61,098 bases of DNA from assembly GCA_944385625.1 (NCBI GenBank), contig CALWXZ010000004.1:1-61098 (forward strand), given 5' to 3'. This document shows, piece after piece, positions 1 through 61,098 of the stretch. Every line of letters begins with the position of its first letter. Positions within the stretch are counted from its first letter, which is position 1. The stretch comes from an uncultured Flavonifractor sp. (lineage in GTDB: Bacteria > Bacillota > Clostridia > Oscillospirales > Oscillospiraceae). The position numbers were made by a program, and so were the translations under genes. The notes below the pieces were generated by a model. That model was given only the letters and a program-made list of their open reading frames with translations, made no database searches and was not told where the DNA came from.

Positions 1-119
1 TCCTCCAGCTCGTCGTAGAAGTCGTCGTTCAGCTCCCCGGCGAAGAGCTGGTCGAAGGAGTGGCCGATGTTCTCCCGGGTGCGGGTCAGGCCGGCCTTGA
101 TCTTTTCAAAAAAGCCCAT
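1..119 (-). CDS. ftsY: Signal recognition particle receptor FtsY (N-terminal part only)
   Basis: Only the first 39 codons lie in the window; the gene continues leftwards past base 1. The start MGFFEKIKAGLTRTRENIG followed by an acidic stretch is the short-N-domain FtsY type of Firmicutes. FtsY is the membrane GTPase that docks SRP-ribosome complexes at the translocon. The ATG at 119 is preceded by a purine-rich GGAAAGGAACG. It lies downstream of smc on the same strand, the usual rnc-smc-ftsY order, but here separated from smc by a transposase gene and palindromic sequence. The catalytic NG domain is not visible, so the call rests on the N-terminus and synteny. Confidence 0.85.
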   Translation of the reverse strand, partial: MGFFEKIKAGLTRTRENIGHSFDQLFAGELNDDFYDELE

Positions 120-136
120 GGGTTTCGTTCCTTTCC

Positions 137-649
137 TCAGGCGTAGTATTCGTCCTCCGCCCACCGGGCGGGGTTTTGGTCGATGTAGGACCAGGTATCG
201 AGATAATCCTGCTGTCCCCGGATCACATGTTCATAGTATCCCCGCTGCCAAAGCCGTTTTTGAAAGGGTGGCAGTATCCCACAGCGGACGCCCTTCATAT
301 AGGCGTTTGTCGTCATGGTCTTGTACCAGTCCAAAACCGCATGTAGGGGCGGCCCCGCGTGGCCGCCCGCCTCCCAGTCGTCAAACAGCAAAAGAAGGTG
401 AACATGGTTCGGCATAACAACAGAATTTCCCAGAAAAACGCAAGGAAATTTTTCCGGCAGTTTTTCGATCCACCGTTCCGCGATCTCACGGGCCGGGGAC
501 GGGCGGCCACATGGGGCCGCCCCTACAAAGGGAAACAGGCGTTCCCGGTTCTGCGTACAGATGGTCACAAAATAGGCCCCGCTCCGGCTATAATCATAGT
601 CTGGAAGTCGGATATTCTTTCTCTTCGGCTGTTCCATATCACTTGTCAC
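137..649 (-). CDS. REP-associated tyrosine transposase (RAYT, IS200/Y1 family)
   Basis: A 170-residue Y1-type HUH transposase of the RAYT branch. The start resembles RAYT proteins (LPDYDYSRSGAYFVTICT), the metal-binding HUH motif is NHVH in MPNHVHLLL, and the C-terminal half has RGYYEHVIR followed by YIDQNPARW, where the catalytic tyrosine is expected. RAYTs act on REP palindromes that carry a 5' GTAG. Two such 28-bp elements lie inside this coding sequence (342-369 and 500-527) and are translated in frame as VGAAPCGRP and GGHAGPPL. The GTG at 649 overlaps the TGA of a duplicated smc tail, so translation may be coupled to it; an internal ATG at 637 is the alternative start. No long terminal inverted repeats or target duplications are visible. 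Confidence 0.85.
   Translation of the reverse strand: MTSDMEQPKRKNIRLPDYDYSRSGAYFVTICTQNRERLFPFVGAAPCGRPSPAREIAERWIEKLPEKFPCVFLGNSVVMPNHVHLLLLFDDWEAGGHAGPPLHAVLDWYKTMTTNAYMKGVRCGILPPFQKRLWQRGYYEHVIRGQQDYLDTWSYIDQNPARWAEDEYYA
342..369 (+). repeat. REP-like element, copy 1 (GTAG hairpin)
   Basis: A 28-bp element starting TGTAG, followed by a hairpin with 8-bp arms GGGCGGCC / GGCCGCCC around a 6-base loop. The 5' GTAG matches the tetranucleotide known to be read by RAYT transposases. It is 26/28 identical to the inverted copy at 500-527 and lies inside the RAYT coding frame. Confidence 0.8.
500..527 (-). repeat. REP-like element, copy 2 (inverted, GTAG hairpin)
   Basis: The reverse complement of 500-527 has the same 28-bp layout as copy 1: TGTAG, then GGGCGGCC, a 6-base loop, and GGCCGCCC. 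It differs from copy 1 only in two loop bases. With copy 1 it forms an inverted pair about 130 bp apart, the arrangement known for REP doublets (BIMEs). Confidence 0.8.
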
Positions 650-714
650 TTGATATTCAATTCCCGCTCCACATCATTCAAATTGATGGTCAGCAGGCGG
701 CTCACCCCCTGCTC
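645..714 (-). pseudogene. Duplicated 3' end of smc
   Basis: Seventy bases align with the true smc end at 959-1028, with only a few mismatches that are concentrated at codon level near the stop. It reads EQGVSRLLTINLNDVERELNIK and then TGA, against KELHIK in the real gene. Beyond 714 the similarity stops abruptly. The remnant's TGA overlaps the GTG of the RAYT gene. It looks like a tail duplication that came with, or resulted from, the insertion. Confidence 0.75.
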
Positions 715-958
715 CTTCGTCGGCGCAAAGTCCGCTTCACTCGGAATCCCCGCAAGCGGGAACCCCTCGCCCGCTCCCTTGCGCCTCCTCTCCCCACCCG
801 ACCCGCTCCGCTGGGCTCGGGCGGGGGCCCCATATTTCACTCAAATCGCCGGAAATGAATTCCGTCGATTTCAAGGTTTTGCCCGCTGGGCAAAACGCTT
901 GACGGCGCATGCGCCGCCCCGCCTGCGGCGGGTGTCGTCGGCCGACGCGCTCTCCGGC
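715..958. other. Palindrome-rich non-coding spacer between smc and its duplicated tail
   Basis: About 245 bp with no convincing gene but many short inverted repeats, including the perfect palindrome GGCGCATGCGCC (904-915), a TTTTGCCC/GGGCAAAA hairpin near 875-895 and GC-rich stems near 915-960. The density of palindromes suggests decayed REP or mobile sequence. No promoter is recognised. Confidence 0.5.
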
Positions 959-959
959 G

Positions 960-3900
960 TCACTTGATGTGCAGTTCCTTCTCCACATCATTCAGATTGA
1001 TGGTCAGCAGGCGGCTCACCCCCTGCTCCTGCATGGTGACGCCGTAGAGCACGTCGGCCTCCTCCATGGTGCCCCGGCGGTGGGTGATGACGATGAACTG
1101 GGTCTTGTCCGCCATCTGGCGCATATAGCGGGCAAAGCGCACCACGTTGGCGTCGTCCAGGGCGGCTTCGATCTCGTCCATCACCACGAAGGGGGTGGGC
1201 CGCACCTTCAAAATGGCAAAATAGAGGGCGATGGCCACAAAGGCCTTCTCACCGCCGGACAGCAGGGAGAGTACCTTCAGCGCCTTGCCCGGGGGCTGCA
1301 CCCGGATCTCGATGCCGCAGTTCAGGATGTCCTCCGGGTCCTCCAGCTCCAGGGTGGCCTTGCCCCCACCGAAGAGTTCGGTAAAGGTCTGCTGGAAGGC
1401 CTCGTTGAGGATGGCAAACTGTCTGGCAAAGATGCTGCGCATCTCCGCTGTAATATCAGCGATGATGCCCTCCAGCTCCTTTTTGGACTTGAGCACGTCG
1501 TCCCGCTGGTCAGTGAGGTAGGTATAGCGCTCGTTGATACGCTGGAACTCCTCGATGGCGTCCAGGTTGATATTGCCAAGGGCGGAGATGGATTTTTTCA
1601 GCTCCCCCACCCGGCGCTGGGCCTTGGGGACACTCTCCAGCTCCACCCGCTGGGCCAGAGCCGCCTGGTGGGACAGTTCGTAGGTCTCCCACAGCTTGTC
1701 CAGCAGGTTCTTTTCCTCCAGGGCGGCGGCGGCCTTCTTCTGCTCCAGCACCGACACCTCCCGCTCCAGGCCCAGCAGGGCGCTGTTTTTGTCCCTGGCG
1801 TCCTTGTCGGCCTGGTTACGCCGGGCCTCCAGGGCCAGCTTCTCGTCGTTGATGCGGCTGATGGTAGCCTGCCGCTCCCCGTTCTCCCGGCGGATGGTCT
1901 GGAGCTGCCCCTCCTTCTCCGCGATCTCCCGCTCCAGATCGGCGTTTTTCATCTGAAACTGGGAGAGCATTCTCTCCCGCTCGGCCTTGTCGCCGGTCAG
2001 GTCCCGGCGCAGTTCCTCCAGCTCGGTCATGGACTGCCGGGCGGCCTGGGCCTCCGCCTCCAGGGCGGCCAGGCGCATATTCAGCTGGGCGATGGCCTCC
2101 CCCAGGGCGGCGGCCTTCTCCTGGACGTCGCTCTGGCCCCTGGCCTTGCCCTCGGCCTCGGCCCGCAGGGCGGCTGCGGCCCCCTCCAGGGACTCCACTC
2201 TGGCCCGGGCGGCCCGGGTGTCCGCCTCAATCTGGGCGGAGCGGGCCTGGAGCTGCTCCAGCTCCCCCTTCTGGTCGGCCCGCTGACGTTTCAGGTCGGC
2301 CAGCTGGGTGTCCAGATGGCCCAGGCGCTCCTCCAGTTTGAGGATGTCGTCCTCGTGGCGGCGCTGCTGGGCCTGGGCGGTCTCCATCTCGTAGGCGGCG
2401 GCGGTGGCCTCCCGCTTGGCCTCCTCCATGGCGTGGGCGGCGTCGGCCAGCTGCCGGGCCACGCCGGTGCGCTGCTGCTCCAGCCGCTCCAGCTCGTTGG
2501 CCCGGCTCAAAATGCCCGCGCTGCGGGAGGTGGAGCCGCCGGTCATGGAGCCGCCGGGGTTGAGCACCTGGCCGTCCAGGGTGACGATCTTGAACCGATA
2601 GCCATATTTCCGGGCCATGGCAATGGCCTTGTCCATATCCTCGGCCACCACGGTGCGGCCCAGCAGGTTGGAAAAGATCTTCTCATACCTGGGGTCGAAC
2701 TGGATGAGCTCATTGCCCAGGCCCACAAAGCCGGGCTCCCTGCGCACCCCCTGGTCCCGGAAGTCATAGGGCCGGATGGAGGTCAGTGGCAGGAAGGTGC
2801 TCCGACCGCCGTCCCGGCGTTTCAGGTACTGGATGGCGGACTTGCCGTCCTCCTCCCGCTCCACCACGATGTGCTGCATGGCGCCTCCAAGGGCGATCTC
2901 AATGGCCACCGTGCAGGCGTCGGGCACATGGATGAGTCCGGCCACCGGGCCGTGGATGCCCCGGAGCTGGCCCTTCTTGGCCTCTCCCATCACCAGCTTC
3001 ACCGCTTTGGAGTAGCCCTCATACATCTTTTCCATCTCGGAGAGCATATGGATGCGGGAATTCAGGGCGTTGTCCTCCATCTGGAGCTTGACGTGGCGCT
3101 CCTGGGCCTCCCTGGCCTTCCGCTGCCGGGCCTCCAGCCGCAGGGCGTAGCCGCTGATGATGTTCTGTAAACTGTCCCTGTCCTCTCTGGCCTGATCCAG
3201 CTCCTGGGCGGCTTGGCGGCGGTTGTCCTCCGCCTCATGGAGCCGCTCCTCGCCGGAAGCCAGCTCCTGGCGCACAGCCTCGTCCCGGTCCAGCACCTCC
3301 TGGGCGGCGGCGGCCAGGGCGGAGATGAGGGCCTTGGCGTCGGCGGCGGAGGAATTCTCCACCGCCTCCTTCCGCCGCAGCTCCTCCAACTCCTGGGCGA
3401 TGGCTCCGGCGGACCGGCTGGCGGAGGCGGCTTCATTCTGGCGGTCGGCCAGCTGCTGACGCAGGCCGGCACTCTGGCCCTCCAGCTCCTCCAGCCGGGT
3501 CTTTCGCTCTCCGATCTGGGCGGCGATGGAATCGGCCCGCCCCTCCTGCTGCTCCAGCTCCCGCTGGATGCGGTCCCGGTTCTCCAAATTGTTCTGAATG
3601 TTGGTCTTTAAGACAGCGATGGCGTTTTCCAGACCGTTGGCGTCGGCCTCCCGCTGCATCATCTGGAAGCGGACACCCTCGCTCTCCACATCCTTGTCCC
3701 GCATCCGCTCGGAGAAGGCCTCGGCGGCGGCGTACAGGTCCTCCACCTGCTGCTGAATCTCCCCCTTCTGACGCAGGGCGTTCTCATAGTCGGACAGGGT
3801 CTTGCGGGAAGCGGCGCGGATTTTCTCCAGCTGGTCCAGCCACAGGGAGATCTCCAGTCCCCTCAGTTCATCCCGCAGGATGAGAAATTTTTTGGCCTTC

Positions 3901-4529
3901 TCGCTCTGCTGGCGCAGGGGCTCCACCTGGAGCTCCAGCTCGTCAATCTTGTCGGTGATGCGCACCAGATTCTCCTGCGTGCGCTCCAGCTTGCGCTCGG
4001 CCTCCTCCTTCCGGTGGCGGAAGCGGGAGATACCGGCGGCCTCCTCAAAGATCTCCCGGCGGTCGCCGCTCTTCACCGACAGAATCTCGTCGATACGGCC
4101 CTGGCCGATGATGGAGTAGCCCTCCCGGCCCAGGCCGGTGTCCATGAACAGCTCGTTGACGTCCTTGAGGCGGACGGAGCGGCGGTTGATGTAATATTCA
4201 CTCTCGCCGGAGCGATAGTACCGGCGGGTGACCATGACCTCGCTCTCCTCCAGAGGGAAGATGCGGTCGGTATTGTCCAGCACCAGGGACACCTCGGCAA
4301 AGCCCTGCTGGCGGCGCACTGCGGTGCCGCCGAAGATCACGTCCTCCATCTTGCCGCCCCGGAGGGCCTTGGTGGACTGCTCCCCCATAACCCAGCGGAT
4401 GGCGTCGGAGATATTCGATTTTCCGCTGCCGTTGGGACCAACGATGGCGGTGATGTCCTCCCCGAAGGAGAGGACGGTCTTATCCGGGAAGGATTTGAAT
4501 CCCTGGATCTCCAGCGCTTTCAGATACAA
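960..4529 (-). CDS. smc: Chromosome segregation ATPase SMC
   Basis: About 1189 residues with the full SMC plan: Walker A GPNGSGKSN near residues 31-39, a first long coiled coil, a hinge around residues 510-650 (GIHGPVAGLIHV, a GGAMQH loop, GGSMTGG), a second coiled coil, then the ABC signature LSGGEKA and Walker B FVVMDEIEAALDD. SMC dimers with ScpA/ScpB compact and separate chromosomes. I prefer the TTG at 4529, because GAGGTG lies five bases upstream and YLKALEIQGFKSF is the family start; a GTG at 4547 would add six residues. It has its own promoter at 4567-4595. Normally it directly follows rnc; here a plus-strand peptidase gene separates them. Confidence 0.95.
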   Translation of the reverse strand: MYLKALEIQGFKSFPDKTVLSFGEDITAIVGPNGSGKSNISDAIRWVMGEQSTKALRGGKMEDVIFGGTAVRRQQGFAEVSLVLDNTDRIFPLEESEVMVTRRYYRSGESEYYINRRSVRLKDVNELFMDTGLGREGYSIIGQGRIDEILSVKSGDRREIFEEAAGISRFRHRKEEAERKLERTQENLVRITDKIDELELQVEPLRQQSEKAKKFLILRDELRGLEISLWLDQLEKIRAASRKTLSDYENALRQKGEIQQQVEDLYAAAEAFSERMRDKDVESEGVRFQMMQREADANGLENAIAVLKTNIQNNLENRDRIQRELEQQEGRADSIAAQIGERKTRLEELEGQSAGLRQQLADRQNEAASASRSAGAIAQELEELRRKEAVENSSAADAKALISALAAAAQEVLDRDEAVRQELASGEERLHEAEDNRRQAAQELDQAREDRDSLQNIISGYALRLEARQRKAREAQERHVKLQMEDNALNSRIHMLSEMEKMYEGYSKAVKLVMGEAKKGQLRGIHGPVAGLIHVPDACTVAIEIALGGAMQHIVVEREEDGKSAIQYLKRRDGGRSTFLPLTSIRPYDFRDQGVRREPGFVGLGNELIQFDPRYEKIFSNLLGRTVVAEDMDKAIAMARKYGYRFKIVTLDGQVLNPGGSMTGGSTSRSAGILSRANELERLEQQRTGVARQLADAAHAMEEAKREATAAAYEMETAQAQQRRHEDDILKLEERLGHLDTQLADLKRQRADQKGELEQLQARSAQIEADTRAARARVESLEGAAAALRAEAEGKARGQSDVQEKAAALGEAIAQLNMRLAALEAEAQAARQSMTELEELRRDLTGDKAERERMLSQFQMKNADLEREIAEKEGQLQTIRRENGERQATISRINDEKLALEARRNQADKDARDKNSALLGLEREVSVLEQKKAAAALEEKNLLDKLWETYELSHQAALAQRVELESVPKAQRRVGELKKSISALGNINLDAIEEFQRINERYTYLTDQRDDVLKSKKELEGIIADITAEMRSIFARQFAILNEAFQQTFTELFGGGKATLELEDPEDILNCGIEIRVQPPGKALKVLSLLSGGEKAFVAIALYFAILKVRPTPFVVMDEIEAALDDANVVRFARYMRQMADKTQFIVITHRRGTMEEADVLYGVTMQEQGVSRLLTINLNDVEKELHIK

Positions 4530-4566
4530 GGCGGCACCTCGCAACACATATACTTCTGAATAAAGT

Positions 4567-4595
4567 ATTATATCAAGGAATGGATACTATTGCAA
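4567..4595 (-). promoter_or_regulatory. Promoter for smc
   Basis: On the minus strand TTGCAA (4590-4595), a 17-base spacer and TATAAT (4567-4572) form a near-consensus vegetative promoter about 40 bp upstream of the smc start. Confidence 0.75.
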
Positions 4596-4746
4596 ATCCT
4601 TTTCAGGCCGTATTTTCCCTTTTAACTTTCCTTTTTGTCCTGAGCGCCGGTTCCCGGCAAGGGAGACGCCCACAAAAAGCGGCTGCCCAGCGACAGAATA
4701 TGCGCCTAATTTTCCCGAAAAGCAATACCCAACAGAAAGACGTTAT

Positions 4747-4754
4747 GCTATAAT
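4747..4754 (+). promoter_or_regulatory. Extended -10 promoter for the M13 peptidase gene
   Basis: TGCTATAAT gives a perfect -10 with the TGn extension. No strong -35 is seen. The peptidase start codon is 125 bp downstream, preceded by AGAGGGGAACG. Together with the smc promoter this fills the divergent region 4548-4878; nothing else is recognised there. Confidence 0.6.
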
Positions 4755-4878
4755 GAGGGAAATCGCTGTGGGAAGGTGATGGAATACATCTTCTGGACAG
4801 AGCTGCTCCCCCAGGCAGAGGAAGCTGTTCCGGCGCAAGCGATGATAAGGACATTCTGAGAAAGAGGGGAACGATGTT

Positions 4879-7236
4879 ATGAAACAATCCACAATGAAAG
4901 GCAGATTGTCAGCGCTGTTGATGGTGCTGCCTCTGACATTGGGCCTGCTGCCTGCCTCGGCGGCGGGGGAACCCGCCCTCACCCGAGGCCAGGTGCGGGA
5001 TATACTGGTGCAGGCCGCCGACGACTATAACCCCGGTGTAACCGCGGACGACGTGCTCCGGGGCCGCTCCGGCGGGGCGCTGGATGAGGACTCCGACGCC
5101 ACCCGGGTGGAGGCCCTGGTGATGCTGGCCCGGGCCTTCGGCCAGCTGCCGGAACTCACCGGGGAGAACGCCCGGGCCGCCTACCCCACCCCCGACTTTA
5201 CCGACGTGCCCGCCTGGGCGGCGGAGGAACTGGAGCCTCTCTTCCAGGCCGGCGTCATCACCGGCACCTCTTCCACCGGTCTCTCCCCGGACAGCCCCAT
5301 CACGCAGTCTCAGCTGGATCTGCTTCTGAAGCGGGTGTACGCCCTGGAGGGCAGCTGCCTGAAGGATGACTTCTATGCCACAGTCAACCACGACTGGCTG
5401 GACACCACCCAGGTGCAGCCGGGCTACACCCGGTACGTCACCCTCAACGAGATGGACTACCAGACCGGGCAGCAGATTATGGGCCTCATTCAGGACATTG
5501 TGGACAGTCAGCCTCAGGACGGCACCCCCCAGGACCGGATCAAGACCCTGTACGAAAACATCCTGGACTGGGACAGCCGGAACGCCCAGGGTGTCACTCC
5601 CCTCCGCGCGTACCTGGACGCGCTGAACAACGCCTCCACCCTGGACGAGCTGATGCAGGCTCATAACCTGATCTCCTCCCAGCTGGCCACACCTACCCTG
5701 CTGACTTTTATCCCGGTCGTCGACATCTATCACTCCGATCAGGCCAATGTGGAACTGCTCAACTACATCCCCTCGATGGAGGCCAGCTACTATGAAAACC
5801 CGAACGCGCGGGCGGCCTATGTCAAGTACGTTTCCACCCTGTTTACCCTGGCCGGGTACAGTCAGGAGCAGGCCGATCAGGCCGCCCAGCGCTGCCTGAC
5901 GCTGGAGCAGGAGTTATCCGCCGTCTCCCTCACCGCCGAGGAACAGGCCTCTATCGCCAACACCTACAATTTCGTGGATGCGGATCAGCTGGCCGCCCTG
6001 TTCCCTCAGGTGGATCTGAACGGGGTGCTTCAGGCCGCCGGCCTTCACTCTGAGGATCGCTATGTGGTAAGCGATATGGGGCAGCTGGAGTATATGGCCA
6101 GTCTGTTTGTCCCTGAGCATCTGGAGGATCTGAAGGCGATGGCCCAGGCCGCTCTGCTGGCCAGCTATTCCACCATCCTCAGCCAGGACTTTATGGACGC
6201 CGCTACCCAGTTCAACCAGGCCATCCAGGGCCTGACCCCCGCTTCCGACCAGGAGACCGCCGTCAGCATTGTACGCAACTCCCTGTATAACGATCTGGGT
6301 CCCATCTATGTGGAGAACTGCTTCTCTTCCCAGGCCAAGGCCGACGTTACCCGCATGGTGGAGGACATTCTGGCGGTTTATGCCCAGCGTATTCAGAATC
6401 TGGACTGGATGAGCGACTCCACCAAAGCCCTGGCTGTGGAAAAGCTGGAGGCCATCGACCTCAACGTGGGCTATCCCGATCAATGGGATAACTATCTGGA
6501 TGGCGTGGACTTCCGCTCCACCGCCGAAGGCGGCTCCTTCTTTGAAAACTCTGTGCAGATCTCTCTGGCCGAGCGCAGCTACAGCAATGAGCTCCAGGAC
6601 AATCCCACGGCTCGGAGCGTCTGGGACGGTACGCCGGTTTATATGTCCAACGCGTTCTACAGCTCCTCCGACAACGCCATCCTACTTCCCGCCGGTATCC
6701 TCCAGTCCCCCGTGTACGACGTAACCTACAGCACTGAAAAAAATCTGGGGGGCATCGGATATATAATTGCCCACGAGATCACCCATGCCTTTGACAACAA
6801 CGGCGCCATGTTCGACGCCCAGGGTAACATGAACAACTGGTGGACGCAGGAGGATTACGCCGCCTTCCAGGCCCTGTGCCAGCAGGTGGTGGAGTTCTAC
6901 GACGGCCAGGAAGCTGCCCCCGGGATCACCTGCAACGGCACCCTCACCCTGTCGGAGAACGTGGCCGACCTGGGGGCCGCAGCCTGTATCACGCAGATCG
7001 TGGCTGACGAGGCGGAGCCCGACTTCCAGACCCTCTACACCCAGATGGCCCTGGTGTGGCGCTCCGTGGCCTCCCGGGAGGCCCGGGTCTACCTGTCCGC
7101 GGTGGACGTACACGCCCCCGACAAGCTGCGGGCCAACCGGGTACTCCAGAGCCTGGATGAGTTCTACGAGGCCTTTGATATCCAGCCTGGAGACGGTATG
7201 TGGCTGGACCCTGACGAGCGGGTCAGCATCTGGTAA
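4879..7236 (+). CDS. Secreted M13 (neprilysin/PepO-like) metallopeptidase with N-terminal SLH region
   Basis: 785 residues. A signal peptide (about 1-29, cleaved after PASA) is followed by an SLH-like region (about 32-155, with FTDVPAWAAEELEPLFQAGVITG), then a full M13 peptidase domain. The zinc site is HEITH (His632 and His636) with the downstream ENVADLGA motif supplying the third ligand; NAFYSSSDNAILLPAG and a C-terminal W are also M13 features. M13 enzymes are zinc endopeptidases that cut oligopeptides outside the membrane. The SLH region implies anchoring to the cell-wall polymer. It is transcribed from its own promoter, opposite to rnc and smc, between which it is inserted. The substrate is unknown. 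Confidence 0.93.
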   Translation: MKQSTMKGRLSALLMVLPLTLGLLPASAAGEPALTRGQVRDILVQAADDYNPGVTADDVLRGRSGGALDEDSDATRVEALVMLARAFGQLPELTGENARAAYPTPDFTDVPAWAAEELEPLFQAGVITGTSSTGLSPDSPITQSQLDLLLKRVYALEGSCLKDDFYATVNHDWLDTTQVQPGYTRYVTLNEMDYQTGQQIMGLIQDIVDSQPQDGTPQDRIKTLYENILDWDSRNAQGVTPLRAYLDALNNASTLDELMQAHNLISSQLATPTLLTFIPVVDIYHSDQANVELLNYIPSMEASYYENPNARAAYVKYVSTLFTLAGYSQEQADQAAQRCLTLEQELSAVSLTAEEQASIANTYNFVDADQLAALFPQVDLNGVLQAAGLHSEDRYVVSDMGQLEYMASLFVPEHLEDLKAMAQAALLASYSTILSQDFMDAATQFNQAIQGLTPASDQETAVSIVRNSLYNDLGPIYVENCFSSQAKADVTRMVEDILAVYAQRIQNLDWMSDSTKALAVEKLEAIDLNVGYPDQWDNYLDGVDFRSTAEGGSFFENSVQISLAERSYSNELQDNPTARSVWDGTPVYMSNAFYSSSDNAILLPAGILQSPVYDVTYSTEKNLGGIGYIIAHEITHAFDNNGAMFDAQGNMNNWWTQEDYAAFQALCQQVVEFYDGQEAAPGITCNGTLTLSENVADLGAAACITQIVADEAEPDFQTLYTQMALVWRSVASREARVYLSAVDVHAPDKLRANRVLQSLDEFYEAFDIQPGDGMWLDPDERVSIW

Positions 7237-7269
7237 GCAGGCGCTCCAGAGAATATGGCATCCGGCAAA

Positions 7270-7303
7270 ACAGCAGGACTGCGGCAATTCGCAGTCCTGC
7301 TGT
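7270..7303. terminator. Bidirectional terminator between the M13 peptidase gene and rnc
   Basis: A perfect 14-bp stem (7270-7283 with 7290-7303) and a 6-base loop, followed by TTGTTTT on the plus strand and TTTT on the minus strand. It can end both convergent transcripts. Confidence 0.85.
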
Positions 7304-7320
7304 TTGTTTTATCCAGGCTC

Positions 7321-7992
7321 TCAGCCCTTCAGTTTCTCAATGGCGGCCTTGGCCGCATTTTGCTCCGCCTCTTTTTTGCTGCGGCCCTTGCCCTGGCCAA
7401 TGGGCGCGCCGTTCAGGTCCACCTCCACCGAGAAGATCTTGGCGTGGTCGGGACCCTCGGCGCCGATGAGCTGATAGCCCAGCACCCGGCCGCTCTCCCG
7501 CTGGACCAGCTCCTGGAGGGCGGTCTTGTAGTCCCGGCTGGCGCTCTTCTCCTCCTCCCGGTCCAGGATAAATTTCTGAATGATCTTGCGGGCCGAGCCG
7601 ATACCCCCGTCCAGATAGACGGCGGCGATCACCGCCTCCACCGCGTCAGCCACGATGGAGGGCCGCTCCCGGCCGCCGCCGGCGTCCTCCCCCTTGCCCA
7701 GCTTCAGGTAGGACCCCAGGTCCAGCTGATGGGCCACCTCCACCAGGCTGCCCTCGCACACCAGGGCCGCCCGGGTGCGGGTCAGATCCCCCTCCGGCAG
7801 ATCGGGATGGGCGCGGAACAGGTAATCTGCCGTCACCATGCCCAGCACCGAGTCACCCAGAAACTCCAGCCGCTCATTGCTCTGGCAGCCCCTGGCCTTA
7901 TTTTCGTTGGCGTAGGAGCTGTGGGTCAGGGCGTTTTCCAACAGGGCCCGCTGATTGAAGCGGTAACCCAGCTTTTCTTCCAAGGCTTCCAT
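7321..7992 (-). CDS. rnc: Ribonuclease III
   Basis: 223 residues. The endonuclease domain carries the signature NERLEFLGDSVLG (39-51) and the second acidic site DAVEAVIAAVYLDGG; a double-stranded-RNA-binding domain fills the C-terminus (about residues 150-222, ending KKEAEQNAAKAAIEKLKG). RNase III processes rRNA precursors and, in Firmicutes, the SRP RNA precursor, whose gene is at about 37.3 kb here. It follows acpP on the same strand, separated by a strong hairpin. Confidence 0.96.
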   Translation of the reverse strand: MEALEEKLGYRFNQRALLENALTHSSYANENKARGCQSNERLEFLGDSVLGMVTADYLFRAHPDLPEGDLTRTRAALVCEGSLVEVAHQLDLGSYLKLGKGEDAGGGRERPSIVADAVEAVIAAVYLDGGIGSARKIIQKFILDREEEKSASRDYKTALQELVQRESGRVLGYQLIGAEGPDHAKIFSVEVDLNGAPIGQGKGRSKKEAEQNAAKAAIEKLKG

Positions 7993-8015
7993 GGCCGTCT
8001 CTTCCTTTCATGACA

Positions 8016-8040
8016 GGAGCCCCGCCGTCGGCGGGGCTCC
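8016..8040. terminator. GC-rich hairpin between acpP and rnc
   Basis: Stem GGAGCCCCGCC (8016-8026) with its complement at 8030-8040 and a 3-base loop; flanking GACAG/CTGTC can extend it. There is no T-run on either strand, so it may be a transcript stabiliser or processing site rather than a true terminator. Confidence 0.5.
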
Positions 8041-8056
8041 CCTGTCTGTTCCTGTG

Positions 8057-8296
8057 TCAGTCTTCCAGCTTGGACTTCAGATAGCGGACCAGGTCAGCCA
8101 CGGTGGAAACGCCGGACAGATCGTCCTCGTCCATATTTTCCAGGCCGAACTCCTCTTCCACCGCCATGGTCAGTTCCACGATGTCCAGGGAGTCGGCACC
8201 CAGGTCCTCGAAGGAGGTGTCCATGGTGATGCTGTCGGCTTCCACGCCAAACTGCTCGGACAGCAGACCGGCAATCTTCTCAAAAATCATGTTCAT
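8057..8296 (-). CDS. acpP: Acyl carrier protein
   Basis: 79 residues, acidic, four-helix ACP size. The phosphopantetheine attachment site is Ser36 in GADSLDIVEL. ACP carries growing acyl chains in fatty acid synthesis and is the partner of PlsX encoded just upstream. The start is ambiguous: AGGAG is 3 bases from the ATG at 8296 but 9 bases from the ATG at 8290. A strong promoter lies in the plsX-acpP gap. Confidence 0.96.
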   Translation of the reverse strand: MNMIFEKIAGLLSEQFGVEADSITMDTSFEDLGADSLDIVELTMAVEEEFGLENMDEDDLSGVSTVADLVRYLKSKLED

Positions 8297-8346
8297 CTAC
8301 TCCTGTCGCCTCCGTCGTCCGACGGCGTCTTTGCTTTTGCATTATG

Positions 8347-8376
8347 ATAATAGTGCAAGTTTCAATGACCTGTCAA
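8347..8376 (-). promoter_or_regulatory. Promoter for acpP
   Basis: TTGACA (8371-8376), an 18-base spacer and TATTAT (8347-8352) on the minus strand, about 50 bp upstream of the acpP start. It allows high ACP expression independently of plsX. Confidence 0.75.
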
Positions 8377-8384
8377 TAGGTAAG

Positions 8385-9422
8385 TCAAATTTTTTCCTCT
8401 CCGCCGGGCGTCAGGCGCATATATTCGATGTTCTCCACCAAGTCGTCGATCATGCCGGAGGAGGCAAAATCCCGGGCCTGCCGGATGGCGTTTTTGATGG
8501 CGTAGTCGTTGGAGGAGCCGTGGGCCTTGATGACCGGCTTGGAGATGCCGATGAGGGCGGTGCCCCCCACCTCCCCGGAGTCCATTTTCTTCTTAAATTG
8601 CTTCAGTCCGCCGGACACCAGCACCGCCGCCAGCTTGGTCAGAAAGCTTTTCTTGAACATGGCCTTCAGCTCCTTGGCCATATACCCGGCGGTACCCTCC
8701 ATGGTCTTGAGGAAGATGTTGCCCGAGTAGCCGTCGGACACGATAACGTCCACCTGGCCGTACACCGCCTCCCGGGCCTCCACGTTGCCCACGAAGTGGA
8801 TGCGTCCGGCCTTGTCGGCGGCGGTAAGCAGGGCGTGGGCCTCCCGCTGCAAATCGGTGCCCTTGGAGGGCTCCGCGCCGATGTTCAGCAATCCCACCTT
8901 GGGCTCGGGGCGCTTGAGCACCCGCTCGGCGTAGTAGGAGCCCATGAAGGCAAACTGCAGCAGATATTCCGGCGTACCCTCGGCGGTGGCGCCGCAGTCG
9001 ATGAGCACCGCTCCGCCGGCGCCCGTAGGCACCACGGGGGCCAGGGCGGCCCGGCGGATACCCCGCACCCGCTTAATCATCAGGGTGGCGGCGGAGAGCA
9101 GGGCGCCGGTGCTGCCGGCGGACACAAAGGCGTCTCCCGCGCCGCTTTTGAGCAGGTTCAGGCCCACGGTGAGGGAGGAGTCCTTCTTCTCCCGGAAGGC
9201 GGTGGCGGGGTTGTCGCACATCTCCACCACCTGGCTGGCGTGGGCGATCTCCAGCCCCGGGGGCAGCTGGTCGATGCCGTCGTCCTTCAAGACCTTGAGG
9301 ATGTCCTCCCCACGGCCCACCAGGATCACCTCCACTCCCAGCTCACGGACTGCGGCCAGGGCGCCCCGCACATTGGATACCGGGGCGTTGTCTCCCCCCA
9401 TGGCGTCTACGATGATCTTCAT
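8385..9422 (-). CDS. plsX: Phosphate acyltransferase PlsX
   Basis: 345 residues beginning MKIIVDAMGGDNAP, the PlsX hallmark, with ASQVVEMCDNPATA, STGALLSA and LLNIGAEPSKGTD further on. The enzyme converts acyl-ACP and phosphate to acyl-phosphate, the acyl donor for PlsY in phospholipid synthesis; it is peripheral to the membrane. It is first in the plsX-acpP-rnc order. No FapR-type gene is adjacent. Confidence 0.96.
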   Translation of the reverse strand: MKIIVDAMGGDNAPVSNVRGALAAVRELGVEVILVGRGEDILKVLKDDGIDQLPPGLEIAHASQVVEMCDNPATAFREKKDSSLTVGLNLLKSGAGDAFVSAGSTGALLSAATLMIKRVRGIRRAALAPVVPTGAGGAVLIDCGATAEGTPEYLLQFAFMGSYYAERVLKRPEPKVGLLNIGAEPSKGTDLQREAHALLTAADKAGRIHFVGNVEAREAVYGQVDVIVSDGYSGNIFLKTMEGTAGYMAKELKAMFKKSFLTKLAAVLVSGGLKQFKKKMDSGEVGGTALIGISKPVIKAHGSSNDYAIKNAIRQARDFASSGMIDDLVENIEYMRLTPGGEEKI

Positions 9423-9470
9423 ATGGTTCTCCTCTTCTTTCTGTGTTCTTCCGTTTGGGAACAGACGCGC

Positions 9471-10778
9471 TCAGGCTTCTGTATCCAGCCCTGCCAAAGC
9501 CTCCAGGGCCCGCTTGGAGAGCTCGGCGTTCTTGTTCCGCTTGCCCTTGACCTTGTAGCCCAGTGGCGGGATGATGCCAAAGTTCACGTTCATGGGCTGG
9601 AAGTCGGTGACGCTCTCATTGCTCACATACAAAGCCAGGGCGCCGGTGGCGGTCTCCTGGGGGAAATCCACCGGAGGCTTGCCCTGGAGCCGCCGGGCCA
9701 GCTCCACCGCCGCCAGGAAGCCGGAGGCGGTGGACTCCACATAGCCCTCCACGCCGGTGATCTGTCCGGCAAAGCATACCCGGGGGTCCTTCTTCACCCG
9801 GTAGTACCGGTCCAGCAGCCTTGGGGAGTCCAGATAGGTGTTGCGGTGCATGACCCCATAGCGGATGAACTCGGCATTTTTCAGGGCGGGGATCATGGAG
9901 AACACCCGCTTCTGCTCCGGCCACTTCAGGTGGGTCTGGAAGCCCACCAGATTGTAGATGGTGCCGCCGGCGTTGTCCCGCCGCAGCTGCACCACGGCGA
10001 AGGGCTCCTTCCCGGTCCTGGGGTCCTTCAGGCCCCGGGGCTTCAGGGGGCCGTAGCACAGGGTCTGCCTGCCCCGGCGGGCCATGACCTCCACCGGCAT
10101 ACAGCCCTCAAACACGTTCTTGTCCTCAAAGCCGTGGACCTCCGCCTCCTGGGCGGTACACAGCTGGGTCCAGAAGGCGTCGTACTCCTCCTCGGTCAGG
10201 GGGCAGTTGATGTAATCCGGGGTGCCCTTGTCATAGCGGGAGGCGAAGAAGGCGCTGTCCATATCCACGCTCTCAAAGCTCACCAGGGGCGCGGCGGCGT
10301 CAAAGAAATTCAGGTAGTGGCTCTCCGGGAAAAAATCACGGATGGCATCGGCCAGCACATCGGAGGTCAGGGGGCCGGAGGCCACGATGACGTTGCCCTC
10401 CTCCGGGATGGCCGTGACCTCCTCCTCCACCACGGTGATGAGGGGGTGGCTTCTGATCTTCTCAGTGACGGCCTGGGCAAAGCCATGGCGGTCCACCGCC
10501 AGGGCCCCCCCTGCCTCCACCCGGTGCTGGTCGGCGCAGGCCAGTATGAGGGAACCCATCCGCCGCAGCTCCTCCTTCAAAAGGCCCACCGCGTTCTCCA
10601 GCTGGTCGGAGCGCAGGGAGTTGGAGCACACCAGCTCGCCGAACCACTGGGTATGGTGGGCGGGAGTCATCTTGCGGGGCTTCATTTCCTTCAGGATCAC
10701 GGGGATGCCCCGCCGGGCCAGCTGCCACGCAGCCTCCGAGCCGGCCAGACCCGCGCCGATCACGAGTACAGGTTCCAT
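9471..10778 (-). CDS. trmFO: Methylenetetrahydrofolate-tRNA-(uracil-5-)-methyltransferase TrmFO
   Basis: 435 residues. The N-terminal FAD motif is GAGLAGSEAA (8-17), followed by the GidA-like segment LVCSNSLRSDQLENAVGLLK. TrmFO forms ribothymidine at position 54 of tRNA using methylene-THF and FADH2. The gene follows topA and dprA, the conserved dprA-topA-trmFO order of Firmicutes, here with one flavoprotein gene between topA and trmFO. Confidence 0.96.
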   Translation of the reverse strand: MEPVLVIGAGLAGSEAAWQLARRGIPVILKEMKPRKMTPAHHTQWFGELVCSNSLRSDQLENAVGLLKEELRRMGSLILACADQHRVEAGGALAVDRHGFAQAVTEKIRSHPLITVVEEEVTAIPEEGNVIVASGPLTSDVLADAIRDFFPESHYLNFFDAAAPLVSFESVDMDSAFFASRYDKGTPDYINCPLTEEEYDAFWTQLCTAQEAEVHGFEDKNVFEGCMPVEVMARRGRQTLCYGPLKPRGLKDPRTGKEPFAVVQLRRDNAGGTIYNLVGFQTHLKWPEQKRVFSMIPALKNAEFIRYGVMHRNTYLDSPRLLDRYYRVKKDPRVCFAGQITGVEGYVESTASGFLAAVELARRLQGKPPVDFPQETATGALALYVSNESVTDFQPMNVNFGIIPPLGYKVKGKRNKNAELSKRALEALAGLDTEA

Positions 10779-10799
10779 AGGTTCCTCCTTGGGGTAAGC

Positions 10800-11417
10800 T
10801 CAGCGGATAAAGTTGGTCTGCTGGACGGGTTCCCGCTGGGGCAGACCGTATTTCTCCCGGCCCAGGGCGATGCTCTTGACCAGGAAGGACATATTCCGGG
10901 CCAGGGTCCGCATGGTCTGTAGTCCCTCCGCATCCTGGGCGGCCTCGCCGGGCGCGGCGCCGTGGACACTGTTCCAGTACTGGCTGGAGGCCACCGGCAT
11001 ACCGCTGATGGTAAAAAATTTATTCAGCTCGTCAAAAGTGGCCGACAGGCCGCCCCGGCGGGCCACCACCACGCTGGCCCCCACCTTCATGGTCTTGTCA
11101 AAGGGAGTGGAGTAAAACAGGCGGGTGAGAAAGGCCACCAGGGTGGCGTTGGCCGAGGCGTAGTACACCGGGCTGCCCACCACCAGGCCGTCGCAGGCCT
11201 CAAACTTGGGGGCCACCTCGTTCACCAGATCGTCCAGGACGCACTTGCCCAGCTGGCCGCACCGGCCGCAGGCCAGGCAGCTGCGGATATCCCGGTGGCC
11301 CACATGGATCAGTTCGGTGGCAATGCCCTGCTCGGAAAACACCTTCTCCATCTCTCCCAGGGCCAGGGCGGTATTGCCGTTGGCCTTGGGGCTTCCGTTC
11401 AACATCAGGATCTTCAT
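10800..11417 (-). CDS. Flavodoxin-fold NAD(P)H-dependent FMN reductase / iron-sulfur flavoprotein-like
   Basis: 205 residues. The N-terminal FMN-phosphate loop is LNGSPKANGNT, and a cysteine cluster CLACGRCGQLGKC (about residues 49-61) resembles the Fe-S binding region of archaeal/clostridial iron-sulfur flavoproteins. GSPVYYASANATLVAFLTR is the second FMN-binding loop. It probably transfers electrons from reduced ferredoxin or NAD(P)H to an unknown acceptor. It sits between topA and trmFO with short gaps, likely in the same transcript. The physiological partner cannot be told from context. Confidence 0.85.
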   Translation of the reverse strand: MKILMLNGSPKANGNTALALGEMEKVFSEQGIATELIHVGHRDIRSCLACGRCGQLGKCVLDDLVNEVAPKFEACDGLVVGSPVYYASANATLVAFLTRLFYSTPFDKTMKVGASVVVARRGGLSATFDELNKFFTISGMPVASSQYWNSVHGAAPGEAAQDAEGLQTMRTLARNMSFLVKSIALGREKYGLPQREPVQQTNFIR

Positions 11418-11445
11418 GGCTTCTCCTTTCCTTTCCGCCCGCCGG

Positions 11446-13728
11446 TCAACCCTCTTGTGTGGTCTTGGCGGCTTTTTTGGTGGTGGTCTTCTTTGTCGTG
11501 GTTTTCTTTGCCGTGGTCTTTTTCGCCCCGGCCTTCTTGGCAGGTTTCTTCTCCTCCTGGGGCGGAGCGCCCTCCGCCGGCGTCTCCGTGTCAGCGGAGG
11601 TCTTTTTCTTGTAGCCCCGCTGGTCCTCGGGCAGGAAGTTGGGGCAGGCGGGGTTGATGCAGAAGGGCTTCTTGAAGCCCCGGCCCGACTTTTTAAAGAG
11701 CGTGTGGCCGCACGCGGGGCAGTTCTCCTTCACCGGCACGTCCCAGGTCATAAAGTCGCAGCGGCGGGCCTCGTCCTTGTTGGAGTTGTTCTCACAGCCG
11801 TAGTAGGCATACCCCCGCTTTGAGGTCTTTTTCAGGATCTTGCCGCCACACTTGGGGCACTTACCCGGCATCTCGATGACGATGGGCTGGGTGTGGTCGC
11901 ACTCCGGCCAGCCCGGGCAGGCCAGAAACCGGCCGAACCGGCCGGATTTATACACCAGGTTGCGGCCGCACTTGGGACAGATCACGTCGGACACCTCGTC
12001 GGGCACTTTGATGCGCTCCCCGTCCAGGTCGGTCTCAGCCTGCTTGAGCTCCTTCTCAAAGCCGCCGTAGAACTGGCGCAAAAGGCTCTTCCAATCCACC
12101 TTGCCGGTCTCCACTTCGTCCAGCTGCTCCTCCATGTTGGCGGTGAAGGCGGTGTCCACAATGTCGGTGAATTTGTCCTTCATCAGGCCGGTGACCACCT
12201 CCCCCAGAGGGGTGGGACGCAGGTTCTTGCCCTCTTTCACCACATACTCCCGGTCCAGAATGGTGGAGATGGTGGGGGCATAGGTGGAGGGGCGTCCGAT
12301 CCCCTTCTCCTCCAGGGCCTTGATGAGGGTGGCCTCGGTGTAGCGGCTGGGGGGCTGGGTGAAGTGCTGGTCGGGCTTTAACCCCTTCAACTCCAGGGGC
12401 TCCCCCTCCTTCAGGTCGGGCAGGGGGGACTGGAAGGTCTCCTCCTCCTCGTCCTTGCCCTCCACATACACGGCGGTGTAGCCGGAGAACTTCAGGGAGG
12501 AGTGGGTGGCCCGGAAGGTGTAGCCGGTGGACTCCACCTCGATGGACACGCTGTCGTACACAGCGGAGGCCATCTGGCAGGCCAAAAACCGGCTCCAGAT
12601 CAGCTTGTAGAGCTTGTACTGCTCGGCTGTGAGGGACTTTTTGATCTCCTCCGGGGTGAGGGCCACGTTGGAGGGCCGGATGGCCTCGTGGGCGTCCTGA
12701 GCCCCCGACTTGGTCTTGTATACCCGGGGCTTGCCGGGATAGTACTGCTCGCCGTAGCGGGACAGGATGAAGTCCTTGGCGGCGGCGGTGGCCTCGTCGG
12801 ACAGGCGGAGGGAGTCGGTACGCATATAGGTGATAAGACCCACGGTGCCCTCGCCCTCGATGTCCACGCCCTCATAGAGCTGCTGGGCGATGGACATGGT
12901 GCGCCGGGGGGTCATGTTCAGCTTGCGGCTGGCCTCCTGCTGGAGGGTGGAGGTAATGAAGGGAGGCGCCGGGTTGCGCTGCTTGTCCTGGCGCTTGACG
13001 CTCTTCACCGAGAAGGGGGCGGCCTGCACGGCCTGGGCTACTGCCTGGACCTCCTCCTCACTGTTCAGGTCCATCTTCTTCTCCCGGCCGTAGAAGTTGG
13101 CCTTGAACTGTCCCAGGTTGGGGGAAATGCGGGCCAGGTCGGCCTCCAGGGACCAGTACTCCTGGGGCACGAAGGCCTTGATGTCGGCCTCCCGCTCACA
13201 CACCAGACGGGTGGCCACCGACTGCACCCGTCCGGCGGACAGGCCCCGGCGGATCTTTTTCCACAGCAGAGGGGAGATCTGATAGCCCACGATCCGGTCC
13301 AGCACCCGGCGGGCCTGCTGGGCGTTGACCAGGTCCATGTCGATGGCCCGGGGGTGGGCGATGGAGTCGTTGACCACCTTCTTGGTGATCTCGTTGAAGG
13401 TCACCCGGTAGGTTTTGTCGTCGGGAATACCCAGCATCTCCTTCAGATGCCAGGAGATGGCCTCTCCCTCCCGGTCCGGGTCGGTGGCCAGAAATACTTT
13501 GTCGCTCTTCTTTGCGGCCTTCTTCAGGTCGTCGATAACCTCTTCCTTGCCCTTGATGGGCTGATAGTCCACCGTGAAACCGTTGTCCACGTCCACGCCC
13601 AGCTTGCTCTTGGGCAGGTCCCGGACATGGCCCATGGAGGCCTTCACCTGATAGCCGGGCCCCAGATATTTACCGATGGTCTTGGCCTTCGCCGGAGACT
13701 CGACGATCACCAGATTCGATTTTGCCAC
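11446..13728 (-). CDS. topA: DNA topoisomerase I
   Basis: 760 residues. The TOPRIM domain opens with LVIVESPAKAKTIGKYLG and contains the acidic DPDREGEAISWH motif. The catalytic tyrosine is in GLITYMRTDSLR near residue 300. Three zinc-finger repeats follow (CPKCGR...CPGWPEC, CPKCGG...C, CPACGH...C), and a Lys/Ala/Thr-rich tail of about 40 residues probably adds DNA affinity. It relaxes negative supercoils. The start is a GTG with AAAGGAG upstream. It follows dprA directly. Confidence 0.96.
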   Translation of the reverse strand: MAKSNLVIVESPAKAKTIGKYLGPGYQVKASMGHVRDLPKSKLGVDVDNGFTVDYQPIKGKEEVIDDLKKAAKKSDKVFLATDPDREGEAISWHLKEMLGIPDDKTYRVTFNEITKKVVNDSIAHPRAIDMDLVNAQQARRVLDRIVGYQISPLLWKKIRRGLSAGRVQSVATRLVCEREADIKAFVPQEYWSLEADLARISPNLGQFKANFYGREKKMDLNSEEEVQAVAQAVQAAPFSVKSVKRQDKQRNPAPPFITSTLQQEASRKLNMTPRRTMSIAQQLYEGVDIEGEGTVGLITYMRTDSLRLSDEATAAAKDFILSRYGEQYYPGKPRVYKTKSGAQDAHEAIRPSNVALTPEEIKKSLTAEQYKLYKLIWSRFLACQMASAVYDSVSIEVESTGYTFRATHSSLKFSGYTAVYVEGKDEEEETFQSPLPDLKEGEPLELKGLKPDQHFTQPPSRYTEATLIKALEEKGIGRPSTYAPTISTILDREYVVKEGKNLRPTPLGEVVTGLMKDKFTDIVDTAFTANMEEQLDEVETGKVDWKSLLRQFYGGFEKELKQAETDLDGERIKVPDEVSDVICPKCGRNLVYKSGRFGRFLACPGWPECDHTQPIVIEMPGKCPKCGGKILKKTSKRGYAYYGCENNSNKDEARRCDFMTWDVPVKENCPACGHTLFKKSGRGFKKPFCINPACPNFLPEDQRGYKKKTSADTETPAEGAPPQEEKKPAKKAGAKKTTAKKTTTKKTTTKKAAKTTQEG

Positions 13729-13743
13729 AGTACGATGCTCCTT

Positions 13744-14967
13744 TTATTCTTGTTCCTCGAAACGGACCGCGGCGGCAAACCGCCGGCCCGGCAATTCTTC
13801 CAGATAGCCCCCGGCCTGCAAAAGGGTGAGGGCGGTATTGACCCGCCGGGCGGGGATCTCCGTCCGGCCCACAATTTCATCGGCGGTGAGGGACTTCTCC
13901 GACAGCAGGAAAAAGATCTCCCGCTGCTCCTCCCCCATCTGCTCCAGGGCGCTGTGGGGTGCGACGGGCAGCGCCTGTTCTTCCGGAGGCCCCGGCGGCT
14001 TTGGATCGGGCTCCGGCGGCGGGGTGGGCACCGCGTCCAGCCGCTGGTCGCTCTCCTCCTGGGTCAGGGGAGGAACGTGGCGCAGTTTGTGGGCAAAACG
14101 TCCCTCATACTCGCACAGGATATCTCCGGCGGTACGCACCAGTTTGGCCTCCCCCCTGGAGATAAGCCCGTTGGTGCCGGCGCTCATGGGGCCGTCCGCC
14201 GGTCCGGGGACAGCAAATACGTCCCTGCCCTGGTCCAGGGCGTCGTGAGCGGTGATAAGGGCGCCGCTGCGCTCCGCCGCCTCCACCACCACGGTTCCCA
14301 GGCACAGGCCGCTGAGGATGCGGTTGCGCAGGGGAAACCGCCAGCCGTCCGGCCGGGTGCCCGGCGGGTTTTCCGACAGGATGGCTCCCCGGGCGGCCAC
14401 ATCTTCGTACAACCAGCCGTTGCGGGCGGGGTAAACCACATCCACGCCCCCGGCCAGCACCGACACCACCGGCCCGCCGCCCTGGAGCGCTCCTTTCAGG
14501 GAGGCGGCGTCGATGCCCTGGGCCAGGCCGGACACCACCAGAGCTCCCGCCCGGGCCAGACCCAGGGCCATCCGCCCCGCGATCTTCACCCCATAGGCGG
14601 TACACTGGCGGGAGCCCACCATGGCCAGCGCCACCTCCTCGTCAAAGCGAAAGAGCCTTCCTTTGCCATAGATCACCAGGGGGTAATCGCTCAGCTGGAG
14701 CAGGCGTTCCGGATAGGCCCCGTCCTGACAGCTGAGCAAAAACAGGCCCAGCCGGTCGCAGCGCTCCAGGATGCGCTGGGGCTGATCCAGCGACTTATCG
14801 CACAGAGAGCCCCTGGCCTCCGCCGTGAGGCCCAGCTCCTCAAACTCCGCCCGGCCGGCGAAATAGACCCGCTCGGCGCCGCCGAAGCGCTCCAGCAGCT
14901 CCACCTGGTGCCGCTGGGACAGGCCCCGCCGGGTGGACAGCCAGAGCAGATATTGAATGCCCGCCAC
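13744..14967 (-). CDS. dprA: DNA processing protein DprA
   Basis: 407 residues. An N-terminal helix-hairpin-helix/SAM-like region is followed by the Rossmann-fold DprA core with AMVGSRQCTAYG, GLAQGIDAASLKGAL, YPARN and SGALITA, and then a C-terminal winged-helix region (about residues 330-407). DprA loads RecA on incoming single-stranded DNA in natural transformation. The start is GTG with GGAGAGGAGG eight bases upstream. A Pro-rich linker separates core and C-terminal domain. Gene order dprA-topA is conserved in Firmicutes. Confidence 0.95.
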   Translation of the reverse strand: MAGIQYLLWLSTRRGLSQRHQVELLERFGGAERVYFAGRAEFEELGLTAEARGSLCDKSLDQPQRILERCDRLGLFLLSCQDGAYPERLLQLSDYPLVIYGKGRLFRFDEEVALAMVGSRQCTAYGVKIAGRMALGLARAGALVVSGLAQGIDAASLKGALQGGGPVVSVLAGGVDVVYPARNGWLYEDVAARGAILSENPPGTRPDGWRFPLRNRILSGLCLGTVVVEAAERSGALITAHDALDQGRDVFAVPGPADGPMSAGTNGLISRGEAKLVRTAGDILCEYEGRFAHKLRHVPPLTQEESDQRLDAVPTPPPEPDPKPPGPPEEQALPVAPHSALEQMGEEQREIFFLLSEKSLTADEIVGRTEIPARRVNTALTLLQAGGYLEELPGRRFAAAVRFEEQE

Positions 14968-14986
14968 GGCGGCGCCTCCTCTCCTT

Positions 14987-15760
14987 TTACTCAGCCGACC
15001 GCCAGCCCTCCCACAGTACCACGGACGCCGCCACGGCGGCGTTGAGGGACTCGCAGCGGTCCCGCATGGGAATTTTCAGGGTCAGGGCACAGGCGTCCAG
15101 CACCGCCTGAGACACCCCCCGGCCCTCGCTGCCGATGACCACGGCGGCCCGGTCCAGGCCAACCGAGCGCAGGTCGGCGGTATCCGCCCGCAGTGCGGTG
15201 GCGTACAGGGGCAGCCCCGCCCCGCCCAGCAGGGCGGTGAGCTGCTCCAGCCCCGTCTCCCACACCGGCAGGCGGAAGCAGGCCCCCATGGTGGATCGCA
15301 CCGTCTTGGGGGAGAAGGGCTCGGCGCAGCCGGGCAGCAGGAACACGCCGTCCGCCCCAAAGGCGTCGGCGGTGCGCCACACGGTGCCCACGTTGCCCGG
15401 GTCCTGGACCCCGTCCAGCACCAGATAGCGGCCGGGGGCCAACGACTCCGGCGGCGTCAGCGCCGGGGTGCGGCACACCGCCAGCATCCCCTGGGGGGTG
15501 TCCACGGTGGACACCGACTTGAGCACGTCGGCGGGCACCTCCACCAGGCGGATACCCTCCGGCAGGCTTTGGGGGAGCGCCGTCCCCTCGGCCACCACCA
15601 GAGCCTCCACCCCGGCGTTCCAGCGCAGGGCCTCCTCCACCAGCTTGCGCCCCTCGCAGAGAAAGGCCCCCTCCTGCCGGCGGGTCTTTTTGTCGCTTCC
15701 CAGCTTCCGCAGCCGGGCCACCAGGGGGTTCTGGCGGCTGGTGATCCGTTCTATCTCCAT
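14987..15760 (-). CDS. TrmH/SpoU-family RNA 2'-O-methyltransferase
   Basis: 257 residues. An N-terminal substrate-binding domain (ITSRQNPLVARLRKL) precedes the SPOUT trefoil-knot domain with VLDGVQDPGNVGTVWRTADAFG, IGSEGRGVS and IPMRDRCESLNAAVAASVVLWE, motifs 1-3 of the family. These enzymes methylate ribose 2'-OH of rRNA or tRNA; the exact target nucleotide cannot be assigned. Its start lies one base after the ktrA stop, so the two are co-transcribed. Confidence 0.92.
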   Translation of the reverse strand: MEIERITSRQNPLVARLRKLGSDKKTRRQEGAFLCEGRKLVEEALRWNAGVEALVVAEGTALPQSLPEGIRLVEVPADVLKSVSTVDTPQGMLAVCRTPALTPPESLAPGRYLVLDGVQDPGNVGTVWRTADAFGADGVFLLPGCAEPFSPKTVRSTMGACFRLPVWETGLEQLTALLGGAGLPLYATALRADTADLRSVGLDRAAVVIGSEGRGVSQAVLDACALTLKIPMRDRCESLNAAVAASVVLWEGWRSAE

Positions 15761-15761
15761 G

Positions 15762-16415
15762 TTACAGGTCCTGCAGGCGGTTGACGTCCTCAGTGCGGCC
15801 CAGGGCCACCACCGCGTCGCCCGCCTCCATGATGGTGCTGGGGCCGGGGGTCACGTTGAAAGCCTCCTGCCCCTTTTTCCGCACGGCAATGATGTTGACC
15901 TTGTACCGGGCGCGGACGTCCAGTTCGATTAGGTTTTTGCCCAGCCAGTCCCGGGGCACGGTGGTCTCCACGATGCCGAAATCCTCGCTGAGTTCAATGA
16001 AGTTGAGCACGTTGGAGCTGGACAGGCCCTGGGCCAGCTTCACTCCCATCTCGTGCTCGGGAAAGACCACCCGGTCGGCCCCGATCTTCTCCAGCACCTT
16101 CCGGTGGACATGGCTCTGGGCCTTGCAGATCACCTGGCGCACCCCCAACTCCTTCAGATTCAGGGTGATGAGGGCGGAGGTGCCCACGTCCACGCCCACC
16201 GCCACCACGGCGCAGTCGTAATTGCGCACCCCCAAGGCCCGGAGCACCGCCGGGTCCCGGGCGTCGCCGGTGACGGCATGGGTGACATTATCGGCCACCT
16301 TCTGCACATTTTCCTCGGAGTCGTCCAGAGCCAGCACCTCGTGGCCCAGAGAGCTGAGCTCCGTGGCCACGGCGCTGCCAAACCGGCCCAGGCCGATCAC
16401 GACAAAGGTCTTCAT
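15762..16415 (-). CDS. ktrA: Potassium uptake regulatory subunit KtrA/TrkA
   Basis: 217 residues. The RCK-N Rossmann domain starts with FVVIGLGRFGSAVATEL and is followed by an RCK-C domain (about residues 135-217, containing LDVRARYKVNIIAVRK). These cytosolic subunits form an octameric ring that gates the KtrB channel in response to ATP/ADP and, in many Firmicutes, to c-di-AMP. It lies directly after ktrB on the same strand. Confidence 0.94.
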   Translation of the reverse strand: MKTFVVIGLGRFGSAVATELSSLGHEVLALDDSEENVQKVADNVTHAVTGDARDPAVLRALGVRNYDCAVVAVGVDVGTSALITLNLKELGVRQVICKAQSHVHRKVLEKIGADRVVFPEHEMGVKLAQGLSSSNVLNFIELSEDFGIVETTVPRDWLGKNLIELDVRARYKVNIIAVRKKGQEAFNVTPGPSTIMEAGDAVVALGRTEDVNRLQDL

Positions 16416-16443
16416 TCGCTCACACGTCCTTCCAACCGGGCAA

Positions 16444-17826
16444 TCACCCGATCATCACATTCATTTCCGGATATTTGATCTTGGCCGTCCCCCTGCCTCT
16501 GGTGATAAAGGCGATGGAGAAGGAGAGCACGCCCACCCGGCCCATGTACATCAGCAGAATAATGAGCGCCTGGGAAAACACGGAGAGGGTGGGAGTAATG
16601 CCGGTGGTCAGGCCCACCGTGCCCATGGCAGAGGCCACCTCGAAGGCGCAGTCCAGATAGGGCAGATTCTCCACCGTGGAGATCACCATGGACCCCACCA
16701 GGAAGAGAAAGAGCATCACCAGCGCCAGGGTCATGGCGTTGAGCACCCGGCGGTAGGGGATGGTACGGCCCCGGAAGGTGACCTGCTCCCGCCCCGCCAG
16801 TCCCGACCGGAGGGCCAGCAGCAGCACTGCCACGGTTGCCGTCTTCAGACCGCCGGCGGTGGAGCCGGAGGAGCCGCCGATGAGCATCAGGATGGATGAG
16901 AAGGCCTTACTGGTATCGCTCAGTCCCCCCTGGCCGATGGCGTCAAAGCCGGCGGTTCGCAGGGTGATAGACTGGAAGGCGGAGTTCATCATCTTTTCCC
17001 ACAGGGGCATATCCCCCAGGGTGGCGGGATTGGCATATTCCTCCGCAAGGAAAAATACCGCGCCGCCTATAATCAGTACGCCGGTGATAATCAACACCAT
17101 CTTGCTGTAGACCGCCAATTTTCTCCAGCTGCGCTTGGCCAGGATGTCCTCCCAGACAAAGAAGCCCAGGCCGCCCACCACAATGAGGGCCCCGATGGTG
17201 CCCAGCACCAGCGGGTTGTCCTGTAAACCGGCCAGACTGCTGAACGCGCCAAAGCGCCCGCCCAGCAGGTCAAAGCCCGCGTTGCAGAAGGCGGAGACGG
17301 CGTGGAAGATTCCCCGCCAGATCCCGCCCAGAACGCCGAAATGGGGCACCATGGCGATGCTCAAAAGCACCGCCCCCACCCCTTCCATCAGGAAGGTTCC
17401 CATCAGGGCGTGGCGCACCATGCGCACCACGCCGTCCAGGTCGTTGAGGTTCAGGGTAGACACCATGATAAGCCGCTCGGACAGGCCGATGCGGCGGCGC
17501 AGCGCAAAGGACACCAGCGTGATGACCGTCATAAATCCCAACCCGCCCAGCTGGATCATCAGCAGGATGACCACCTGACCGAACAGGGACCACTGGACCC
17601 AGGTGTCCACCAGGATCAGTCCGGTGACACAGGTGGAGGAGGTGGCGGTAAAGAGGGCGGTGAAAAAGCCGGCGCTCTGTCCGTCCCGGGAGGCGATGGG
17701 CAGGGTGAGCAGCAGGGCGCCCACCAGAATGATAACGGCAAAGGAGGCCGCCACGATCCGGGTGGCGTTCAGGCTCCGGTTGCGGATAAACATATCCCGC
17801 AGCCAAAGTGCAAATCGTCTTATCAC
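16444..17826 (-). CDS. ktrB: Potassium uptake membrane subunit KtrB/TrkH
   Basis: 460 residues, polytopic, with the four pore-loop repeats of the Trk/Ktr superfamily, for example TATSSTCVTGL, SAFCNAGFDLLG, TLRTAGFD and GTVGLTTG. It conducts K+ together with KtrA. I chose the GTG at 17826 because GGGAGG lies eight bases upstream and the protein then starts with a basic amphipathic segment, as in relatives. The upstream in-frame extension would read through a terminator-like hairpin and is probably leader, not protein. Confidence 0.93.
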   Translation of the reverse strand: MIRRFALWLRDMFIRNRSLNATRIVAASFAVIILVGALLLTLPIASRDGQSAGFFTALFTATSSTCVTGLILVDTWVQWSLFGQVVILLMIQLGGLGFMTVITLVSFALRRRIGLSERLIMVSTLNLNDLDGVVRMVRHALMGTFLMEGVGAVLLSIAMVPHFGVLGGIWRGIFHAVSAFCNAGFDLLGGRFGAFSSLAGLQDNPLVLGTIGALIVVGGLGFFVWEDILAKRSWRKLAVYSKMVLIITGVLIIGGAVFFLAEEYANPATLGDMPLWEKMMNSAFQSITLRTAGFDAIGQGGLSDTSKAFSSILMLIGGSSGSTAGGLKTATVAVLLLALRSGLAGREQVTFRGRTIPYRRVLNAMTLALVMLFLFLVGSMVISTVENLPYLDCAFEVASAMGTVGLTTGITPTLSVFSQALIILLMYMGRVGVLSFSIAFITRGRGTAKIKYPEMNVMIG

Positions 17827-17883
17827 AGCCCGGTCCTCCCGGAATGGCCGTCTCTCTCCCGGCGGCCTGTTGAACGCAGAAAA

Positions 17884-17916
17884 GCATACCGAAGGAATCC
17901 CATTCCTTCGGTATGC
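17884..17916 (-). promoter_or_regulatory. Terminator-like hairpin in the ktrB leader (possible attenuator)
   Basis: A perfect 15-bp stem (17884-17898 with 17902-17916) around a 3-base loop; on the minus strand it is followed by TTTTCTGC. It sits about 58 bases upstream of the ktrB start and about 160 bases into the transcript. This is the layout of a transcription attenuator. I could not match the ydaO c-di-AMP riboswitch consensus. Confidence 0.6.
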
Positions 17917-18078
17917 CCGTTCTCTCTCTGTCCGGAGCCCTTCCGGCAATCTTCATCCGGGCCCCTCATATCTGCCATATCGCATACCTGATCCGCTGTG
18001 CAGGGGTACATAGGTCGTTCCTCATCTCTCCACTTTTTTCCGGGCCACATCCCCGTGGAATCGTACAAAGGTAACTAT

Positions 18079-18107
18079 AGCATACCCTCCAAAGATATTC
18101 AAGTCAA
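18079..18107 (-). promoter_or_regulatory. Promoter for the ktrB-ktrA-methyltransferase operon
   Basis: TTGACT (18102-18107), a 17-base spacer and TATGCT (18079-18084) on the minus strand. It gives a leader of about 245 bases before the ktrB start. The rest of the gap (18108-18266) shows no gene. Confidence 0.65.
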
Positions 18108-18266
18108 CGATTATTATACATTGGCTTCCAATTTCCTACCATATAGATAAAAACGCCGGGGCTTGGGGCACCCTTGTCCCTGCACATTTAACAGATTTCG
18201 CCAGTGCGCCGCCACCCTTCCATTATTATAAGGTAGGCGGCAATCCCGCCTCTTTTCGCCGCCTCT

Positions 18267-19028
18267 TCACAGGTAGAGGCGGCAGTCTTTCCGTCCGGCG
18301 CATTCCTTTTTCAGCATGGCGCCGGCCAAAGCGATCATAAGTCCATTTCCCTTCCGGGCCCCATGGGGACAGACAGACACGCACCGCATACAGGAGATAC
18401 AGGACTTTTTATCCACCTTTCCGGGGTCGCTTCCGCTGATCGCCCCCACCGGGCACGCCCCGGCACATACTCCGCATCGGACGCAGGCCCTGGTGGGTCC
18501 TGGGACGATCCCTGCACGGCCCGCTTTGCGGTAGGGGCGGTTGCCGGGGAGGGTCGGCTCGGAGCAATCTCCGGCGGCCAGTTTCGCCCGGATTTTCGCG
18601 GAAAACTCCATCATCTGCTGCCGGTCCTGCGCATCGGGCCGACCGGAGGCAATCCGCCGGACAATGGAATGCTCGGCAACGGCGGTAACCGCCGCTATGA
18701 TGTGGAAGCCCGCCGTTCGGGCAAGGTCCTCCAGTTCCACCAAGGTATCCTCGTAGGCGCGGTTCCCATATACGCACACCAGAATCGCCCCGGCGCCGTT
18801 TCCCTCCAGCGCCCCCAGCCGGGCGGCGGCGGGGGCCGGCACCCGCCCTGCGTAGGAGGGGACGGCTATGACGGCCACGTCCTCCCCGCTCAGGGCTATG
18901 CTCCGCGGATCCGCACCGCAGGCCGTCAGATCCAGGGCCGCAGGCCTGTCCGTCCAGGACCCGGCCACAAGATCCGCAACCTTCTTCGTACCCCCGGTGG
19001 GGCTGAAATAAATTTCATATACCTTCAT
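18267..19028 (-). CDS. EFR1-type flavodoxin-ferredoxin protein
   Basis: 253 residues. An N-terminal flavodoxin-like domain opens with EIYFSPTGGTKKVADL (FMN loop), and the C-terminus has two 4Fe-4S motifs, CVRCGVCAGACP and CISCMRCVSVCP. Such fusions are predicted to pass electrons between flavin and ferredoxin clusters in the cytosol of anaerobes. The ATG at 19028 has AGGGAGG eight bases upstream; a longer ORF to 19085 would overlap the upstream oxidoreductase and is unlikely. It forms an operon with that gene. A second EFR1-type gene is at 50637. Confidence 0.85.
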   Translation of the reverse strand: MKVYEIYFSPTGGTKKVADLVAGSWTDRPAALDLTACGADPRSIALSGEDVAVIAVPSYAGRVPAPAAARLGALEGNGAGAILVCVYGNRAYEDTLVELEDLARTAGFHIIAAVTAVAEHSIVRRIASGRPDAQDRQQMMEFSAKIRAKLAAGDCSEPTLPGNRPYRKAGRAGIVPGPTRACVRCGVCAGACPVGAISGSDPGKVDKKSCISCMRCVSVCPHGARKGNGLMIALAGAMLKKECAGRKDCRLYL

Positions 19029-19084
19029 CCCGGATGCCTCCCTGTCCGTTGTGGTTGATAACACTGCTTGATCCCTCTTTTCCA

Positions 19085-20086
19085 TTACAGCCGGAGCACC
19101 ACCTTTCCGCCGGTGGGTCCATGGGCCACCAGCCGCAGCGCATCCTCCGCCTGCTCCAGCGAAAAGAGATGGGGGTCCACCGCCGGCACAATGTGATGGC
19201 GCTCCACCAGGTCCGTAATGGTCTGAAGCTGCGCGCCGTCGGAGCGCACAAACAGGAAACGGTACTCCTTTCCCTGTTTCCGGGCCGCCCGGTCATACCT
19301 GCTGCCGGCCAGCGAAAACAGCGCCCGCTTGAACCAGGGCAACCGGTTGCGGACCGCGAAGGCCCTGTTGGGTCCGGTTCTCAGACTCAGCAGGCGCCCG
19401 CCCTTTTTCAGTACAGCCAGCTCATGGTCAAACTCCGCCGCGCCCAGCGTGTCCATCACCCCGTCCACGCCGGACAGAATCTCCCAATAGTTCTCCTGCT
19501 TGTAGTTGATATATTGGTCCGCGCCCATGGCAAGCAGCTGCTCCCGGGCCCGGTCGTTCCCCGTTACGATCACCCGCAGTCCCAGCGCCTTGGCCAAGGG
19601 AACCGCCATCTGCCCAAAGCTGCCGGAACCGCCGGGAATGAGCAGCGTCTCCCCCGGCTTTGCCTCCAGTTCCTCCACCAGCCCCTGATAGGCCGTAAGG
19701 CCGGCCAGCGGAATGGCGGCGGCGGTGACAAAATCGTACCCGGCGGGCATCCGGGCCAGGGCGCTCTGCTCCACCGCCACATACTCGGCAAACGCCCCGA
19801 TCCTGTTCTGGGGAAGCCGGGCATAGACCCGGTCTCCTTTCTGAAATTTCTTCACCCGCTTCCCGGTCTGCTGAACGATACCGGAGCACTCATTTCCAAG
19901 GGTGAGGGGCATGGTGTAGCGCTGAAGCAGCCTGACGCTCCCCGTCAGGATCAGCAGTTCCAGGGGATTGACTGCCGCCGCCTTCACCTGAACCAAGACC
20001 TCGTTGTCCCCGATCTCCGGCACCGGGACCTGCCGGAGGTGGGCGTGGATCTCTTTGGCATAGTTGTTGATCTGAACCGCTTTCAT
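19085..20086 (-). CDS. Zinc-independent MDR-family NADPH:quinone-type oxidoreductase
   Basis: 333 residues of the medium-chain dehydrogenase/reductase family. The catalytic GroES-like domain has KAAAVNPLELLILTG in place of zinc ligands, which is typical of quinone/enone reductases, and the NADP-binding loop is PGGSGSFGQMAVPLAKALG (AxGxxG type). It probably reduces enones or quinones using NADPH. The strong promoter upstream is flanked by two identical-pattern operators, so it is likely induced by an electrophile or redox signal. The regulator is not encoded next to it. Confidence 0.88.
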   Translation of the reverse strand: MKAVQINNYAKEIHAHLRQVPVPEIGDNEVLVQVKAAAVNPLELLILTGSVRLLQRYTMPLTLGNECSGIVQQTGKRVKKFQKGDRVYARLPQNRIGAFAEYVAVEQSALARMPAGYDFVTAAAIPLAGLTAYQGLVEELEAKPGETLLIPGGSGSFGQMAVPLAKALGLRVIVTGNDRAREQLLAMGADQYINYKQENYWEILSGVDGVMDTLGAAEFDHELAVLKKGGRLLSLRTGPNRAFAVRNRLPWFKRALFSLAGSRYDRAARKQGKEYRFLFVRSDGAQLQTITDLVERHHIVPAVDPHLFSLEQAEDALRLVAHGPTGGKVVLRL

Positions 20087-20142
20087 ACTGGGCTCCTTTC
20101 GGCCGTCATGGCTTTAGCTGGATAATTCCGGATAAGAATAGA

Positions 20143-20161
20143 TGTAAACAATGAAATTACA
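20143..20161. promoter_or_regulatory. Operator 1, TGTAA-N9-TTACA
   Basis: A 19-bp inverted repeat, TGTAA then nine bases then TTACA, located between the -10 of the oxidoreductase promoter and its start codon. The same pattern recurs 45 bp away. Confidence 0.6.
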
Positions 20162-20172
20162 TTGATCCCAGT

Positions 20173-20200
20173 TTATCACTTGTTTGTTGTAATGTCAATA
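20173..20200 (-). promoter_or_regulatory. Promoter for the oxidoreductase / EFR1 operon
   Basis: On the minus strand TTGACA, a 17-base spacer and TAAACT. The -35 lies inside operator 2 (20188-20206) and the -10 lies between the two operators, so repressor binding would block RNA polymerase. Confidence 0.7.
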
Positions 20201-20206
20201 GTTACA
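20188..20206. promoter_or_regulatory. Operator 2, TGTAA-N9-TTACA
   Basis: The second 19-bp inverted repeat of identical architecture, overlapping the -35 of the minus-strand promoter. Centre-to-centre distance to operator 1 is 45 bp, about four helical turns. Confidence 0.6.
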
Positions 20207-20458
20207 TTTCTTGTTGTCTTTACCTTCCTCTGCCTGGAGGGCCGAACAGGCCGGCGGAACATTACGACACATCTGAACGCGGTTCGGGACAAAAAAAGAG
20301 CGCCATATGGCGCTGAGATCGTCGAAAAAGCGGCACACTACTTTTTCGAGGGGGATGCAGGCCGCCCGTTTAGCGCTTCTGTCCAGCCGCAGACCAGACC
20401 TGGTGGTCCCCTTCCGGCCGCGGCAGTTTGCCTCCCCGTGGCAATTTCTCCCCGACTG

Positions 20459-20467
20459 TGCTATAAT
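20459..20467 (+). promoter_or_regulatory. Extended -10 promoter for the DUF1349 gene
   Basis: TGCTATAAT on the plus strand, about 44 bp before the DUF1349 start codon; the -35 is weak. Between operator 2 and this site (20207-20458) no convincing gene is seen. Confidence 0.55.
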
Positions 20468-20510
20468 TCCGGTAGCAGGGCCGTCAGCCCAGCCGGGGAG
20501 GAATGGATAT

Positions 20511-21122
20511 ATGCACTTTGACGTGACAAAACTGGTATGGACCAGACCGCCGGAGCGGTATCGTATTACGCCCGGGCAAATTGAAATCACCACCCAGCCC
20601 CACACCGACCTGTGGCAGCGCACCTACTATCATTTTAGAAACGACAACGCCCCGGTCTTGCAGCTGGAGACTGGGGAGCCCTATTTCAGCTTTGTGGTCA
20701 AGACCGACTTTTCCGACAGCAAGCGCCGCTTTGACCAATGCGGGATCGTCCTCTATCTGGACAGCGAAAACTGGCTCAAGGCCTCGGTGGAATATGAAAA
20801 CGGGGCGTTCCAGCACCTGGGCAGCGTCGTCACCAACGGCGGCTATTCCGACTGGGCCACCACCGTCCTGGATGCGGATATACGCACCATGTGGTACCGC
20901 CTCAGCCGGCGGGAGTCCGACTACCGGATCGAGTGCTCTCGGGACGGGCTCCACTACAGCCAGATGCGGATCTGTCATCTGCACAAGGGGAACGGCGTCA
21001 TCCGCTTCGGGCTCTACGCCTGCTCCCCGGAGGAGTCCTCCTTTACGGCGGTTTTCTCCCAGATGGAACTCACCGACTGTCAGTGGCCGGCCCACGATGG
21101 GCAGCAACCGGATCAGCCCTGA
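20511..21122 (+). CDS. DUF1349 domain protein (concanavalin-like fold)
   Basis: 203 residues. The whole protein fits the DUF1349 family ('regulation of enolase 1'), a beta-sandwich related to lectin/glucanase folds: WQRTYYHFRNDNAP, FDQCGIVLYLDSENWLKASVEYENG and WYRLSRRESDYRIECSRDG are typical. The molecular role in bacteria is unknown, but carbohydrate binding is often proposed. The ATG at 20511 has GGGGAGGAATGGAT upstream. No signal peptide is present, so it is cytosolic. It is followed 35 bp later by a flavodoxin gene. Confidence 0.85.
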   Translation: MHFDVTKLVWTRPPERYRITPGQIEITTQPHTDLWQRTYYHFRNDNAPVLQLETGEPYFSFVVKTDFSDSKRRFDQCGIVLYLDSENWLKASVEYENGAFQHLGSVVTNGGYSDWATTVLDADIRTMWYRLSRRESDYRIECSRDGLHYSQMRICHLHKGNGVIRFGLYACSPEESSFTAVFSQMELTDCQWPAHDGQQPDQP

Positions 21123-21157
21123 CCACGCCGTCCCAGGTGAAAAGGAGGAACTCATAG

Positions 21158-21625
21158 ATGAAAACGGCCGTCTGCTACTATTCCCGCCACCACGGCAATA
21201 CGCTCAAGCTGCTGGAGGCCATGGCGGAAGAAGGCCCGGTGGAGCTCATCGACGTGACCGCCTGTCAGGCCGTCCGGCTGGAGGACTACGACTGTATCGG
21301 CTTTGCCTCCGGCATCTACTTCGGGAAGGTCCACGAGCGTGTCCTGGCCTTCGCCCGGCAGCACTTGCCCCAAGGGAAGCCGGTATTCTTCCTGTGTACC
21401 TACGGCGGTGCCAAAGGCACCGGCACGAAGGCTCTGGCCAAAGCAGCCAGGGAGAAGGGCTGCCCGGTGCTGGGGGAGTTCGGCTGCAAGGGCTACGACA
21501 CCTTCGGGCCCTTTAAACTGGTGGGCGGTATTGCCAAAGGCCACCCGAACGCCCAGGATCTGGAGGCGGTTCGCAGGTTCTACCGGAAACTTCAAAGGGC
21601 CTGTGGACAGGGTGGGTCCAGATAG
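21158..21625 (+). CDS. Flavodoxin domain protein
   Basis: 155 residues with the FMN-phosphate loop YYSRHHGNT near the start, FASGIYFGKVHERV and CTYGGAKGTGTKAL as the other flavin-contact loops. It resembles stand-alone flavodoxins that carry electrons in anaerobes. GAAAAGGAGGA precedes the ATG. A terminator follows, so it is the last gene of the plus-strand pair. Confidence 0.88.
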   Translation: MKTAVCYYSRHHGNTLKLLEAMAEEGPVELIDVTACQAVRLEDYDCIGFASGIYFGKVHERVLAFARQHLPQGKPVFFLCTYGGAKGTGTKALAKAAREKGCPVLGEFGCKGYDTFGPFKLVGGIAKGHPNAQDLEAVRRFYRKLQRACGQGGSR

Positions 21626-21627
21626 AT

Positions 21628-21683
21628 CCCGGCGCTTTCAAGCGGTGGAAATCCACGGTTTGGAAGCGCCGGGGCCTGTTTTT
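21628..21683 (+). terminator. Intrinsic terminator after the flavodoxin gene
   Basis: Stem CCGGCGCTT (21629-21637) with AAGCGCCGG (21664-21672) and an internal GTGGA/TCCAC hairpin, followed by a T-run (TGTTTTT). It lies between the convergent flavodoxin and asnB genes. Confidence 0.8.
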
Positions 21684-21688
21684 ATGCC

Positions 21689-23533
21689 CTATTCAATTCC
21701 ATAGCGTTTCATCCAGAAATTGACCTGTAAGAAATAGGCCATCATCTGGGGGCCCGCCATCAGCTGCCCAAACCACGGCTTGCCGTAGTCCTTGGGCTGG
21801 CTCAGAAAGCGCTCGGCCTTCTTCCGGTCCAGAAAGCGTTGTACCGGCGCGGCGGTATCGTCCAGCATCTGCCGGAACCGCTGGGCCAGCAAGGCCTCAT
21901 ACACCGGGGAGTATGTCTTGGGATAGGGACTTTTTTTCCGATACAGCAGCTGGGGGGGCAGCAGATCCCGACAGGCGTCCCGCAGCAGCGTTTTCTCCGT
22001 CCCGTTTTGGTACTTCATACTCCAGGGCACGTTGTACACATACTCCACAATCCGGTGATCGGCAAAGGGCACCCTGGCCTCCAGCCCCCAGGCCATGCTG
22101 GTGCGGTCCATCCGGTCCAGCAGGGTCTGCATGAACCAGCGCAGATTGAGAAAACTCATCTCCCGCCTGCGCCGGGCTTCCCCCTGTTCCTCCGGCAGCG
22201 CCGGGGTCCTGGCCAGCGTGTCCAGGTACTGCTGGCGCACATAGTCCTCCAAGTTCAGCAGGCGGATGGCCTCGTCCGACAGCAGCGCCGTCCTGGCCGA
22301 CAGGTCGGCAGACCAGGGAAAGCCGTCGGCATACAGCAGTTCCTCCCGGTAGAACCAGGGATAGCCGCCAAAGATCTCATCGGCACATTCGCCGGTCAGG
22401 GCCACCTTGTTGTGCCGTTTCACCTGTCCGCAGAAATAGAGCAGCGACGCGTCTACATCGGTCATGCCCGGCAGGTCCTTCATCACCACAGCATCCTCCA
22501 GCAGATCGGCCAGGGTGGCCTCGTCACACTCCAGATAGGTGTGGTGAAGGGGATAGAGGGCCAACACCTGATCCACATAGGGGCGGTCCCGGGTGGGCTG
22601 AAAGGAGTTGGCCTGAAAGCAGGCGTCATTGTTGGTGAAATCAAAGGAAAAAGTATTGAGGGTGTGGCCCTCCGCCTCCAGCTGCCGGGAGGCCAGGGCG
22701 GTGACCACGCTGGAATCAATGCCGCCGGAGAGAAAGCTGCATACCGGCACATCGGAAACCAGCTGCCGTTTCACCGCGTCCCGCAGCAGCCAGGACACCC
22801 GCTCCACCGTCTGGCCGTAGCTGTCGGTATGGGGCTTTGCCTCCAGCGTCCAATAGGGCCGCTCCTCCACCCCCTGCCCGGAATACCGCAGGATGCAGCC
22901 CGGCTTCACCTCCCGCAGGCCCTGGAACACACCGCAGCCCGGGGTCCGGGCCGGCCCCAGGCCAAAGATTTCCCGGAAGCTGTCCAGATCCGCCTTGGGG
23001 TGGACCTGGGGATGGGCAAACAGGGCCTTGGGCTCGGAGCCAAACACCAGCGTATCCCCCCGCTCGGCATAAAACAGGGGCTTGACGCCCATCCGGTCCC
23101 GGCAGAGAAACAGAGTCTGCCGGGCCGCATCCCAGACGGCAAAGGCAAAAATTCCGTTGAGCTTCTGCGCCACCTCCGGCCCGTACTCCATGTATCCCCA
23201 GAGGATCACCTCGGTGTCGCAGCTTGTCTCAAACCGGCAGCCCCGTTGGATCAGATCCTGTTTCAGTTCCTCGGCGTTATAGATTTCCCCGTTGTAGACA
23301 ATGGCATACTCCCCCTCTTCCCGACTGCGGAGCATGGGCTGGGCGCCTCCGGCCAGATCCCGGATGGACAGCCGGGTGTGGGAAAGTCCGATCTTATCCC
23401 GCAGATATTCTCCGGTCTGATCGTGTCCCCGGTGCGCAATGGCGCTGCGCATCTGGGTAAGAACCTGAGTCCACCGCCCGGCATCCTGAAGAAAATTGGC
23501 TTTCAAGCTGCAAAATCCCGCAATTCCGCACAT
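21689..23533 (-). CDS. asnB: Asparagine synthase (glutamine-hydrolysing)
   Basis: 614 residues. Cys2 after the initiator (MCGIAGF) is the glutaminase nucleophile, followed by the class II glutamine amidotransferase domain (to about 210) and the synthetase domain with the pyrophosphate-binding SGGIDSS. It makes asparagine from aspartate, glutamine and ATP. It could alternatively amidate another substrate, since AsnB paralogues modify peptidoglycan or lipids in some Firmicutes. It is preceded by a hairpin leader. Confidence 0.93.
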   Translation of the reverse strand: MCGIAGFCSLKANFLQDAGRWTQVLTQMRSAIAHRGHDQTGEYLRDKIGLSHTRLSIRDLAGGAQPMLRSREEGEYAIVYNGEIYNAEELKQDLIQRGCRFETSCDTEVILWGYMEYGPEVAQKLNGIFAFAVWDAARQTLFLCRDRMGVKPLFYAERGDTLVFGSEPKALFAHPQVHPKADLDSFREIFGLGPARTPGCGVFQGLREVKPGCILRYSGQGVEERPYWTLEAKPHTDSYGQTVERVSWLLRDAVKRQLVSDVPVCSFLSGGIDSSVVTALASRQLEAEGHTLNTFSFDFTNNDACFQANSFQPTRDRPYVDQVLALYPLHHTYLECDEATLADLLEDAVVMKDLPGMTDVDASLLYFCGQVKRHNKVALTGECADEIFGGYPWFYREELLYADGFPWSADLSARTALLSDEAIRLLNLEDYVRQQYLDTLARTPALPEEQGEARRRREMSFLNLRWFMQTLLDRMDRTSMAWGLEARVPFADHRIVEYVYNVPWSMKYQNGTEKTLLRDACRDLLPPQLLYRKKSPYPKTYSPVYEALLAQRFRQMLDDTAAPVQRFLDRKKAERFLSQPKDYGKPWFGQLMAGPQMMAYFLQVNFWMKRYGIE

Positions 23534-23547
23534 AAATACACCTCATT

Positions 23548-23586
23548 ACAAAAATGCAGGGTGCTCACCGTTCGGGGAGCACCCTT
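23548..23586 (-). terminator. Hairpin plus T-run at the 5' end of the asnB transcript (attenuator or terminator)
   Basis: Stem GGGTGCTC (23559-23566) with GAGCACCC (23577-23584), followed on the minus strand by TGCATTTTTG and then, after 14 bases, by the asnB start. A TATACT -10 (23600-23605) would start transcription just before it. The T-box GGGTGGNACC signature is absent. The rest of 23606-23839 shows no gene. Confidence 0.55.
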
Positions 23587-23839
23587 GCTTCTCTGTTCCA
23601 GTATATTCTGTATTCGCAGCTCTGATACTCCGCCGCCGGAAGAGGACGGCGGGTCAGCCGGGTTTTATGGTCGCTTGCCCGTTTTTTATTCGTCTTCCTG
23701 TTTGTCGTTGCTTTCTCCATATCACGCCGTTCCCACAGGACAGACCCCCTTGCCCGGGCGTCCGGTGGGAAGCGAATACGGACTGCCAGACTGGAACGCT
23801 CTTCCGCTCGTTTTTCCGGAAAGGCCGGAGCACGTCAGA

Positions 23840-24541
23840 TCATATCAGGTGTCCGGCCACCAGAGTTTTCACCAACGCCTCCGCGTCGTCCTGACTTTCC
23901 CCGTAGAACGTCCGCCCGAGCCTGGGGCGGGGAGAAAAGGCCAGAATCTGCCGCAGAGCGGGCCGGGCCCCCATCTCTCTGCACGGAATTTGGGCCTGAT
24001 TGGCAGCCATCAGACGGGAGAGCAGGGGATAGCTGGCGGGCGCTTCGGAGGGGAGAAAGGAGATCACGCAGGGTGTCCCCACTCGAAGCAGGGTACATTC
24101 GTCATCCCAGTTTCTCCAGACCTTGAGGTTTTCTCCGTCTGCTTCGGCCCTGGTGACGCCGGTCACCTGGGGCCAGCCCAGCCAGCCGGCCAGGGCCGGG
24201 CCCAGGCCGTCCTGGCCCGGGTCGCTGTCGCCGCAAAACACGGCGTCCACCGGGCCTTTTTCCTGTTCCACCGCCCGAACCGCGTCTGCCAGCAGGCGGC
24301 CCAAGGCGGCGCCGTCATATGGGCTGACGCCGGGGCCCCGCAGCAGGAGTCCCTCATCCGCCGCCAAGGCCAGGCTGGCCCGGAGCGCCTCTTCCCCGCC
24401 CGGTCCATCCACAGCCACGGCGGTGATCCGCACGCCAGGAACCCGCTCTGCCGTCTGTATTGCTCCGTCCAGCGCACTGGAGCGAAAGGGAGTATGATCG
24501 CCCTCGCTCTTCAGGCTATGGACGTATGCCATGATGTTCAT
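23840..24541 (-). CDS. Electron transfer flavoprotein beta-subunit-like protein
   Basis: 233 residues from the ATG at 24541 (a second ATG at 24532 has better ribosome-site spacing). ETF-beta features: a first strand MNIMAYVHS, the nucleotide-region segment FCGDSDPGQDGLGPALAGWLGWPQVTGV, and the late segment TPCVISFLPSEAPASYPLLSRLMAANQAQI. ETF-beta pairs with ETF-alpha to take electrons from acyl-CoA dehydrogenases. No ETF-alpha gene is in the window and the protein is shorter than usual, lacking the clear C-terminal AMP-loop region. It begins 19 bases after the thiolase stop and so is co-transcribed with it. Confidence 0.75.
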   Translation of the reverse strand: MNIMAYVHSLKSEGDHTPFRSSALDGAIQTAERVPGVRITAVAVDGPGGEEALRASLALAADEGLLLRGPGVSPYDGAALGRLLADAVRAVEQEKGPVDAVFCGDSDPGQDGLGPALAGWLGWPQVTGVTRAEADGENLKVWRNWDDECTLLRVGTPCVISFLPSEAPASYPLLSRLMAANQAQIPCREMGARPALRQILAFSPRPRLGRTFYGESQDDAEALVKTLVAGHLI

Positions 24542-24560
24542 CTTCCAAACGATACCGCGC

Positions 24561-25820
24561 TCAGCAGGCCTCGAAGACGGTGGCAACGCCCATGCCGCCG
24601 CCGATGCACAGGGTGGCCAGGCCTCTCTTGGCCTCGGGCCGCTTCTGCATCTCATGGAGCAGGGTGACGATGATGCGGGCGCCGGAGCAGCCGATGGGAT
24701 GGCCGATGGCAATGGCGCCGCCGTTGACGTTGACCTTGTCCATGTCGAAGCCCAGCTCACGGGCCACGGCCACGGACTGGGCGGCAAAGGCCTCGTTGGC
24801 CTCGATGAGGTCGATGTCGTCGATGGTCACGCCGGCCCGCTCCATGGCCTGACGGGAGGCGGGCACAGGGCCCACGCCCATGATCTTGGGGTCCACGCCG
24901 CCCTGGCCCCAGCCGGTCAGCTTGGCCATGGGCTTCAGGCCGTACTTCTGCACCGCCTCGCCAGAGGCCACGATGATGGCGGCGGCGCCGTCGTTCAGGC
25001 CGGAGGCGTTGGCGGCAGTGACCCGCTGGACGTGCTTCTTGGTGTCGGCCTCATGGACCTGGGTGGGCTGGAAGGTGTGGACCACCTGGTCCTCCACCCC
25101 CTCAGGGCCCACAGGGAAGGCGCCCTTCAGCTTGGCGATGCTGTCGGCGGTGGTGCCCGCCTTGGGATACTCGTCCACCTTGAACTCCACCATCTCCTTT
25201 TTCTTCTTCACCATGACGGGGACGATCTCATCATCAAAGCGGCCAGACTCAATGGCGGCGCAGGCCTTCTGCTGGGAGGAGGCGGCGAACTCGTCCAACT
25301 CCCGGCGGGTAATCCCCCAGATGTCGCAGATGTTCTCGGCTGTGGTGCCCATGTGGTAGTTGTTGTAGGCGTCCCACAGGCCGTCCTTAATCATGGTGTC
25401 CACCACTTTCTTGTCCCCCATCCGGGCGCCCCAGCGCTCCTCGGGCAGGGCAAAGGGAGCGCGGGACATACTCTCGGTGCCGCCGGCTACAATAACCTCG
25501 GCGTCGCCGCAGAGAATGGCGCGGGCAGCCTCCATCACCGCCTTCATGCCCGAGCCGCACACCATATTCACCGTGTAGGCGGGGACGCTGTAGGGAAGGC
25601 CAGACTGGATAGTAACCTGGCGGGCCACATTCTGGCCCAGGCCGGCGGTGAGGACGCCGCCGAAGATGACCTCGTCCACCTGCTCGGGCTTCACCCCGGC
25701 GCGGTTCAGGGCCTCCTTCACCACAATGGCGCCCAGCTCCACGGCGGGAACGTCCTTCAGGCTGCCGCCGAAGGAGCCCACAGCGGTGCGGCAGCAGTTG
25801 ACAATATAGACTTCTTTCAT
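24561..25820 (-). CDS. Acetyl-CoA C-acetyltransferase (thiolase)
   Basis: 419 residues. The nucleophilic Cys88 is in [11 protein letters not shown]; the second set of catalytic residues is [15 protein letters not shown] and the last cysteine motif is CIGGGMGVA. It condenses two acetyl-CoA to acetoacetyl-CoA or cleaves the reverse way. The protein is about 25 residues longer than standard thiolases because of an extra segment near residues 225-260 ([19 protein letters not shown]). It heads the pair with the ETF-beta-like gene, downstream of the acyl-CoA dehydrogenase. Confidence 0.95.
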
Positions 25821-25874
25821 GGCAGATCTCTCCTAATATTCTTCTTTTCTTGCCGTCAACGGCCCATCAAGTCA

Positions 25875-25907
25875 GGGGTCCCGGCACCACAGAGATGCCG
25901 GGACCCC
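25875..25907. terminator. Hairpin between the acyl-CoA dehydrogenase and thiolase genes
   Basis: A perfect 12-bp GC-rich stem (25875-25886 with 25896-25907) without a T-run on either strand. It may tune the relative expression or stability of the two parts of the message. Confidence 0.5.
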
Positions 25908-25949
25908 CTGCTGCCCTTATGTGGCCGCCTGTATGTTCCGTGTTTCCGT

Positions 25950-27092
25950 TTAGCGGAACAGGCCGCCGGAGATGACCAGCTTCTGGATCTCGTTGGTGCC
26001 CTCGTAGATCTGGGTGATCTTTGCGTCCCTCATCATGCGCTCCACATGGTAGTCCTTCATGTAGCCGTTGCCGCCCAGCATCTGGACGCACTCGGTGGTG
26101 ACCTCCATGGCCACGTTGGTGCAGGTCATCTTGGCCATGGCGGCGGGGGCGGTGTAGGGCTTGCCCTCCTCCTTGTAGATGGCGGCCCGGTAGAGCAGCA
26201 GCTCGGCGGCGTCAATCTTGGTCTTGAGCTCGGCCATCTTGAAGGCCAGATACTGCTGCTTGCACAGGGGCTTGCCGAACTGCTGGCGCTGCATAATATA
26301 CTTCCGGGCGATCTCAAAGGCGCCCTTGGCGATGCCCAGGCCCTGAGCAGCCACGCCGATGCGGCCGCCGTCCAGGGTCTTCATGGCCAGCTTGAAGCCC
26401 TCGCCGGGCTGGGCGATCATGTTCTCGGCGGGAACCCGAACGTTCTCCAGGATCATGTCGGAGACCTTGGCGCTGCGGATACCCATCTTGTTCTCCAGCT
26501 TGCCCACGGTAAAGCCGGGGGTCCCCTTCTCCACCACGAAGGCGGCCATGCCCTTGGTGCCCAGAGCGGGATCGGTGAGGCAGTAAATGACGGTGTAGTC
26601 CGCCAGAGGGCCGTTGGTGTTAAAGCACTTGGAGCCGTTGATGATGTAGCTGTCCCCGTCCTTGGTGGCCACGGTCTGCTGGCCGGCGGCATCGGAACCG
26701 GCGGAATGCTCGGTCAGGCCGAAGGAGCCGATCTTCTCACCGTAGGTGATGGGGGCCAGGAACTTCTTCTTGATCTCGATGGGAGCGGAGGAATTCATGA
26801 TGCTGCCGCCGTACAGGGAGGTGTCCACGGAGAAGGCGATGCCGAAGGAGGCGTCCACCTTGGAGATCTCCTCCACGGCCAGGATGTAGCTCAGATAGCT
26901 GCCGCCCAGGCCGCCCACCTCGGTGCCGTAGGGCAGGCCGTAGATGCCGGTCTTGCCCAGCTTGCGGAAGGCTTCCAGGGGGAACTCGGAGGTTTCGTCC
27001 CGCTCGATCACGCCGGGAAGCAGTTCATTCTCGGCAAACTCACGGGCAATCTGCTGGATCTGCTGCTGGTCCTGAGTCAGTTCAAAGTTCAT
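25950..27092 (-). CDS. Short-chain acyl-CoA dehydrogenase (butyryl-CoA dehydrogenase type)
   Basis: 380 residues, the usual family length. FAD/substrate signatures are FGLTEHSAGSDAAG and QMLGGNGYMKDY, and the catalytic base is Glu364 in IYEGTNEIQ. It oxidises an acyl-CoA to the enoyl-CoA, or reduces crotonyl-CoA when coupled to ETF. AAAGGATG precedes the ATG. The upstream region (27093-27262) is AT-rich and contains a candidate MarR-type operator at 27135-27155. Whether it works in butyrate formation or fatty-acid breakdown is open. Confidence 0.93.
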   Translation of the reverse strand: MNFELTQDQQQIQQIAREFAENELLPGVIERDETSEFPLEAFRKLGKTGIYGLPYGTEVGGLGGSYLSYILAVEEISKVDASFGIAFSVDTSLYGGSIMNSSAPIEIKKKFLAPITYGEKIGSFGLTEHSAGSDAAGQQTVATKDGDSYIINGSKCFNTNGPLADYTVIYCLTDPALGTKGMAAFVVEKGTPGFTVGKLENKMGIRSAKVSDMILENVRVPAENMIAQPGEGFKLAMKTLDGGRIGVAAQGLGIAKGAFEIARKYIMQRQQFGKPLCKQQYLAFKMAELKTKIDAAELLLYRAAIYKEEGKPYTAPAAMAKMTCTNVAMEVTTECVQMLGGNGYMKDYHVERMMRDAKITQIYEGTNEIQKLVISGGLFR

Positions 27093-27134
27093 GGTGCGTC
27101 ATCCTTTCTTTTTATTTTGTTTTAAAATATTTTT

Positions 27135-27155
27135 GTAACAAAATTATTTGATGTA
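27135..27155. promoter_or_regulatory. Candidate MarR-type operator upstream of the acyl-CoA dehydrogenase
   Basis: A 21-bp AT-rich site with the core GTAACAAAATTATT. It matches 14 of 21 positions of the palindromic site upstream of the crotonase gene (31259-31279), suggesting a shared regulator. Confidence 0.45.
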
Positions 27156-27262
27156 AAGACTATAGCATGGAACCTCCGGTCTGTCAAGGGGTATCTCCCC
27201 TGCCGGCAAAATTTATTCGCTTGTCTCTCTCAGCGCGCCGTCCGGCGGCTGCGGCGGGAGAA

Positions 27263-28624
27263 TTACAGTCCAAAGGAGGCCAGGCCGATAAAGATAAAGC
27301 AGGTGAGGAAGGGGATGGCGATCTGGGTGATGGCGATATCGAAATAGGCCTCCTTGTGGGTACACTTGCAGATGCTGAGCAGGGTGATCTGGGCGCCCTG
27401 ATGAGGCAGGGTGTCCAGGGTACCGGCGGCGATAGCGCCGATGCGGTGGACGTACTGGAAGTCGGCGCCCAAAGAGGCGTAGACGTCCTTCAGAGCATTG
27501 AAGGCCACGCCCATGCCGCCGGAGGCGGACCCGCAGGCGCCAGCACAGACGGCGACCGTAATCATAACGAAGATCAGGGGGTTCATGTCCAGATTCTGGA
27601 GACTGTTTACCAGGTCTGCAAAGCCCTGGGTGTTCTGGACCACGCCGCCGAAGCCCACCACGATGGCGGTATTCAGGATGGACACGCCGGAGTCGGCCGC
27701 GCCCTTGTTGAAGACCTTGATCCAGCCGTTGAGGCCGCCCTCGATGCGGACAAAGAAGAGGACGGTGGCCAGGACCACGCCGGCAAACACGGCCGCTTCC
27801 ACCGGCAGACCGCCCATAGTGCCGTCGGCCTGGGGAAAGAGGGGCGCGTTGAAGAGCACCAGGATGGCAAGGATGGGGATGAGCGCCACATAGGGATTGG
27901 GCAGAGCCTCGTTGGGATCATCTTCCTGGAGCTCCTCCGGGGAGAGTTGGGTCTTCATCCGGGGATCGTGGAACAGAAAGCCGTGTCTGGTGAAGGAACG
28001 GGCCCGGTACTCCAGCCAGACGAAGATCATGACGAAGGAGGCCACGGTGGCAATGATAGAGGGAAGCAGGGCCGCGGTGGCGGTGGTGCCCAGGATCTCG
28101 GTGGGAATGACGTTCTGGATGGAGGGGGAGCCCGGGCCATACATGGACCAGGTCCAGCAGCCGGCGGAGATGGCGGCCGGGATCAGCCGGCGGGTCAGGT
28201 TTGCGGAGCGGAACATCTGCAGGGCGATGGGATAGACCACAAAGAACACCACAAAGCCGGAGATGCCGCCGTAGGTGAGCAGGCCGGTGATACACATGAT
28301 GATGGGGGCCACAAACCGGCCGTGACACATTCCCGCCAGCCATGTGGCAATGGATTTGGCGGCGCCGGTAAACTGGTACACCGCCCCGAACAGGGCGCCC
28401 ATGAAGAACACCAGGAAATAATCGGAGACATAACCCGCCGCCGCAGGCATAAACTGGTCTTTCAGACCGTCTAAAATGGCGACGCTGTCGCCTGCCAGAA
28501 GCGGGGAGCAGATCAGAACAAAACAGGTAACCAGAGGAGCCAGGATCAGTGCGGAGATGCCTTTGAACGCCAGCACACCGAACAGAATGATGGCAATAAA
28601 GAGCACAAGGATACCGAGATTCAT
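27263..28624 (-). CDS. GntP-family permease
   Basis: 453 residues, about 11-12 hydrophobic segments, with GntP-like motifs such as GACGSASGGMGVAFNAL and GTLDTLPHQGAQITLL. GntP-family transporters import hydroxy acids such as gluconate and, in some bacteria, 3-hydroxybutyrate by proton symport. Being placed between CoA-transferase and acyl-CoA dehydrogenase genes suggests uptake of a short-chain (hydroxy/keto) acid that the cluster then activates to a CoA ester. The substrate is inferred, not shown. AGGTGG precedes the ATG. Confidence 0.87.
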   Translation of the reverse strand: MNLGILVLFIAIILFGVLAFKGISALILAPLVTCFVLICSPLLAGDSVAILDGLKDQFMPAAAGYVSDYFLVFFMGALFGAVYQFTGAAKSIATWLAGMCHGRFVAPIIMCITGLLTYGGISGFVVFFVVYPIALQMFRSANLTRRLIPAAISAGCWTWSMYGPGSPSIQNVIPTEILGTTATAALLPSIIATVASFVMIFVWLEYRARSFTRHGFLFHDPRMKTQLSPEELQEDDPNEALPNPYVALIPILAILVLFNAPLFPQADGTMGGLPVEAAVFAGVVLATVLFFVRIEGGLNGWIKVFNKGAADSGVSILNTAIVVGFGGVVQNTQGFADLVNSLQNLDMNPLIFVMITVAVCAGACGSASGGMGVAFNALKDVYASLGADFQYVHRIGAIAAGTLDTLPHQGAQITLLSICKCTHKEAYFDIAITQIAIPFLTCFIFIGLASFGL

Positions 28625-28703
28625 TCGGAGTCCACCTTTCTTTCTCTAATGTGACGTGAAAAGCGGGGGCGGAAAAACTGCGGGAAGGACCACCGGAGGA
28701 GCC

Positions 28704-30260
28704 TTATTTCAGGCCCATCAGACCGTCGGCAAAAATGCGCGGGTCCATCAGCCTGGGACCGCCCTCCTCCATCTTGGGGGTGAAGCCCATCTGGTCCAGC
28801 ACCTGGGTCTGGATATCGATGCCGGGAGCCACCTCGGTGAGGTAGACCCCGTCGGGCCGCAGCTCAAACACGGCCCGCTCGGTGATGTACATGACGGGCT
28901 GGCCCGTCTTGATAGCGTAGTCGCCGGAGAAGGTGATCTGCTCCACTTTGTTCAGCATCTTCTGGGAGCGGCCCTCCTGATCAATAACCAGCTTGCCGTC
29001 CTCCACATGGACCTTGATCCCGCCGGCGGTGAAGGTGCCGCAGAAATAGACCTTTTTGGCGTTCTGGGTGATGTTGACAAAGCCGCCGCAGCCAGCGATT
29101 CTGGGGCCGAATTTGGAGACGTTGATGTTGCCGTTCTTGTCGGCCTGGGCCAGACCCAGGAAAGCCAGATCCACGCCGCCTCCGTCGTAGAAGTCGAACT
29201 GGTAGGGCTGATCCAGAATGGCCTCCACATTGACAGAGCCGCCGAACTTGGGTCCGCCCTGGGGTACGCCCCCCACGGGACCGGCCTCCACGGTGAGGGT
29301 CATGTAGTCCCCGATGCCCTCCTCGTTGGCCACCATGGAGATGTACTCGGGGATGCCGATACCCAGATTGACCACCGTGTTGGGCTCCAGCTCCAGGGCC
29401 GCCCGGCGGCCGATGATCTTTTTGGCGCTCATGGGCGGATAGGCCAGGCTGTCCAGCGGTACCCGGAAGTCGCCGGACATGGAGCCGTCGTACTCACAGC
29501 CCTGGCACTGGGCGTGGTCCTTTTTGTCCTGGCACACCACGATGGCGTCCACATAGATGCCGGGGATCTTCACCAGCTTGGGGTCCACACAGCCCTCCTG
29601 CACCACCTTTTCCACCTGGACCACCACCTTGCCGCCGCAGTTCTTGACCGCCTGGGCGATGGAGGTGGCCTCGGTGGTGGTACACTCATGCTCCAGGGTC
29701 ACGTTGCCGTGCTCGTCGGCATAGGTGCCGCGGATAAAGCCGATATCGAACTTCTGGGCCTTGTAGAGCAGCCGCTCCTCCCCCAGAACCTCCACCACCT
29801 CCACAATGTCCTCGGTGGTGACATCATTGAGCTTGCCGCCCTCGATGCGGGGGTCGGCGAAGGTGTTCATACCCACATGGGTCAGCGTGCCCAGCCTGTG
29901 GCCGGCAATGTCCCGGTAGAGCTGGGACAGGGTGCCCTGAGGCAGGTTATAGGCCTCCAGCTTGTTGGCGGTAATCAGCTTGCCCAGTTCTGGCACCATG
30001 TTGTAGTGCCCGCCGATGACCCGCTTGAGCATCCCCTCATGGGCGAAGTGGTCGGCGCCGCTGCCGTCCTGATTGCCCTGGGCGGCGGCGTAGAAGAGGG
30101 TCAGGTTTTTGGGCGAGCCGGTCTCCAGAAACCGCTGCTCCAGCGCTCTGGTCAGGGCCTCCGGCATTCCGCTGGCCACAAAACCGCTGGTGGTGATGCA
30201 GTCGCCGTCCTTCACCCAGGAGGCGGCCTCAGCTGCGGTGATGATAGGCTTCTTAGACAT
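28704..30260 (-). CDS. Single-chain acyl-CoA:acid CoA-transferase
   Basis: 518 residues combining alpha-like (1 to about 250) and beta-like (about 275-518) CoA-transferase domains. The catalytic glutamate is Glu325 in TVEAGPVGGVP, equivalent to the ExGxxGG motif of propionate/butyrate CoA-transferases. It swaps CoA between an acyl-CoA and a free acid such as acetate. The ATG at 30260 has GGAAAGGAACG upstream. A 171-bp GC-rich gap with a GACCGCC/GGCGGTC hairpin (30288-30309) separates it from the crotonase gene. Confidence 0.92.
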   Translation of the reverse strand: MSKKPIITAAEAASWVKDGDCITTSGFVASGMPEALTRALEQRFLETGSPKNLTLFYAAAQGNQDGSGADHFAHEGMLKRVIGGHYNMVPELGKLITANKLEAYNLPQGTLSQLYRDIAGHRLGTLTHVGMNTFADPRIEGGKLNDVTTEDIVEVVEVLGEERLLYKAQKFDIGFIRGTYADEHGNVTLEHECTTTEATSIAQAVKNCGGKVVVQVEKVVQEGCVDPKLVKIPGIYVDAIVVCQDKKDHAQCQGCEYDGSMSGDFRVPLDSLAYPPMSAKKIIGRRAALELEPNTVVNLGIGIPEYISMVANEEGIGDYMTLTVEAGPVGGVPQGGPKFGGSVNVEAILDQPYQFDFYDGGGVDLAFLGLAQADKNGNINVSKFGPRIAGCGGFVNITQNAKKVYFCGTFTAGGIKVHVEDGKLVIDQEGRSQKMLNKVEQITFSGDYAIKTGQPVMYITERAVFELRPDGVYLTEVAPGIDIQTQVLDQMGFTPKMEEGGPRLMDPRIFADGLMGLK

Positions 30261-30431
30261 AGGACATCGTTCCTTTCCGAGTGGATGTGACCGCCAGACT
30301 GAGGCGGTCCGGGAGAGAAGGGGGACGGCCTCCCTCAGAGGGGCGGCCGGGCACCCGTCTGTGCGGGTTCCGCGGCGCCATCCTTCTGATCGGGAGGCCA
30401 CATCCGTGAGAGAGAGGGGGATAAACCGGCA

Positions 30432-31211
30432 TTACTTGCCGATGAAGTGCTTCTCCTTGCGCTTCTCCAGGAAGGCCGTCATGCCCTCCTTCTTGTCCTC
30501 GGTGGAGAAGGACAGGCCAAAGAGGTTGGCCTCCAGCTTCAGGCCGCTGTCCAGGTCCGTGTCCATACCGGTGTTGATGGCCTGCTTGGCAAGCGCCACG
30601 GCGAAGGGGCCGTTCTTCATGATCCGGCCGGCCATGGCCTTGCAGTAGTCGATGAGCTCGGCCTGGGGCACCACATGATTGGCCAGCCCCATGCGGTAGG
30701 CGTCCTCAGCGCTGATCTGGTCGCAGGTGAAGATGAGCTCCTTGGCCCGGCCCTTGCCCACCAGGCGGGCCAGACGCTGGGTGCCGCCGAAGCCGGGGAG
30801 GATGCCCAGGCCGCATTCGGGCTGACCGAACTTGGCGTTCTCGGAGGCCACACGGATGTCGCAGGCCATGGAGATCTCGCAGCCGCCCCCCAGCGCGTAG
30901 CCGTTTACCGCGGCGATGGTGACCTGGGGCATATTCTCCAGCCGGCCAAAGGCCTCCTTGGCCAGCAGGCCCATGGTGCGGCCCTCGGCGGGGGTGGCGT
31001 TGACCATCTCGGAGATGTCCGCGCCGGCCACAAAGGCCTTTTCCCCGGAGCCGGTCAGAATGACCACCTTCACATCGGTGTTCCCCTCCAGCTCACGCAG
31101 GCAGGTGTTCAGCTCGGACAGGGTCTCGCTGTTGAGCGCGTTGAGGGACTTGGGACGATTGATGGTCAGCAGGGCAATACCATTCTCGATCTCCAGAAGC
31201 AGATTGTTCAT
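30432..31211 (-). CDS. Enoyl-CoA hydratase (crotonase)
   Basis: 259 residues. The oxyanion-hole segments are FVAGADISEM and NGYALGGGCEISMACD, followed by the active-site region FGQPECGLGILPGFGGTQRL, with both catalytic glutamates in place. It hydrates crotonyl-type enoyl-CoA. The ATG at 31211 has a perfect AGGAGG; the longer ORF would extend into the promoter. It is the first gene after the strong promoter at 31296-31324 and probably heads the acyl-CoA operon. Confidence 0.94.
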   Translation of the reverse strand: MNNLLLEIENGIALLTINRPKSLNALNSETLSELNTCLRELEGNTDVKVVILTGSGEKAFVAGADISEMVNATPAEGRTMGLLAKEAFGRLENMPQVTIAAVNGYALGGGCEISMACDIRVASENAKFGQPECGLGILPGFGGTQRLARLVGKGRAKELIFTCDQISAEDAYRMGLANHVVPQAELIDYCKAMAGRIMKNGPFAVALAKQAINTGMDTDLDSGLKLEANLFGLSFSTEDKKEGMTAFLEKRKEKHFIGK

Positions 31212-31258
31212 AATAAGTACCTCCTGTTTTTTAATTTCCCAGCCGGTTATATATCTTT

Positions 31259-31279
31259 GTAGCAGAATTATTCTGCATA
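31259..31279. promoter_or_regulatory. Palindromic operator downstream of the crotonase promoter
   Basis: Contains the perfect 15-bp palindrome GCAGAATTATTCTGC (31262-31276) in the leader, about 20 bp after the -10. It is a likely binding site of the MarR regulator encoded at 31572-32000. Confidence 0.6.
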
Positions 31280-31295
31280 CCAACCGTATGAGAGA

Positions 31296-31324
31296 ATTAT
31301 AGCTTTCTTTCTGTTCAAATGCAA
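31296..31324 (-). promoter_or_regulatory. Promoter for the crotonase-led operon
   Basis: TTGCAT (31319-31324), a 17-base spacer and a perfect TATAAT (31296-31301) on the minus strand. The region upstream (31325-31473) is strikingly AT-rich, as for an UP element or regulatory zone, and holds no gene. Confidence 0.8.
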
Positions 31325-31473
31325 GAAAATATAGTGCAATTACACATAGAACTTTTCTTTATTCTTTTTTAATTTAGTCACTTTTCCTTTTGTTATCAAT
31401 TAATATTGCAGATAAATTATTTGTTAATTTAAATTTATAAATGTCAAATTATTCAATTCAATTGTGCTATAAC

Positions 31474-31531
31474 AAAAATAATGGGAGCCCAAACAGTCCT
31501 CCCACGGACTGTTTGGGCTCCCATTATTTTT
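31474..31531. terminator. Perfect long-stem bidirectional terminator after the MarR gene
   Basis: A perfect 26-bp inverted repeat (31474-31499 with 31506-31531) around a 6-base loop, with A5/T5 at its ends so that it can terminate on both strands. It isolates the marR transcript from the crotonase operon. Confidence 0.85.
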
Positions 31532-31571
31532 GCCCCATGATTCTTTTGTCGCATCTGGTATGGCGAGTCCG

Positions 31572-32000
31572 TCAAGCCTCCCCTTCCGAGGTGCCGGACA
31601 GGCGGCGCAGCAGCTCCAACAGCTGCTGCCGCTGCTGGGCGGTAAAGGGGGCCAGCACGGTCTGGTTGAGTTCATCCACGGTGCGCAGCACATCCTCCCG
31701 AATGGCGTTACCCGCCTCGGTGGCCTCCACCCGGATGCTCCTTCGGTCATTGGGGTCCAACAGCCGGTTGACCAGGCCCCGCTTTTGGAGCTTATCCAGC
31801 ATACCGGATACGGTGGAGTTCTCAAGCCGTAGCGTCTGAGCAATCTCCTTGGGGGTTGCGGACCCCTGGCTCCACAGGCAATTCAGAATACCATACTGTC
31901 CAGGGGTGACGCCAAACTCGGCCAAGCGCTCGGAGAACACCACAAACACCTCGTGCTGAGCCACCGTAAGCAGATAGTTGATACAGTTGCGTAACTCCAC
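31572..32000 (-). CDS. MarR-family transcriptional regulator
   Basis: 142 residues. The winged helix spans about 30-100, with VTPGQYGILNCL, ATPKEIAQTLRLENSTVSGMLDKLQKRGLV as recognition region and LLDPNDRRSIRVEAT as wing. MarR proteins are dimeric repressors responding to small ligands, often aromatic acids or acyl-CoAs. The start codon is a GTG with no close ribosome site. A GCAAA/TTTGC inverted repeat (32025-32039) sits just after a TATACT -10, a plausible autoregulatory site. It lies upstream of the acyl-CoA operon and most likely controls it. Confidence 0.9.
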   Translation of the reverse strand: MELRNCINYLLTVAQHEVFVVFSERLAEFGVTPGQYGILNCLWSQGSATPKEIAQTLRLENSTVSGMLDKLQKRGLVNRLLDPNDRRSIRVEATEAGNAIREDVLRTVDELNQTVLAPFTAQQRQQLLELLRRLSGTSEGEA

Positions 32001-32024
32001 GAAAATCTGTCAGCCCTTTCCTCG

Positions 32025-32052
32025 CAAATTCCGTTTGCTCCAGAGTATAGCA
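32025..32052 (-). promoter_or_regulatory. marR promoter -10 with overlapping inverted repeat
   Basis: On the minus strand TGCTATACT is followed within six bases by GCAAACGGAATTTGC, an inverted repeat with 5-bp arms. This is the geometry of an autorepressed promoter. Confidence 0.5.
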
Positions 32053-32194
32053 CATTTCGCACCGAATTTCCAGTTCTTTGGGACCGGACTTCCATCATCA
32101 GCGCTCCGTGCCGGCAGCAGCAGGCATAAAAAGGCCGCCCTGCAACCGGTCAAGTAAGAAGGGAAATTGGAGCGACGGAGCACGGGAAAGCTGC

Positions 32195-33712
32195 TCAGAA
32201 GCTGGCATTGATCTGGTGCTTTGGATGAAAGAGGCGGCCCATAAGGCACAAAAGCAGATTTACCAGCACACCGATAAAGAGGGGGTCAAAGGGTACGCCC
32301 AGGATACTGCCCGCAATAACAGCCACAGGCCCCGCAAGAATCGACGCCATGACCCAGGGGTGCCCAATACGGCCCGGGAAAAACAGGGCCGCGCTGAGGG
32401 GCACAAAAATTACGGCGCCCCGCAGGCCCATGGACAGATAGCCGAAGTCGTTGATGACAGCCGAGGGAACCAGCGCCGCCACCGCCGCGCTAACCGCCAG
32501 GACAGCCACAATCACCAGGCGGGTGGCAATCAATTTCCGCCTGGGGTCATTCAAAAATTGGGTCACATGGCCTCCAATATCGTTGACCACGATGGTGGCC
32601 ACGCCCAGAGACAGCCCGGCGCCCCCGCCCACGATGGTAATGAGGAGGGTACCCAGGACGATGCCGCCAAACAGAGCCGGCATATAGTGCAGGATAAAGG
32701 TGGGAAATACCTGGGCGGTAGTGGTGATCTCGATCAGCCCGTCTGGAAGCGCCAGCCCGGCCGAGGTCAGGGCCGCGGCTTCCTCCGCGGTGATGCACTG
32801 CCCCCGCATGAACAGTCCCACCAGGATACAGGCGATTCCGATGGGCGGGATCAGGCACGCGCTGAACAGAGCACCCCGACGGGCCGTTTTGTCGCTTTTG
32901 GCCGACCACACGGCGGAGGCGTAGGTCTGTGTGGACAACACACCCAGCACCAGGGACAGCCCGGAACCCAAATCGTTCAGCGGCCCCCGGGCCAGCAGGG
33001 ACCCGAAGCGGGCCAGCAGGTCCTCCGAGGTGTAGATATCATTGGCAGCTCCCAGGGGGGTATCCACCAGGGTATGGTGCAGCAGGGTATCCAGCCCCTC
33101 CAGCCCTCCGGTGGCAAACAGGACGATCACGCCGCCCATAATCGACGCCAGGTAGAGCAGCAGCAGCTTGACCACACCGCCGATACCCGCGCCCCATACT
33201 CCGCCGAAGATGACATATACGGCCATGATGGCGGTGGAGATCACCGAGGCGGCAGCCATGGAGATGGGAAAAATAGTGGTCAGCAGCGCGGTGGCGGAGA
33301 GCATCTGGGCGATCACGCTCACAAAAATACCGATGGAGGACAGCACAGAGGCAAAGTAGCCGCTCCGGCTGCCGTACTCCCCGGCGATTACGCTTACAAG
33401 CGTGTCCGCGCCGCTGTGGCGCATCCGCTTTACATAGCCCTGGGCCAGCACCAGACAGCCCAGGCCGGAGCCCAGGGTGAACCACCACGCGCTCATGCCG
33501 AAGGAGAACGCCAGCTGGGCGGTGCCGACGGTGGCCTGCCCGCTGACCAGCGTACCCATAATGGTTCCGGCCACCAGCCAGGAGCCGGTCTTTCCGCCGC
33601 CGCTGGTAAAATCGGCTACGTCCGACACCTTTCGCCCCGAATAGATCCCAATTCCTATAATCAGCGCCAGAACCAGAAAAATACCAACTAAATGCGCAAT
33701 ATCAAGGGTCAT
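32195..33712 (-). CDS. Sodium:solute symporter (SSS family)
   Basis: 505 residues and about 13 hydrophobic segments. The start MTLDIAHLVGIFLVLAL, the segment SGGGKTGSWLVAGTIMGTLVSGQATVGTAQLAF and the late glycine-rich GTLLITIVGGGAGLSLGVATI are characteristic of the SSS family, which imports organic solutes with Na+. The ATG at 33712 overlaps the stop of a CoA-transferase remnant (ATGA), so the two were once a translationally coupled pair; a carboxylate such as acetoacetate or a short-chain acid is a reasonable substrate guess. Confidence 0.88.
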   Translation of the reverse strand: MTLDIAHLVGIFLVLALIIGIGIYSGRKVSDVADFTSGGGKTGSWLVAGTIMGTLVSGQATVGTAQLAFSFGMSAWWFTLGSGLGCLVLAQGYVKRMRHSGADTLVSVIAGEYGSRSGYFASVLSSIGIFVSVIAQMLSATALLTTIFPISMAAASVISTAIMAVYVIFGGVWGAGIGGVVKLLLLYLASIMGGVIVLFATGGLEGLDTLLHHTLVDTPLGAANDIYTSEDLLARFGSLLARGPLNDLGSGLSLVLGVLSTQTYASAVWSAKSDKTARRGALFSACLIPPIGIACILVGLFMRGQCITAEEAAALTSAGLALPDGLIEITTTAQVFPTFILHYMPALFGGIVLGTLLITIVGGGAGLSLGVATIVVNDIGGHVTQFLNDPRRKLIATRLVIVAVLAVSAAVAALVPSAVINDFGYLSMGLRGAVIFVPLSAALFFPGRIGHPWVMASILAGPVAVIAGSILGVPFDPLFIGVLVNLLLCLMGRLFHPKHQINASF

Positions 33713-34065
33713 ACCATCCACCTGATTTCGTCCGGAACGATCAGCTCCGCCTCTGTTTTGGCCAGTACCTTCTCCACCGCAACGCTGGGCGCCAACTTTT
33801 CCAGCATCCAACCCTTCCCATTGTCGTGGAGCACACACACCTCAGTGACAATATAGTCCACCTCATGGGCGGCTGTCAAGGGCAGGGTACAGCGTCTCAG
33901 GGTTTGGGAACTGCCCGTTTTGGCGCAGCGTTCCACGGTGGCGATAACCCGCTTGGATCCGGCCACCAGGTCCATCCCACCGCTCATGCAGGGACTTTTT
34001 TGCCCGGTATAATCCAGTTGTCCAGGTTGCCGAAGGTTTCAGCCTTCCACTCCCCCAACAGGCTC
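33709..34065 (-). pseudogene. Broken 3-oxoacid CoA-transferase beta subunit (C-terminal remnant)
   Basis: Reading 33987 to 33709 gives MSGGMDLVAGSKRVI, CTLPLTAAHEVDYIVTE, LAPSVAVEKVLAKTEAELIV, the C-terminal third of AtoA/ScoB-type proteins. The segment just upstream, GNLDNWIIPGKKVPA, is the preceding piece of the same family but in another frame and ends in TGA, so one base is missing near 33985. Homology fades above about 34065, where the terminator of tRNA-Ala begins. The N-terminal two thirds, including the catalytic glutamate, are gone. The remnant still overlaps the start of the symporter gene. Confidence 0.75.
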
Positions 34066-34129
34066 TGCTCGGGCGTTGCCGACCAGCTCGCAATCCAGCC
34101 TGGGAATGGACAGCGTAGAAATCGCCGCA

Positions 34130-34164
34130 TAAAAACAAAACCTCGCTTCCTTTTGGAAGCGAGG
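34130..34164 (-). terminator. Terminator of tRNA-Ala(GGC)
   Basis: Stem CCTCGCTTCC (34141-34150) with GGAAGCGAGG (34155-34164), followed on the minus strand by TTTTGTTTTTATG. Confidence 0.85.
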
Positions 34165-34184
34165 AAAAGCACTTTCCCTTGAGA

Positions 34185-34260
<76 letters not shown>

Positions 34261-34395
34261 AGATGTGGGAAAGTGCGTTTATTACTTTTTGTGTTCTCAA
34301 CGTGTCTTATCAACAGAACAAGACGTATTTTAACAGCTTCGTGGCGTTCTGTCAAGCCTTTCTTTTATATTTTTTATTGAACCAATCCCACTCTT

Positions 34396-35052
34396 TCAAC
34401 GCCGCATCAGCAGGAGCGCAATCAACAGCGGGATACAGGCAACAGCTGCGGTATAAAGGTTCAAAACACCGCTGCACCATGCGCCCAACGCTGCGCCCGC
34501 AATGAAAAACAAGATAATGCCGAAATACTGCGCCGCTCTCATCAGGTGATCTTTCTGCCCTGTACGGAAATACTGGTACAACCGCTCTGTCCCGCTGCGC
34601 AGATTTCCGGTACACATAGTGGTGGCAAATGTGTTGCCTCGGACCTTTCGGAAACTCTCCACCTGCACGGCACAAACAAAGGAGACCACGATATTGGCCA
34701 AGGCATTGAACTGTTGAGGAAGAAAAGCCACGAGAGCCAGCAACACAATTTCCATACACACAGTGACCTGCCGCCAGTGGACAACGCGAACCTCCCTAAG
34801 CCGCGCTTTGATACACTCAGCCACAATCACACCAGCCGCAAAGGCCAGAACGGGCAGCAGATAGTGCAGCACACCGTTCCAATTTCCTTCTACCGCCCGC
34901 ACACCCAGTAAAACGATATTACCGGTCTGAGCATTGGCAAACACACCGCCCCGCGTCAGATAGCTATACGCATCCAATAAACCGCCCGCCACCGCCAACA
35001 GCGCGCCGATTCGAAATCGCTCCGAAGTCTGCAACCCCTTCGCTGCCTCCAT
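34396..35052 (-). CDS. YoaK-like (DUF1275) membrane protein
   Basis: 218 residues with six hydrophobic segments. DUF1275 signatures include LLDAYSYLTRGGVFANAQTGNIVLLG near the N-terminus and the FRKVRGNTFATTMCTGNLRSGTE segment in the middle. The family is widespread, integral to the membrane and of unknown function. It occupies the place where recR often follows ybaB in Firmicutes. Base composition is somewhat lower in GC than the neighbours. Confidence 0.88.
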   Translation of the reverse strand: MEAAKGLQTSERFRIGALLAVAGGLLDAYSYLTRGGVFANAQTGNIVLLGVRAVEGNWNGVLHYLLPVLAFAAGVIVAECIKARLREVRVVHWRQVTVCMEIVLLALVAFLPQQFNALANIVVSFVCAVQVESFRKVRGNTFATTMCTGNLRSGTERLYQYFRTGQKDHLMRAAQYFGIILFFIAGAALGAWCSGVLNLYTAAVACIPLLIALLLMRR

Positions 35053-35086
35053 CTGTTGCTCCCTCCTTTCCCGTCCATGATCCCCA

Positions 35087-35118
35087 AAGGGACTGGCCGC
35101 CAGAGGCGCCAGTCCCTT
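35087..35118 (-). terminator. Hairpin between ybaB and the YoaK-like gene
   Basis: An 11-bp stem (35087-35097 with 35108-35118) followed on the minus strand by TTTGGGG. The short T-run makes it a weak terminator for the dnaX-ybaB transcript. Confidence 0.6.
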
Positions 35119-35125
35119 AATCTTC

Positions 35126-35482
35126 TCAGAAAGGCAGATTCAGCCCGCCGGTCAGCTGCTGCATGGAAGTAGCGGAATCGTTCTCCGCCGCGCGCAGCGC
35201 CTCATTGACCGCCGCTACGATCATATCTTGCAGCATCTCCACATCCTCAGGATCGACAGCGTCAGGATCAATGGTAACGCTCTCCAACACCCGCTTGCCC
35301 GTCACGGTGGCACTGACGGCGCCGCCGCCGGCAGCGGCTGTGTAGGTCTTGTTCTCCAGCTCCTGCTGCATCTTCATCATGTCCTGCTGCATCTTCTGGA
35401 CCTGCTTCATCATATTCATATTCATGCCGCCGCCCATGCCGCCAAATCCGCGGCTGTTAAATCCCTTTGCCATAGGTCGCAA
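35126..35482 (-). CDS. YbaB/EbfC-family nucleoid-associated protein
   Basis: 118 residues. A Met/Gly-rich N-terminus (GGMGGGMNMNMMKQVQKMQQDM) leads into the YbaB helix, then the beta region GGGAVSATVTGKRVLESVTIDPDAVDPEDVEMLQDMIVAAVNEAL, which is diagnostic. Dimers bind DNA with little sequence preference. It is five bases downstream of dnaX, the classic dnaX-ybaB arrangement. Confidence 0.95.
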   Translation of the reverse strand: MRPMAKGFNSRGFGGMGGGMNMNMMKQVQKMQQDMMKMQQELENKTYTAAAGGGAVSATVTGKRVLESVTIDPDAVDPEDVEMLQDMIVAAVNEALRAAENDSATSMQQLTGGLNLPF

Positions 35483-35487
35483 CTCCT

Positions 35488-37191
35488 TTATTCCTCAATG
35501 ATAATATTGTCAAACTGTTGGCCCAACGCCAGCAGATCATCCAGGTTGTCATGCTCGGCGGGCTGCTGAACCGCCGGAGCCGTCCGGGGTGGCGTCCCCA
35601 CTTTGACCACGCACCGTATGGAGCGCCCGGTCTGCTCCGACGCCAGCTTTTCCAATGTCTCCAGCACCGAGGCCGTACCCACCATGTTTTTGGTAAAATC
35701 CGTATCTACCCACAGCGTCAGCACACTGTCCTCCAGTAAGCCCTGCACCGCGGACGGATTGCTGAGGAAGGGGTAGACCGCCGGGAATTTTCCCCGCAGC
35801 CCGGCCACCAGCCCCGGCCACAGATCCCCCGACGCCCCTCCATCAGGCGTAGGCGCGGGTTCACCCCCCTCCGCCTGAACTGGGGTGGACATCATCTCAT
35901 TGATGACAGGCTCTCCCGGTTCCTCAGGCAGCGGGGGCCGTTCCTCCTCCCAGGGCGGCCTGTCATCATGCCTGTCGGAACTGGACGTCTGCTTCTGCCG
36001 GGGCTTATTTTGTACTGCCGGCGGCACCGCACAGGCTGTCGGTATGCCGCCGGCCAGCAATTCCTCCACCCGCGACAGCCGGGCGTTGATCCCAGCCATA
36101 CTCTCGTCCAGCACCGGCTCGCACAATCGAATCAGGCACAATTCTGCGTCTGTCCTCCGGTTTCCACTGCGGGATAGATCTGCAATCGTAGTCTGGATCA
36201 CCCCCAGCATCTGGGCCAGCCGCGGTATCTGAAACAAATTGGACAGCTTCCGCATCGTGGTTTCATCATATCCGCCTGTCAGCAGTGCCGCGCCGCCTTT
36301 GGGCGCCGTTTTTCGTACCAGCAAGTCCCGAACCAAAGCGGATAGCTCATTCAGCAGACTGCCCACTTCTTTTCCTGCGCCGTATAATCTGGCCAGCGTC
36401 TCCAAGGCGGAGCCGGTTTCTCCGGAGCCAATCTGCTCCAACAGTCGGGCTGTCTCCAGGTTTCCGGCCAATCCCAGGGCATCCAGCACTTGCTTCTCAT
36501 CAATCGGGCCGTTGGAGGTAGCGCACTGATCCAGCAGAGATAGGGCGTCGCGCAGCCCTCCGTCTGCCAGCCGGGCAAGCAGCTCAGCCCCCTCTCCTCT
36601 CAACTCAAGGCCCTCCTGCCTGGCTACATAAGCCAGCCGCGCGGCAATGTCGCCCGGCAGAATTCGTTTAAAGGAAAACTGCTGACACCGGGATTTAATG
36701 GTAGCCGGTACCTTGTGCAGCTCGGTAGTGGCCAGGATAAACATAAGATGGGCGGGCGGCTCTTCCAAAATCTTCAATAGCGCATTAAAGGCCGCTGTGG
36801 AAAGCATATGGACTTCGTCCACAATATACACCCGTTTTCGGACTGCCGCAGGCGTATAGACCGCCTCATCCCGCAGGGCGCGGACCTGGTCCACGCCATT
36901 ATTGGAGGCGGCATCCAATTCCAGCACATCCAGTATAGAGCCATTTTCAATTCCTAAACAAGAGGGGCACTGATTGCAGGGATTGCCGTTGACCGGGTGC
37001 TCACAATTCACCGCCCGGGAGAGAATTTTGGCGCAGGTCGTCTTTCCGGTTCCCCGGGTGCCGGTAAACAGGTACGCGTGGGAAAGCCGACCGGTCTCCA
37101 CCTGCCGCTTGAGTGTGTCGGTAATATGAGACTGCCCCACCACATCGTCAAATGTACGGGGGCGCCATTTTCGGTACAGGGCCTGATACAT
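35488..37191 (-). CDS. dnaX: DNA polymerase III subunit gamma/tau
   Basis: 567 residues from the ATG at 37191, which has GAGGTG seven bases upstream and gives the family start MYQALYRKWRPRTFDDVVGQ. Walker A is GTRGTGKTTCAK, the zinc module CX8CXXCXXC is CEHPVNGNPCNQCPSC, the DEXX box is VYIVDEVHMLS and sensor 1 is ILATTE. AAA+ and clamp-loader domains III fill up to about residue 370; the acidic/proline-rich tau-like tail follows. It is the clamp-loader motor. The upstream ORF extension to 37296 runs towards the SRP RNA and is not coding. Confidence 0.96.
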   Translation of the reverse strand: MYQALYRKWRPRTFDDVVGQSHITDTLKRQVETGRLSHAYLFTGTRGTGKTTCAKILSRAVNCEHPVNGNPCNQCPSCLGIENGSILDVLELDAASNNGVDQVRALRDEAVYTPAAVRKRVYIVDEVHMLSTAAFNALLKILEEPPAHLMFILATTELHKVPATIKSRCQQFSFKRILPGDIAARLAYVARQEGLELRGEGAELLARLADGGLRDALSLLDQCATSNGPIDEKQVLDALGLAGNLETARLLEQIGSGETGSALETLARLYGAGKEVGSLLNELSALVRDLLVRKTAPKGGAALLTGGYDETTMRKLSNLFQIPRLAQMLGVIQTTIADLSRSGNRRTDAELCLIRLCEPVLDESMAGINARLSRVEELLAGGIPTACAVPPAVQNKPRQKQTSSSDRHDDRPPWEEERPPLPEEPGEPVINEMMSTPVQAEGGEPAPTPDGGASGDLWPGLVAGLRGKFPAVYPFLSNPSAVQGLLEDSVLTLWVDTDFTKNMVGTASVLETLEKLASEQTGRSIRCVVKVGTPPRTAPAVQQPAEHDNLDDLLALGQQFDNIIIEE

Positions 37192-37281
37192 ACCGGTCAC
37201 CTCGACATAGAAATGAAAAGAGAGGGGCGGAGGATGCGGAAAGCCGCGTCGCTTCGCCCCTCCCGCGATCATCCGATTCAC

Positions 37282-37562
37282 GGCAAGACCGCACACCGGC
37301 CTTTGGAATCAGCGCTATGCCCGTTACCCTGGCAGCCGGCTCAGGAGCGGGGCCCCCGCGGCACAGGTCACGGTCCGCTTAGTGCTGCTCGGTTCCCCGC
37401 CTGACACGGTTCACGGGGCGACCTTGCGCGGGACCGATCCATCATCACTACTTACCGGGGTCAGACGACACAACGCAGATCCGGGGGCCGGGATTCATCC
37501 CTGCTGTAGCGGGTTGCAGGTACAGGGCACCGCTAACTCCCCGACTAGTGCGGCCTTGCCTT
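37282..37562 (-). ncRNA. ffs: SRP RNA (large, Bacillus type)
   Basis: The minus strand aligns by eye with Bacillus scRNA: the Alu-domain block GGGGAGTTAGCGGTGCCCTG near the 5' end and the apical helix 8 with GTGTCAGGCGGGGAACCGAGCAGCACTAAG, holding the conserved Ffh-binding loops. The ends CAAGGCCGCAC and GTGCGGTCTTG pair into the terminal stem, which fixes the limits at about 37282 and 37562. Size about 280 bases, including Alu domain. It sits upstream of dnaX, a common Firmicutes placement. RNase III (rnc at 7321) probably trims the ends. Confidence 0.9.
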
Positions 37563-37606
37563 GGACCGGACGCATCTGCGCCGTCCGCTGGAAGGCTGTA
37601 TTTGAT

Positions 37607-37635
37607 ATCATACATCATTTCCGGCCATTTATCAA
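37607..37635 (-). promoter_or_regulatory. Promoter for the SRP RNA
   Basis: TTGATA (37630-37635), a 17-base spacer and TATGAT (37607-37612) on the minus strand. Transcription would start about 37600, leaving a roughly 38-base 5' extension containing a GCGGACGG/CCGTCCGC-like hairpin before the mature RNA. The remaining AT-rich gap to the tRNA (37636-37831) shows no gene. Confidence 0.7.
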
Positions 37636-37831
37636 TATCGCTTTTTAGTTTTTTTCAAAAAACTCTTTACAACCGGTTTAATTATGCTATAATACTTGAG
37701 TGTCGGTTGAGTTGCCCTATCTATAGGGACTTCAATTGGTTAAAAGTTTAAGTTAACCGCTGTACAGATTTGCGCACACAAATTTTATCGCGCAAAATTA
37801 AATTACTGGAATTACCTAATTTGGTAAATTT

Positions 37832-37907
37832 GGGGGCGTAGCTCAGTTGGGAGAGCGTACGGTTCGCATCCGTAAGGTCAAGGGTTCGAATCCCTCCGTC
37901 TCCACCA
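37832..37907 (+). tRNA. tRNA-Ala (anticodon CGC)
   Basis: 76 bases with encoded CCA. Acceptor GGGGGCG pairs with CGTCTCC, the D arm is GCTCAGTTGGGAGAGC, the anticodon stem TACGG/CCGTA holds loop TTCGCAT with anticodon CGC, and the T arm carries GGTTCGAATCC. It reads GCG alanine codons. Its 3' half is repeated in decayed form at 38630-38680. Confidence 0.93.
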
Positions 37908-37908
37908 G

Positions 37909-37945
37909 AAAAGGCCGTGAAATCATTGATTTTACGGCCTTTTTG
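37909..37945 (+). terminator. Terminator of tRNA-Ala(CGC)
   Basis: Stem AAGGCCGT / ACGGCCTT extended by AAATCA / TGATTT, followed by TTTTTGTG. Confidence 0.85.
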
Positions 37946-38010
37946 TGATTTTTCGAGGCATTTGCGCGCCTACAGTCCAAAATTAGACACATTTGCTGTG
38001 GTATGATGTT

Positions 38011-38532
38011 ATGAATGGATTTATTTTGCTGATTCCTTTTTTATGTGTGCGATTCGGCCTGTTGGCCGCAATCAATAAACAAGCGATAATCCGCGCGGCA
38101 CATTTCGCACCTATGAATGGTGGGGAGCGTTTGGCCTATTGGATTTATCAATTTACCACCGCAGCTATCTTGCTTTATCCATTTTTCCTGACAATTCAGA
38201 TAGAGAAAACTTGGTGGTTTTTCTCAGGTTTTATCTGCTATTTATTGGGGTTGACTCTGTGCGTTTTGTCTGTTATTTCTTTTTCTAATCCATCCGCAAA
38301 TGGAATCTGTACAAAGGGGGTCTACTATTTTTCCCGAAATCCAATGTATGTGGCGTACTTTCTGTACTTTATTGGTTGCGCACTGCTGACCGCTTCACTT
38401 CTTCTATTTGTCATTGTGTTGGTTTTCCAGATTTCGGCCCACTGGATTATCTTATCCGAAGAACGTTGGTGTCTCCAAAAATTTGGTAAAGAGTACCAAC
38501 AATATATGGCGCAAGTAAGGCGTTACATCTGA
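38011..38532 (+). CDS. Isoprenylcysteine-methyltransferase-like (ICMT/PEMT fold) membrane protein
   Basis: 173 residues from the ATG at 38011; an in-frame TTG at 37993 would add six. Four or five hydrophobic segments, and the C-terminal motif region GVYYFSRNPMYVAYFLYF followed by SEERWCLQKFGKEYQQYMAQVRRYI is the SAM/substrate-binding end of the ICMT/PEMT superfamily (RNPMY...E.....G..Y..Y...V.RY). It probably methylates a lipid or other membrane substrate; which one is unknown. It is AT-rich compared with its neighbours, has no good ribosome site, and sits alone between tRNA-Ala and a decayed copy of that tRNA, so it was probably acquired by transfer. Confidence 0.8.
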   Translation: MNGFILLIPFLCVRFGLLAAINKQAIIRAAHFAPMNGGERLAYWIYQFTTAAILLYPFFLTIQIEKTWWFFSGFICYLLGLTLCVLSVISFSNPSANGICTKGVYYFSRNPMYVAYFLYFIGCALLTASLLLFVIVLVFQISAHWIILSEERWCLQKFGKEYQQYMAQVRRYI

Positions 38533-38629
38533 GTACTTTATAAAAAATTACAGATATGCTGCAACATAAGAGTTTATCATCACATTTAGGCTCCTTGTCA
38601 GACCAGTACGGCGCACATCTGTGGAGGGC

Positions 38630-38680
38630 GTCCGGTCCATATCCGTAAGGTCAAGGGTCCGAATCCCTCTGTCTTCACCA
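38630..38680 (+). pseudogene. Decayed copy of the 3' half of tRNA-Ala
   Basis: 51 bases, 44 of them identical to 37857-37907, from the anticodon stem through CCA. The region just 5' also shows weaker similarity. The 5' half of the tRNA is not present. It is either a duplicated attachment site closing an islet or the remains of a tandem tRNA gene. Confidence 0.7.
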
Positions 38681-38687
38681 CAAGTAG

Positions 38688-38736
38688 CAAATCCGAACCC
38701 CGCGTCCATTGGTGCGGGATTCGGATTTGTGCTTTT
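38688..38736 (+). terminator. Terminator after the tRNA remnant
   Basis: Stem CAAATCCGA (38688-38696) with TCGGATTTG (38721-38729) and an inner CCCGC/GCGGG pair, followed by TGCTTTT. It differs from the terminator behind the intact tRNA. Confidence 0.75.
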
Positions 38737-38919
38737 GGGGAGAATGAAAGAGTACAAACCGCAACAGGTTGTTTTTGCTGAACGGTTACCAGCTGATTAT
38801 CTTGACACTTTGCATAAATACAGCCAGTCAACAATACATACAGGCTTACACCTGTTATCATAAGCACACCGTTTGTCTACGACCAAATATGGACAGTCAG
38901 CATACCATAGCTACAGATT

Positions 38920-39050
38920 CTAAAGTTTCAATACATATAGATAAGAATTTCTGTCTGGGTACTCGTAACGAAAGGGCAAATTTTCTGTTGTGATTCTTCT
39001 GAATCCAGCTTTTTCATAAAAGCGATGCGAAACTGTCGCTTCAGAAGGGG
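38920..39050 (-). pseudogene. C-terminal fragment of a GNAT acetyltransferase
   Basis: One minus-strand frame reads ATVSHRFYEKAGFRRI, then EYPDRNSYLYVLKL and a stop, which matches the last strand-helix of GNAT N-acetyltransferases (RFYEKxGFxR). No start or acetyl-CoA loop is found upstream, where the frame is lost. The remainder of 38737-39396 holds no gene that I can support. Confidence 0.45.
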
Positions 39051-39396
39051 TATCCGGTAATACCCTTTTTTATTTTCCATCTTTTAAACGGGCTGTCGAT
39101 CTTGCGTATAAAGCATATCCTATATATATAACTTCCACCGTGCAGACAAGGCTGTGGCATTTTCATATCGATACCGGCGGAGTGTGGTGTATCTATGACT
39201 GCGTTTAGTTCTGTCCCCTGATCCGCAGCCATCCATATCATAGCCGCAATATAACGCAAAAAGGGCCCCTGCGGTGCAGGTCTCCCCAGAAAAATTTCAT
39301 AAAAATTTTTGTGAAATCTAAAACCTTCCCCCTCAGAATTGTGACTGAAGACACAGAAAGCCAGACACATGGCTAATATCAAAAGGGGGAACCACT

Positions 39397-39669
39397 ATGA
39401 AAATAAACAACATGACCAAACTGCTGTCTCTGACCCTGGCCGCCACTCTGTCCCTGACCGCCTGCGGGGGCGGCGAACCCGGTGCGGGCACCGGCTCCCA
39501 GATCACCCAGGCAGAGGCGAGGGGCACCACGCTTTCCCAGCTCCTCAGTCGCGGCGAGCGCATCTGGTATCTGGTGAGCAGCTCCGCCCAGAGCATCGGC
39601 AAGGACACCCAAGTGGAGCAGATCTTCCTGCTGGAGCCTGATGGCGGACATCATCTGGAAATCACCTGA
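39397..39669 (+). CDS. Small lipoprotein, probably truncated
   Basis: 90 residues. A lipoprotein signal peptide with lipobox LTAC (Cys23) is followed by a Gly-rich linker and the segment LSRGERIWYLVSSSAQSIGKDTQVEQIFLLEPDG, then a short unrelated-looking end. The body is too short to form an obvious domain and looks like the first part of a longer lipoprotein. AAAGGGGGAACC precedes the ATG. The stop lies 28 bases before the start of the large SLH protein gene, so the two are likely co-transcribed. Confidence 0.65.
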   Translation: MKINNMTKLLSLTLAATLSLTACGGGEPGAGTGSQITQAEARGTTLSQLLSRGERIWYLVSSSAQSIGKDTQVEQIFLLEPDGGHHLEIT

Positions 39670-39697
39670 TCCCATGATTGAGAGAGGAGCAAATTAT

Positions 39698-42600
39698 ATG
39701 AGCAGAAAATATATGGGTAGATGGACCGCCCGGCTTCTGGCCCTGTGCCTGAGTCTGGTCCTGTCCCTGGGCCTGGCGTCTCCGGCCCTGGCGGCTGCGG
39801 AGAAAGGCCAGTCCGGTTCTATCGGCGGCGTGTATGAGACCCATTACGAATCATCCGGCCAGACGTACGAGAAGCTGGCAGGCTATAACCCGAAGGACCC
39901 CGACACCTACAGCGACAGCGTCCGCTGGACCCTGGCGGGTGGTATACTCACCATCTCCGGCAGCGGCACCACCGCCGACTTCTACGGCACCAGCCCTTTT
40001 GAAGGGAACAGCGACATCGAAGTGGCGGTGGTGGAGAAGGGCGTCACCAGCCTTGGTGTCAATATGTTTGAAGATATGCCCAATCTGAAGGCCGTGATCC
40101 TGATGGATGCCTCCACCCGCTTTGAAAACGCCTTTGCCGATGACTTCCCCAGCCTGGAGGCCATCCTGGTGGGTGCGAATCTGGAGGGCGGCACCTACAC
40201 CACCCCCAACCTGGTCCGGGCGGAGGCACTGGAGTCCAAGATCCTCCCTCTGACCCACAATGTTCTGTTGAAATACGGTATGGAAAAGGGTATTCTGCCC
40301 GCCGACGGCAATATCGACCTTCTGTATGGCGGCGACATCACGACCATCATGAAGGACGGGACGCAAATCACCCCAACCGCAGACGAGATCACCCATGGCA
40401 TCTATTATCTCATTACAAGCAAGGACATCCGGTTCATCTCCTACGACGACATTCTGTCCATGGCCCGGGAGATTGTCCAGGACCTGCCCGGTGCCGTTCA
40501 GGACCTGCTGCCCGACCAACTGACCAGCGGCTCCACCCTGGACATGGACGCCACCTCCACAGAGGAGCCCGGCCAGACGGAGGAGCCCGTGGTCCCCGAG
40601 ACACCGGAGGGTATCACCGAAACCACCCAGAGCGTCTCCAACGGTCTGACCCACCTGCGCACCTCCTATAGCGAAAACGACTACCTGGACCTCTCCCTCA
40701 GCGGCAGCACCCTCACCGTCTCCGGCCGAATTGTGGCCGACGGCCTGCGGCAGATCCAGGTTACCCTTGGCAGCGGCGCCGGCAATACAGTAAGCGTCGG
40801 CAGCGGCGCATATTTCTCCATCCAGCTGAAGCTGACCTTCAGCGGCAGCAAGCCGCTGGGCGTCTATACCAATCGGGGCGGCGGCTCCACCTTCTCCAGC
40901 TATACCTATGACCGGATTTACATCCAGCAGACCGCCGGCGGCTACCAGATCATGCCCTCCCTGATTTTGGAACAAAACCAGCAGTACAACGAGAGCTATG
41001 TGTACCCCCAGAGTCTTTTGGAGCAGGAGGTACCCGACACCGTGGCCGCCATGTCCGATCAGATTGTGGGCAGCGAGACCGACCCCTACACCCAGGTGTT
41101 CCTGCTGCACCAGTGGGTGGCCAAGAACATCTCCTACGACTACACCATGCTGTCCGGCGCTCCCCGGGTGACCGATTCCGCCGGCGTGCTGGAGCTCCGC
41201 CGCAGCGTCTGTCAGGGCTATGCGGAACTGCTGCGGGATCTGATCCTGGCCCAGGGCATCCCGGCCATGACCTGCACCAACGACGCCCTCTACGGCTCCT
41301 ACGCCCTGACCACCTCCGGGGGGGAGTCCCACGCCCACACGGAGGCCTATGTCAACGGCCGCTGGGTGGTGATGGACCCCACCTGGGATTCCAGGAACAA
41401 GTACTACGGAGCGGCAAGCAGCTCCAATAAGCAGGAGTCCCCCAACGGCTACTTTTACTTTGACATCACCCCCGAGGCCTTTGCTCTGGACCACAAGATT
41501 ACCTCCCGGGGCGGCACCTGGCACATCGTATCCGACGGCGGCTTTCTTCTGGACCCGGAGGACCCCACCCGTCTGATCGGCTATGTGGGCCCCGCCGGCA
41601 AGGTGGTGGTCCCCGCCGGCATCACCACCATCGGTGAGAGCGCCTTCTCCCCCACCAACACCTGGACGCCCGCCTCCAGCGGCATCACGGAGATCGTGCT
41701 GCCCGACAGTGTAACCACCATTGAGAACACTGCCTTTTACAAGTGTACGGATCTGACCTCCGTTACCCTGCCGGAGGGCCTGCGCACCCTGGGTTCCATG
41801 GTCTTTGGGCAGTGTACCTCCCTGCGGTCCATTCAGCTTCCCGATACGCTGACCGCCATCGGACGGGAGGCCTTCTCCCACAGCGGCCTGACCTCCATCA
41901 CCATCCCCGACTCCGTGGTTTCCATCGGTGAGCTGGCCTTTACCTCCTGCCCCAACCTCCAGGAGATCACCATTCCCGGCGGCGTGCAGATTGGCGCCGG
42001 TATTCTGGCCAGCTGCAGCAGTCTCCGCCGGGTGGTGTTGGAGGAGGGTGCCCCCTCCATTCCCACGTCCACATTTTATAACTGTCCCGCTCTGACTGAA
42101 CTCTGCATTCCCTCCTCGGTCACCTCCGTGGGCAACGCGGCCCTGTATGGGTGTACCGCCCTGAAAGACGTCTACTACGGCGGCTCCCAGCAGCAGTGGA
42201 CGGCTGTTGACATCGGGGAGCGCAACACGCCCCTGAGCAAAGCCACCTTCCACTGGGGCACCGCCACCCAGGAGGAGGAGACGGGGGAGAAGGCCCCCAT
42301 TGTCAACGACTGGGCCGAAACCAATGTCCAGTCGGCGGCTGACCGCGGACTGATTCCCGACGGCGTACTGGGCGCCGATTACACCGCAAAGATTACCCGC
42401 GCCCAGTTTGCCGCTCTGGCGGTACATACCTACGAACACATCACAGGGGATACCGTCTCCGTAAAGACGGGCGACGATGTGTTTGCCGACAGCACCGGCA
42501 ATCCATACCTGGCCAAGGCCTACAATCTGGGCATTATCAAAGGCTACAACACCTCCGCCAGCCGCTCGGCGGTGAAGGTCGGGCCCGACGATTCCATCAC

Positions 42601-42850
42601 CCGGGAGCAGGCCGCCACCATGCTGGCCCGGCTGAGTCAGGTCCTCGGCAAACCCCTCTCCCCCGCCCCGCGGCTCCCCTTTACCGACGCCATCTCCCAC
42701 TGGGCCTATGACAGCGTGTGCGGGGTGTACCAGGCGGGCATTATGAACGGCACCAGCAGCGTCACCTTCAGCGCCCAGGGCAGCTATACCATCGAGCAGG
42801 CCATCACCACCATGTACCGCTGCGACGAGTGGGTGGGCGCAGACGCGTAA
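39698..42850 (+). CDS. SLH surface protein with transglutaminase-like and BspA-type leucine-rich-repeat domains
   Basis: 1050 residues. A signal peptide (to about residue 33, ending SPALA) is followed by a Pro/Glu/Thr-rich stretch near 290-310. The transglutaminase-like domain has the triad Cys505 (RRSVCQGYAEL), His545 (SHAHTEAYV) and Asp560 (VVMDPTWD). Next come LRR_5 (BspA) repeats at about 640-850, with recurrent ITEIVLPDSVTTI and LTSITIPDSVVSI blocks, and three SLH units at the C-terminus (about 865-1050). It is presumably held on the wall polymer by SLH and modifies or binds surface proteins or host matrix. AGAGGAGC precedes the ATG. Confidence 0.92.
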   Translation: MSRKYMGRWTARLLALCLSLVLSLGLASPALAAAEKGQSGSIGGVYETHYESSGQTYEKLAGYNPKDPDTYSDSVRWTLAGGILTISGSGTTADFYGTSPFEGNSDIEVAVVEKGVTSLGVNMFEDMPNLKAVILMDASTRFENAFADDFPSLEAILVGANLEGGTYTTPNLVRAEALESKILPLTHNVLLKYGMEKGILPADGNIDLLYGGDITTIMKDGTQITPTADEITHGIYYLITSKDIRFISYDDILSMAREIVQDLPGAVQDLLPDQLTSGSTLDMDATSTEEPGQTEEPVVPETPEGITETTQSVSNGLTHLRTSYSENDYLDLSLSGSTLTVSGRIVADGLRQIQVTLGSGAGNTVSVGSGAYFSIQLKLTFSGSKPLGVYTNRGGGSTFSSYTYDRIYIQQTAGGYQIMPSLILEQNQQYNESYVYPQSLLEQEVPDTVAAMSDQIVGSETDPYTQVFLLHQWVAKNISYDYTMLSGAPRVTDSAGVLELRRSVCQGYAELLRDLILAQGIPAMTCTNDALYGSYALTTSGGESHAHTEAYVNGRWVVMDPTWDSRNKYYGAASSSNKQESPNGYFYFDITPEAFALDHKITSRGGTWHIVSDGGFLLDPEDPTRLIGYVGPAGKVVVPAGITTIGESAFSPTNTWTPASSGITEIVLPDSVTTIENTAFYKCTDLTSVTLPEGLRTLGSMVFGQCTSLRSIQLPDTLTAIGREAFSHSGLTSITIPDSVVSIGELAFTSCPNLQEITIPGGVQIGAGILASCSSLRRVVLEEGAPSIPTSTFYNCPALTELCIPSSVTSVGNAALYGCTALKDVYYGGSQQQWTAVDIGERNTPLSKATFHWGTATQEEETGEKAPIVNDWAETNVQSAADRGLIPDGVLGADYTAKITRAQFAALAVHTYEHITGDTVSVKTGDDVFADSTGNPYLAKAYNLGIIKGYNTSASRSAVKVGPDDSITREQAATMLARLSQVLGKPLSPAPRLPFTDAISHWAYDSVCGVYQAGIMNGTSSVTFSAQGSYTIEQAITTMYRCDEWVGADA

Positions 42851-42889
42851 CCGCCGCCCACGACTGAAACGTCCAAAATAATATCCAAG

Positions 42890-42938
42890 AAACAGCGCGT
42901 GAGAACCGGCGGTATCCTGGTTCTCACGCGCTGTTTTG
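42890..42938 (+). terminator. Terminator after the SLH/transglutaminase gene
   Basis: A perfect 18-bp stem (42890-42907 with 42919-42936) and a GC-rich loop, then TTTT. It may also serve the convergent tag gene, since AAA/TTT flank both sides. Confidence 0.85.
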
Positions 42939-43003
42939 ATATATCGTATTCTGTGTGGGCCAAAAGCTGTATGTTGCAGTAGGCCGGCCTTTGGAGCAGC
43001 CCT

Positions 43004-43558
43004 TTATGAACTGCACCGCCTGCAAAAACAGGTCTCCTCATGGGAATTGATTACACCCACCGCCTGCAAATAGGAATAGATGATAACACTCCCCACAAAC
43101 TTCATGCCCCGCTCTTTCAGATCCTTGGAAACGGCATCCGACAGCGGGGAGCTGACCTTGCCCGTCTCACAGATCACTTTTCCCTCCGTCCAGTGCCAGA
43201 GGTAGCGGTCAAAGCTCCCCCACTCCCGCTGGATCACGCGAAAGATCCGGGCGTTATTTACGGCGGCCCTGATTTTCAGTCTGTTCCGGACGATACCGGA
43301 ATCCTGCTCCAGCGCAGCCAGCTTTTCATCCCCGTATTCGCAGACCTTCTCCAGGTCAAAGCCATCAAAGGCCCGGCGGAAAGCCTCCCGCTTGTTGAGG
43401 ATGCACGCCCAGGAAAGTCCCGCCTGAAAGCTCTCCAAAATCAACATTTCAAATAACTTGGGGTCATCATGGACGGGGATGCCCCACTCCTCATCGTGGT
43501 ACCGGGCATAAAGCCCACGGTCGGATTTGACCCAACTGCATCTGACCCTTTCCGTCAT
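43004..43558 (-). CDS. tag: DNA-3-methyladenine glycosylase I
   Basis: 184 residues. Tag hallmarks: RCSWVKSD, YHDEEWGIPVHDD, ESFQAGLSWACILNKREAFRRAF and the C-terminal zinc ligands of HEETCFCRRC. It excises 3-methyladenine from alkylated DNA. It is a single gene between converging surface-protein and divergent sigma-factor transcription units. Confidence 0.95.
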   Translation of the reverse strand: MTERVRCSWVKSDRGLYARYHDEEWGIPVHDDPKLFEMLILESFQAGLSWACILNKREAFRRAFDGFDLEKVCEYGDEKLAALEQDSGIVRNRLKIRAAVNNARIFRVIQREWGSFDRYLWHWTEGKVICETGKVSSPLSDAVSKDLKERGMKFVGSVIIYSYLQAVGVINSHEETCFCRRCSS

Positions 43559-43571
43559 GGTTTGCTCCCCC

Positions 43572-43600
43572 TTGCTGCCGCTCCCAACCGATGCTATACT
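43572..43600 (+). promoter_or_regulatory. Promoter candidate for the sigma-sensor fusion gene
   Basis: TTGCTG (43572-43577), 17 bases, TATACT (43595-43600). The leader of about 210 bases contains a C9 run, a 9-bp inverted repeat CGCCTCCAT / ATGGAGGCG (43662-43706) and a REP-like hairpin. Confidence 0.5.
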
Positions 43601-43753
43601 AAATAAAACTACTTTTAACCAAACTTTTCCCCCCCCCTTTTTTCTACGCGGATAAAACCTTCGCCTCCATTCTCGTGACTACTTAGTGGAATCAAAGATG
43701 GAGGCGATTGGCCGTGACCTTATTTGAATGGGTCCGTGAATGCCTGCGGTGGA

Positions 43754-43775
43754 ACGCGGCCCGAGCCGCCCCTAA
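43754..43775 (-). repeat. Degenerate REP-like hairpin
   Basis: On the minus strand TTAGGGGCGGCTCGGGCCGC resembles the first part of the GTAG-hairpin elements at 342 and 500, with a GCGGC/GCCGC stem. The GTAG is changed to TTAG. It is a weak match in the leader of the sigma-sensor gene. Confidence 0.35.
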
Positions 43776-43816
43776 CTGCAGAAAACAAGTAGAAACTGTC
43801 ATGGAGGAACAAACGG

Positions 43817-45754
43817 ATGGAACGGACACAGATTGCAGCGCTAGTGCAGAAGGCCCGGGCGGGCGATAAAGCGGCCATGTCCAGCCTGTTGGAGACGGCC
43901 TACGGCTCGGTGATCTTCCAGTGCCGGAAGATCATGCAGCATCCCGAGGACGCCGAGGATATGGCCCAGGAGGTGGTTCTGACCATCTACCAAAACCTAG
44001 GGAAACTCCAGGACCCGGAAAAATTCCTGGGCTGGTCCAATCGCATCGCCGCCCATATGTGCCTCAACCAGAAGCAGCGCCACCCCAAGGACCTTCAATT
44101 TCTGGAGGACGAAAACGGCCGAAGTTTTCTGGACACCATCGAGGACGCCGACCAGCAGCACGTTCCCGACGCGGTCCTGGACAACGAGGAGACAAAGAAA
44201 ATGGTGGTGGACCTAATCGACGCCCTGCCCGAGGCCCAGCGGACCGCCGTCTACCTCTATTACTATTCGGAAATGAGCGTCCGGGAGATTGCCGCCCTGA
44301 CCGGTGTGTCAGAGAACACCGTTAAAAGCCGCCTCAACTACGGGCGCAAGGCCCTCAAGGACGGCTTCCTGGGCTATGAAAAGGACGGCGTCAAGCTCTA
44401 CAGCTTCTCTCCGCTGCCCTTCCTGCTGCTGCTGCTCCGCGGCGCCGCCGAATCCCAGGCCGATCCGGCCGCTGCGGCGGCCGCGGTTGGCTCCCTTCTC
44501 ACCAGCAGCGGAGCCGCTACCGCCGGCGCAGGCGAAGTTGCCGGTGCGTCCGGTGCCGCGGCGGGCGGAGCGGGTACTGCCGCCGGAACGGCCGCAGCCG
44601 CTGGCGGCGGGATTCTAAGCGCCGTCAGCGCCAAAGTGGTGGCTGCCATTCTGGCCGGAGCGGTGGCGGTGGGCGGCGTCACCGCCGGTGTATCCACCCT
44701 TTTGAATGGAAAAGCAGACACACCGGGAGCCACGGACGGGTCGGGTCCGCTGGCCTCCTACACCATGCGGCGCACCACCGTACTGGAACAAGAGGCCGGG
44801 TTAATCGGCATTGTGCTGGAGACCCCTCTGTTTGACGAGGTCAGCCAGGGCTACCGGGAGATCAACGCCTATTTTGACCCCATCCACGCTGCCTTCAATC
44901 CGGAGGAGAACTCCAATGTTGCCGCCATGCTGTCCATCTACCAGGGCGGCGGAGACGCCGCAGAATATATTGCCCGGTACGATGTGTCCTATCAGGATGC
45001 GTCCTATGTCAGTATGCGTCTGCGGGAATCCATCTGGCCCACGGAGACCTTTCCTACGAGCGATCGGACCAGCTTTACCTTCGATACCCGGACCGGGCAG
45101 CTGCTGGAACTGACCGACCTGTATGAGGGCAGCGAGGAGGAGATTGCCGCCCAGATGGCCCAGCTGATCCGGGAGTATGGTTACGGCCGGTATCTGAACA
45201 GCGACAACTACCCCACGGCCCGCGACGGCTTTGTCCTCTCTTCTCAAACCACGGGGGAAACGACGGCGTACGCTCACCTGGCATTTCAGGAGGGACAGCC
45301 TGTATACTGGTGGCACCTTGACGACACGGTAGATGACGTATGTATTCCTCTGCCGGCGACCCTGCCGGAGGCTGCGGACACCGAGATACCGGCGGACGAG
45401 GGCAGGCTGCCATCCTACACGGCCCACCGGACGGAACTTGACACGGGGCGCAGCAACATCCAGATGTCCATTGAAACGCCGGTCTTTGACTCCGACGCGG
45501 AGGGCTATCAGGCCATCAACGCCTTCTGGGAGGAGGCCCACCGGGAATATGTGGAGGATGAGTATTACACCATCCTTGGCCAGCTAATCTTCCGGGGCGG
45601 CGGCTACGCCCACACCAGCTTCGAGGTGACGGAGCAGACGGAGGACCGGGTTGTGATCCGCCTGATCGGCCGGATCAAGGCCGGAAATGACCTGTCTGAA
45701 CCGGTCACCGAATACGTCTTTGACGCCCAAACCGGAGAATTGCTGAGCGGCTGA
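43817..45754 (+). CDS. ECF sigma factor fused to a transmembrane segment and extracellular RsiV/DUF3298-like sensor repeats
   Basis: 645 residues. Residues 1-185 form an ECF sigma factor: region 2 with DAEDMAQEVVLTIYQNLGKLQDPEKFLGW, and region 4 with LPEAQRTAVYLYYYSEMSVREIAALTGVSENTVKSR. An Ala/Gly-rich linker (about 215-270) leads to one clear membrane segment at 274-296 (VVAAILAGAVAVGGV...). The outer part holds two related units, starting SYTMRRTTVLEQEAG (about 315) and SYTAHRTELDTGRSN (about 535), each with ETPxFDxxxxGYxxINAxx, the pattern of DUF3298/RsiV anti-sigma ectodomains. So sigma, membrane anchor and sensor are one polypeptide; activity would need proteolytic release. GGAGGA precedes the ATG. 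No separate anti-sigma gene is adjacent. Confidence 0.85.
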   Translation: MERTQIAALVQKARAGDKAAMSSLLETAYGSVIFQCRKIMQHPEDAEDMAQEVVLTIYQNLGKLQDPEKFLGWSNRIAAHMCLNQKQRHPKDLQFLEDENGRSFLDTIEDADQQHVPDAVLDNEETKKMVVDLIDALPEAQRTAVYLYYYSEMSVREIAALTGVSENTVKSRLNYGRKALKDGFLGYEKDGVKLYSFSPLPFLLLLLRGAAESQADPAAAAAAVGSLLTSSGAATAGAGEVAGASGAAAGGAGTAAGTAAAAGGGILSAVSAKVVAAILAGAVAVGGVTAGVSTLLNGKADTPGATDGSGPLASYTMRRTTVLEQEAGLIGIVLETPLFDEVSQGYREINAYFDPIHAAFNPEENSNVAAMLSIYQGGGDAAEYIARYDVSYQDASYVSMRLRESIWPTETFPTSDRTSFTFDTRTGQLLELTDLYEGSEEEIAAQMAQLIREYGYGRYLNSDNYPTARDGFVLSSQTTGETTAYAHLAFQEGQPVYWWHLDDTVDDVCIPLPATLPEAADTEIPADEGRLPSYTAHRTELDTGRSNIQMSIETPVFDSDAEGYQAINAFWEEAHREYVEDEYYTILGQLIFRGGGYAHTSFEVTEQTEDRVVIRLIGRIKAGNDLSEPVTEYVFDAQTGELLSG

Positions 45755-45824
45755 ATGTTGTGAGCGTTTGTATCCGTATTTTACCCGACCAGCTGTATCA
45801 GCGGGGATAGCTGGTAAAAACCCC

Positions 45825-47717
45825 TCAGTCAAATTTCCGGTCATAGAGCAGCGCGGCAATGAGCACCACAAAACAGGACCCGGCGTTGTGTACCAGCGCC
45901 CCGGTGGTGGGGGTAAGTACCTCCAGCAGCGAAAGGACAATGGCCACAAAGTTGATACACATGGACAGGGTGATGCTGGCCTTGATGGTTTTCACCGTGG
46001 CGTCGGACAGCCGCTTGAGATAGGGGATTGCGGACAGGTCGTCGCGGATGAGGGCCACCTCCGCCGCATCCACCGCAATGTCGCTGCCCATGCCACCCAT
46101 AGCCACGCTGACGTCGGCGCTCTTCAGCGCGGGGGCGTCGTTGACCCCGTCGCCGATCATACAGACCCTGTGGCCCTGCCCCTGGAGCGCCCGGATGTAC
46201 GCCACCTTCTCTCCCGGCAGCAGCCCGGAGCGGACCTCACCAATGCCCGCCTGCTGGGCAAAATAGCGGGCGGCAGTTTCGTGGTCGCCGGTGAGCAGCA
46301 CGGTACTTACGCCCATATCGGCCAGGTGGGCGGACATGGCCCCGGCCTCCGGCCGCAGCACATCGGACAGGGCAATGATCCCCAGGCACCGCCCGTCCTC
46401 CGCCACCAGGATGGACGCCTTGCCCTGCCGGCGCAGCGCCCCAAGCCGCTCCGCTCCGGCGCCCTCCAGGGCGATCCCCCAGGCCCGGAGGAAGTCCTCG
46501 CTGCCGCACGCCAGACTTCTCCCCGCCACCCGGGCGGCAATCCCCCGGCCGGCGGTCATTTCAAAGTCCGTACACTCCAAAATGGGGACTGTTCTCTCTC
46601 TGGCGCAGTCCACAACGGCCCGCCCCAGGGGGTGTTCGCTTCTCGCCTCAGCTGAGGCGGCCAGGGAGAGCAGCCCCGCCTCGTCCAGTTCCTGGACAAG
46701 GGGGATCACATCGCATACCTCCAGCCGGCCGCAGGTAAGGGTGCCCGTCTTGTCAAAGGCGATAACATCCACCCTGCCCATCTTTTCCAGGGCCTGGCCG
46801 GATTTGATAATGACGCCGTGCCTGGTGGCCTGACCGATGGCCGCCATGACGGCGGTGGGGGTGGCCAGCACCAGGGCGCAGGGGCAAAAGACCACCAGCA
46901 CCGTCACCGCCGTGACCATGTTGCCGGAGAAGACATAGGCCAGAATGGCAATGAGCAGGGCCAGCGGTACCAGCCAGCTGGCCGCCCGGTCGGCAATGCG
47001 CTGTATGGGCGCCTGCCTGTTTTCCGCCTCCTGTACCATACGGATCAGTTTGTGCAGGGAGCTGTCCTCCCCCACCTTGGTGGCTATCATATCGAAGGAC
47101 CCGAACCGGTTGATGGTGCCGCAGAACACCGCCTCACCCACCCCCTTGTCCACCGGCAAAGACTCCCCGGTCATGATGGACTGGTCCACCGAAGTTTCCC
47201 CATTTACGATGGTCCCGTCCACCGGGACGGTCTCGCCCGGCCGGACCCGAAGCAGATCTCCCCGCCGGATCTCCTCCGCCAAAATCACTTCCTCCCCGCC
47301 ATCGGTCAGCCGCCGCCCCTTGACCGGCGCCAGGCGGAGCAACTGCCTGAGTCCCTTCTTGGCCCGGTTGGTGGTGGCCTCCTCCAGCAGCGCGCCGATG
47401 GCCATGATAAAGGCCACCTCCCCCGCGGCAAACAGGTCCCCGATGGCAATGGCGGCTACCATGGCGATGGAGATGAGCAGCGCCGAGGAGATCTTGCTGA
47501 TCCCCGGGTTGTGAACAATCCGCCACAGGGCCAGATAAAGTAGGGGTATTCCACTGATGAACACAGTCACCCAGGCCGGATCGAAGGGCAACAGCCTCAG
47601 ATGGGAGCCGCCCCCCAACTCCCCCATCAGGTGGGGCACCAGATCAAACAGCAGAAAGATCCCCGCCACAATGGTCATGGGCAGCCCGGCAAGAAAATCA
47701 CTGCATCTTTTGAGCAT
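45825..47717 (-). CDS. Heavy-metal-translocating P1B-type ATPase
   Basis: 630 residues from the ATG at 47717 (GGAGGG upstream). P-type hallmarks: actuator IMTGESLPVDKG, the membrane metal site FCPCALVLATPTAV, phosphorylation loop FDKTGTLTCG and hinge MIGDGVNDAPALKSADV. The CPC motif and lack of an N-terminal metal-binding domain fit a Zn/Cd/Co or Cu/Ag exporter; the C-terminal MCINFVAIVLSLLEVLTPTTGALVHN resembles ZntA/HMA-type pumps. It is divergent from a TetR regulator, with an inverted repeat between them. Confidence 0.92.
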   Translation of the reverse strand: MLKRCSDFLAGLPMTIVAGIFLLFDLVPHLMGELGGGSHLRLLPFDPAWVTVFISGIPLLYLALWRIVHNPGISKISSALLISIAMVAAIAIGDLFAAGEVAFIMAIGALLEEATTNRAKKGLRQLLRLAPVKGRRLTDGGEEVILAEEIRRGDLLRVRPGETVPVDGTIVNGETSVDQSIMTGESLPVDKGVGEAVFCGTINRFGSFDMIATKVGEDSSLHKLIRMVQEAENRQAPIQRIADRAASWLVPLALLIAILAYVFSGNMVTAVTVLVVFCPCALVLATPTAVMAAIGQATRHGVIIKSGQALEKMGRVDVIAFDKTGTLTCGRLEVCDVIPLVQELDEAGLLSLAASAEARSEHPLGRAVVDCARERTVPILECTDFEMTAGRGIAARVAGRSLACGSEDFLRAWGIALEGAGAERLGALRRQGKASILVAEDGRCLGIIALSDVLRPEAGAMSAHLADMGVSTVLLTGDHETAARYFAQQAGIGEVRSGLLPGEKVAYIRALQGQGHRVCMIGDGVNDAPALKSADVSVAMGGMGSDIAVDAAEVALIRDDLSAIPYLKRLSDATVKTIKASITLSMCINFVAIVLSLLEVLTPTTGALVHNAGSCFVVLIAALLYDRKFD

Positions 47718-47772
47718 CCCAAATCCCTCCCCCTCTTGACAGCACACGCCATCTTCCGTACACTGAATAAGA

Positions 47773-47793
47773 TAACAAACACCTTGTTCGTTT
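47773..47793. promoter_or_regulatory. Candidate operator between the ATPase and TetR genes
   Basis: AACAAACACCTTGTTCGTT is an imperfect inverted repeat (AAC(A/G)AAC arms) located in the divergent region, a plausible TetR binding site controlling both genes. Confidence 0.4.
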
Positions 47794-47890
47794 TTATTGT
47801 ACCCAGGTGGGGATGGTGAAGCAAGGGATGATTGGCCTCCCATGTTCCCTACCGAACATTTCATGAAACTTGTACGGGAGGGAAGTGCCT

Positions 47891-48454
47891 GTGGACCGCC
47901 GGCAGCAAAAGACCAGGACCGCCATTTTTTCCGCCTTTACGGCGCTCCTGGCGGAGAAATCCTACCATAAAATCACGGTGCAGGAGATCATTGACGCCGC
48001 CAACGTGGGGCGCACTACTTTCTACGCCCACTTTGCGGCCAAGGATGACCTGCTCCAGGCGTTGTGCCAGGAGCTGTTCGGCCATATTGTGGGCAGCGCT
48101 CTGGATCGCACCCACACCCACGGGCTTTACTCGGACGGCAGCGCCCCGGAGTCGGTGTTCTGCCATCTGTTGCAGCACCTGCGGGAAAACGACAACAATA
48201 TCCTGGGTCTGCTCGCCTGTCAGAGCAGCGAGATTTTTCTGCGCTACTTCAAAAACAGTCTGAACGAGCTGGTGCGCACCCAGCTTGTGGAGCGGCGGGG
48301 GGCAGCGCAACTCCCGCTCCCCCAGGACTTCCTTATCAACCATATCTCCGGCAGCTTTGTGGAGATGGTGCTGTGGTGGATCAAGGGCAGAATGAAGCAG
48401 ACCCCGGAGGAGCTGGACGGATATTTCCGTGCGGTGATTGAGCCGGTTTTGTAA
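47891..48454 (+). CDS. TetR/AcrR-family transcriptional regulator
   Basis: 187 residues from the GTG at 47891, which has GGGAGG nine bases upstream; a TTG at 47870 would overlap that site. The N-terminal helix-turn-helix is TVQEIIDAANVGRTTFYAHFAAKDDLL, and the C-terminal domain resembles the TetR_C33-like group that often pairs with efflux systems. It is divergent from the P1B-ATPase and probably represses it, although TetR proteins usually sense organic ligands rather than metals. Confidence 0.9.
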   Translation: MDRRQQKTRTAIFSAFTALLAEKSYHKITVQEIIDAANVGRTTFYAHFAAKDDLLQALCQELFGHIVGSALDRTHTHGLYSDGSAPESVFCHLLQHLRENDNNILGLLACQSSEIFLRYFKNSLNELVRTQLVERRGAAQLPLPQDFLINHISGSFVEMVLWWIKGRMKQTPEELDGYFRAVIEPVL

Positions 48455-48473
48455 AAGCTGTGACGCCGCCCTT

Positions 48474-49067
48474 TTAAAAGGCCGCGGCGCCCAGGTCCAG
48501 CTTGTCCCGCTCGGTGATAGGCCGCAGCGGCCTGCACGGGACGCCCGCCGCCACCACGCCTGCCGGGATATCGCGGGTGACCACGCTGCCCGCCCCAATC
48601 ACGGAGCCCCGCCCTATGGTCACCCCACCGCATATGACGGCGTTGGCCCCCACCCACACATCGTCCTCTAGTGTCACGGGGGCCGAGGCGGTGATGGAAG
48701 CGCCCCGCTGCTGGGGATCAATGGCGTGACTGACACAGCTGATGCACACCCCGGGGGCGATAAATACGGTGGCCCCGATATGCACCGGCGAAGTGTCCAA
48801 AATGGTGCAGTTATAGTTCATCAGCACAAACCCGTGGGTGTGGATATTAAAGCCATAGTCGCATCGAAACCCGGGCTGCACCACAGTGAGGGGGTGGCAG
48901 GTTCCAAACAGCTCTTGCAGGATCTCCTTTCGCCGCTCCTCCTGATCCGGGGCCAGCTGATTGTACTCCCAGCACAGCCGGTTGGCATTCTCCTTTAGGC
49001 TCTGGGGCAGGTGCAGATTGACGCCGAAATAGGGCGCATCCCCTTTCAAAATCTCCTGAAATTCCAT
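48474..49067 (-). CDS. Sugar/maltose O-acetyltransferase (NodL/LacA family)
   Basis: 197 residues. After an N-terminal helical cap (NANRLCWEYNQLAP) comes a left-handed beta-helix of hexapeptide repeats (FRCDYGFNIHTHGFVLMNYNCTILD ... VWVGANAVICGGVTIGRGSVIGAGSVVTRDIP). The catalytic histidine is in CVSHAIDPQQR. It acetylates a sugar hydroxyl with acetyl-CoA in the cytosol. It shares a compact divergent promoter region with the flavoprotein gene at 49276 and converges with the TetR gene. Confidence 0.92.
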   Translation of the reverse strand: MEFQEILKGDAPYFGVNLHLPQSLKENANRLCWEYNQLAPDQEERRKEILQELFGTCHPLTVVQPGFRCDYGFNIHTHGFVLMNYNCTILDTSPVHIGATVFIAPGVCISCVSHAIDPQQRGASITASAPVTLEDDVWVGANAVICGGVTIGRGSVIGAGSVVTRDIPAGVVAAGVPCRPLRPITERDKLDLGAAAF

Positions 49068-49123
49068 ATAAGTCCACCTTTCCTTCCTGCGGTCCGGCTG
49101 TCCGGCCCGTAATGATTGCTGCT

Positions 49124-49152
49124 ATGGTAACACCTGCCGCCCACCCTGTCAA
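49124..49152 (-). promoter_or_regulatory. Promoter for the O-acetyltransferase
   Basis: TTGACA (49147-49152), 17 bases, TACCAT (49124-49129) on the minus strand. Confidence 0.65.
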
Positions 49153-49169
49153 CGGCGGCCACCGCGTCA

Positions 49170-49198
49170 TTGACTGCGGCGGCGGTCCGCCGTATAAT
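49170..49198 (+). promoter_or_regulatory. Promoter for the flavoprotein / EFR1 pair
   Basis: TTGACT (49170-49175), 17 bases, perfect TATAAT (49193-49198), about 78 bp before the start at 49276. Confidence 0.8.
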
Positions 49199-49275
49199 AA
49201 TTTCAATCAGACCGGGCAGGCACGCCGAGGGGGCCCCTGGATACGCCCTGCCGCTGAGGAAATGGGAGGAAGAGC

Positions 49276-50631
49276 ATGAACATTCTTGTTTTAAACGCCA
49301 GCCCCAAGGGGAAGAATTCCACTACCGTCCACACCGCTTTGTATTTGCAGGCCCTCCACCCGGAGCACACATTTACCTTCCTGCCGGTGGGCCAGCGCAT
49401 CAAGGCCTGTGAGAAGGATTTCTCCCCGGTGCGGACCGCCCTGGAGCAGGCCGAGCTGGTGCTGTTCTGTTATCCGGTGTACACCTTTATCGCCCCCTAT
49501 CAGCTCCACCGGCTGATTGAGCTCATCAAGGCCGACGGGGTGGATCTGTCCGGCAAGTTCGCCTCCCAGATCACCACCTCCAAGCACTTCTACGACGTGA
49601 CCGCCCACCGCTATGTGGAGGAGAACTGCTTTGATCTGGGGATGAAGGTAATCCGCGGGCTTTCGGCTGACATGGAAGATCTGCTCAGCGAACAGGGGCA
49701 AAAGGACGCCCGTATGTTTTTTGACCAGCTGATCTTCTCCTGTACCCACGGTCTCTTCGTCACTCCACCGGTGAAGGCTCCCGCCCGGGAGAAGACCGTC
49801 TACCAGCCCGTACTCCCCTCCGGCCCCAAGGCCAAGGCCAAGGATGTGGTCATCGTCACCAACTGCGCCCCGGAGGATGAAAATCTGGCCAACATGATCG
49901 CCGACTTCCGGGCCGCGCTGCCCTACGAGAGCCGGGTGGTCAACCTGCGGGAATTCCCCTTCGGCGGCGGGTGTCTGGGCTGCTTCGGCTGCGCCATCAC
50001 CGGCAAATGCGTATATAAGGACGGCTTTGACGCCTTCCTGCGGGAGACTATCCAGACCGCCCAGGGCTTTGTGTACGCCTTTACCATCTCCGACCACTAC
50101 ACCCACTCCAGCTTTAAATGCTTTGACGACCGGCAGTTCTGCAACGGCCACCGCACCGTCACCCACGGCACCCCCATCGCCTACCTCATCAGCGGCGATT
50201 ACCGGTACGAGCCCAACCTGCGGATGATCGTGGAGGGTCGGGCCGAGGTGGGGGGCAACTATCTGTGCGGCGTGGCCACCGACGAGGGGGACACGGCGGC
50301 CGATATCCGCGGCCTGGCGGACAACCTGGCCTTTGCCATGGAGCGGGGGCTCACCCGTCCGGCCAACTTCTACGGCGTGGGCGGCATGAAGATCTTCCGG
50401 GATCTGATCTATGTCATGCAGGGCCTGATGAAGGCCGACCACAAGTTCTATAAGGCCCACGGCATCTACGACTTCCCCCAGAAGCAGCAAAAACGCATCT
50501 GGCAGATGCGCCTGGTGGGGACGCTCATGGCCATCCCGTCGGTACAGAAGAAGGCCAAGGGCAAAATGACCCAGGCCATGATCGCGCCCTATGAAAAGGT
50601 GATCCAGCAGGCCAAGCAGAGGAAGGACTGA
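49276..50631 (+). CDS. Tandem flavodoxin-fold NAD(P)H-dependent oxidoreductase
   Basis: 451 residues with two flavodoxin-like halves: the first opens with LVLNASPKGKNSTTVHT and has CYPVYTFIAPYQLHRL; the second begins near residue 190 (KAKDVVIVTNCAPEDENLANMI) and carries CLGCFGCAITGKCVY, the cysteine cluster of iron-sulfur flavoproteins or NADPH FMN reductases. The first half looks like an FMN-binding domain and the second has lost part of the phosphate loop. It is five bases upstream of an EFR1 gene, so the two probably form an electron-transfer pair. GGGAGGA precedes the ATG. Confidence 0.82.
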   Translation: MNILVLNASPKGKNSTTVHTALYLQALHPEHTFTFLPVGQRIKACEKDFSPVRTALEQAELVLFCYPVYTFIAPYQLHRLIELIKADGVDLSGKFASQITTSKHFYDVTAHRYVEENCFDLGMKVIRGLSADMEDLLSEQGQKDARMFFDQLIFSCTHGLFVTPPVKAPAREKTVYQPVLPSGPKAKAKDVVIVTNCAPEDENLANMIADFRAALPYESRVVNLREFPFGGGCLGCFGCAITGKCVYKDGFDAFLRETIQTAQGFVYAFTISDHYTHSSFKCFDDRQFCNGHRTVTHGTPIAYLISGDYRYEPNLRMIVEGRAEVGGNYLCGVATDEGDTAADIRGLADNLAFAMERGLTRPANFYGVGGMKIFRDLIYVMQGLMKADHKFYKAHGIYDFPQKQQKRIWQMRLVGTLMAIPSVQKKAKGKMTQAMIAPYEKVIQQAKQRKD

Positions 50632-50636
50632 GCACA

Positions 50637-51371
50637 ATGATCTTCTATTTTTCCGGTACGGGAAATTCCAAATGGGCGGCCGAGCAGGTGGCAGCTCTCA
50701 CCGGAGACAGGGCATATGATATCACGCATCTTTCGGAACGGCCCAGCCTCCAGGGCGAAAAGCAGCTGGGGCTGGTGTTTCCCATCTACGCCTGGGGCGT
50801 GCCCGAGCCTATGTTGGATTTTGTAAAGGGGCTTGAAAAGACCTCCGCCTTCACCTTTGCCGTCTGCACCTGTGGGGAGGAGGCCGGTCTGGCCATGAAA
50901 AAGCTGTCCGGGCTCTATCCCCTGGACAGCTGCTACAGTCTGGTTATGCCCAACAACTATATCATCGGCGCTGATGTGGACGACGACGAGACCGCCCGGC
51001 AGAAGATCCGTGCCGCCCGGCAGGACATCCAAACGCTGTCTGGCGAGGTCATCCGGCAGGAGCAGGTCTGCCGGGTACACCAGGGGTCCCTGGCCGGACT
51101 GAAATCCAGCCTGGTCAATTTCGGCTTCAACCGCTTCGCCCGAAGCACCAAGGCCTTTTTCGCCACCGAGGCCTGCATCGGCTGCGGTCTGTGCTCCGCC
51201 CATTGCCCCGCCTCCACCATCTCGCTGGTGGACGGCCGGCCGGTGTGGGGCAAGCGCTGCTATCAATGCCTGCGCTGTATCAACGAATGTCCCCAGCGGG
51301 CCATTCAGTACGGAAAAAGCACGGCAAGCAGGGGCCGCTACACCATTGAGCGCTATTTGACCGAGAACTAA
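50637..51371 (+). CDS. EFR1-type flavodoxin-ferredoxin protein
   Basis: 244 residues. It starts with the family signature IFYFSGTGNSKWAA, the FMN loop; the C-terminus has two 4Fe-4S motifs, CIGCGLCSAHCP and CYQCLRCINECP. Predicted to move electrons between FMN and ferredoxin-type clusters. It starts five bases after the flavoprotein stop and is followed by a strong terminator, closing a two-gene operon. Confidence 0.9.
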   Translation: MIFYFSGTGNSKWAAEQVAALTGDRAYDITHLSERPSLQGEKQLGLVFPIYAWGVPEPMLDFVKGLEKTSAFTFAVCTCGEEAGLAMKKLSGLYPLDSCYSLVMPNNYIIGADVDDDETARQKIRAARQDIQTLSGEVIRQEQVCRVHQGSLAGLKSSLVNFGFNRFARSTKAFFATEACIGCGLCSAHCPASTISLVDGRPVWGKRCYQCLRCINECPQRAIQYGKSTASRGRYTIERYLTEN

Positions 51372-51389
51372 TGGGCACTGCAAGAGCAT

Positions 51390-51426
51390 AAAAATCCGGG
51401 CCAGATGGTTTCTGGCCCGGATTTTT
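51390..51426. terminator. Bidirectional terminator between the EFR1 and CapA genes
   Basis: A perfect 16-bp stem (51390-51405 with 51411-51426), 5-base loop, A5 and T5 at the ends. It serves both convergent transcripts. Confidence 0.9.
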
Positions 51427-51444
51427 CATTTCCTATCAAGCGCT

Positions 51445-52908
51445 TTAACTGTCCTGCCCGTCCTCCATGACGGTGAAGTAGCGTCCGTCGCTCTGTTGGG
51501 TCAGCACAAACTTCATCCCCCAGTCAGTGACGCTGCACTCCTCCCCCGTCCGGCGCAGGGTGAAATAGGCCATTCCGCCCCGGCGGCAGGCCGGGTCGGT
51601 CTGGGCCGAGACGTAGTTGCCCAGAGAGTAGTACACCAGCGTCCGGTGTCCGTCCTGCCCAGGCACCCACTCACAGGGCTGAAGCACATGGGGGTGGGTC
51701 CCCAGCACCACGTCGGCCCCGCAGTCGGCAAACACCTGCGCCCAGTAGCGCTGGCTCTCGTCTGGCTCCGCCGCGTACTCGGTACCCCAGTGGACAAACA
51801 CCAGCACAAAGCTCGCCGCCTCCTCCGCCGCCGTCAGATCCCGGCGCACCCGCGTCTCGTCGTCCAGGGTGTGGAGAACGTAGGGGGTGTCCTCCGGCAG
51901 GGCGTGGCCGTTGGTCATCTGGGTGTAGCTGAGGACGGCGCAGGTGATTCCCTCCCGCTCCAGGAGCAGGTAGGGCTGGTAGGCCCCGTCCTCCACCGGT
52001 TGGATGCCGGGACAGAGCACTCCGGCCCGCCGGTATAGCTCCGCAGTCAGGTCGATGGCCCCGGTCCCCTTGTCCAGGGCGTGGTTGCTGGCGCAGCTGA
52101 CAATGTCAAAGCCAGCACGGATCACCGCCTCCCCCACCTCCACCGGCGTACCGAAGGCGGGGTAGTCGCTGTAGTCCTGGGGGCGGTCCACATAGATGGT
52201 CTCCTGGTGGATGCACGTCACGTCATACCCCTCCAGCTCCTCCGCCACCCCGGCAAACAAATCGTCAAAATTGCCGCCCATCCGCCGCAGGCCGTAGTCA
52301 TAGATGGGCCGGTGGATCAGGGTTTCCCCCAGGGCGGCCACAGTGAACTCCGCCGCCTCGGGCCGCTCCGGCAACACGCCCAGCCCCCATGAGAGCCAGT
52401 CCCAGCGGCTGACACGGCCGGACCGCTCCCCCAGAACCAGGCGGGTCTGGGGCGAAAAGGACCAGTTCTCCACCTCCATCCCCAAATCGGAGGCCATCCA
52501 GATGGGCTTGGCCGTCTCCCCGGTCCAGTCGTAAATAAAGATATGCTGGGACCAGGTCCGATCCTCCGTTTCCTCCTCCCAGAAGGGGCTGCTCTGACCA
52601 TAGCGTCCCTGCCGCCAGCACAGGAGCAGCAGCTCCCGCCGGCTGTCGTGGTCAATATCGCACCAGAGCACATCCTGGACCGGCTCCTCCCGCTCCGACT
52701 GCCAGACCACCCGGCCCTCCAGCCACAGGCTTACCCGCCGGTCCTCCAGGGTGATGCGCTCCGGCTCGCCCCAGGCGGGTTCTCCGGCAAGTTCAGCGGT
52801 ATGCCAAACCACCCATTCCGGTGTCTCCTCCCTCCGGAGGGCCCACCAGAGCACAGCTGCCAACAGGCAGAACCCGCCCGCCAGCGCCGCCAGGGCAATG
52901 CGTCTCAT
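51445..52908 (-). CDS. CapA-family (PGA_cap) membrane-anchored protein
   Basis: 487 residues. One N-terminal membrane anchor (about 5-25) is followed by an extra domain of about 150 residues with DVLWCDIDHDSRRELLLLCW, an FG-GAP-like calcium-binding pattern, and then the CapA metallophosphatase-like domain (about 185-487): NFDDLFAGVAEEL, SCASNHALDKGTGAI, VLVFVHWGTEY, VVLGTHPHVLQP and YYSLGNYVS. CapA proteins act in poly-gamma-glutamate or other surface-polymer export. Its start overlaps the stop of the DUF3160 gene (ATGA), so translation is coupled. Confidence 0.9.
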   Translation of the reverse strand: MRRIALAALAGGFCLLAAVLWWALRREETPEWVVWHTAELAGEPAWGEPERITLEDRRVSLWLEGRVVWQSEREEPVQDVLWCDIDHDSRRELLLLCWRQGRYGQSSPFWEEETEDRTWSQHIFIYDWTGETAKPIWMASDLGMEVENWSFSPQTRLVLGERSGRVSRWDWLSWGLGVLPERPEAAEFTVAALGETLIHRPIYDYGLRRMGGNFDDLFAGVAEELEGYDVTCIHQETIYVDRPQDYSDYPAFGTPVEVGEAVIRAGFDIVSCASNHALDKGTGAIDLTAELYRRAGVLCPGIQPVEDGAYQPYLLLEREGITCAVLSYTQMTNGHALPEDTPYVLHTLDDETRVRRDLTAAEEAASFVLVFVHWGTEYAAEPDESQRYWAQVFADCGADVVLGTHPHVLQPCEWVPGQDGHRTLVYYSLGNYVSAQTDPACRRGGMAYFTLRRTGEECSVTDWGMKFVLTQQSDGRYFTVMEDGQDS

Positions 52909-55133
52909 GAATCGCTCCGGTAAGTCTCCGTCCAGGCGGGCTTGACCAGGCTGTCTCTGCCCTCCCAGTTGTAGTTGCCGTCAGAGCCTGCCCACTCGCC
53001 GATCATCTGCCGCCACTGGGTGTCGGTCAGACGCTGCTCCATGGGCCAGGTAAACTGGTAAAAGTCATACACCGCGCCGGAGGCCAGCCGCAGGGTACCG
53101 TCCACCGGTACCACCACCACAATCTCCTGGGGCATGGCGTTTGCAATCTGCAGCACGGTACCGTTGGGATCGGTGGCGATATCGGTAACCAGGGATGCGG
53201 GGATCTCCTGGGTGGCCAGGTAGTCGTTCTCCGCCTTGTCCTTGACCGCCTCAATCCAGAAATGCTCCAGGGTGCCGCCATAGGTGCGGATCAGTTCATA
53301 CTCCTCGTCGGTCAGGGTCTCATCCCTCAGCTCCTTCTCCGAGATGGTCTGGAGCTGCCGGGCCAGCTGGGCCAGGCGGGAGAGATTCTCCCGGTCCTCA
53401 GAGGTAATGAGGCCGTAACCGTCCAGACTCTCGGCCGTCTGCTGGGCCAGCAGGTAGAATCGGCGGAACACCTCCGGCTCCGGCTCCACATAACCCCGGT
53501 CGTCCACCTCGTCGATGGGCCCACCGCCCATCTCCGCCATGACCTGCTTGGCATAGAGGACGGTATCGTGCTTCAGCTCGGTGAAACTGCCGGCAAAGGT
53601 CTCCAGATTTTTCTGCTGCCAGGCCTGGCTGGTCATAAAGGAGGGGTAGCCCTCCCCCTTGACCTCCAGCAGAGGCTTGAGCGTATACAGCCAGCTGGAG
53701 TAGAGACTGGTGTTCCACGCGGATACAGGGGCCTGGGCGATGGTGCTCCGAAGCCGGTCCATGTTCTCCGTAAAGCCCTTATATTCGGCGGCGCCCTGCT
53801 GGGTCAGCAGCTCCAGGGCCCGGTCCGACCCCATGGCCGCCGGCACATCCAGCACATCGGGCAGCATCCGCTTGTCCCCGGCCCCATTTTCCTTCACATT
53901 GCTGTAGACCAGCTTCTGCATGATGGCCGCGTCAATAGTGAACCGCTGGCCCATGAAGCGGAAGCCCTTGGTCAGCTCCTGAATGTCCTCCGTGCCGTCC
54001 CACACAGGCACCGAGTTGATGGCCGGGGGTTCCATGGCCGCGATGGTGTCCACATAATGTTCAAACGCCTGGTCGTTGCCGGGCAGCTCGGCCGCCGCGG
54101 GCAGGCCCCCATAGGCCGCCTCTATGGCCGGTTCGTAGTCATAGTAGTTCAGATCGTCGCTGGCCCCGGCAAAGAAGGAGGTGACGGTATAGATCATTTC
54201 CCAGGCCGGCAGATTGCCGTCAGCCATGGCCAGCGTCATCAGCAGCGCGCTGCGGCTCATGTCCTCCTGCTCCTGGCTGAAATTGACCTGACCATACCAC
54301 ATCATGGCCCGGAAGTAGCGCTCCAGCGTTTCATCACCCTCATAATAGCCCCGTGGGATGAACTGGGTATAGTCCATGTTGATCTCGCTGATCCCGCAGG
54401 TATCAATGGCGGCGGCGGCGTTGATCCGCTCCACCTCCGTCTCCGCCAGGTCGGCTGCATAGCCCGGGATCTGGACCGATGGGTCCTGCAGCACGGCCGC
54501 CACGGCGAAAAAGGCCACGTTGCGGCGGGCCGCCTCCTCCCAGGGACTGCCCTTGAGGGCGTCGTACTGGGCCATGCTGCTTTGCAGCATCCCCTTGCTC
54601 AGACTGAGCAGGCTGTCCGACAGATAGGTCTTCTCCGTCCGGTTCATCAGCAGGCTGAAGTACAGATGATAGGTGTGCATCATGGAGTCCACCGTCACAA
54701 AATTGGGGATCAGGTTGTAACGGTTGTTTTCGTACACCTCAAAAAATTCGTGACCAAAGCTGTTCGTCACCACAAACAGGTTATTCTCCAGCCGATTCAA
54801 GGCGTCGTCGGAGAGGTAAAACTGGTCCGTGTTAACCACGTTGGAGAGGCCCGGGGCCACCGTATAGGCCGGAACCGAGGGGGCAATCTGGGCCTCCTCC
54901 GCCCCTGTGAAGTTCAGCAGCTGGGGCCGGGTGAGGGCCTGAACCGGCGAGACGTTCTGGGGCAGGTCCTCCTGGGAAATGGGAAATTTCTCTTCCGCGG
55001 AGTCGGGCAGCTTTTTCCCGCAGCCTGCCAGCACACCGGTAGCGGTGAGCAGCAGCGCCCCGGCGGTCAGGGCCGTCGCAATCCGAGCCGGCACGCCCCG
55101 CCGGCGGTGCGCCGCGTTTCGATTCCAGTACAT
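52905..55133 (-). CDS. DUF3160 lipoprotein
   Basis: 742 residues. A signal peptide with lipobox LAGC (Cys38) precedes one long helical domain of the DUF3160 family, with landmarks VTVDSMMHTYHLYFSLLMNRTE, RYFRAMMWYGQVNF, FRFMGQRFTIDA and FYLLAQQTAESLDGY. The function is unknown; it is outside the membrane. Promoter TATACT lies at 55188-55193. It is coupled to the downstream CapA gene by a 4-base overlap, so the two probably work on the same envelope polymer. Confidence 0.9.
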   Translation of the reverse strand: MYWNRNAAHRRRGVPARIATALTAGALLLTATGVLAGCGKKLPDSAEEKFPISQEDLPQNVSPVQALTRPQLLNFTGAEEAQIAPSVPAYTVAPGLSNVVNTDQFYLSDDALNRLENNLFVVTNSFGHEFFEVYENNRYNLIPNFVTVDSMMHTYHLYFSLLMNRTEKTYLSDSLLSLSKGMLQSSMAQYDALKGSPWEEAARRNVAFFAVAAVLQDPSVQIPGYAADLAETEVERINAAAAIDTCGISEINMDYTQFIPRGYYEGDETLERYFRAMMWYGQVNFSQEQEDMSRSALLMTLAMADGNLPAWEMIYTVTSFFAGASDDLNYYDYEPAIEAAYGGLPAAAELPGNDQAFEHYVDTIAAMEPPAINSVPVWDGTEDIQELTKGFRFMGQRFTIDAAIMQKLVYSNVKENGAGDKRMLPDVLDVPAAMGSDRALELLTQQGAAEYKGFTENMDRLRSTIAQAPVSAWNTSLYSSWLYTLKPLLEVKGEGYPSFMTSQAWQQKNLETFAGSFTELKHDTVLYAKQVMAEMGGGPIDEVDDRGYVEPEPEVFRRFYLLAQQTAESLDGYGLITSEDRENLSRLAQLARQLQTISEKELRDETLTDEEYELIRTYGGTLEHFWIEAVKDKAENDYLATQEIPASLVTDIATDPNGTVLQIANAMPQEIVVVVPVDGTLRLASGAVYDFYQFTWPMEQRLTDTQWRQMIGEWAGSDGNYNWEGRDSLVKPAWTETYRSDS

Positions 55134-55187
55134 GGCAACTCCTCCTTATTCATATTCTCAGTGCTATGGTCCTCTCTTGTAAGGCCA

Positions 55188-55193
55188 GTATAG
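55188..55193 (-). promoter_or_regulatory. -10 element of the DUF3160-CapA operon
   Basis: TGCTATACT on the minus strand (extended -10) about 55 bp upstream of the DUF3160 start; AAGGAGGAG follows as the ribosome site. The -35 is weak. Confidence 0.55.
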
Positions 55194-55293
55194 CACAGTC
55201 ACTCACCCTGGAAAAGCAAAATTTCCACCCGCTTTGATTCCTCAGCGCACCTTCCGCCTCCTGAGCGTCCCCTGTTTCTCCCCCAAAACGCAA

Positions 55294-55330
55294 GAAAAAA
55301 CCCCGTATCCATTGCGGATACAGGGTTTTC
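55294..55330 (-). terminator. Terminator behind the tRNA 3' end
   Basis: Stem AAACCCTGTATCC / GGATACGGGGTTT with loop GCAAT, then TTTTTTCTTG on the minus strand. It would terminate the tRNA whose 3' end lies just upstream. Confidence 0.8.
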
Positions 55331-55334
55331 TTTT

Positions 55335-55358
55335 TGGCGCAGAAGGAGGGATTTGAAC
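55335..55358 (-). mobile_element. tRNA 3' end at the left attachment site of the integrated element
   Basis: The minus strand reads GTTCAAATCCCTCCTTCTGC and then GCCA, a T-loop, T-stem, acceptor strand and CCA of a tRNA whose 5' part is absent. It is followed by a tRNA-type terminator and lies just beyond the integrase stop codon, the standard layout of an att site at a tRNA 3' end. The other end of the element, with the complementary copy, is outside the window. The tRNA species cannot be determined from this fragment. Confidence 0.75.
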
Positions 55359-55390
55359 AATGCAGAAAAATCTTTATACCGGCTCTGGCT

Positions 55391-56461
55391 CTAAGCACCA
55401 GCATCTTCCGTGTGTAAATCCGTGTGCAATTTTAGTTTTTCCTCAAAGTATGAGTTGATAAGCACATCAGTTTCATTGGCTCCCTCGGGGAACACATAGC
55501 CATAAATCTGCTTGAATGTGTAATCGCTGGTCCATCCGTTCCGGGCCATGGCGTACTTGTCCACCACTCCCAGGGCAATCATGACGGCGGCGTTGGCGTG
55601 CCGGAGACCGTGGACGGTGGTATCCGAGATCCCGGCCCGCTTGCAGATGGTGTGAACGTGCCGCCGGATGGTGTCCGGGTGATCGCTGAACACCCGCCCG
55701 GTCTGCCCCCGGTATTTCTCCCTGAGCTTTCCCATGATGTACTCCGGGCACTTCACGGTGCGCTGTGAGCCCTCGTTCTTGGCCCCGTCCTTCAGCACCC
55801 ATTGGTTGTCCTTGTCCGGCACAAGCGTCCGTCTGACGGTCACTGTGCCCTTTTCCATGTCCACGCAGTCCCAGCACAGGCCGCATATCTCAGACCGGCG
55901 CAGGCCCAGCCAGACGGCCATGACTATGGGCAGCTCACACGGGTCCCCCACCGCCGCGTCGATCAGCTTGGCGATCTCCTCCGCCGACAGGTAGGTGCGC
56001 GCCTTCTTTATTTTTTGCGGCAGCTTTACGCCGGTGATTTCCACGCCGTAGTCTTTCAGGACGGTGCTCACCAGCCCCCAGGCGTTTGCCACGGTTTTGG
56101 GGGACACTTTTTTGGCTTCCTCTGACACCGCCCTCTGTACGTCCAAACGTGTGATGCTATGCACGTCACGGCCCATCAGACCGGGGAACCGGTGCTTCCT
56201 TACACAATCATACCCCCGGACCGTTGAGGGCGACAGAGCGCCGCTCCCGGCCTCTGTGTAAGCCTGGATCGCATCGGCCAGGGTGATCTTCCGCTCTTTC
56301 CGCTCCGACTCGATCAGCCCGGCCTTGAGGGCTAGCGCCTTGGCGTGGGCAACCGCCGGGTCCTGGTCCACCACGCTTACCCGCTGGCCATTGACCATCA
56401 CTTGACAGCGCCAGGAGCCGGACGGCAGCTTAACCGGTGTTGGATTGGTCAGCTTTTTCAT
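55391..56461 (-). CDS. Tyrosine-type site-specific integrase
   Basis: 356 residues from the ATG at 56461 (GGGGGGAGATGG upstream). An N-terminal arm-binding/AP2-like region (to about 55), a core-binding SAM-like domain (about 56-145), then the catalytic domain with Arg188 (LGLRRSEI), His284-x-x-Arg287 (VHGLRHANA), Trp310 (NGWTSDY) and the nucleophile Tyr320 (QIYGYV). It resembles phage/ICE integrases of Clostridia that target tRNA genes. Its stop is about 30 bp from the tRNA-derived att site, so this is the left edge of the element. Confidence 0.93.
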   Translation of the reverse strand: MKKLTNPTPVKLPSGSWRCQVMVNGQRVSVVDQDPAVAHAKALALKAGLIESERKERKITLADAIQAYTEAGSGALSPSTVRGYDCVRKHRFPGLMGRDVHSITRLDVQRAVSEEAKKVSPKTVANAWGLVSTVLKDYGVEITGVKLPQKIKKARTYLSAEEIAKLIDAAVGDPCELPIVMAVWLGLRRSEICGLCWDCVDMEKGTVTVRRTLVPDKDNQWVLKDGAKNEGSQRTVKCPEYIMGKLREKYRGQTGRVFSDHPDTIRRHVHTICKRAGISDTTVHGLRHANAAVMIALGVVDKYAMARNGWTSDYTFKQIYGYVFPEGANETDVLINSYFEEKLKLHTDLHTEDAGA

Positions 56462-56529
56462 TCCATCTCCCCCCCTGTTATCCCACCAGCCTATGCTTTT
56501 GTGTATTATTTGCATAAGGGGGTGTTTCC

Positions 56530-56712
56530 ATGAATATTTCTGATGAAGAATTGCGAGACGTTTACCCGTACTTTATCGAAGGCATGAAATCGGCAGTGAA
56601 ACGAGGTATCTACAAGTCTTTGGATGAAATTCCAGGGCGTTACCGGGAAGATGAACCAGACTATGCAGACCTTCTGGAAAAGGTGGTTGCCCTGTACCAC
56701 TCTATGGAGTGA
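56530..56712 (+). CDS. Small acidic protein of the integrated element, function unknown
   Basis: 60 residues, MNISDEELRDVYPYFIEGM..., mostly helical and acidic with no recognised domain. AAGGGGGTG precedes the ATG and codon use is plausible. It is divergent from the integrase gene and converges with the cysteine-rich gene at 56702, whose end it overlaps by a few bases. Confidence 0.6.
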   Translation: MNISDEELRDVYPYFIEGMKSAVKRGIYKSLDEIPGRYREDEPDYADLLEKVVALYHSME

Positions 56713-56932
56713 TAGGCTTTGATAGGTCCATATCAGGGTTTTTCATAAACTTTTTCGCAATCGATTCTACGCAATATTCACACGGCATTGTTCCGTTTAC
56801 AGAACTGCACCCATCACACTGGGCTGGCAGCCATTTTCCATTCATATTTACAAGCGTGATCTGCATCTCCTCTGTGCAAAACGGCTTCCCCGGGCAGTTC
56901 ACAAGAAAATGCAGAAATTTCTTTTCAAGCAT
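56702..56932 (-). CDS. Small cysteine-rich protein, paralogue A
   Basis: 76 residues from the ATG at 56932 (AAGAAGGG upstream). It starts MLEKKFLHFLVNCPGKPFC and ends with a cysteine cluster CDGCSSVNGTMPCEYC, suggesting a zinc-ribbon-like fold. The start and cysteine spacing resemble the gene at 57111-57386 (MPEKKLITFLIKCP). No known domain. The longer ORF upstream runs antisense to a plus-strand gene and is not favoured. Confidence 0.55.
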   Translation of the reverse strand: MLEKKFLHFLVNCPGKPFCTEEMQITLVNMNGKWLPAQCDGCSSVNGTMPCEYCVESIAKKFMKNPDMDLSKPITP

Positions 56933-56959
56933 ATAAACCCTTCTTTTTGAGGTGCTTTT

Positions 56960-57187
56960 ATGGGTAATTGCTCTTTTTGTTTTACAGAGGAGGATGATGT
57001 GGAGTATTTTAAAAGCATTGTCCACAATTGGCAGCACATGAGGGAGCTGCCCCACCAGACCGCTCAAAGGCTTGCTGACCCGAACGACAAGGATCACACT
57101 CACCTGTATATCACCTTTTGGGCTGACTACCTCCAGCACCTTTCCAACCTGGTAAGAGAACTGGATCCAGAGGGTCAATGCCGTTAA
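56960..57187 (+). CDS. Small protein with N-terminal CxxC, function unknown
   Basis: 75 residues, MGNCSFCFTEEDDVEYFKSIVHNWQ..., with one CxxC and otherwise helical. GAGGTG lies before the ATG. It is flanked by the two cysteine-rich minus-strand genes and overlaps the end of the right-hand one by about 77 bases. Function unknown. Confidence 0.5.
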   Translation: MGNCSFCFTEEDDVEYFKSIVHNWQHMRELPHQTAQRLADPNDKDHTHLYITFWADYLQHLSNLVRELDPEGQCR

Positions 57188-57386
57188 ACTGCTCCCCATC
57201 CTTTGCAGCCGTCCAAATGGCAGAAAGACAGCACCTGCACGTCTGGCACTCATGGGACTTGTGACACTCTGCGGCGGTCACAATAACCGCGCTGTCCTTT
57301 GCTACCAGTTCTTTCACAACCCCATCGTGTGTGTCTCCGTTCATTGGGCATTTTATCAGAAATGTGATTAATTTCTTTTCAGGCAT
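57111..57386 (-). CDS. Small cysteine-rich protein, paralogue B
   Basis: 91 residues from the ATG at 57386. MPEKKLITFLIKCP parallels the start of paralogue A, and CHKSHECQTCRCCLSAIW is a cysteine cluster at a similar distance. The C-terminal part beyond about residue 70 overlaps the plus-strand gene and may be non-functional. No known domain. Confidence 0.5.
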   Translation of the reverse strand: MPEKKLITFLIKCPMNGDTHDGVVKELVAKDSAVIVTAAECHKSHECQTCRCCLSAIWTAAKDGEQFNGIDPLDPVLLPGWKGAGGSQPKR

Positions 57387-57476
57387 TTTATCAATCCCCG
57401 CCCCCTGAAGTTGTTGAACTACATTACAGAGCAAGTGACTTTTCGAATGTAATTTTTAATGACTAACCCTGTTTTT

Positions 57477-58529
57477 TCACCAAGTTGGAGGATTGCACAC
57501 AGAACACGGAGTGTATCCTTTGTATATTGCATTATCTACATTGTATATCCAAAATTCTTTGTTTTCGATGTACTGACACTTGTAAGTATGATATTTTTCC
57601 CCGTATTCAGTGACAATTACAGCATATCTTCTCCAAAACATCAACTCGTCAAGAAAGGCTATTGTATCTTTTTTTGTCTCATCCAGTTCTCTCTGCAATT
57701 CTTCTTTTTCGTTTAAAGCAATTCTACGCGCGCTTAATGCAGACTCATATTTACTATTTAATTTAGACAATTCCTCTTCTGCCAAATTTATCTTTTCGCC
57801 TTGCTCAGATAATTTATTGTGCTGGTATATTGCAATGGAAGAACTTGTTATGGTAGAAGCAATAAACATAACAAGAAACAGTAAGATAATTTTCATTTCT
57901 TTACTTTTCTTGCTTTCTTTTTTGGAAGTATCTTTTTCTGCCTCGTCCCTTAATTGCTCTAAAAGTACGACACAGTTTTCTCCTGGACCATCCTCTCCAG
58001 ATTTTTGCTCCATAGATTCTTTCTGCTTTTTGCACTTATGTTCTCTGTATACCGTCTTTGCTTTTTGTGCCGGTGAAAATAATGCTCTTCGTTTTTTGTA
58101 GTAGACCCAGTTCCCAAAAACTAAAACGGCACTTCCTATCGTGTACCCAATAATTTCAGACCCCATACCTTCAAAAATGGTTGGGTAAGTTAAAATGACT
58201 GCCTCATATATAATATTTCTTCCAATTGAAACGATATATGCTGCGATAAGCAAAACTGGGCCAAACCATTTTCTTTTTAAAAGGCCAATAAATGCGACAA
58301 CCATTATTATACCTATTGCGGCAGACCCAACCATAATTGCGACTAAAGGCCAATAAATTCCTAATTCCAAAAAAGATTCTTTTGTTTCTGGATAGGATGC
58401 AAATACATTGTAGTCTGACATAAATGAATTAAAATTCATAAGTGCAGCAAAAATGGAAACGATACACATAAAATAGTGCCATTTCTTTGGAGTTCTATCC
58501 CAATCTATATATATATCGGGTGTATTCAC
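57477..58529 (-). CDS. Membrane protein with coiled coil and C-terminal Cys motif, downstream of the repressor
   Basis: 350 residues, AT-rich. Four hydrophobic segments in the first 140 residues (about 17-35, 60-82, 88-108, 118-140), a charged linker, a fifth segment at about 213-235, a coiled coil at 238-290, and a C-terminal YHTYKCQYIENK...AIYKGYTPCSVC, a YHxxxC...GYxPCxxC pattern seen at the ends of various mobile-element and nuclease-linked proteins and probably a small metal-binding or disulfide module. The start is GTG with GGGGAGAG upstream. It begins 12 bases after the repressor stop, so it would be expressed from the prophage. Possible roles are superinfection exclusion or defence; not shown. 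Confidence 0.7.
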   Translation of the reverse strand: MNTPDIYIDWDRTPKKWHYFMCIVSIFAALMNFNSFMSDYNVFASYPETKESFLELGIYWPLVAIMVGSAAIGIIMVVAFIGLLKRKWFGPVLLIAAYIVSIGRNIIYEAVILTYPTIFEGMGSEIIGYTIGSAVLVFGNWVYYKKRRALFSPAQKAKTVYREHKCKKQKESMEQKSGEDGPGENCVVLLEQLRDEAEKDTSKKESKKSKEMKIILLFLVMFIASTITSSSIAIYQHNKLSEQGEKINLAEEELSKLNSKYESALSARRIALNEKEELQRELDETKKDTIAFLDELMFWRRYAVIVTEYGEKYHTYKCQYIENKEFWIYNVDNAIYKGYTPCSVCNPPTW

Positions 58530-58541
58530 TTATCTCTCCCC

Positions 58542-59048
58542 TTATGCCTCTTTATCCATTGCATCCGAACAATGTTTTTTAAACCGGCCACCGGCGGCCA
58601 GATCCTCTACCATCTCAACCGCACGCTCCCGGCCTTCTTCGTTCATCTCAGCCATTGCAGCGGAGATCCTCTCTAACTCTTCTCTAGTAAGCACCCCTAC
58701 ATCATCTTTGGATGGTGTAGGGATTTTTTCTTCTGATATATCAAAGTTTAAAAAAACAGGTTTTCTTACACTTTCTAACGCTTTTATCTTGTCTGTCTCT
58801 GAAAGCGACTCAAATTCTTTAGTATATATAGCTTCTTTAGCCAAATCAAATAAAGATTTGTTTTCTTCTCCTAAAAGATAGTCTATAGACGCATTAAATA
58901 ATCTGGCAAGCTCTTTCATGTTTTTTGCGCTTGGGTTTTTCTTTCCACTTTCCCATTCTGAAACAGTTGGAGCAGACACTTTTAGAGATATTGCAACCTC
59001 TTTTTGACTCATGCCCGCATTTTCTCGGGCTTTTTTTATATTGTTCAC
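58542..59048 (-). CDS. CI-like phage repressor (XRE helix-turn-helix)
   Basis: 168 residues. The HTH is at 3-58: KKARENAGMSQKEVAISLKVSAPTVSEWESGKKNPSAKNMKELARLF. The remaining part is acidic and helical without a peptidase (LexA-like) signature, so induction by self-cleavage is not evident. The start is GTG preceded by GGGGGTGATG. Its divergent region carries AGCTAA/TTAGCT repeats overlapping the early promoter. Confidence 0.88.
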   Translation of the reverse strand: MNNIKKARENAGMSQKEVAISLKVSAPTVSEWESGKKNPSAKNMKELARLFNASIDYLLGEENKSLFDLAKEAIYTKEFESLSETDKIKALESVRKPVFLNFDISEEKIPTPSKDDVGVLTREELERISAAMAEMNEEGRERAVEMVEDLAAGGRFKKHCSDAMDKEA

Positions 59049-59071
59049 AAAGCATCACCCCCATCCAATTT

Positions 59072-59176
59072 TATAGTGTATAGCTAACTTAGTAAAGGCA
59101 AAGTTATTCGCTTTTAGCTATTGACTTAGCTTTAAGCTAGTTTTATAATTAGCTTATAGTTAACTTTGGAGGTGAT
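59072..59176. promoter_or_regulatory. Divergent lysogeny control region with repeated operator half-sites
   Basis: The plus-strand early promoter is TTGACT (59122-59127), 17 bases, TATAAT (59145-59150). Its spacer contains the palindrome TAGCTTTAAGCTA (59128-59140). Further half-sites TAGCTAA, TTAGCTA, TTAGCT and AGTTAAC lie at about 59085-59165. This is typical of a CI/Cro-type switch. Confidence 0.75.
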
Positions 59177-59179
59177 ACT

Positions 59180-59410
59180 TTGAGAGATTGGCTGATCGAG
59201 ATTCGAAAGTCCCGTGGGCTGACGCAAAAGTATGTGGCGGAGCAAGCCGGTATTTCCCAACCTTCTTACTTCAACATCGAACACGGCGTCCGCGGATTGG
59301 CGGTGCCGACCGCAAAGGCGATTGCCGGGGTTCTCGGCTTTGACTGGACCCGCTTCTATGAGCAATCCCGGTGTACCACTGATCCATTCGGACAAGCTCA
59401 ACAGAAGTAA
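59180..59410 (+). CDS. Cro-like XRE helix-turn-helix protein
   Basis: 76 residues. The HTH is WLIEIRKSRGLTQKYVAEQAGISQPSYFNIEHGVRG. The TTG at 59180 has GGAGGTGA directly upstream. It is the first gene behind the early promoter and opposite to the repressor, the position of cro. Confidence 0.85.
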   Translation: MRDWLIEIRKSRGLTQKYVAEQAGISQPSYFNIEHGVRGLAVPTAKAIAGVLGFDWTRFYEQSRCTTDPFGQAQQK

Positions 59411-59486
59411 GCAAAAAGCAGATGTTGTCAACATGGATCTCTACTGGAAGAAAACCATTTCTGGAAAAGGAAGCAGGTGAGCAGCT

Positions 59487-59711
59487 TTGTTGTATCCGAA
59501 TCTGGAGGCTGAGATGACACGTATGGGATATACGAAAGATGACATTGGCAAGTGCCTGAATCTACACGCTAGTGGGGTCTATCAAATGCTTTCAGGGAAA
59601 AGGAAACTATCCATTTCCCGGGCATTTAAAATCAGAGATTCCCTTTTCCCTGGCATGAGGGTGGACTATCTTTTCGATACGAAACCACAGCCTTTTGAAA
59701 ACAGATTTTGA
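59487..59711 (+). CDS. Small HTH DNA-binding protein
   Basis: 74 residues starting with TTG (59487 or 59490; AGGTGAG upstream). MTRMGYTKDDIGKCLNLHASGVYQMLSGKRKLSISRAFKIRDSLFP is a phage-type HTH resembling Cro/XRE antirepressor-associated proteins. Second gene of the early operon. Confidence 0.7.
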   Translation: MLYPNLEAEMTRMGYTKDDIGKCLNLHASGVYQMLSGKRKLSISRAFKIRDSLFPGMRVDYLFDTKPQPFENRF

Positions 59712-59772
59712 TTAGATAGGAGGTTTAGCTGTGATGGAGACGTCAGAAAGACGGTAAAGGGAGGTGTTGTTA

Positions 59773-60051
59773 GTGGATCAGTTGGCCGTAAGACATAGGC
59801 TTAATGTCGCAATCAAAAGACAGTTAACAAAATACTCTATGAAGCGGATTACGCTTGCTCGGCTTACTGGTGCGGATGGCCGTGCTGTTTCTGAATGGAT
59901 TTCAGGGGATTCTACTCCGAGCTATGCAGCTTTTCAACGGCTGAAAGAGGTCTTTCGGCTTACAGACACGCAGTTTACCGGGATAAGTTTTAAAAACGAA
60001 CAGGAGTACAGTCAATTTTTTTGCATCGGCAAAGAGGAGAGCTGCGAATGA
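59773..60051 (+). CDS. Small XRE-like DNA-binding protein
   Basis: 92 residues from the GTG at 59773 (AGGGAGG eight bases upstream; a GTG at 59764 would overlap that site). KRITLARLTGADGRAVSEWISGDSTPSYAAFQRLKEVF is an HTH. Third gene of the early operon; its TGA overlaps the next ATG. Confidence 0.72.
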   Translation: MDQLAVRHRLNVAIKRQLTKYSMKRITLARLTGADGRAVSEWISGDSTPSYAAFQRLKEVFRLTDTQFTGISFKNEQEYSQFFCIGKEESCE

Positions 60052-60233
60052 GCCGCCGTCCGCCCAACGCCACCGCCTGGTGTGCGCTGCATGAAAAGTA
60101 CATGAACGACCGGTACATACACAAGCGCCGGTGCGTGTTCCGGGGCCGGCAAGGTCCGTGCAAGCACCTGCGCTGGCTGTTCATCACAGGAACAGAGGAA
60201 GGGAGGCGTGATTTATGCCGAGAGTCACCTTGA
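60048..60233 (+). CDS. Small basic Cys-containing protein of the integrated element
   Basis: 61 residues from the ATG at 60048, which overlaps the preceding stop (ATGA) and has AGAGGAGAG upstream. MSRRPPNATAWCALHEKYMNDRYIHKRRC...PCKHLRWLF contains Cys/His residues spaced like a small zinc knuckle. Function unknown. Confidence 0.6.
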   Translation: MSRRPPNATAWCALHEKYMNDRYIHKRRCVFRGRQGPCKHLRWLFITGTEEGRRDLCRESP

Positions 60234-60451
60234 CCCCTGCCCAGCGTGAGGCGGCCAAGCGGGCCGATCAGGCCCGGGACATGGCCGACCGGCTGGCGGT
60301 ATACAAGAACCGCCACAGCCTGAGCAACAAGGCCATAGCCGCTGACCTTGGAATCCGCCTGGAGACTGTGGCCCGCCTCCTTTCCGCCGACAGCACTGTG
60401 CGTATGCCGCTGGCAACCGTCTGGCGGCTGGAAGAAATGATAAGGAGTTGA
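60215..60451 (+). CDS. Small HTH protein of the integrated element
   Basis: 78 residues; the ATG at 60215 overlaps the end of the previous gene and has GGGAGG upstream. YKNRHSLSNKAIAADLGIRLETVARLLSADSTVRMPLATVWRLEEMI is HTH-like, close to phage ArpU/Cro-type regulators. Confidence 0.7.
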   Translation: MPRVTLTPAQREAAKRADQARDMADRLAVYKNRHSLSNKAIAADLGIRLETVARLLSADSTVRMPLATVWRLEEMIRS

Positions 60452-60455
60452 GATC

Positions 60456-60563
60456 ATGGCCAGAGAAGAGCGGCGTTACTGGCACACTCAGTACATCAAA
60501 CTGGCGGCCATCATTGTTTCCGCCGTGGCTGCTGCGGTGGTGATCCGGTCATGGACCGTTTGA
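60456..60563 (+). CDS. Micro-ORF with one transmembrane segment (35 residues)
   Basis: MAREERRYWHTQYIKLAAI then a hydrophobic stretch AIIVSAVAAAVVI and a short tail RSWTV. AAGGAG precedes the ATG at a good distance. The charged head and single membrane segment look like small phage membrane peptides. Its end overlaps the next micro-ORF by 13 bases. Confidence 0.55.
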   Translation: MAREERRYWHTQYIKLAAIIVSAVAAAVVIRSWTV

Positions 60564-60634
60564 AATTGACGGCGGCTCTGTTTTGGGGCCTGGTCCTGGC
60601 CCTGGTGGCTGCTGTAGAAGGGGGATTTTTATGA
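60551..60634 (+). CDS. Micro-ORF with one transmembrane segment (27 residues)
   Basis: MDRLKLTAALFWGLVLALVAA plus EGGFL. It starts inside the preceding micro-ORF in another frame and its stop overlaps the next ATG (ATGA), suggesting a translationally coupled set. There is no strong ribosome site of its own, so this is a tentative call. Confidence 0.4.
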   Translation: MDRLKLTAALFWGLVLALVAAVEGGFL

Positions 60635-61098
60635 ATTACAAGGGAATGGACAAGGACATGAAGTGCCGAGGCTTTCAGTATGAAGTCGGCAAGGAGTACG
60701 AGACGGACAAGGCTGTAGCCTGTGAGTGCGGATTCCACGCCTGTGAATATCCGCTTGATGTGTTCAATTATTACCCGCCTGCTGGGAGCCGGTTTTTTGA
60801 GGTGGAGCAGAGCGGAGAACTGAGCAAGAACGACGATGATTCCAAGGTCGCATCCACCAAGATAAAAATTGGCGCAGAACTCAATATTGCAGGTCTTGTG
60901 AAGGCTGCTGTGGAGTACACAAAAGAACATTGCACGCAGGGAGAAGGAGAAAAGGCCACCGGAGACTGTGGCGCGGCATCTGCCACCGGAACAAGGGGCG
61001 CGGCATCTGCCACCGGAACAAGGGGCGCGGCATCTGCCACCGGATACCAGGGCGCGGCATCTGCCACCGGAGACTGGGGCGCGGCCTCTGCCACCGGA
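60631..61098 (+). CDS. Phage protein with nine-residue tandem repeats (3' end outside the window)
   Basis: At least 156 residues, continuing past the window end. The N-terminal domain (MNYKGMDKDMKCRGFQYEVGK...ACECGFHACEYPLDVFNYY) resembles the DUF7666-type head found in phages of gut Firmicutes, with a CxC...C cluster. From residue 109 it consists of ATGxxGAAS repeats, which could form a beta-helix. GAAGGGGGA precedes the ATG. Function unknown. Confidence 0.75.
   Translation, partial: MNYKGMDKDMKCRGFQYEVGKEYETDKAVACECGFHACEYPLDVFNYYPPAGSRFFEVEQSGELSKNDDDSKVASTKIKIGAELNIAGLVKAAVEYTKEHCTQGEGEKATGDCGAASATGTRGAASATGTRGAASATGYQGAASATGDWGAASATG
60955..61098 (+). repeat. 27-bp in-frame tandem repeats
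   Basis: Five full units and a third of a sixth, each GCCACCGGA + six variable bases + GGCGCGGCATCT, coding ATGxxGAAS. Variation is almost confined to the two x codons (GAC TGT, ACA AGG, TAC CAG, GAC TGG). The array runs off the window. It is coding and has no spacers, so it is not a CRISPR. Confidence 0.9.

Follow-up and report, generated by a model that had tools for sequence, protein, structure and literature searches.

The window, a 61,098-nucleotide stretch of DNA from an uncultured Flavonifractor sp., encodes a single polypeptide in which an ECF sigma factor is followed by a membrane anchor and by an exterior whose first unit is a divergent DUF4163(PdaC)-DUF3298 domain of the RsiV kind. 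Comparison with related sequences indicates that this protein is no oddity but one member of a modular family, in which a constant sigma cassette is combined with varying exteriors. We consider it rather probable that the protein is a membrane-tethered receptor-sigma factor, which would be silent while tethered and would be freed by proteolysis after a surface signal. The starting points for this reading are the fusion itself, the single predicted transmembrane segment, the type of exterior, the family and the association with neighbouring genes, all of which can be read from sequence (Table 1).

Table 1. Features of the fused sigma gene and its surroundings (positions are those of the window; residues are those of the encoded protein)
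Feature	Position	Strand	Evidence
Gene of a surface protein (transglutaminase-like, LRR_5, SLH), perhaps a target or partner	39641..42850	+	Pfam
Stable predicted RNA hairpin	43658-43711	+	z -3.25 against shuffles; the small ORF's Shine-Dalgarno-like sequence is base-paired in it
Small upstream ORF, 51 aa, GTG start, overlapping the sigma start and perhaps belonging to the unit	43714..43869	+	GGAGG ahead of the start
Whole gene, ECF sigma factor, transmembrane anchor and exterior as one polypeptide, 645 aa	43817..45754	+	Open frame, ortholog L009, 42 collected members
ECF sigma regions 2 and 4, residues 4-183	43826..44365	+	Pfam Sigma70_r2, Sigma70_r4_2 and Sigma70_ECF
Conserved hydrophobic motif DGVKLYSFSPLPFLLLLLR, residues 190-208, directly past region 4	44384..44440	+	Alignment of members
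Ala/Gly-rich linker, residues 209-273	44441..44635	+	About 80% A/G/S/T, three charged residues
Sole transmembrane segment, residues 274-292, N-terminus predicted inside	44636..44692	+	Hydropathy, charge balance
Exterior unit 1, PdaC/DUF4163-like half, residues 310-430	44744..45106	+	Profile comparison with RsiV-like proteins; alignment with L012 and L113
Exterior unit 1, divergent DUF3298-like half, residues about 431-518 (limits approximate)	45107..45370	+	Profile comparison, alignment
Exterior unit 2, partial repeat, PdaC-like half alone, residues about 529-645	45401..45751	+	Identity to unit 1

The open reading frame of the fused gene is unbroken over its whole length. Pfam scans matched Sigma70_r2 at residues 31-88 (2e-7) and Sigma70_r4_2 at residues 129-180 (4e-17), and the Pfam and NCBIfam matches that identify an ECF sigma factor lie within residues 4-184. 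No second transmembrane segment was found by hydropathy, and approximately 350 residues are placed on the outside, giving an ECF sigma factor with a C-terminal membrane-spanning extension of the kind seen in the fused IutY, ECF48, ECF52 and ECF53 proteins. Both immediate neighbours, a methyladenine glycosylase gene (43004-43558) and a P-type ATPase gene (45825-47864), are encoded on the opposite strand, and no anti-sigma gene adjoins the fused gene; L005, one of this genome's ordinary ECF genes, has an anti-sigma neighbour (zf-HC2). A canonical SigV-RsiV pair is formed by two adjacent genes, an arrangement from which the single frame of the window gene departs. Pfam (E up to 5) detected no known anti-sigma domain, zinc finger or other, in the full protein, although a divergent one might still be present in the extension. 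The description given in the earlier note, of complete ECF regions 2 and 4, one transmembrane segment and an RsiV-like (PdaC-DUF3298) sensor in one polypeptide with no separate anti-sigma factor, is in these respects borne out, the likeness of the exterior resting on the profile links described below.

That two genes were merged by a sequencing or assembly error is hardly conceivable. The assembly of the window genome is fragmented (190 contigs), but an identical fusion is found in a second uncultured Flavonifractor from a different assembly (L009), whose protein is 84% identical to that of the window in the sigma part plus motif and 63% identical over 235 aligned positions of the exterior. 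Because this ortholog shows the same fusion and 42 distinct fused proteins, the window protein included, were collected, both chance and assembly error were excluded.

The exterior of the window protein (residues 305-645) returned no match in direct scans of Pfam (E up to 5) and NCBIfam, and a phmmer comparison with solved structures gave a single chance-level row (E 1.5). Its relation to RsiV emerges through intermediates. A fused protein of the same genus, L012, has an exterior that passes the Pfam cut-off for DUF3298 (37.5 bits against 24.1), its PdaC match (18.7) staying under the cut-off of 29.1, and a profile built from the exteriors of the window protein and L009 finds that of L012 in a genus-wide search (E 3.9e-7). 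When compared by hhalign with a profile of 16 of the 29 RsiV-like matches found, the window and L009 exteriors together reached 92.6%, and 95.6% once L012 was added; taken singly, L012, L009 and the window exterior reached 97.4, 89.5 and 71.2, respectively, and the other 39 exteriors at most 10.7. The kinship with DUF4163/PdaC and DUF3298 that had been suggested for the exterior is therefore upheld by the indirect links through L012 and hhalign, the direct Pfam comparison of the window protein being empty. A structural model of the exterior computed from a two-row alignment (window and L009) had a mean pLDDT of 41.9, which is too poor for use. Counting the genomes of the window protein and of its ortholog, this type of exterior occurs in four of 20 genomes of the genus. 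The profile of the window and L009 exteriors also finds a separate lipoprotein-like protein of 577 residues in G017 (L113:337-2067, + strand; E 2e-11), which contains a PdaC-DUF3298-like stretch, has no Pfam match at 0.01 and is encoded close to a fused sigma gene (L018).

The exterior had also been described as a tandem of two related sensor units marked by repeated motifs of the type ETPxFDxxxxGYxxIN. The window protein does contain both motifs, ETPLFDEVSQGYREIN and ETPVFDSDAEGYQAIN, in related stretches, with 33% identity between unit 2 and the opening half of unit 1 across 121 positions (E 4e-14). However, unit 2 ends at the point where a DUF3298 half would start and repeats just the PdaC-like half, so that a complete tandem sensor was rejected. 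The half-duplication is found in the window copy only: unit 2 searched against the DNA of L009 matched unit 1 and no second unit, and the duplication is missing from both L009 and L012, the other DUF3298-type members.

The RsiV-like character of the exterior raises the question of its signal, for which lysozyme had been proposed. The exterior of RsiV is described as a PdaC(DUF4163)-DUF3298 domain in a one-TM protein that controls an ECF sigma factor, with Tyr255, Glu256, Gly260 and Tyr261 among the listed lysozyme contacts and Ser169, Pro259 and Tyr261 called critical for lysozyme binding (PMC5014341). By our own mapping of the letters, residues 255-261 fall in the loop FDEYEVAPGYMG of the solved RsiV structure 5jen. 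This loop, of the form FDxYExAPGYMG, is missing from the DUF3298-like half of the window protein; a pattern made for it is absent from the window protein and from L009, and is present in altered form in L012. Among 26 of the 29 RsiV-like matches (L086, L094 and L103 were left out), 21 proteins, the separate one of the window genome among them, display the pattern and the other five display near forms. Elsewhere, the window genome harbours a separate SigV-RsiV-like pair and so contains both systems; the RsiV-like protein of this pair matches 5jen (7e-22) and retains the lysozyme-contact loop. The absence of the loop from the fused protein, together with this separate loop-bearing pair, makes a role of the fused protein as a lysozyme sensor unlikely. 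Moreover, a related DUF4163-DUF3298 protein is reported not to bind lysozyme (PMC5014341). A lysozyme receptor of the RsiV type fused to its own sigma factor, a notion that draws on the PdaC-DUF3298 type of the exterior, is hence quite improbable, and this part of the earlier proposal was not supported; some wall or surface ligand other than lysozyme is the probable signal of this copy. At L081 (G000 contig 15), where a canonical SigV-like gene accompanies a loop-bearing RsiV-like gene, an SLH-domain frame lies close by.

The window genome encodes three more fused proteins, each with another exterior. A search profile made from 12 sigma-plus-motif segments was run on 250 genomes of the window's family, a fused member being defined as a frame of at least 400 residues whose match reaches model column 193 or further. 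Among matches down to about E 2e-33, fused members were found in at least 23 of these genomes, the window's own included, with two further members cut by contig ends, and the 50 frames recovered were reduced to 42 distinct proteins, among them that of the window. By similar criteria, 12 of 340 genomes of the class (own genome excluded) contain a fused member, and 11 fused proteins from elsewhere in the class were inspected. A sample of 398 genomes of the phylum (E up to 1e-41) yielded L145, a sigma-TM-exterior protein that lacks the motif, and a frame of 280 residues in G695, the remaining matches beyond the own genome being frames of about 200-235 residues. The class search also returned frames of approximately 1050 residues in G512:C84, G448:C2 and G316:C64, in which the ECF match stops near region 4; these are possibly another sort of long fused sigma protein.

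The collected proteins share the sigma part, the motif, the linker and the transmembrane segment, and differ in their exteriors. A single TM-like segment is found in 41 of the 42 (L055 has a second stretch nearby), and in 41, with one tie, the inner flank carries the more positive charge, as expected if the N-terminus lies inside. An Ala-X-Ala signal-peptidase motif just beyond the transmembrane segment, present in 12 of the 42, is absent from the window protein. In the hydrophobic motif, Leu194 and Pro199 are invariant among 12 aligned family members, and 33 of the 38 members for which the motif form is given (out of 42) fit a loose pattern; ordinary ECF frames that match through region 4 extend just 0-24 residues beyond the match. 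The exteriors, many of which carry Pro/Thr-rich stalks, include Big_2, RCC1, S41 peptidase, DUF6273, DUF3298 and LRR-like types as well as types of no known family. Besides that of the window, 20 exteriors were scanned: seven pass a Pfam cut-off (DUF3298, RCC1, Peptidase_S41, DUF6273 and three Big_2), one is LRR-like below the cut-off and 12 have no family above it. Single-linkage clustering divides the 42 exteriors into 19 clusters, a number that is approximate, as contig ends truncate some exteriors and L018 seems to contain a frameshift.

When mapped onto a tree of 53 sigma parts, the exterior types do not track the sigma phylogeny. Big_2 exteriors are split between two groups far apart on the tree, and the three members of the DUF3298 type are not grouped together either, L012 being placed among proteins with another exterior type; for Big_2 and for DUF3298 each, well supported branches force at least two changes. 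Exchange is only occasional, since the labels are still clustered overall (nine changes compared with 18.9 in shuffles), and either loss and replacement or transfer may underlie the pattern. Two tandem paralogs of G015 are 91% identical in the sigma part plus motif and 69% in the linker plus transmembrane segment, and a comparison of their exteriors revealed no meaningful similarity (best E 3.8). An RCC1 exterior is carried by a fused sigma protein of G197 whose neighbour, an SLH protein, also contains RCC1 repeats (L045/L181); the exterior may have been copied from this neighbour.

An association with SLH surface proteins is apparent among the fused genes. Of 21 regions with a fused gene, 17 have an SLH frame at most 5 kb from it (15 of them at about 1.1 kb or less), compared with two of 21 ordinary ECF controls (one of 20 by position, plus the SigV-RsiV locus L081; Fisher p 6e-6), a comparison in which the fused regions are not independent because several hold related genes, nine of the ten segments that seeded the SLH profile come from neighbours of fused genes, and contig ends leave less than 5 kb on at least one side in eight of the 20 controls and also cut some fused regions. 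Pfam confirmed SLH in all ten of the 17 fused neighbours that were checked, and no SLH gene was found in the fetched stretch of the other four of the 21 regions. Among the ordinary controls, the distance to an SLH frame is 45 bp in one and 5.6 kb, just beyond the 5 kb limit, in another; the window genome as a whole contains 90 SLH matches in 2.5 Mb. The SLH neighbour in the window resembles (41% over 762 positions) the SLH protein encoded beside the ortholog, whose gene is located on the opposite side of the sigma gene. The association and the similar protein beside the ortholog make the SLH gene the first candidate target.

Inspection by eye of the 42 upstream regions showed no shared promoter; several resemble ordinary TTGACA/TATAAT promoters, which argues against tight self-regulation. 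Rfam (E up to 0.1) returned no match upstream of the window gene. The small ORF that overlaps the start of the sigma gene differs from its counterpart in L009, over 30 codons, at 9, 0 and 15 first, second and third codon positions, as expected for a coding gene. Related small ORFs precede the fused sigma gene in L009, L011, L040, L072 and perhaps L044, and a model built from six such peptides found four peptides at E < 1e-11 in a genus search, all before fused sigma genes and all among the six used for the model. The encoded peptide may serve as a leader, as a coupling peptide or as a small regulator.

By analogy with IutY, ECF52 and RsiV, a sequence of events may be proposed for the window protein. 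While tethered, the sigma part would have no access to RNA polymerase, held back by its anchorage alone or by the motif past region 4, which would fold back on it; this motif, which is common to members with unrelated exteriors, is the best candidate for a silencing element. Perception of a surface signal by the exterior would lead to cleavage on the outside, followed by an intramembrane cut by an RseP-like site-2 protease, and the freed sigma part would then transcribe its target genes, one of which may be the SLH surface-protein gene nearby. An RseP-like protease gene was found in the window genome; as M50 proteases were matched in all 14 control genomes, its presence lends weak support. Since the exteriors differ, each paralog would watch its own surface condition. 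Counting against this scheme are the failure to detect a known anti-sigma domain and the lack of the signal-peptidase motif in the window copy.

The presence of one motif beneath unrelated exteriors would also suit a conformational switch, in which the motif clamps the sigma part, the signal loosens it and the still-tethered sigma factor reaches RNA polymerase without proteolysis, the long flexible linker possibly allowing it to reach DNA. We regard such a switch as unlikely, though deserving of attention: the tested fused relative, the sigma/anti-sigma protein IutY of Pseudomonas putida (ECF243), is described as being processed by Prc and RseP (PMC8999054), and a second structure model based on the two-row alignment of the window protein and L009 (mean pLDDT 36.6) is too poor to show packing of the motif on the sigma part. 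Less likely still is an exterior that acts as a wall-binding or structural domain and not as a sensor, with constitutive release of the sigma factor or release through protein turnover. Several exteriors are indeed common surface-protein modules (Big_2, RCC1, LRR-like) and many members have Pro/Thr-rich stalks, but 19 sorts of exterior on one sigma factor are hard to explain unless the exteriors carry information. The proteolytic release suggested in the earlier note is plausible, and we retain it as the probable reading for the family.

Fusions of ECF sigma and anti-sigma factors are already known in IutY, ECF36, ECF48, ECF52 and ECF53 (PMC8999054, PMC5826349, PMC5411451). IutY resembles the window protein in uniting an ECF sigma factor and a membrane-bound regulator in a single chain, but it belongs to an iron-starvation cell-surface signalling system and has its own anti-sigma part, whereas the window protein has no detected known anti-sigma domain, an Ala/Gly linker and exteriors that vary between paralogs. 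ECF52 (SCO4117, Streptomyces) is described as joining an ECF sigma factor, a transmembrane segment, a Pro-rich stretch and an exterior carbohydrate-binding domain in one protein (PMC5826349), for which proteolytic release has been proposed (PMC5826349, PMC8999054). ECF52, ECF48 and ECF53, described as actinobacterial, carry a zinc-finger domain, in contrast to the window protein, in which Pfam found none and whose exterior type differs between paralogs. In the SigV-RsiV systems of Bacillus and Clostridioides the two proteins are separate, and RsiV binds its sigma factor through a cytosolic part and bears the loop that contacts lysozyme; the window protein has the same kind of exterior, but it is fused to the sigma factor and lacks the loop. 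SigI is not counted among the ECF factors, and in the SigI-RsgI sets of Clostridium thermocellum sigma factor and regulator are separate proteins, unlike the window protein. For this species, nine RsgI factors for different substrates are described, and RseP cuts RsgI within its transmembrane segment (PMC12203970). Judged by title or abstract opening, the literature searched described no clostridial proteins in which sigma factor and sensor form one chain and the exterior varies, although a numbered group of the 2021 ECF classification may already cover the sigma part. What is new beside the known fused ECF proteins is the modular form, a constant sigma cassette with a varying exterior.

More tentatively, and with slightly less than even confidence, we suggest that the Clostridia, chiefly the Oscillospiraceae, possess a large family of one-component receptor-sigma factors with interchangeable exteriors, in which each copy watches one surface condition and governs the SLH protein encoded next to it. 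If this is true, these proteins would be bacterial counterparts of Notch and similar membrane-tethered receptors, with surface sensing by a single protein where the textbook arrangement has a sigma factor and a separate anti-sigma factor. They would link poorly understood surface domains (LRR-like, RCC1, Big_2, DUF6273 and those of no known family) to transcription and open a way into how SLH surface proteins are regulated. As the cassette is shared while the exteriors vary, the pathway lends itself to testing by exterior swaps; the cassette would also be a ready-made component from which receptors could be built in laboratory strains.
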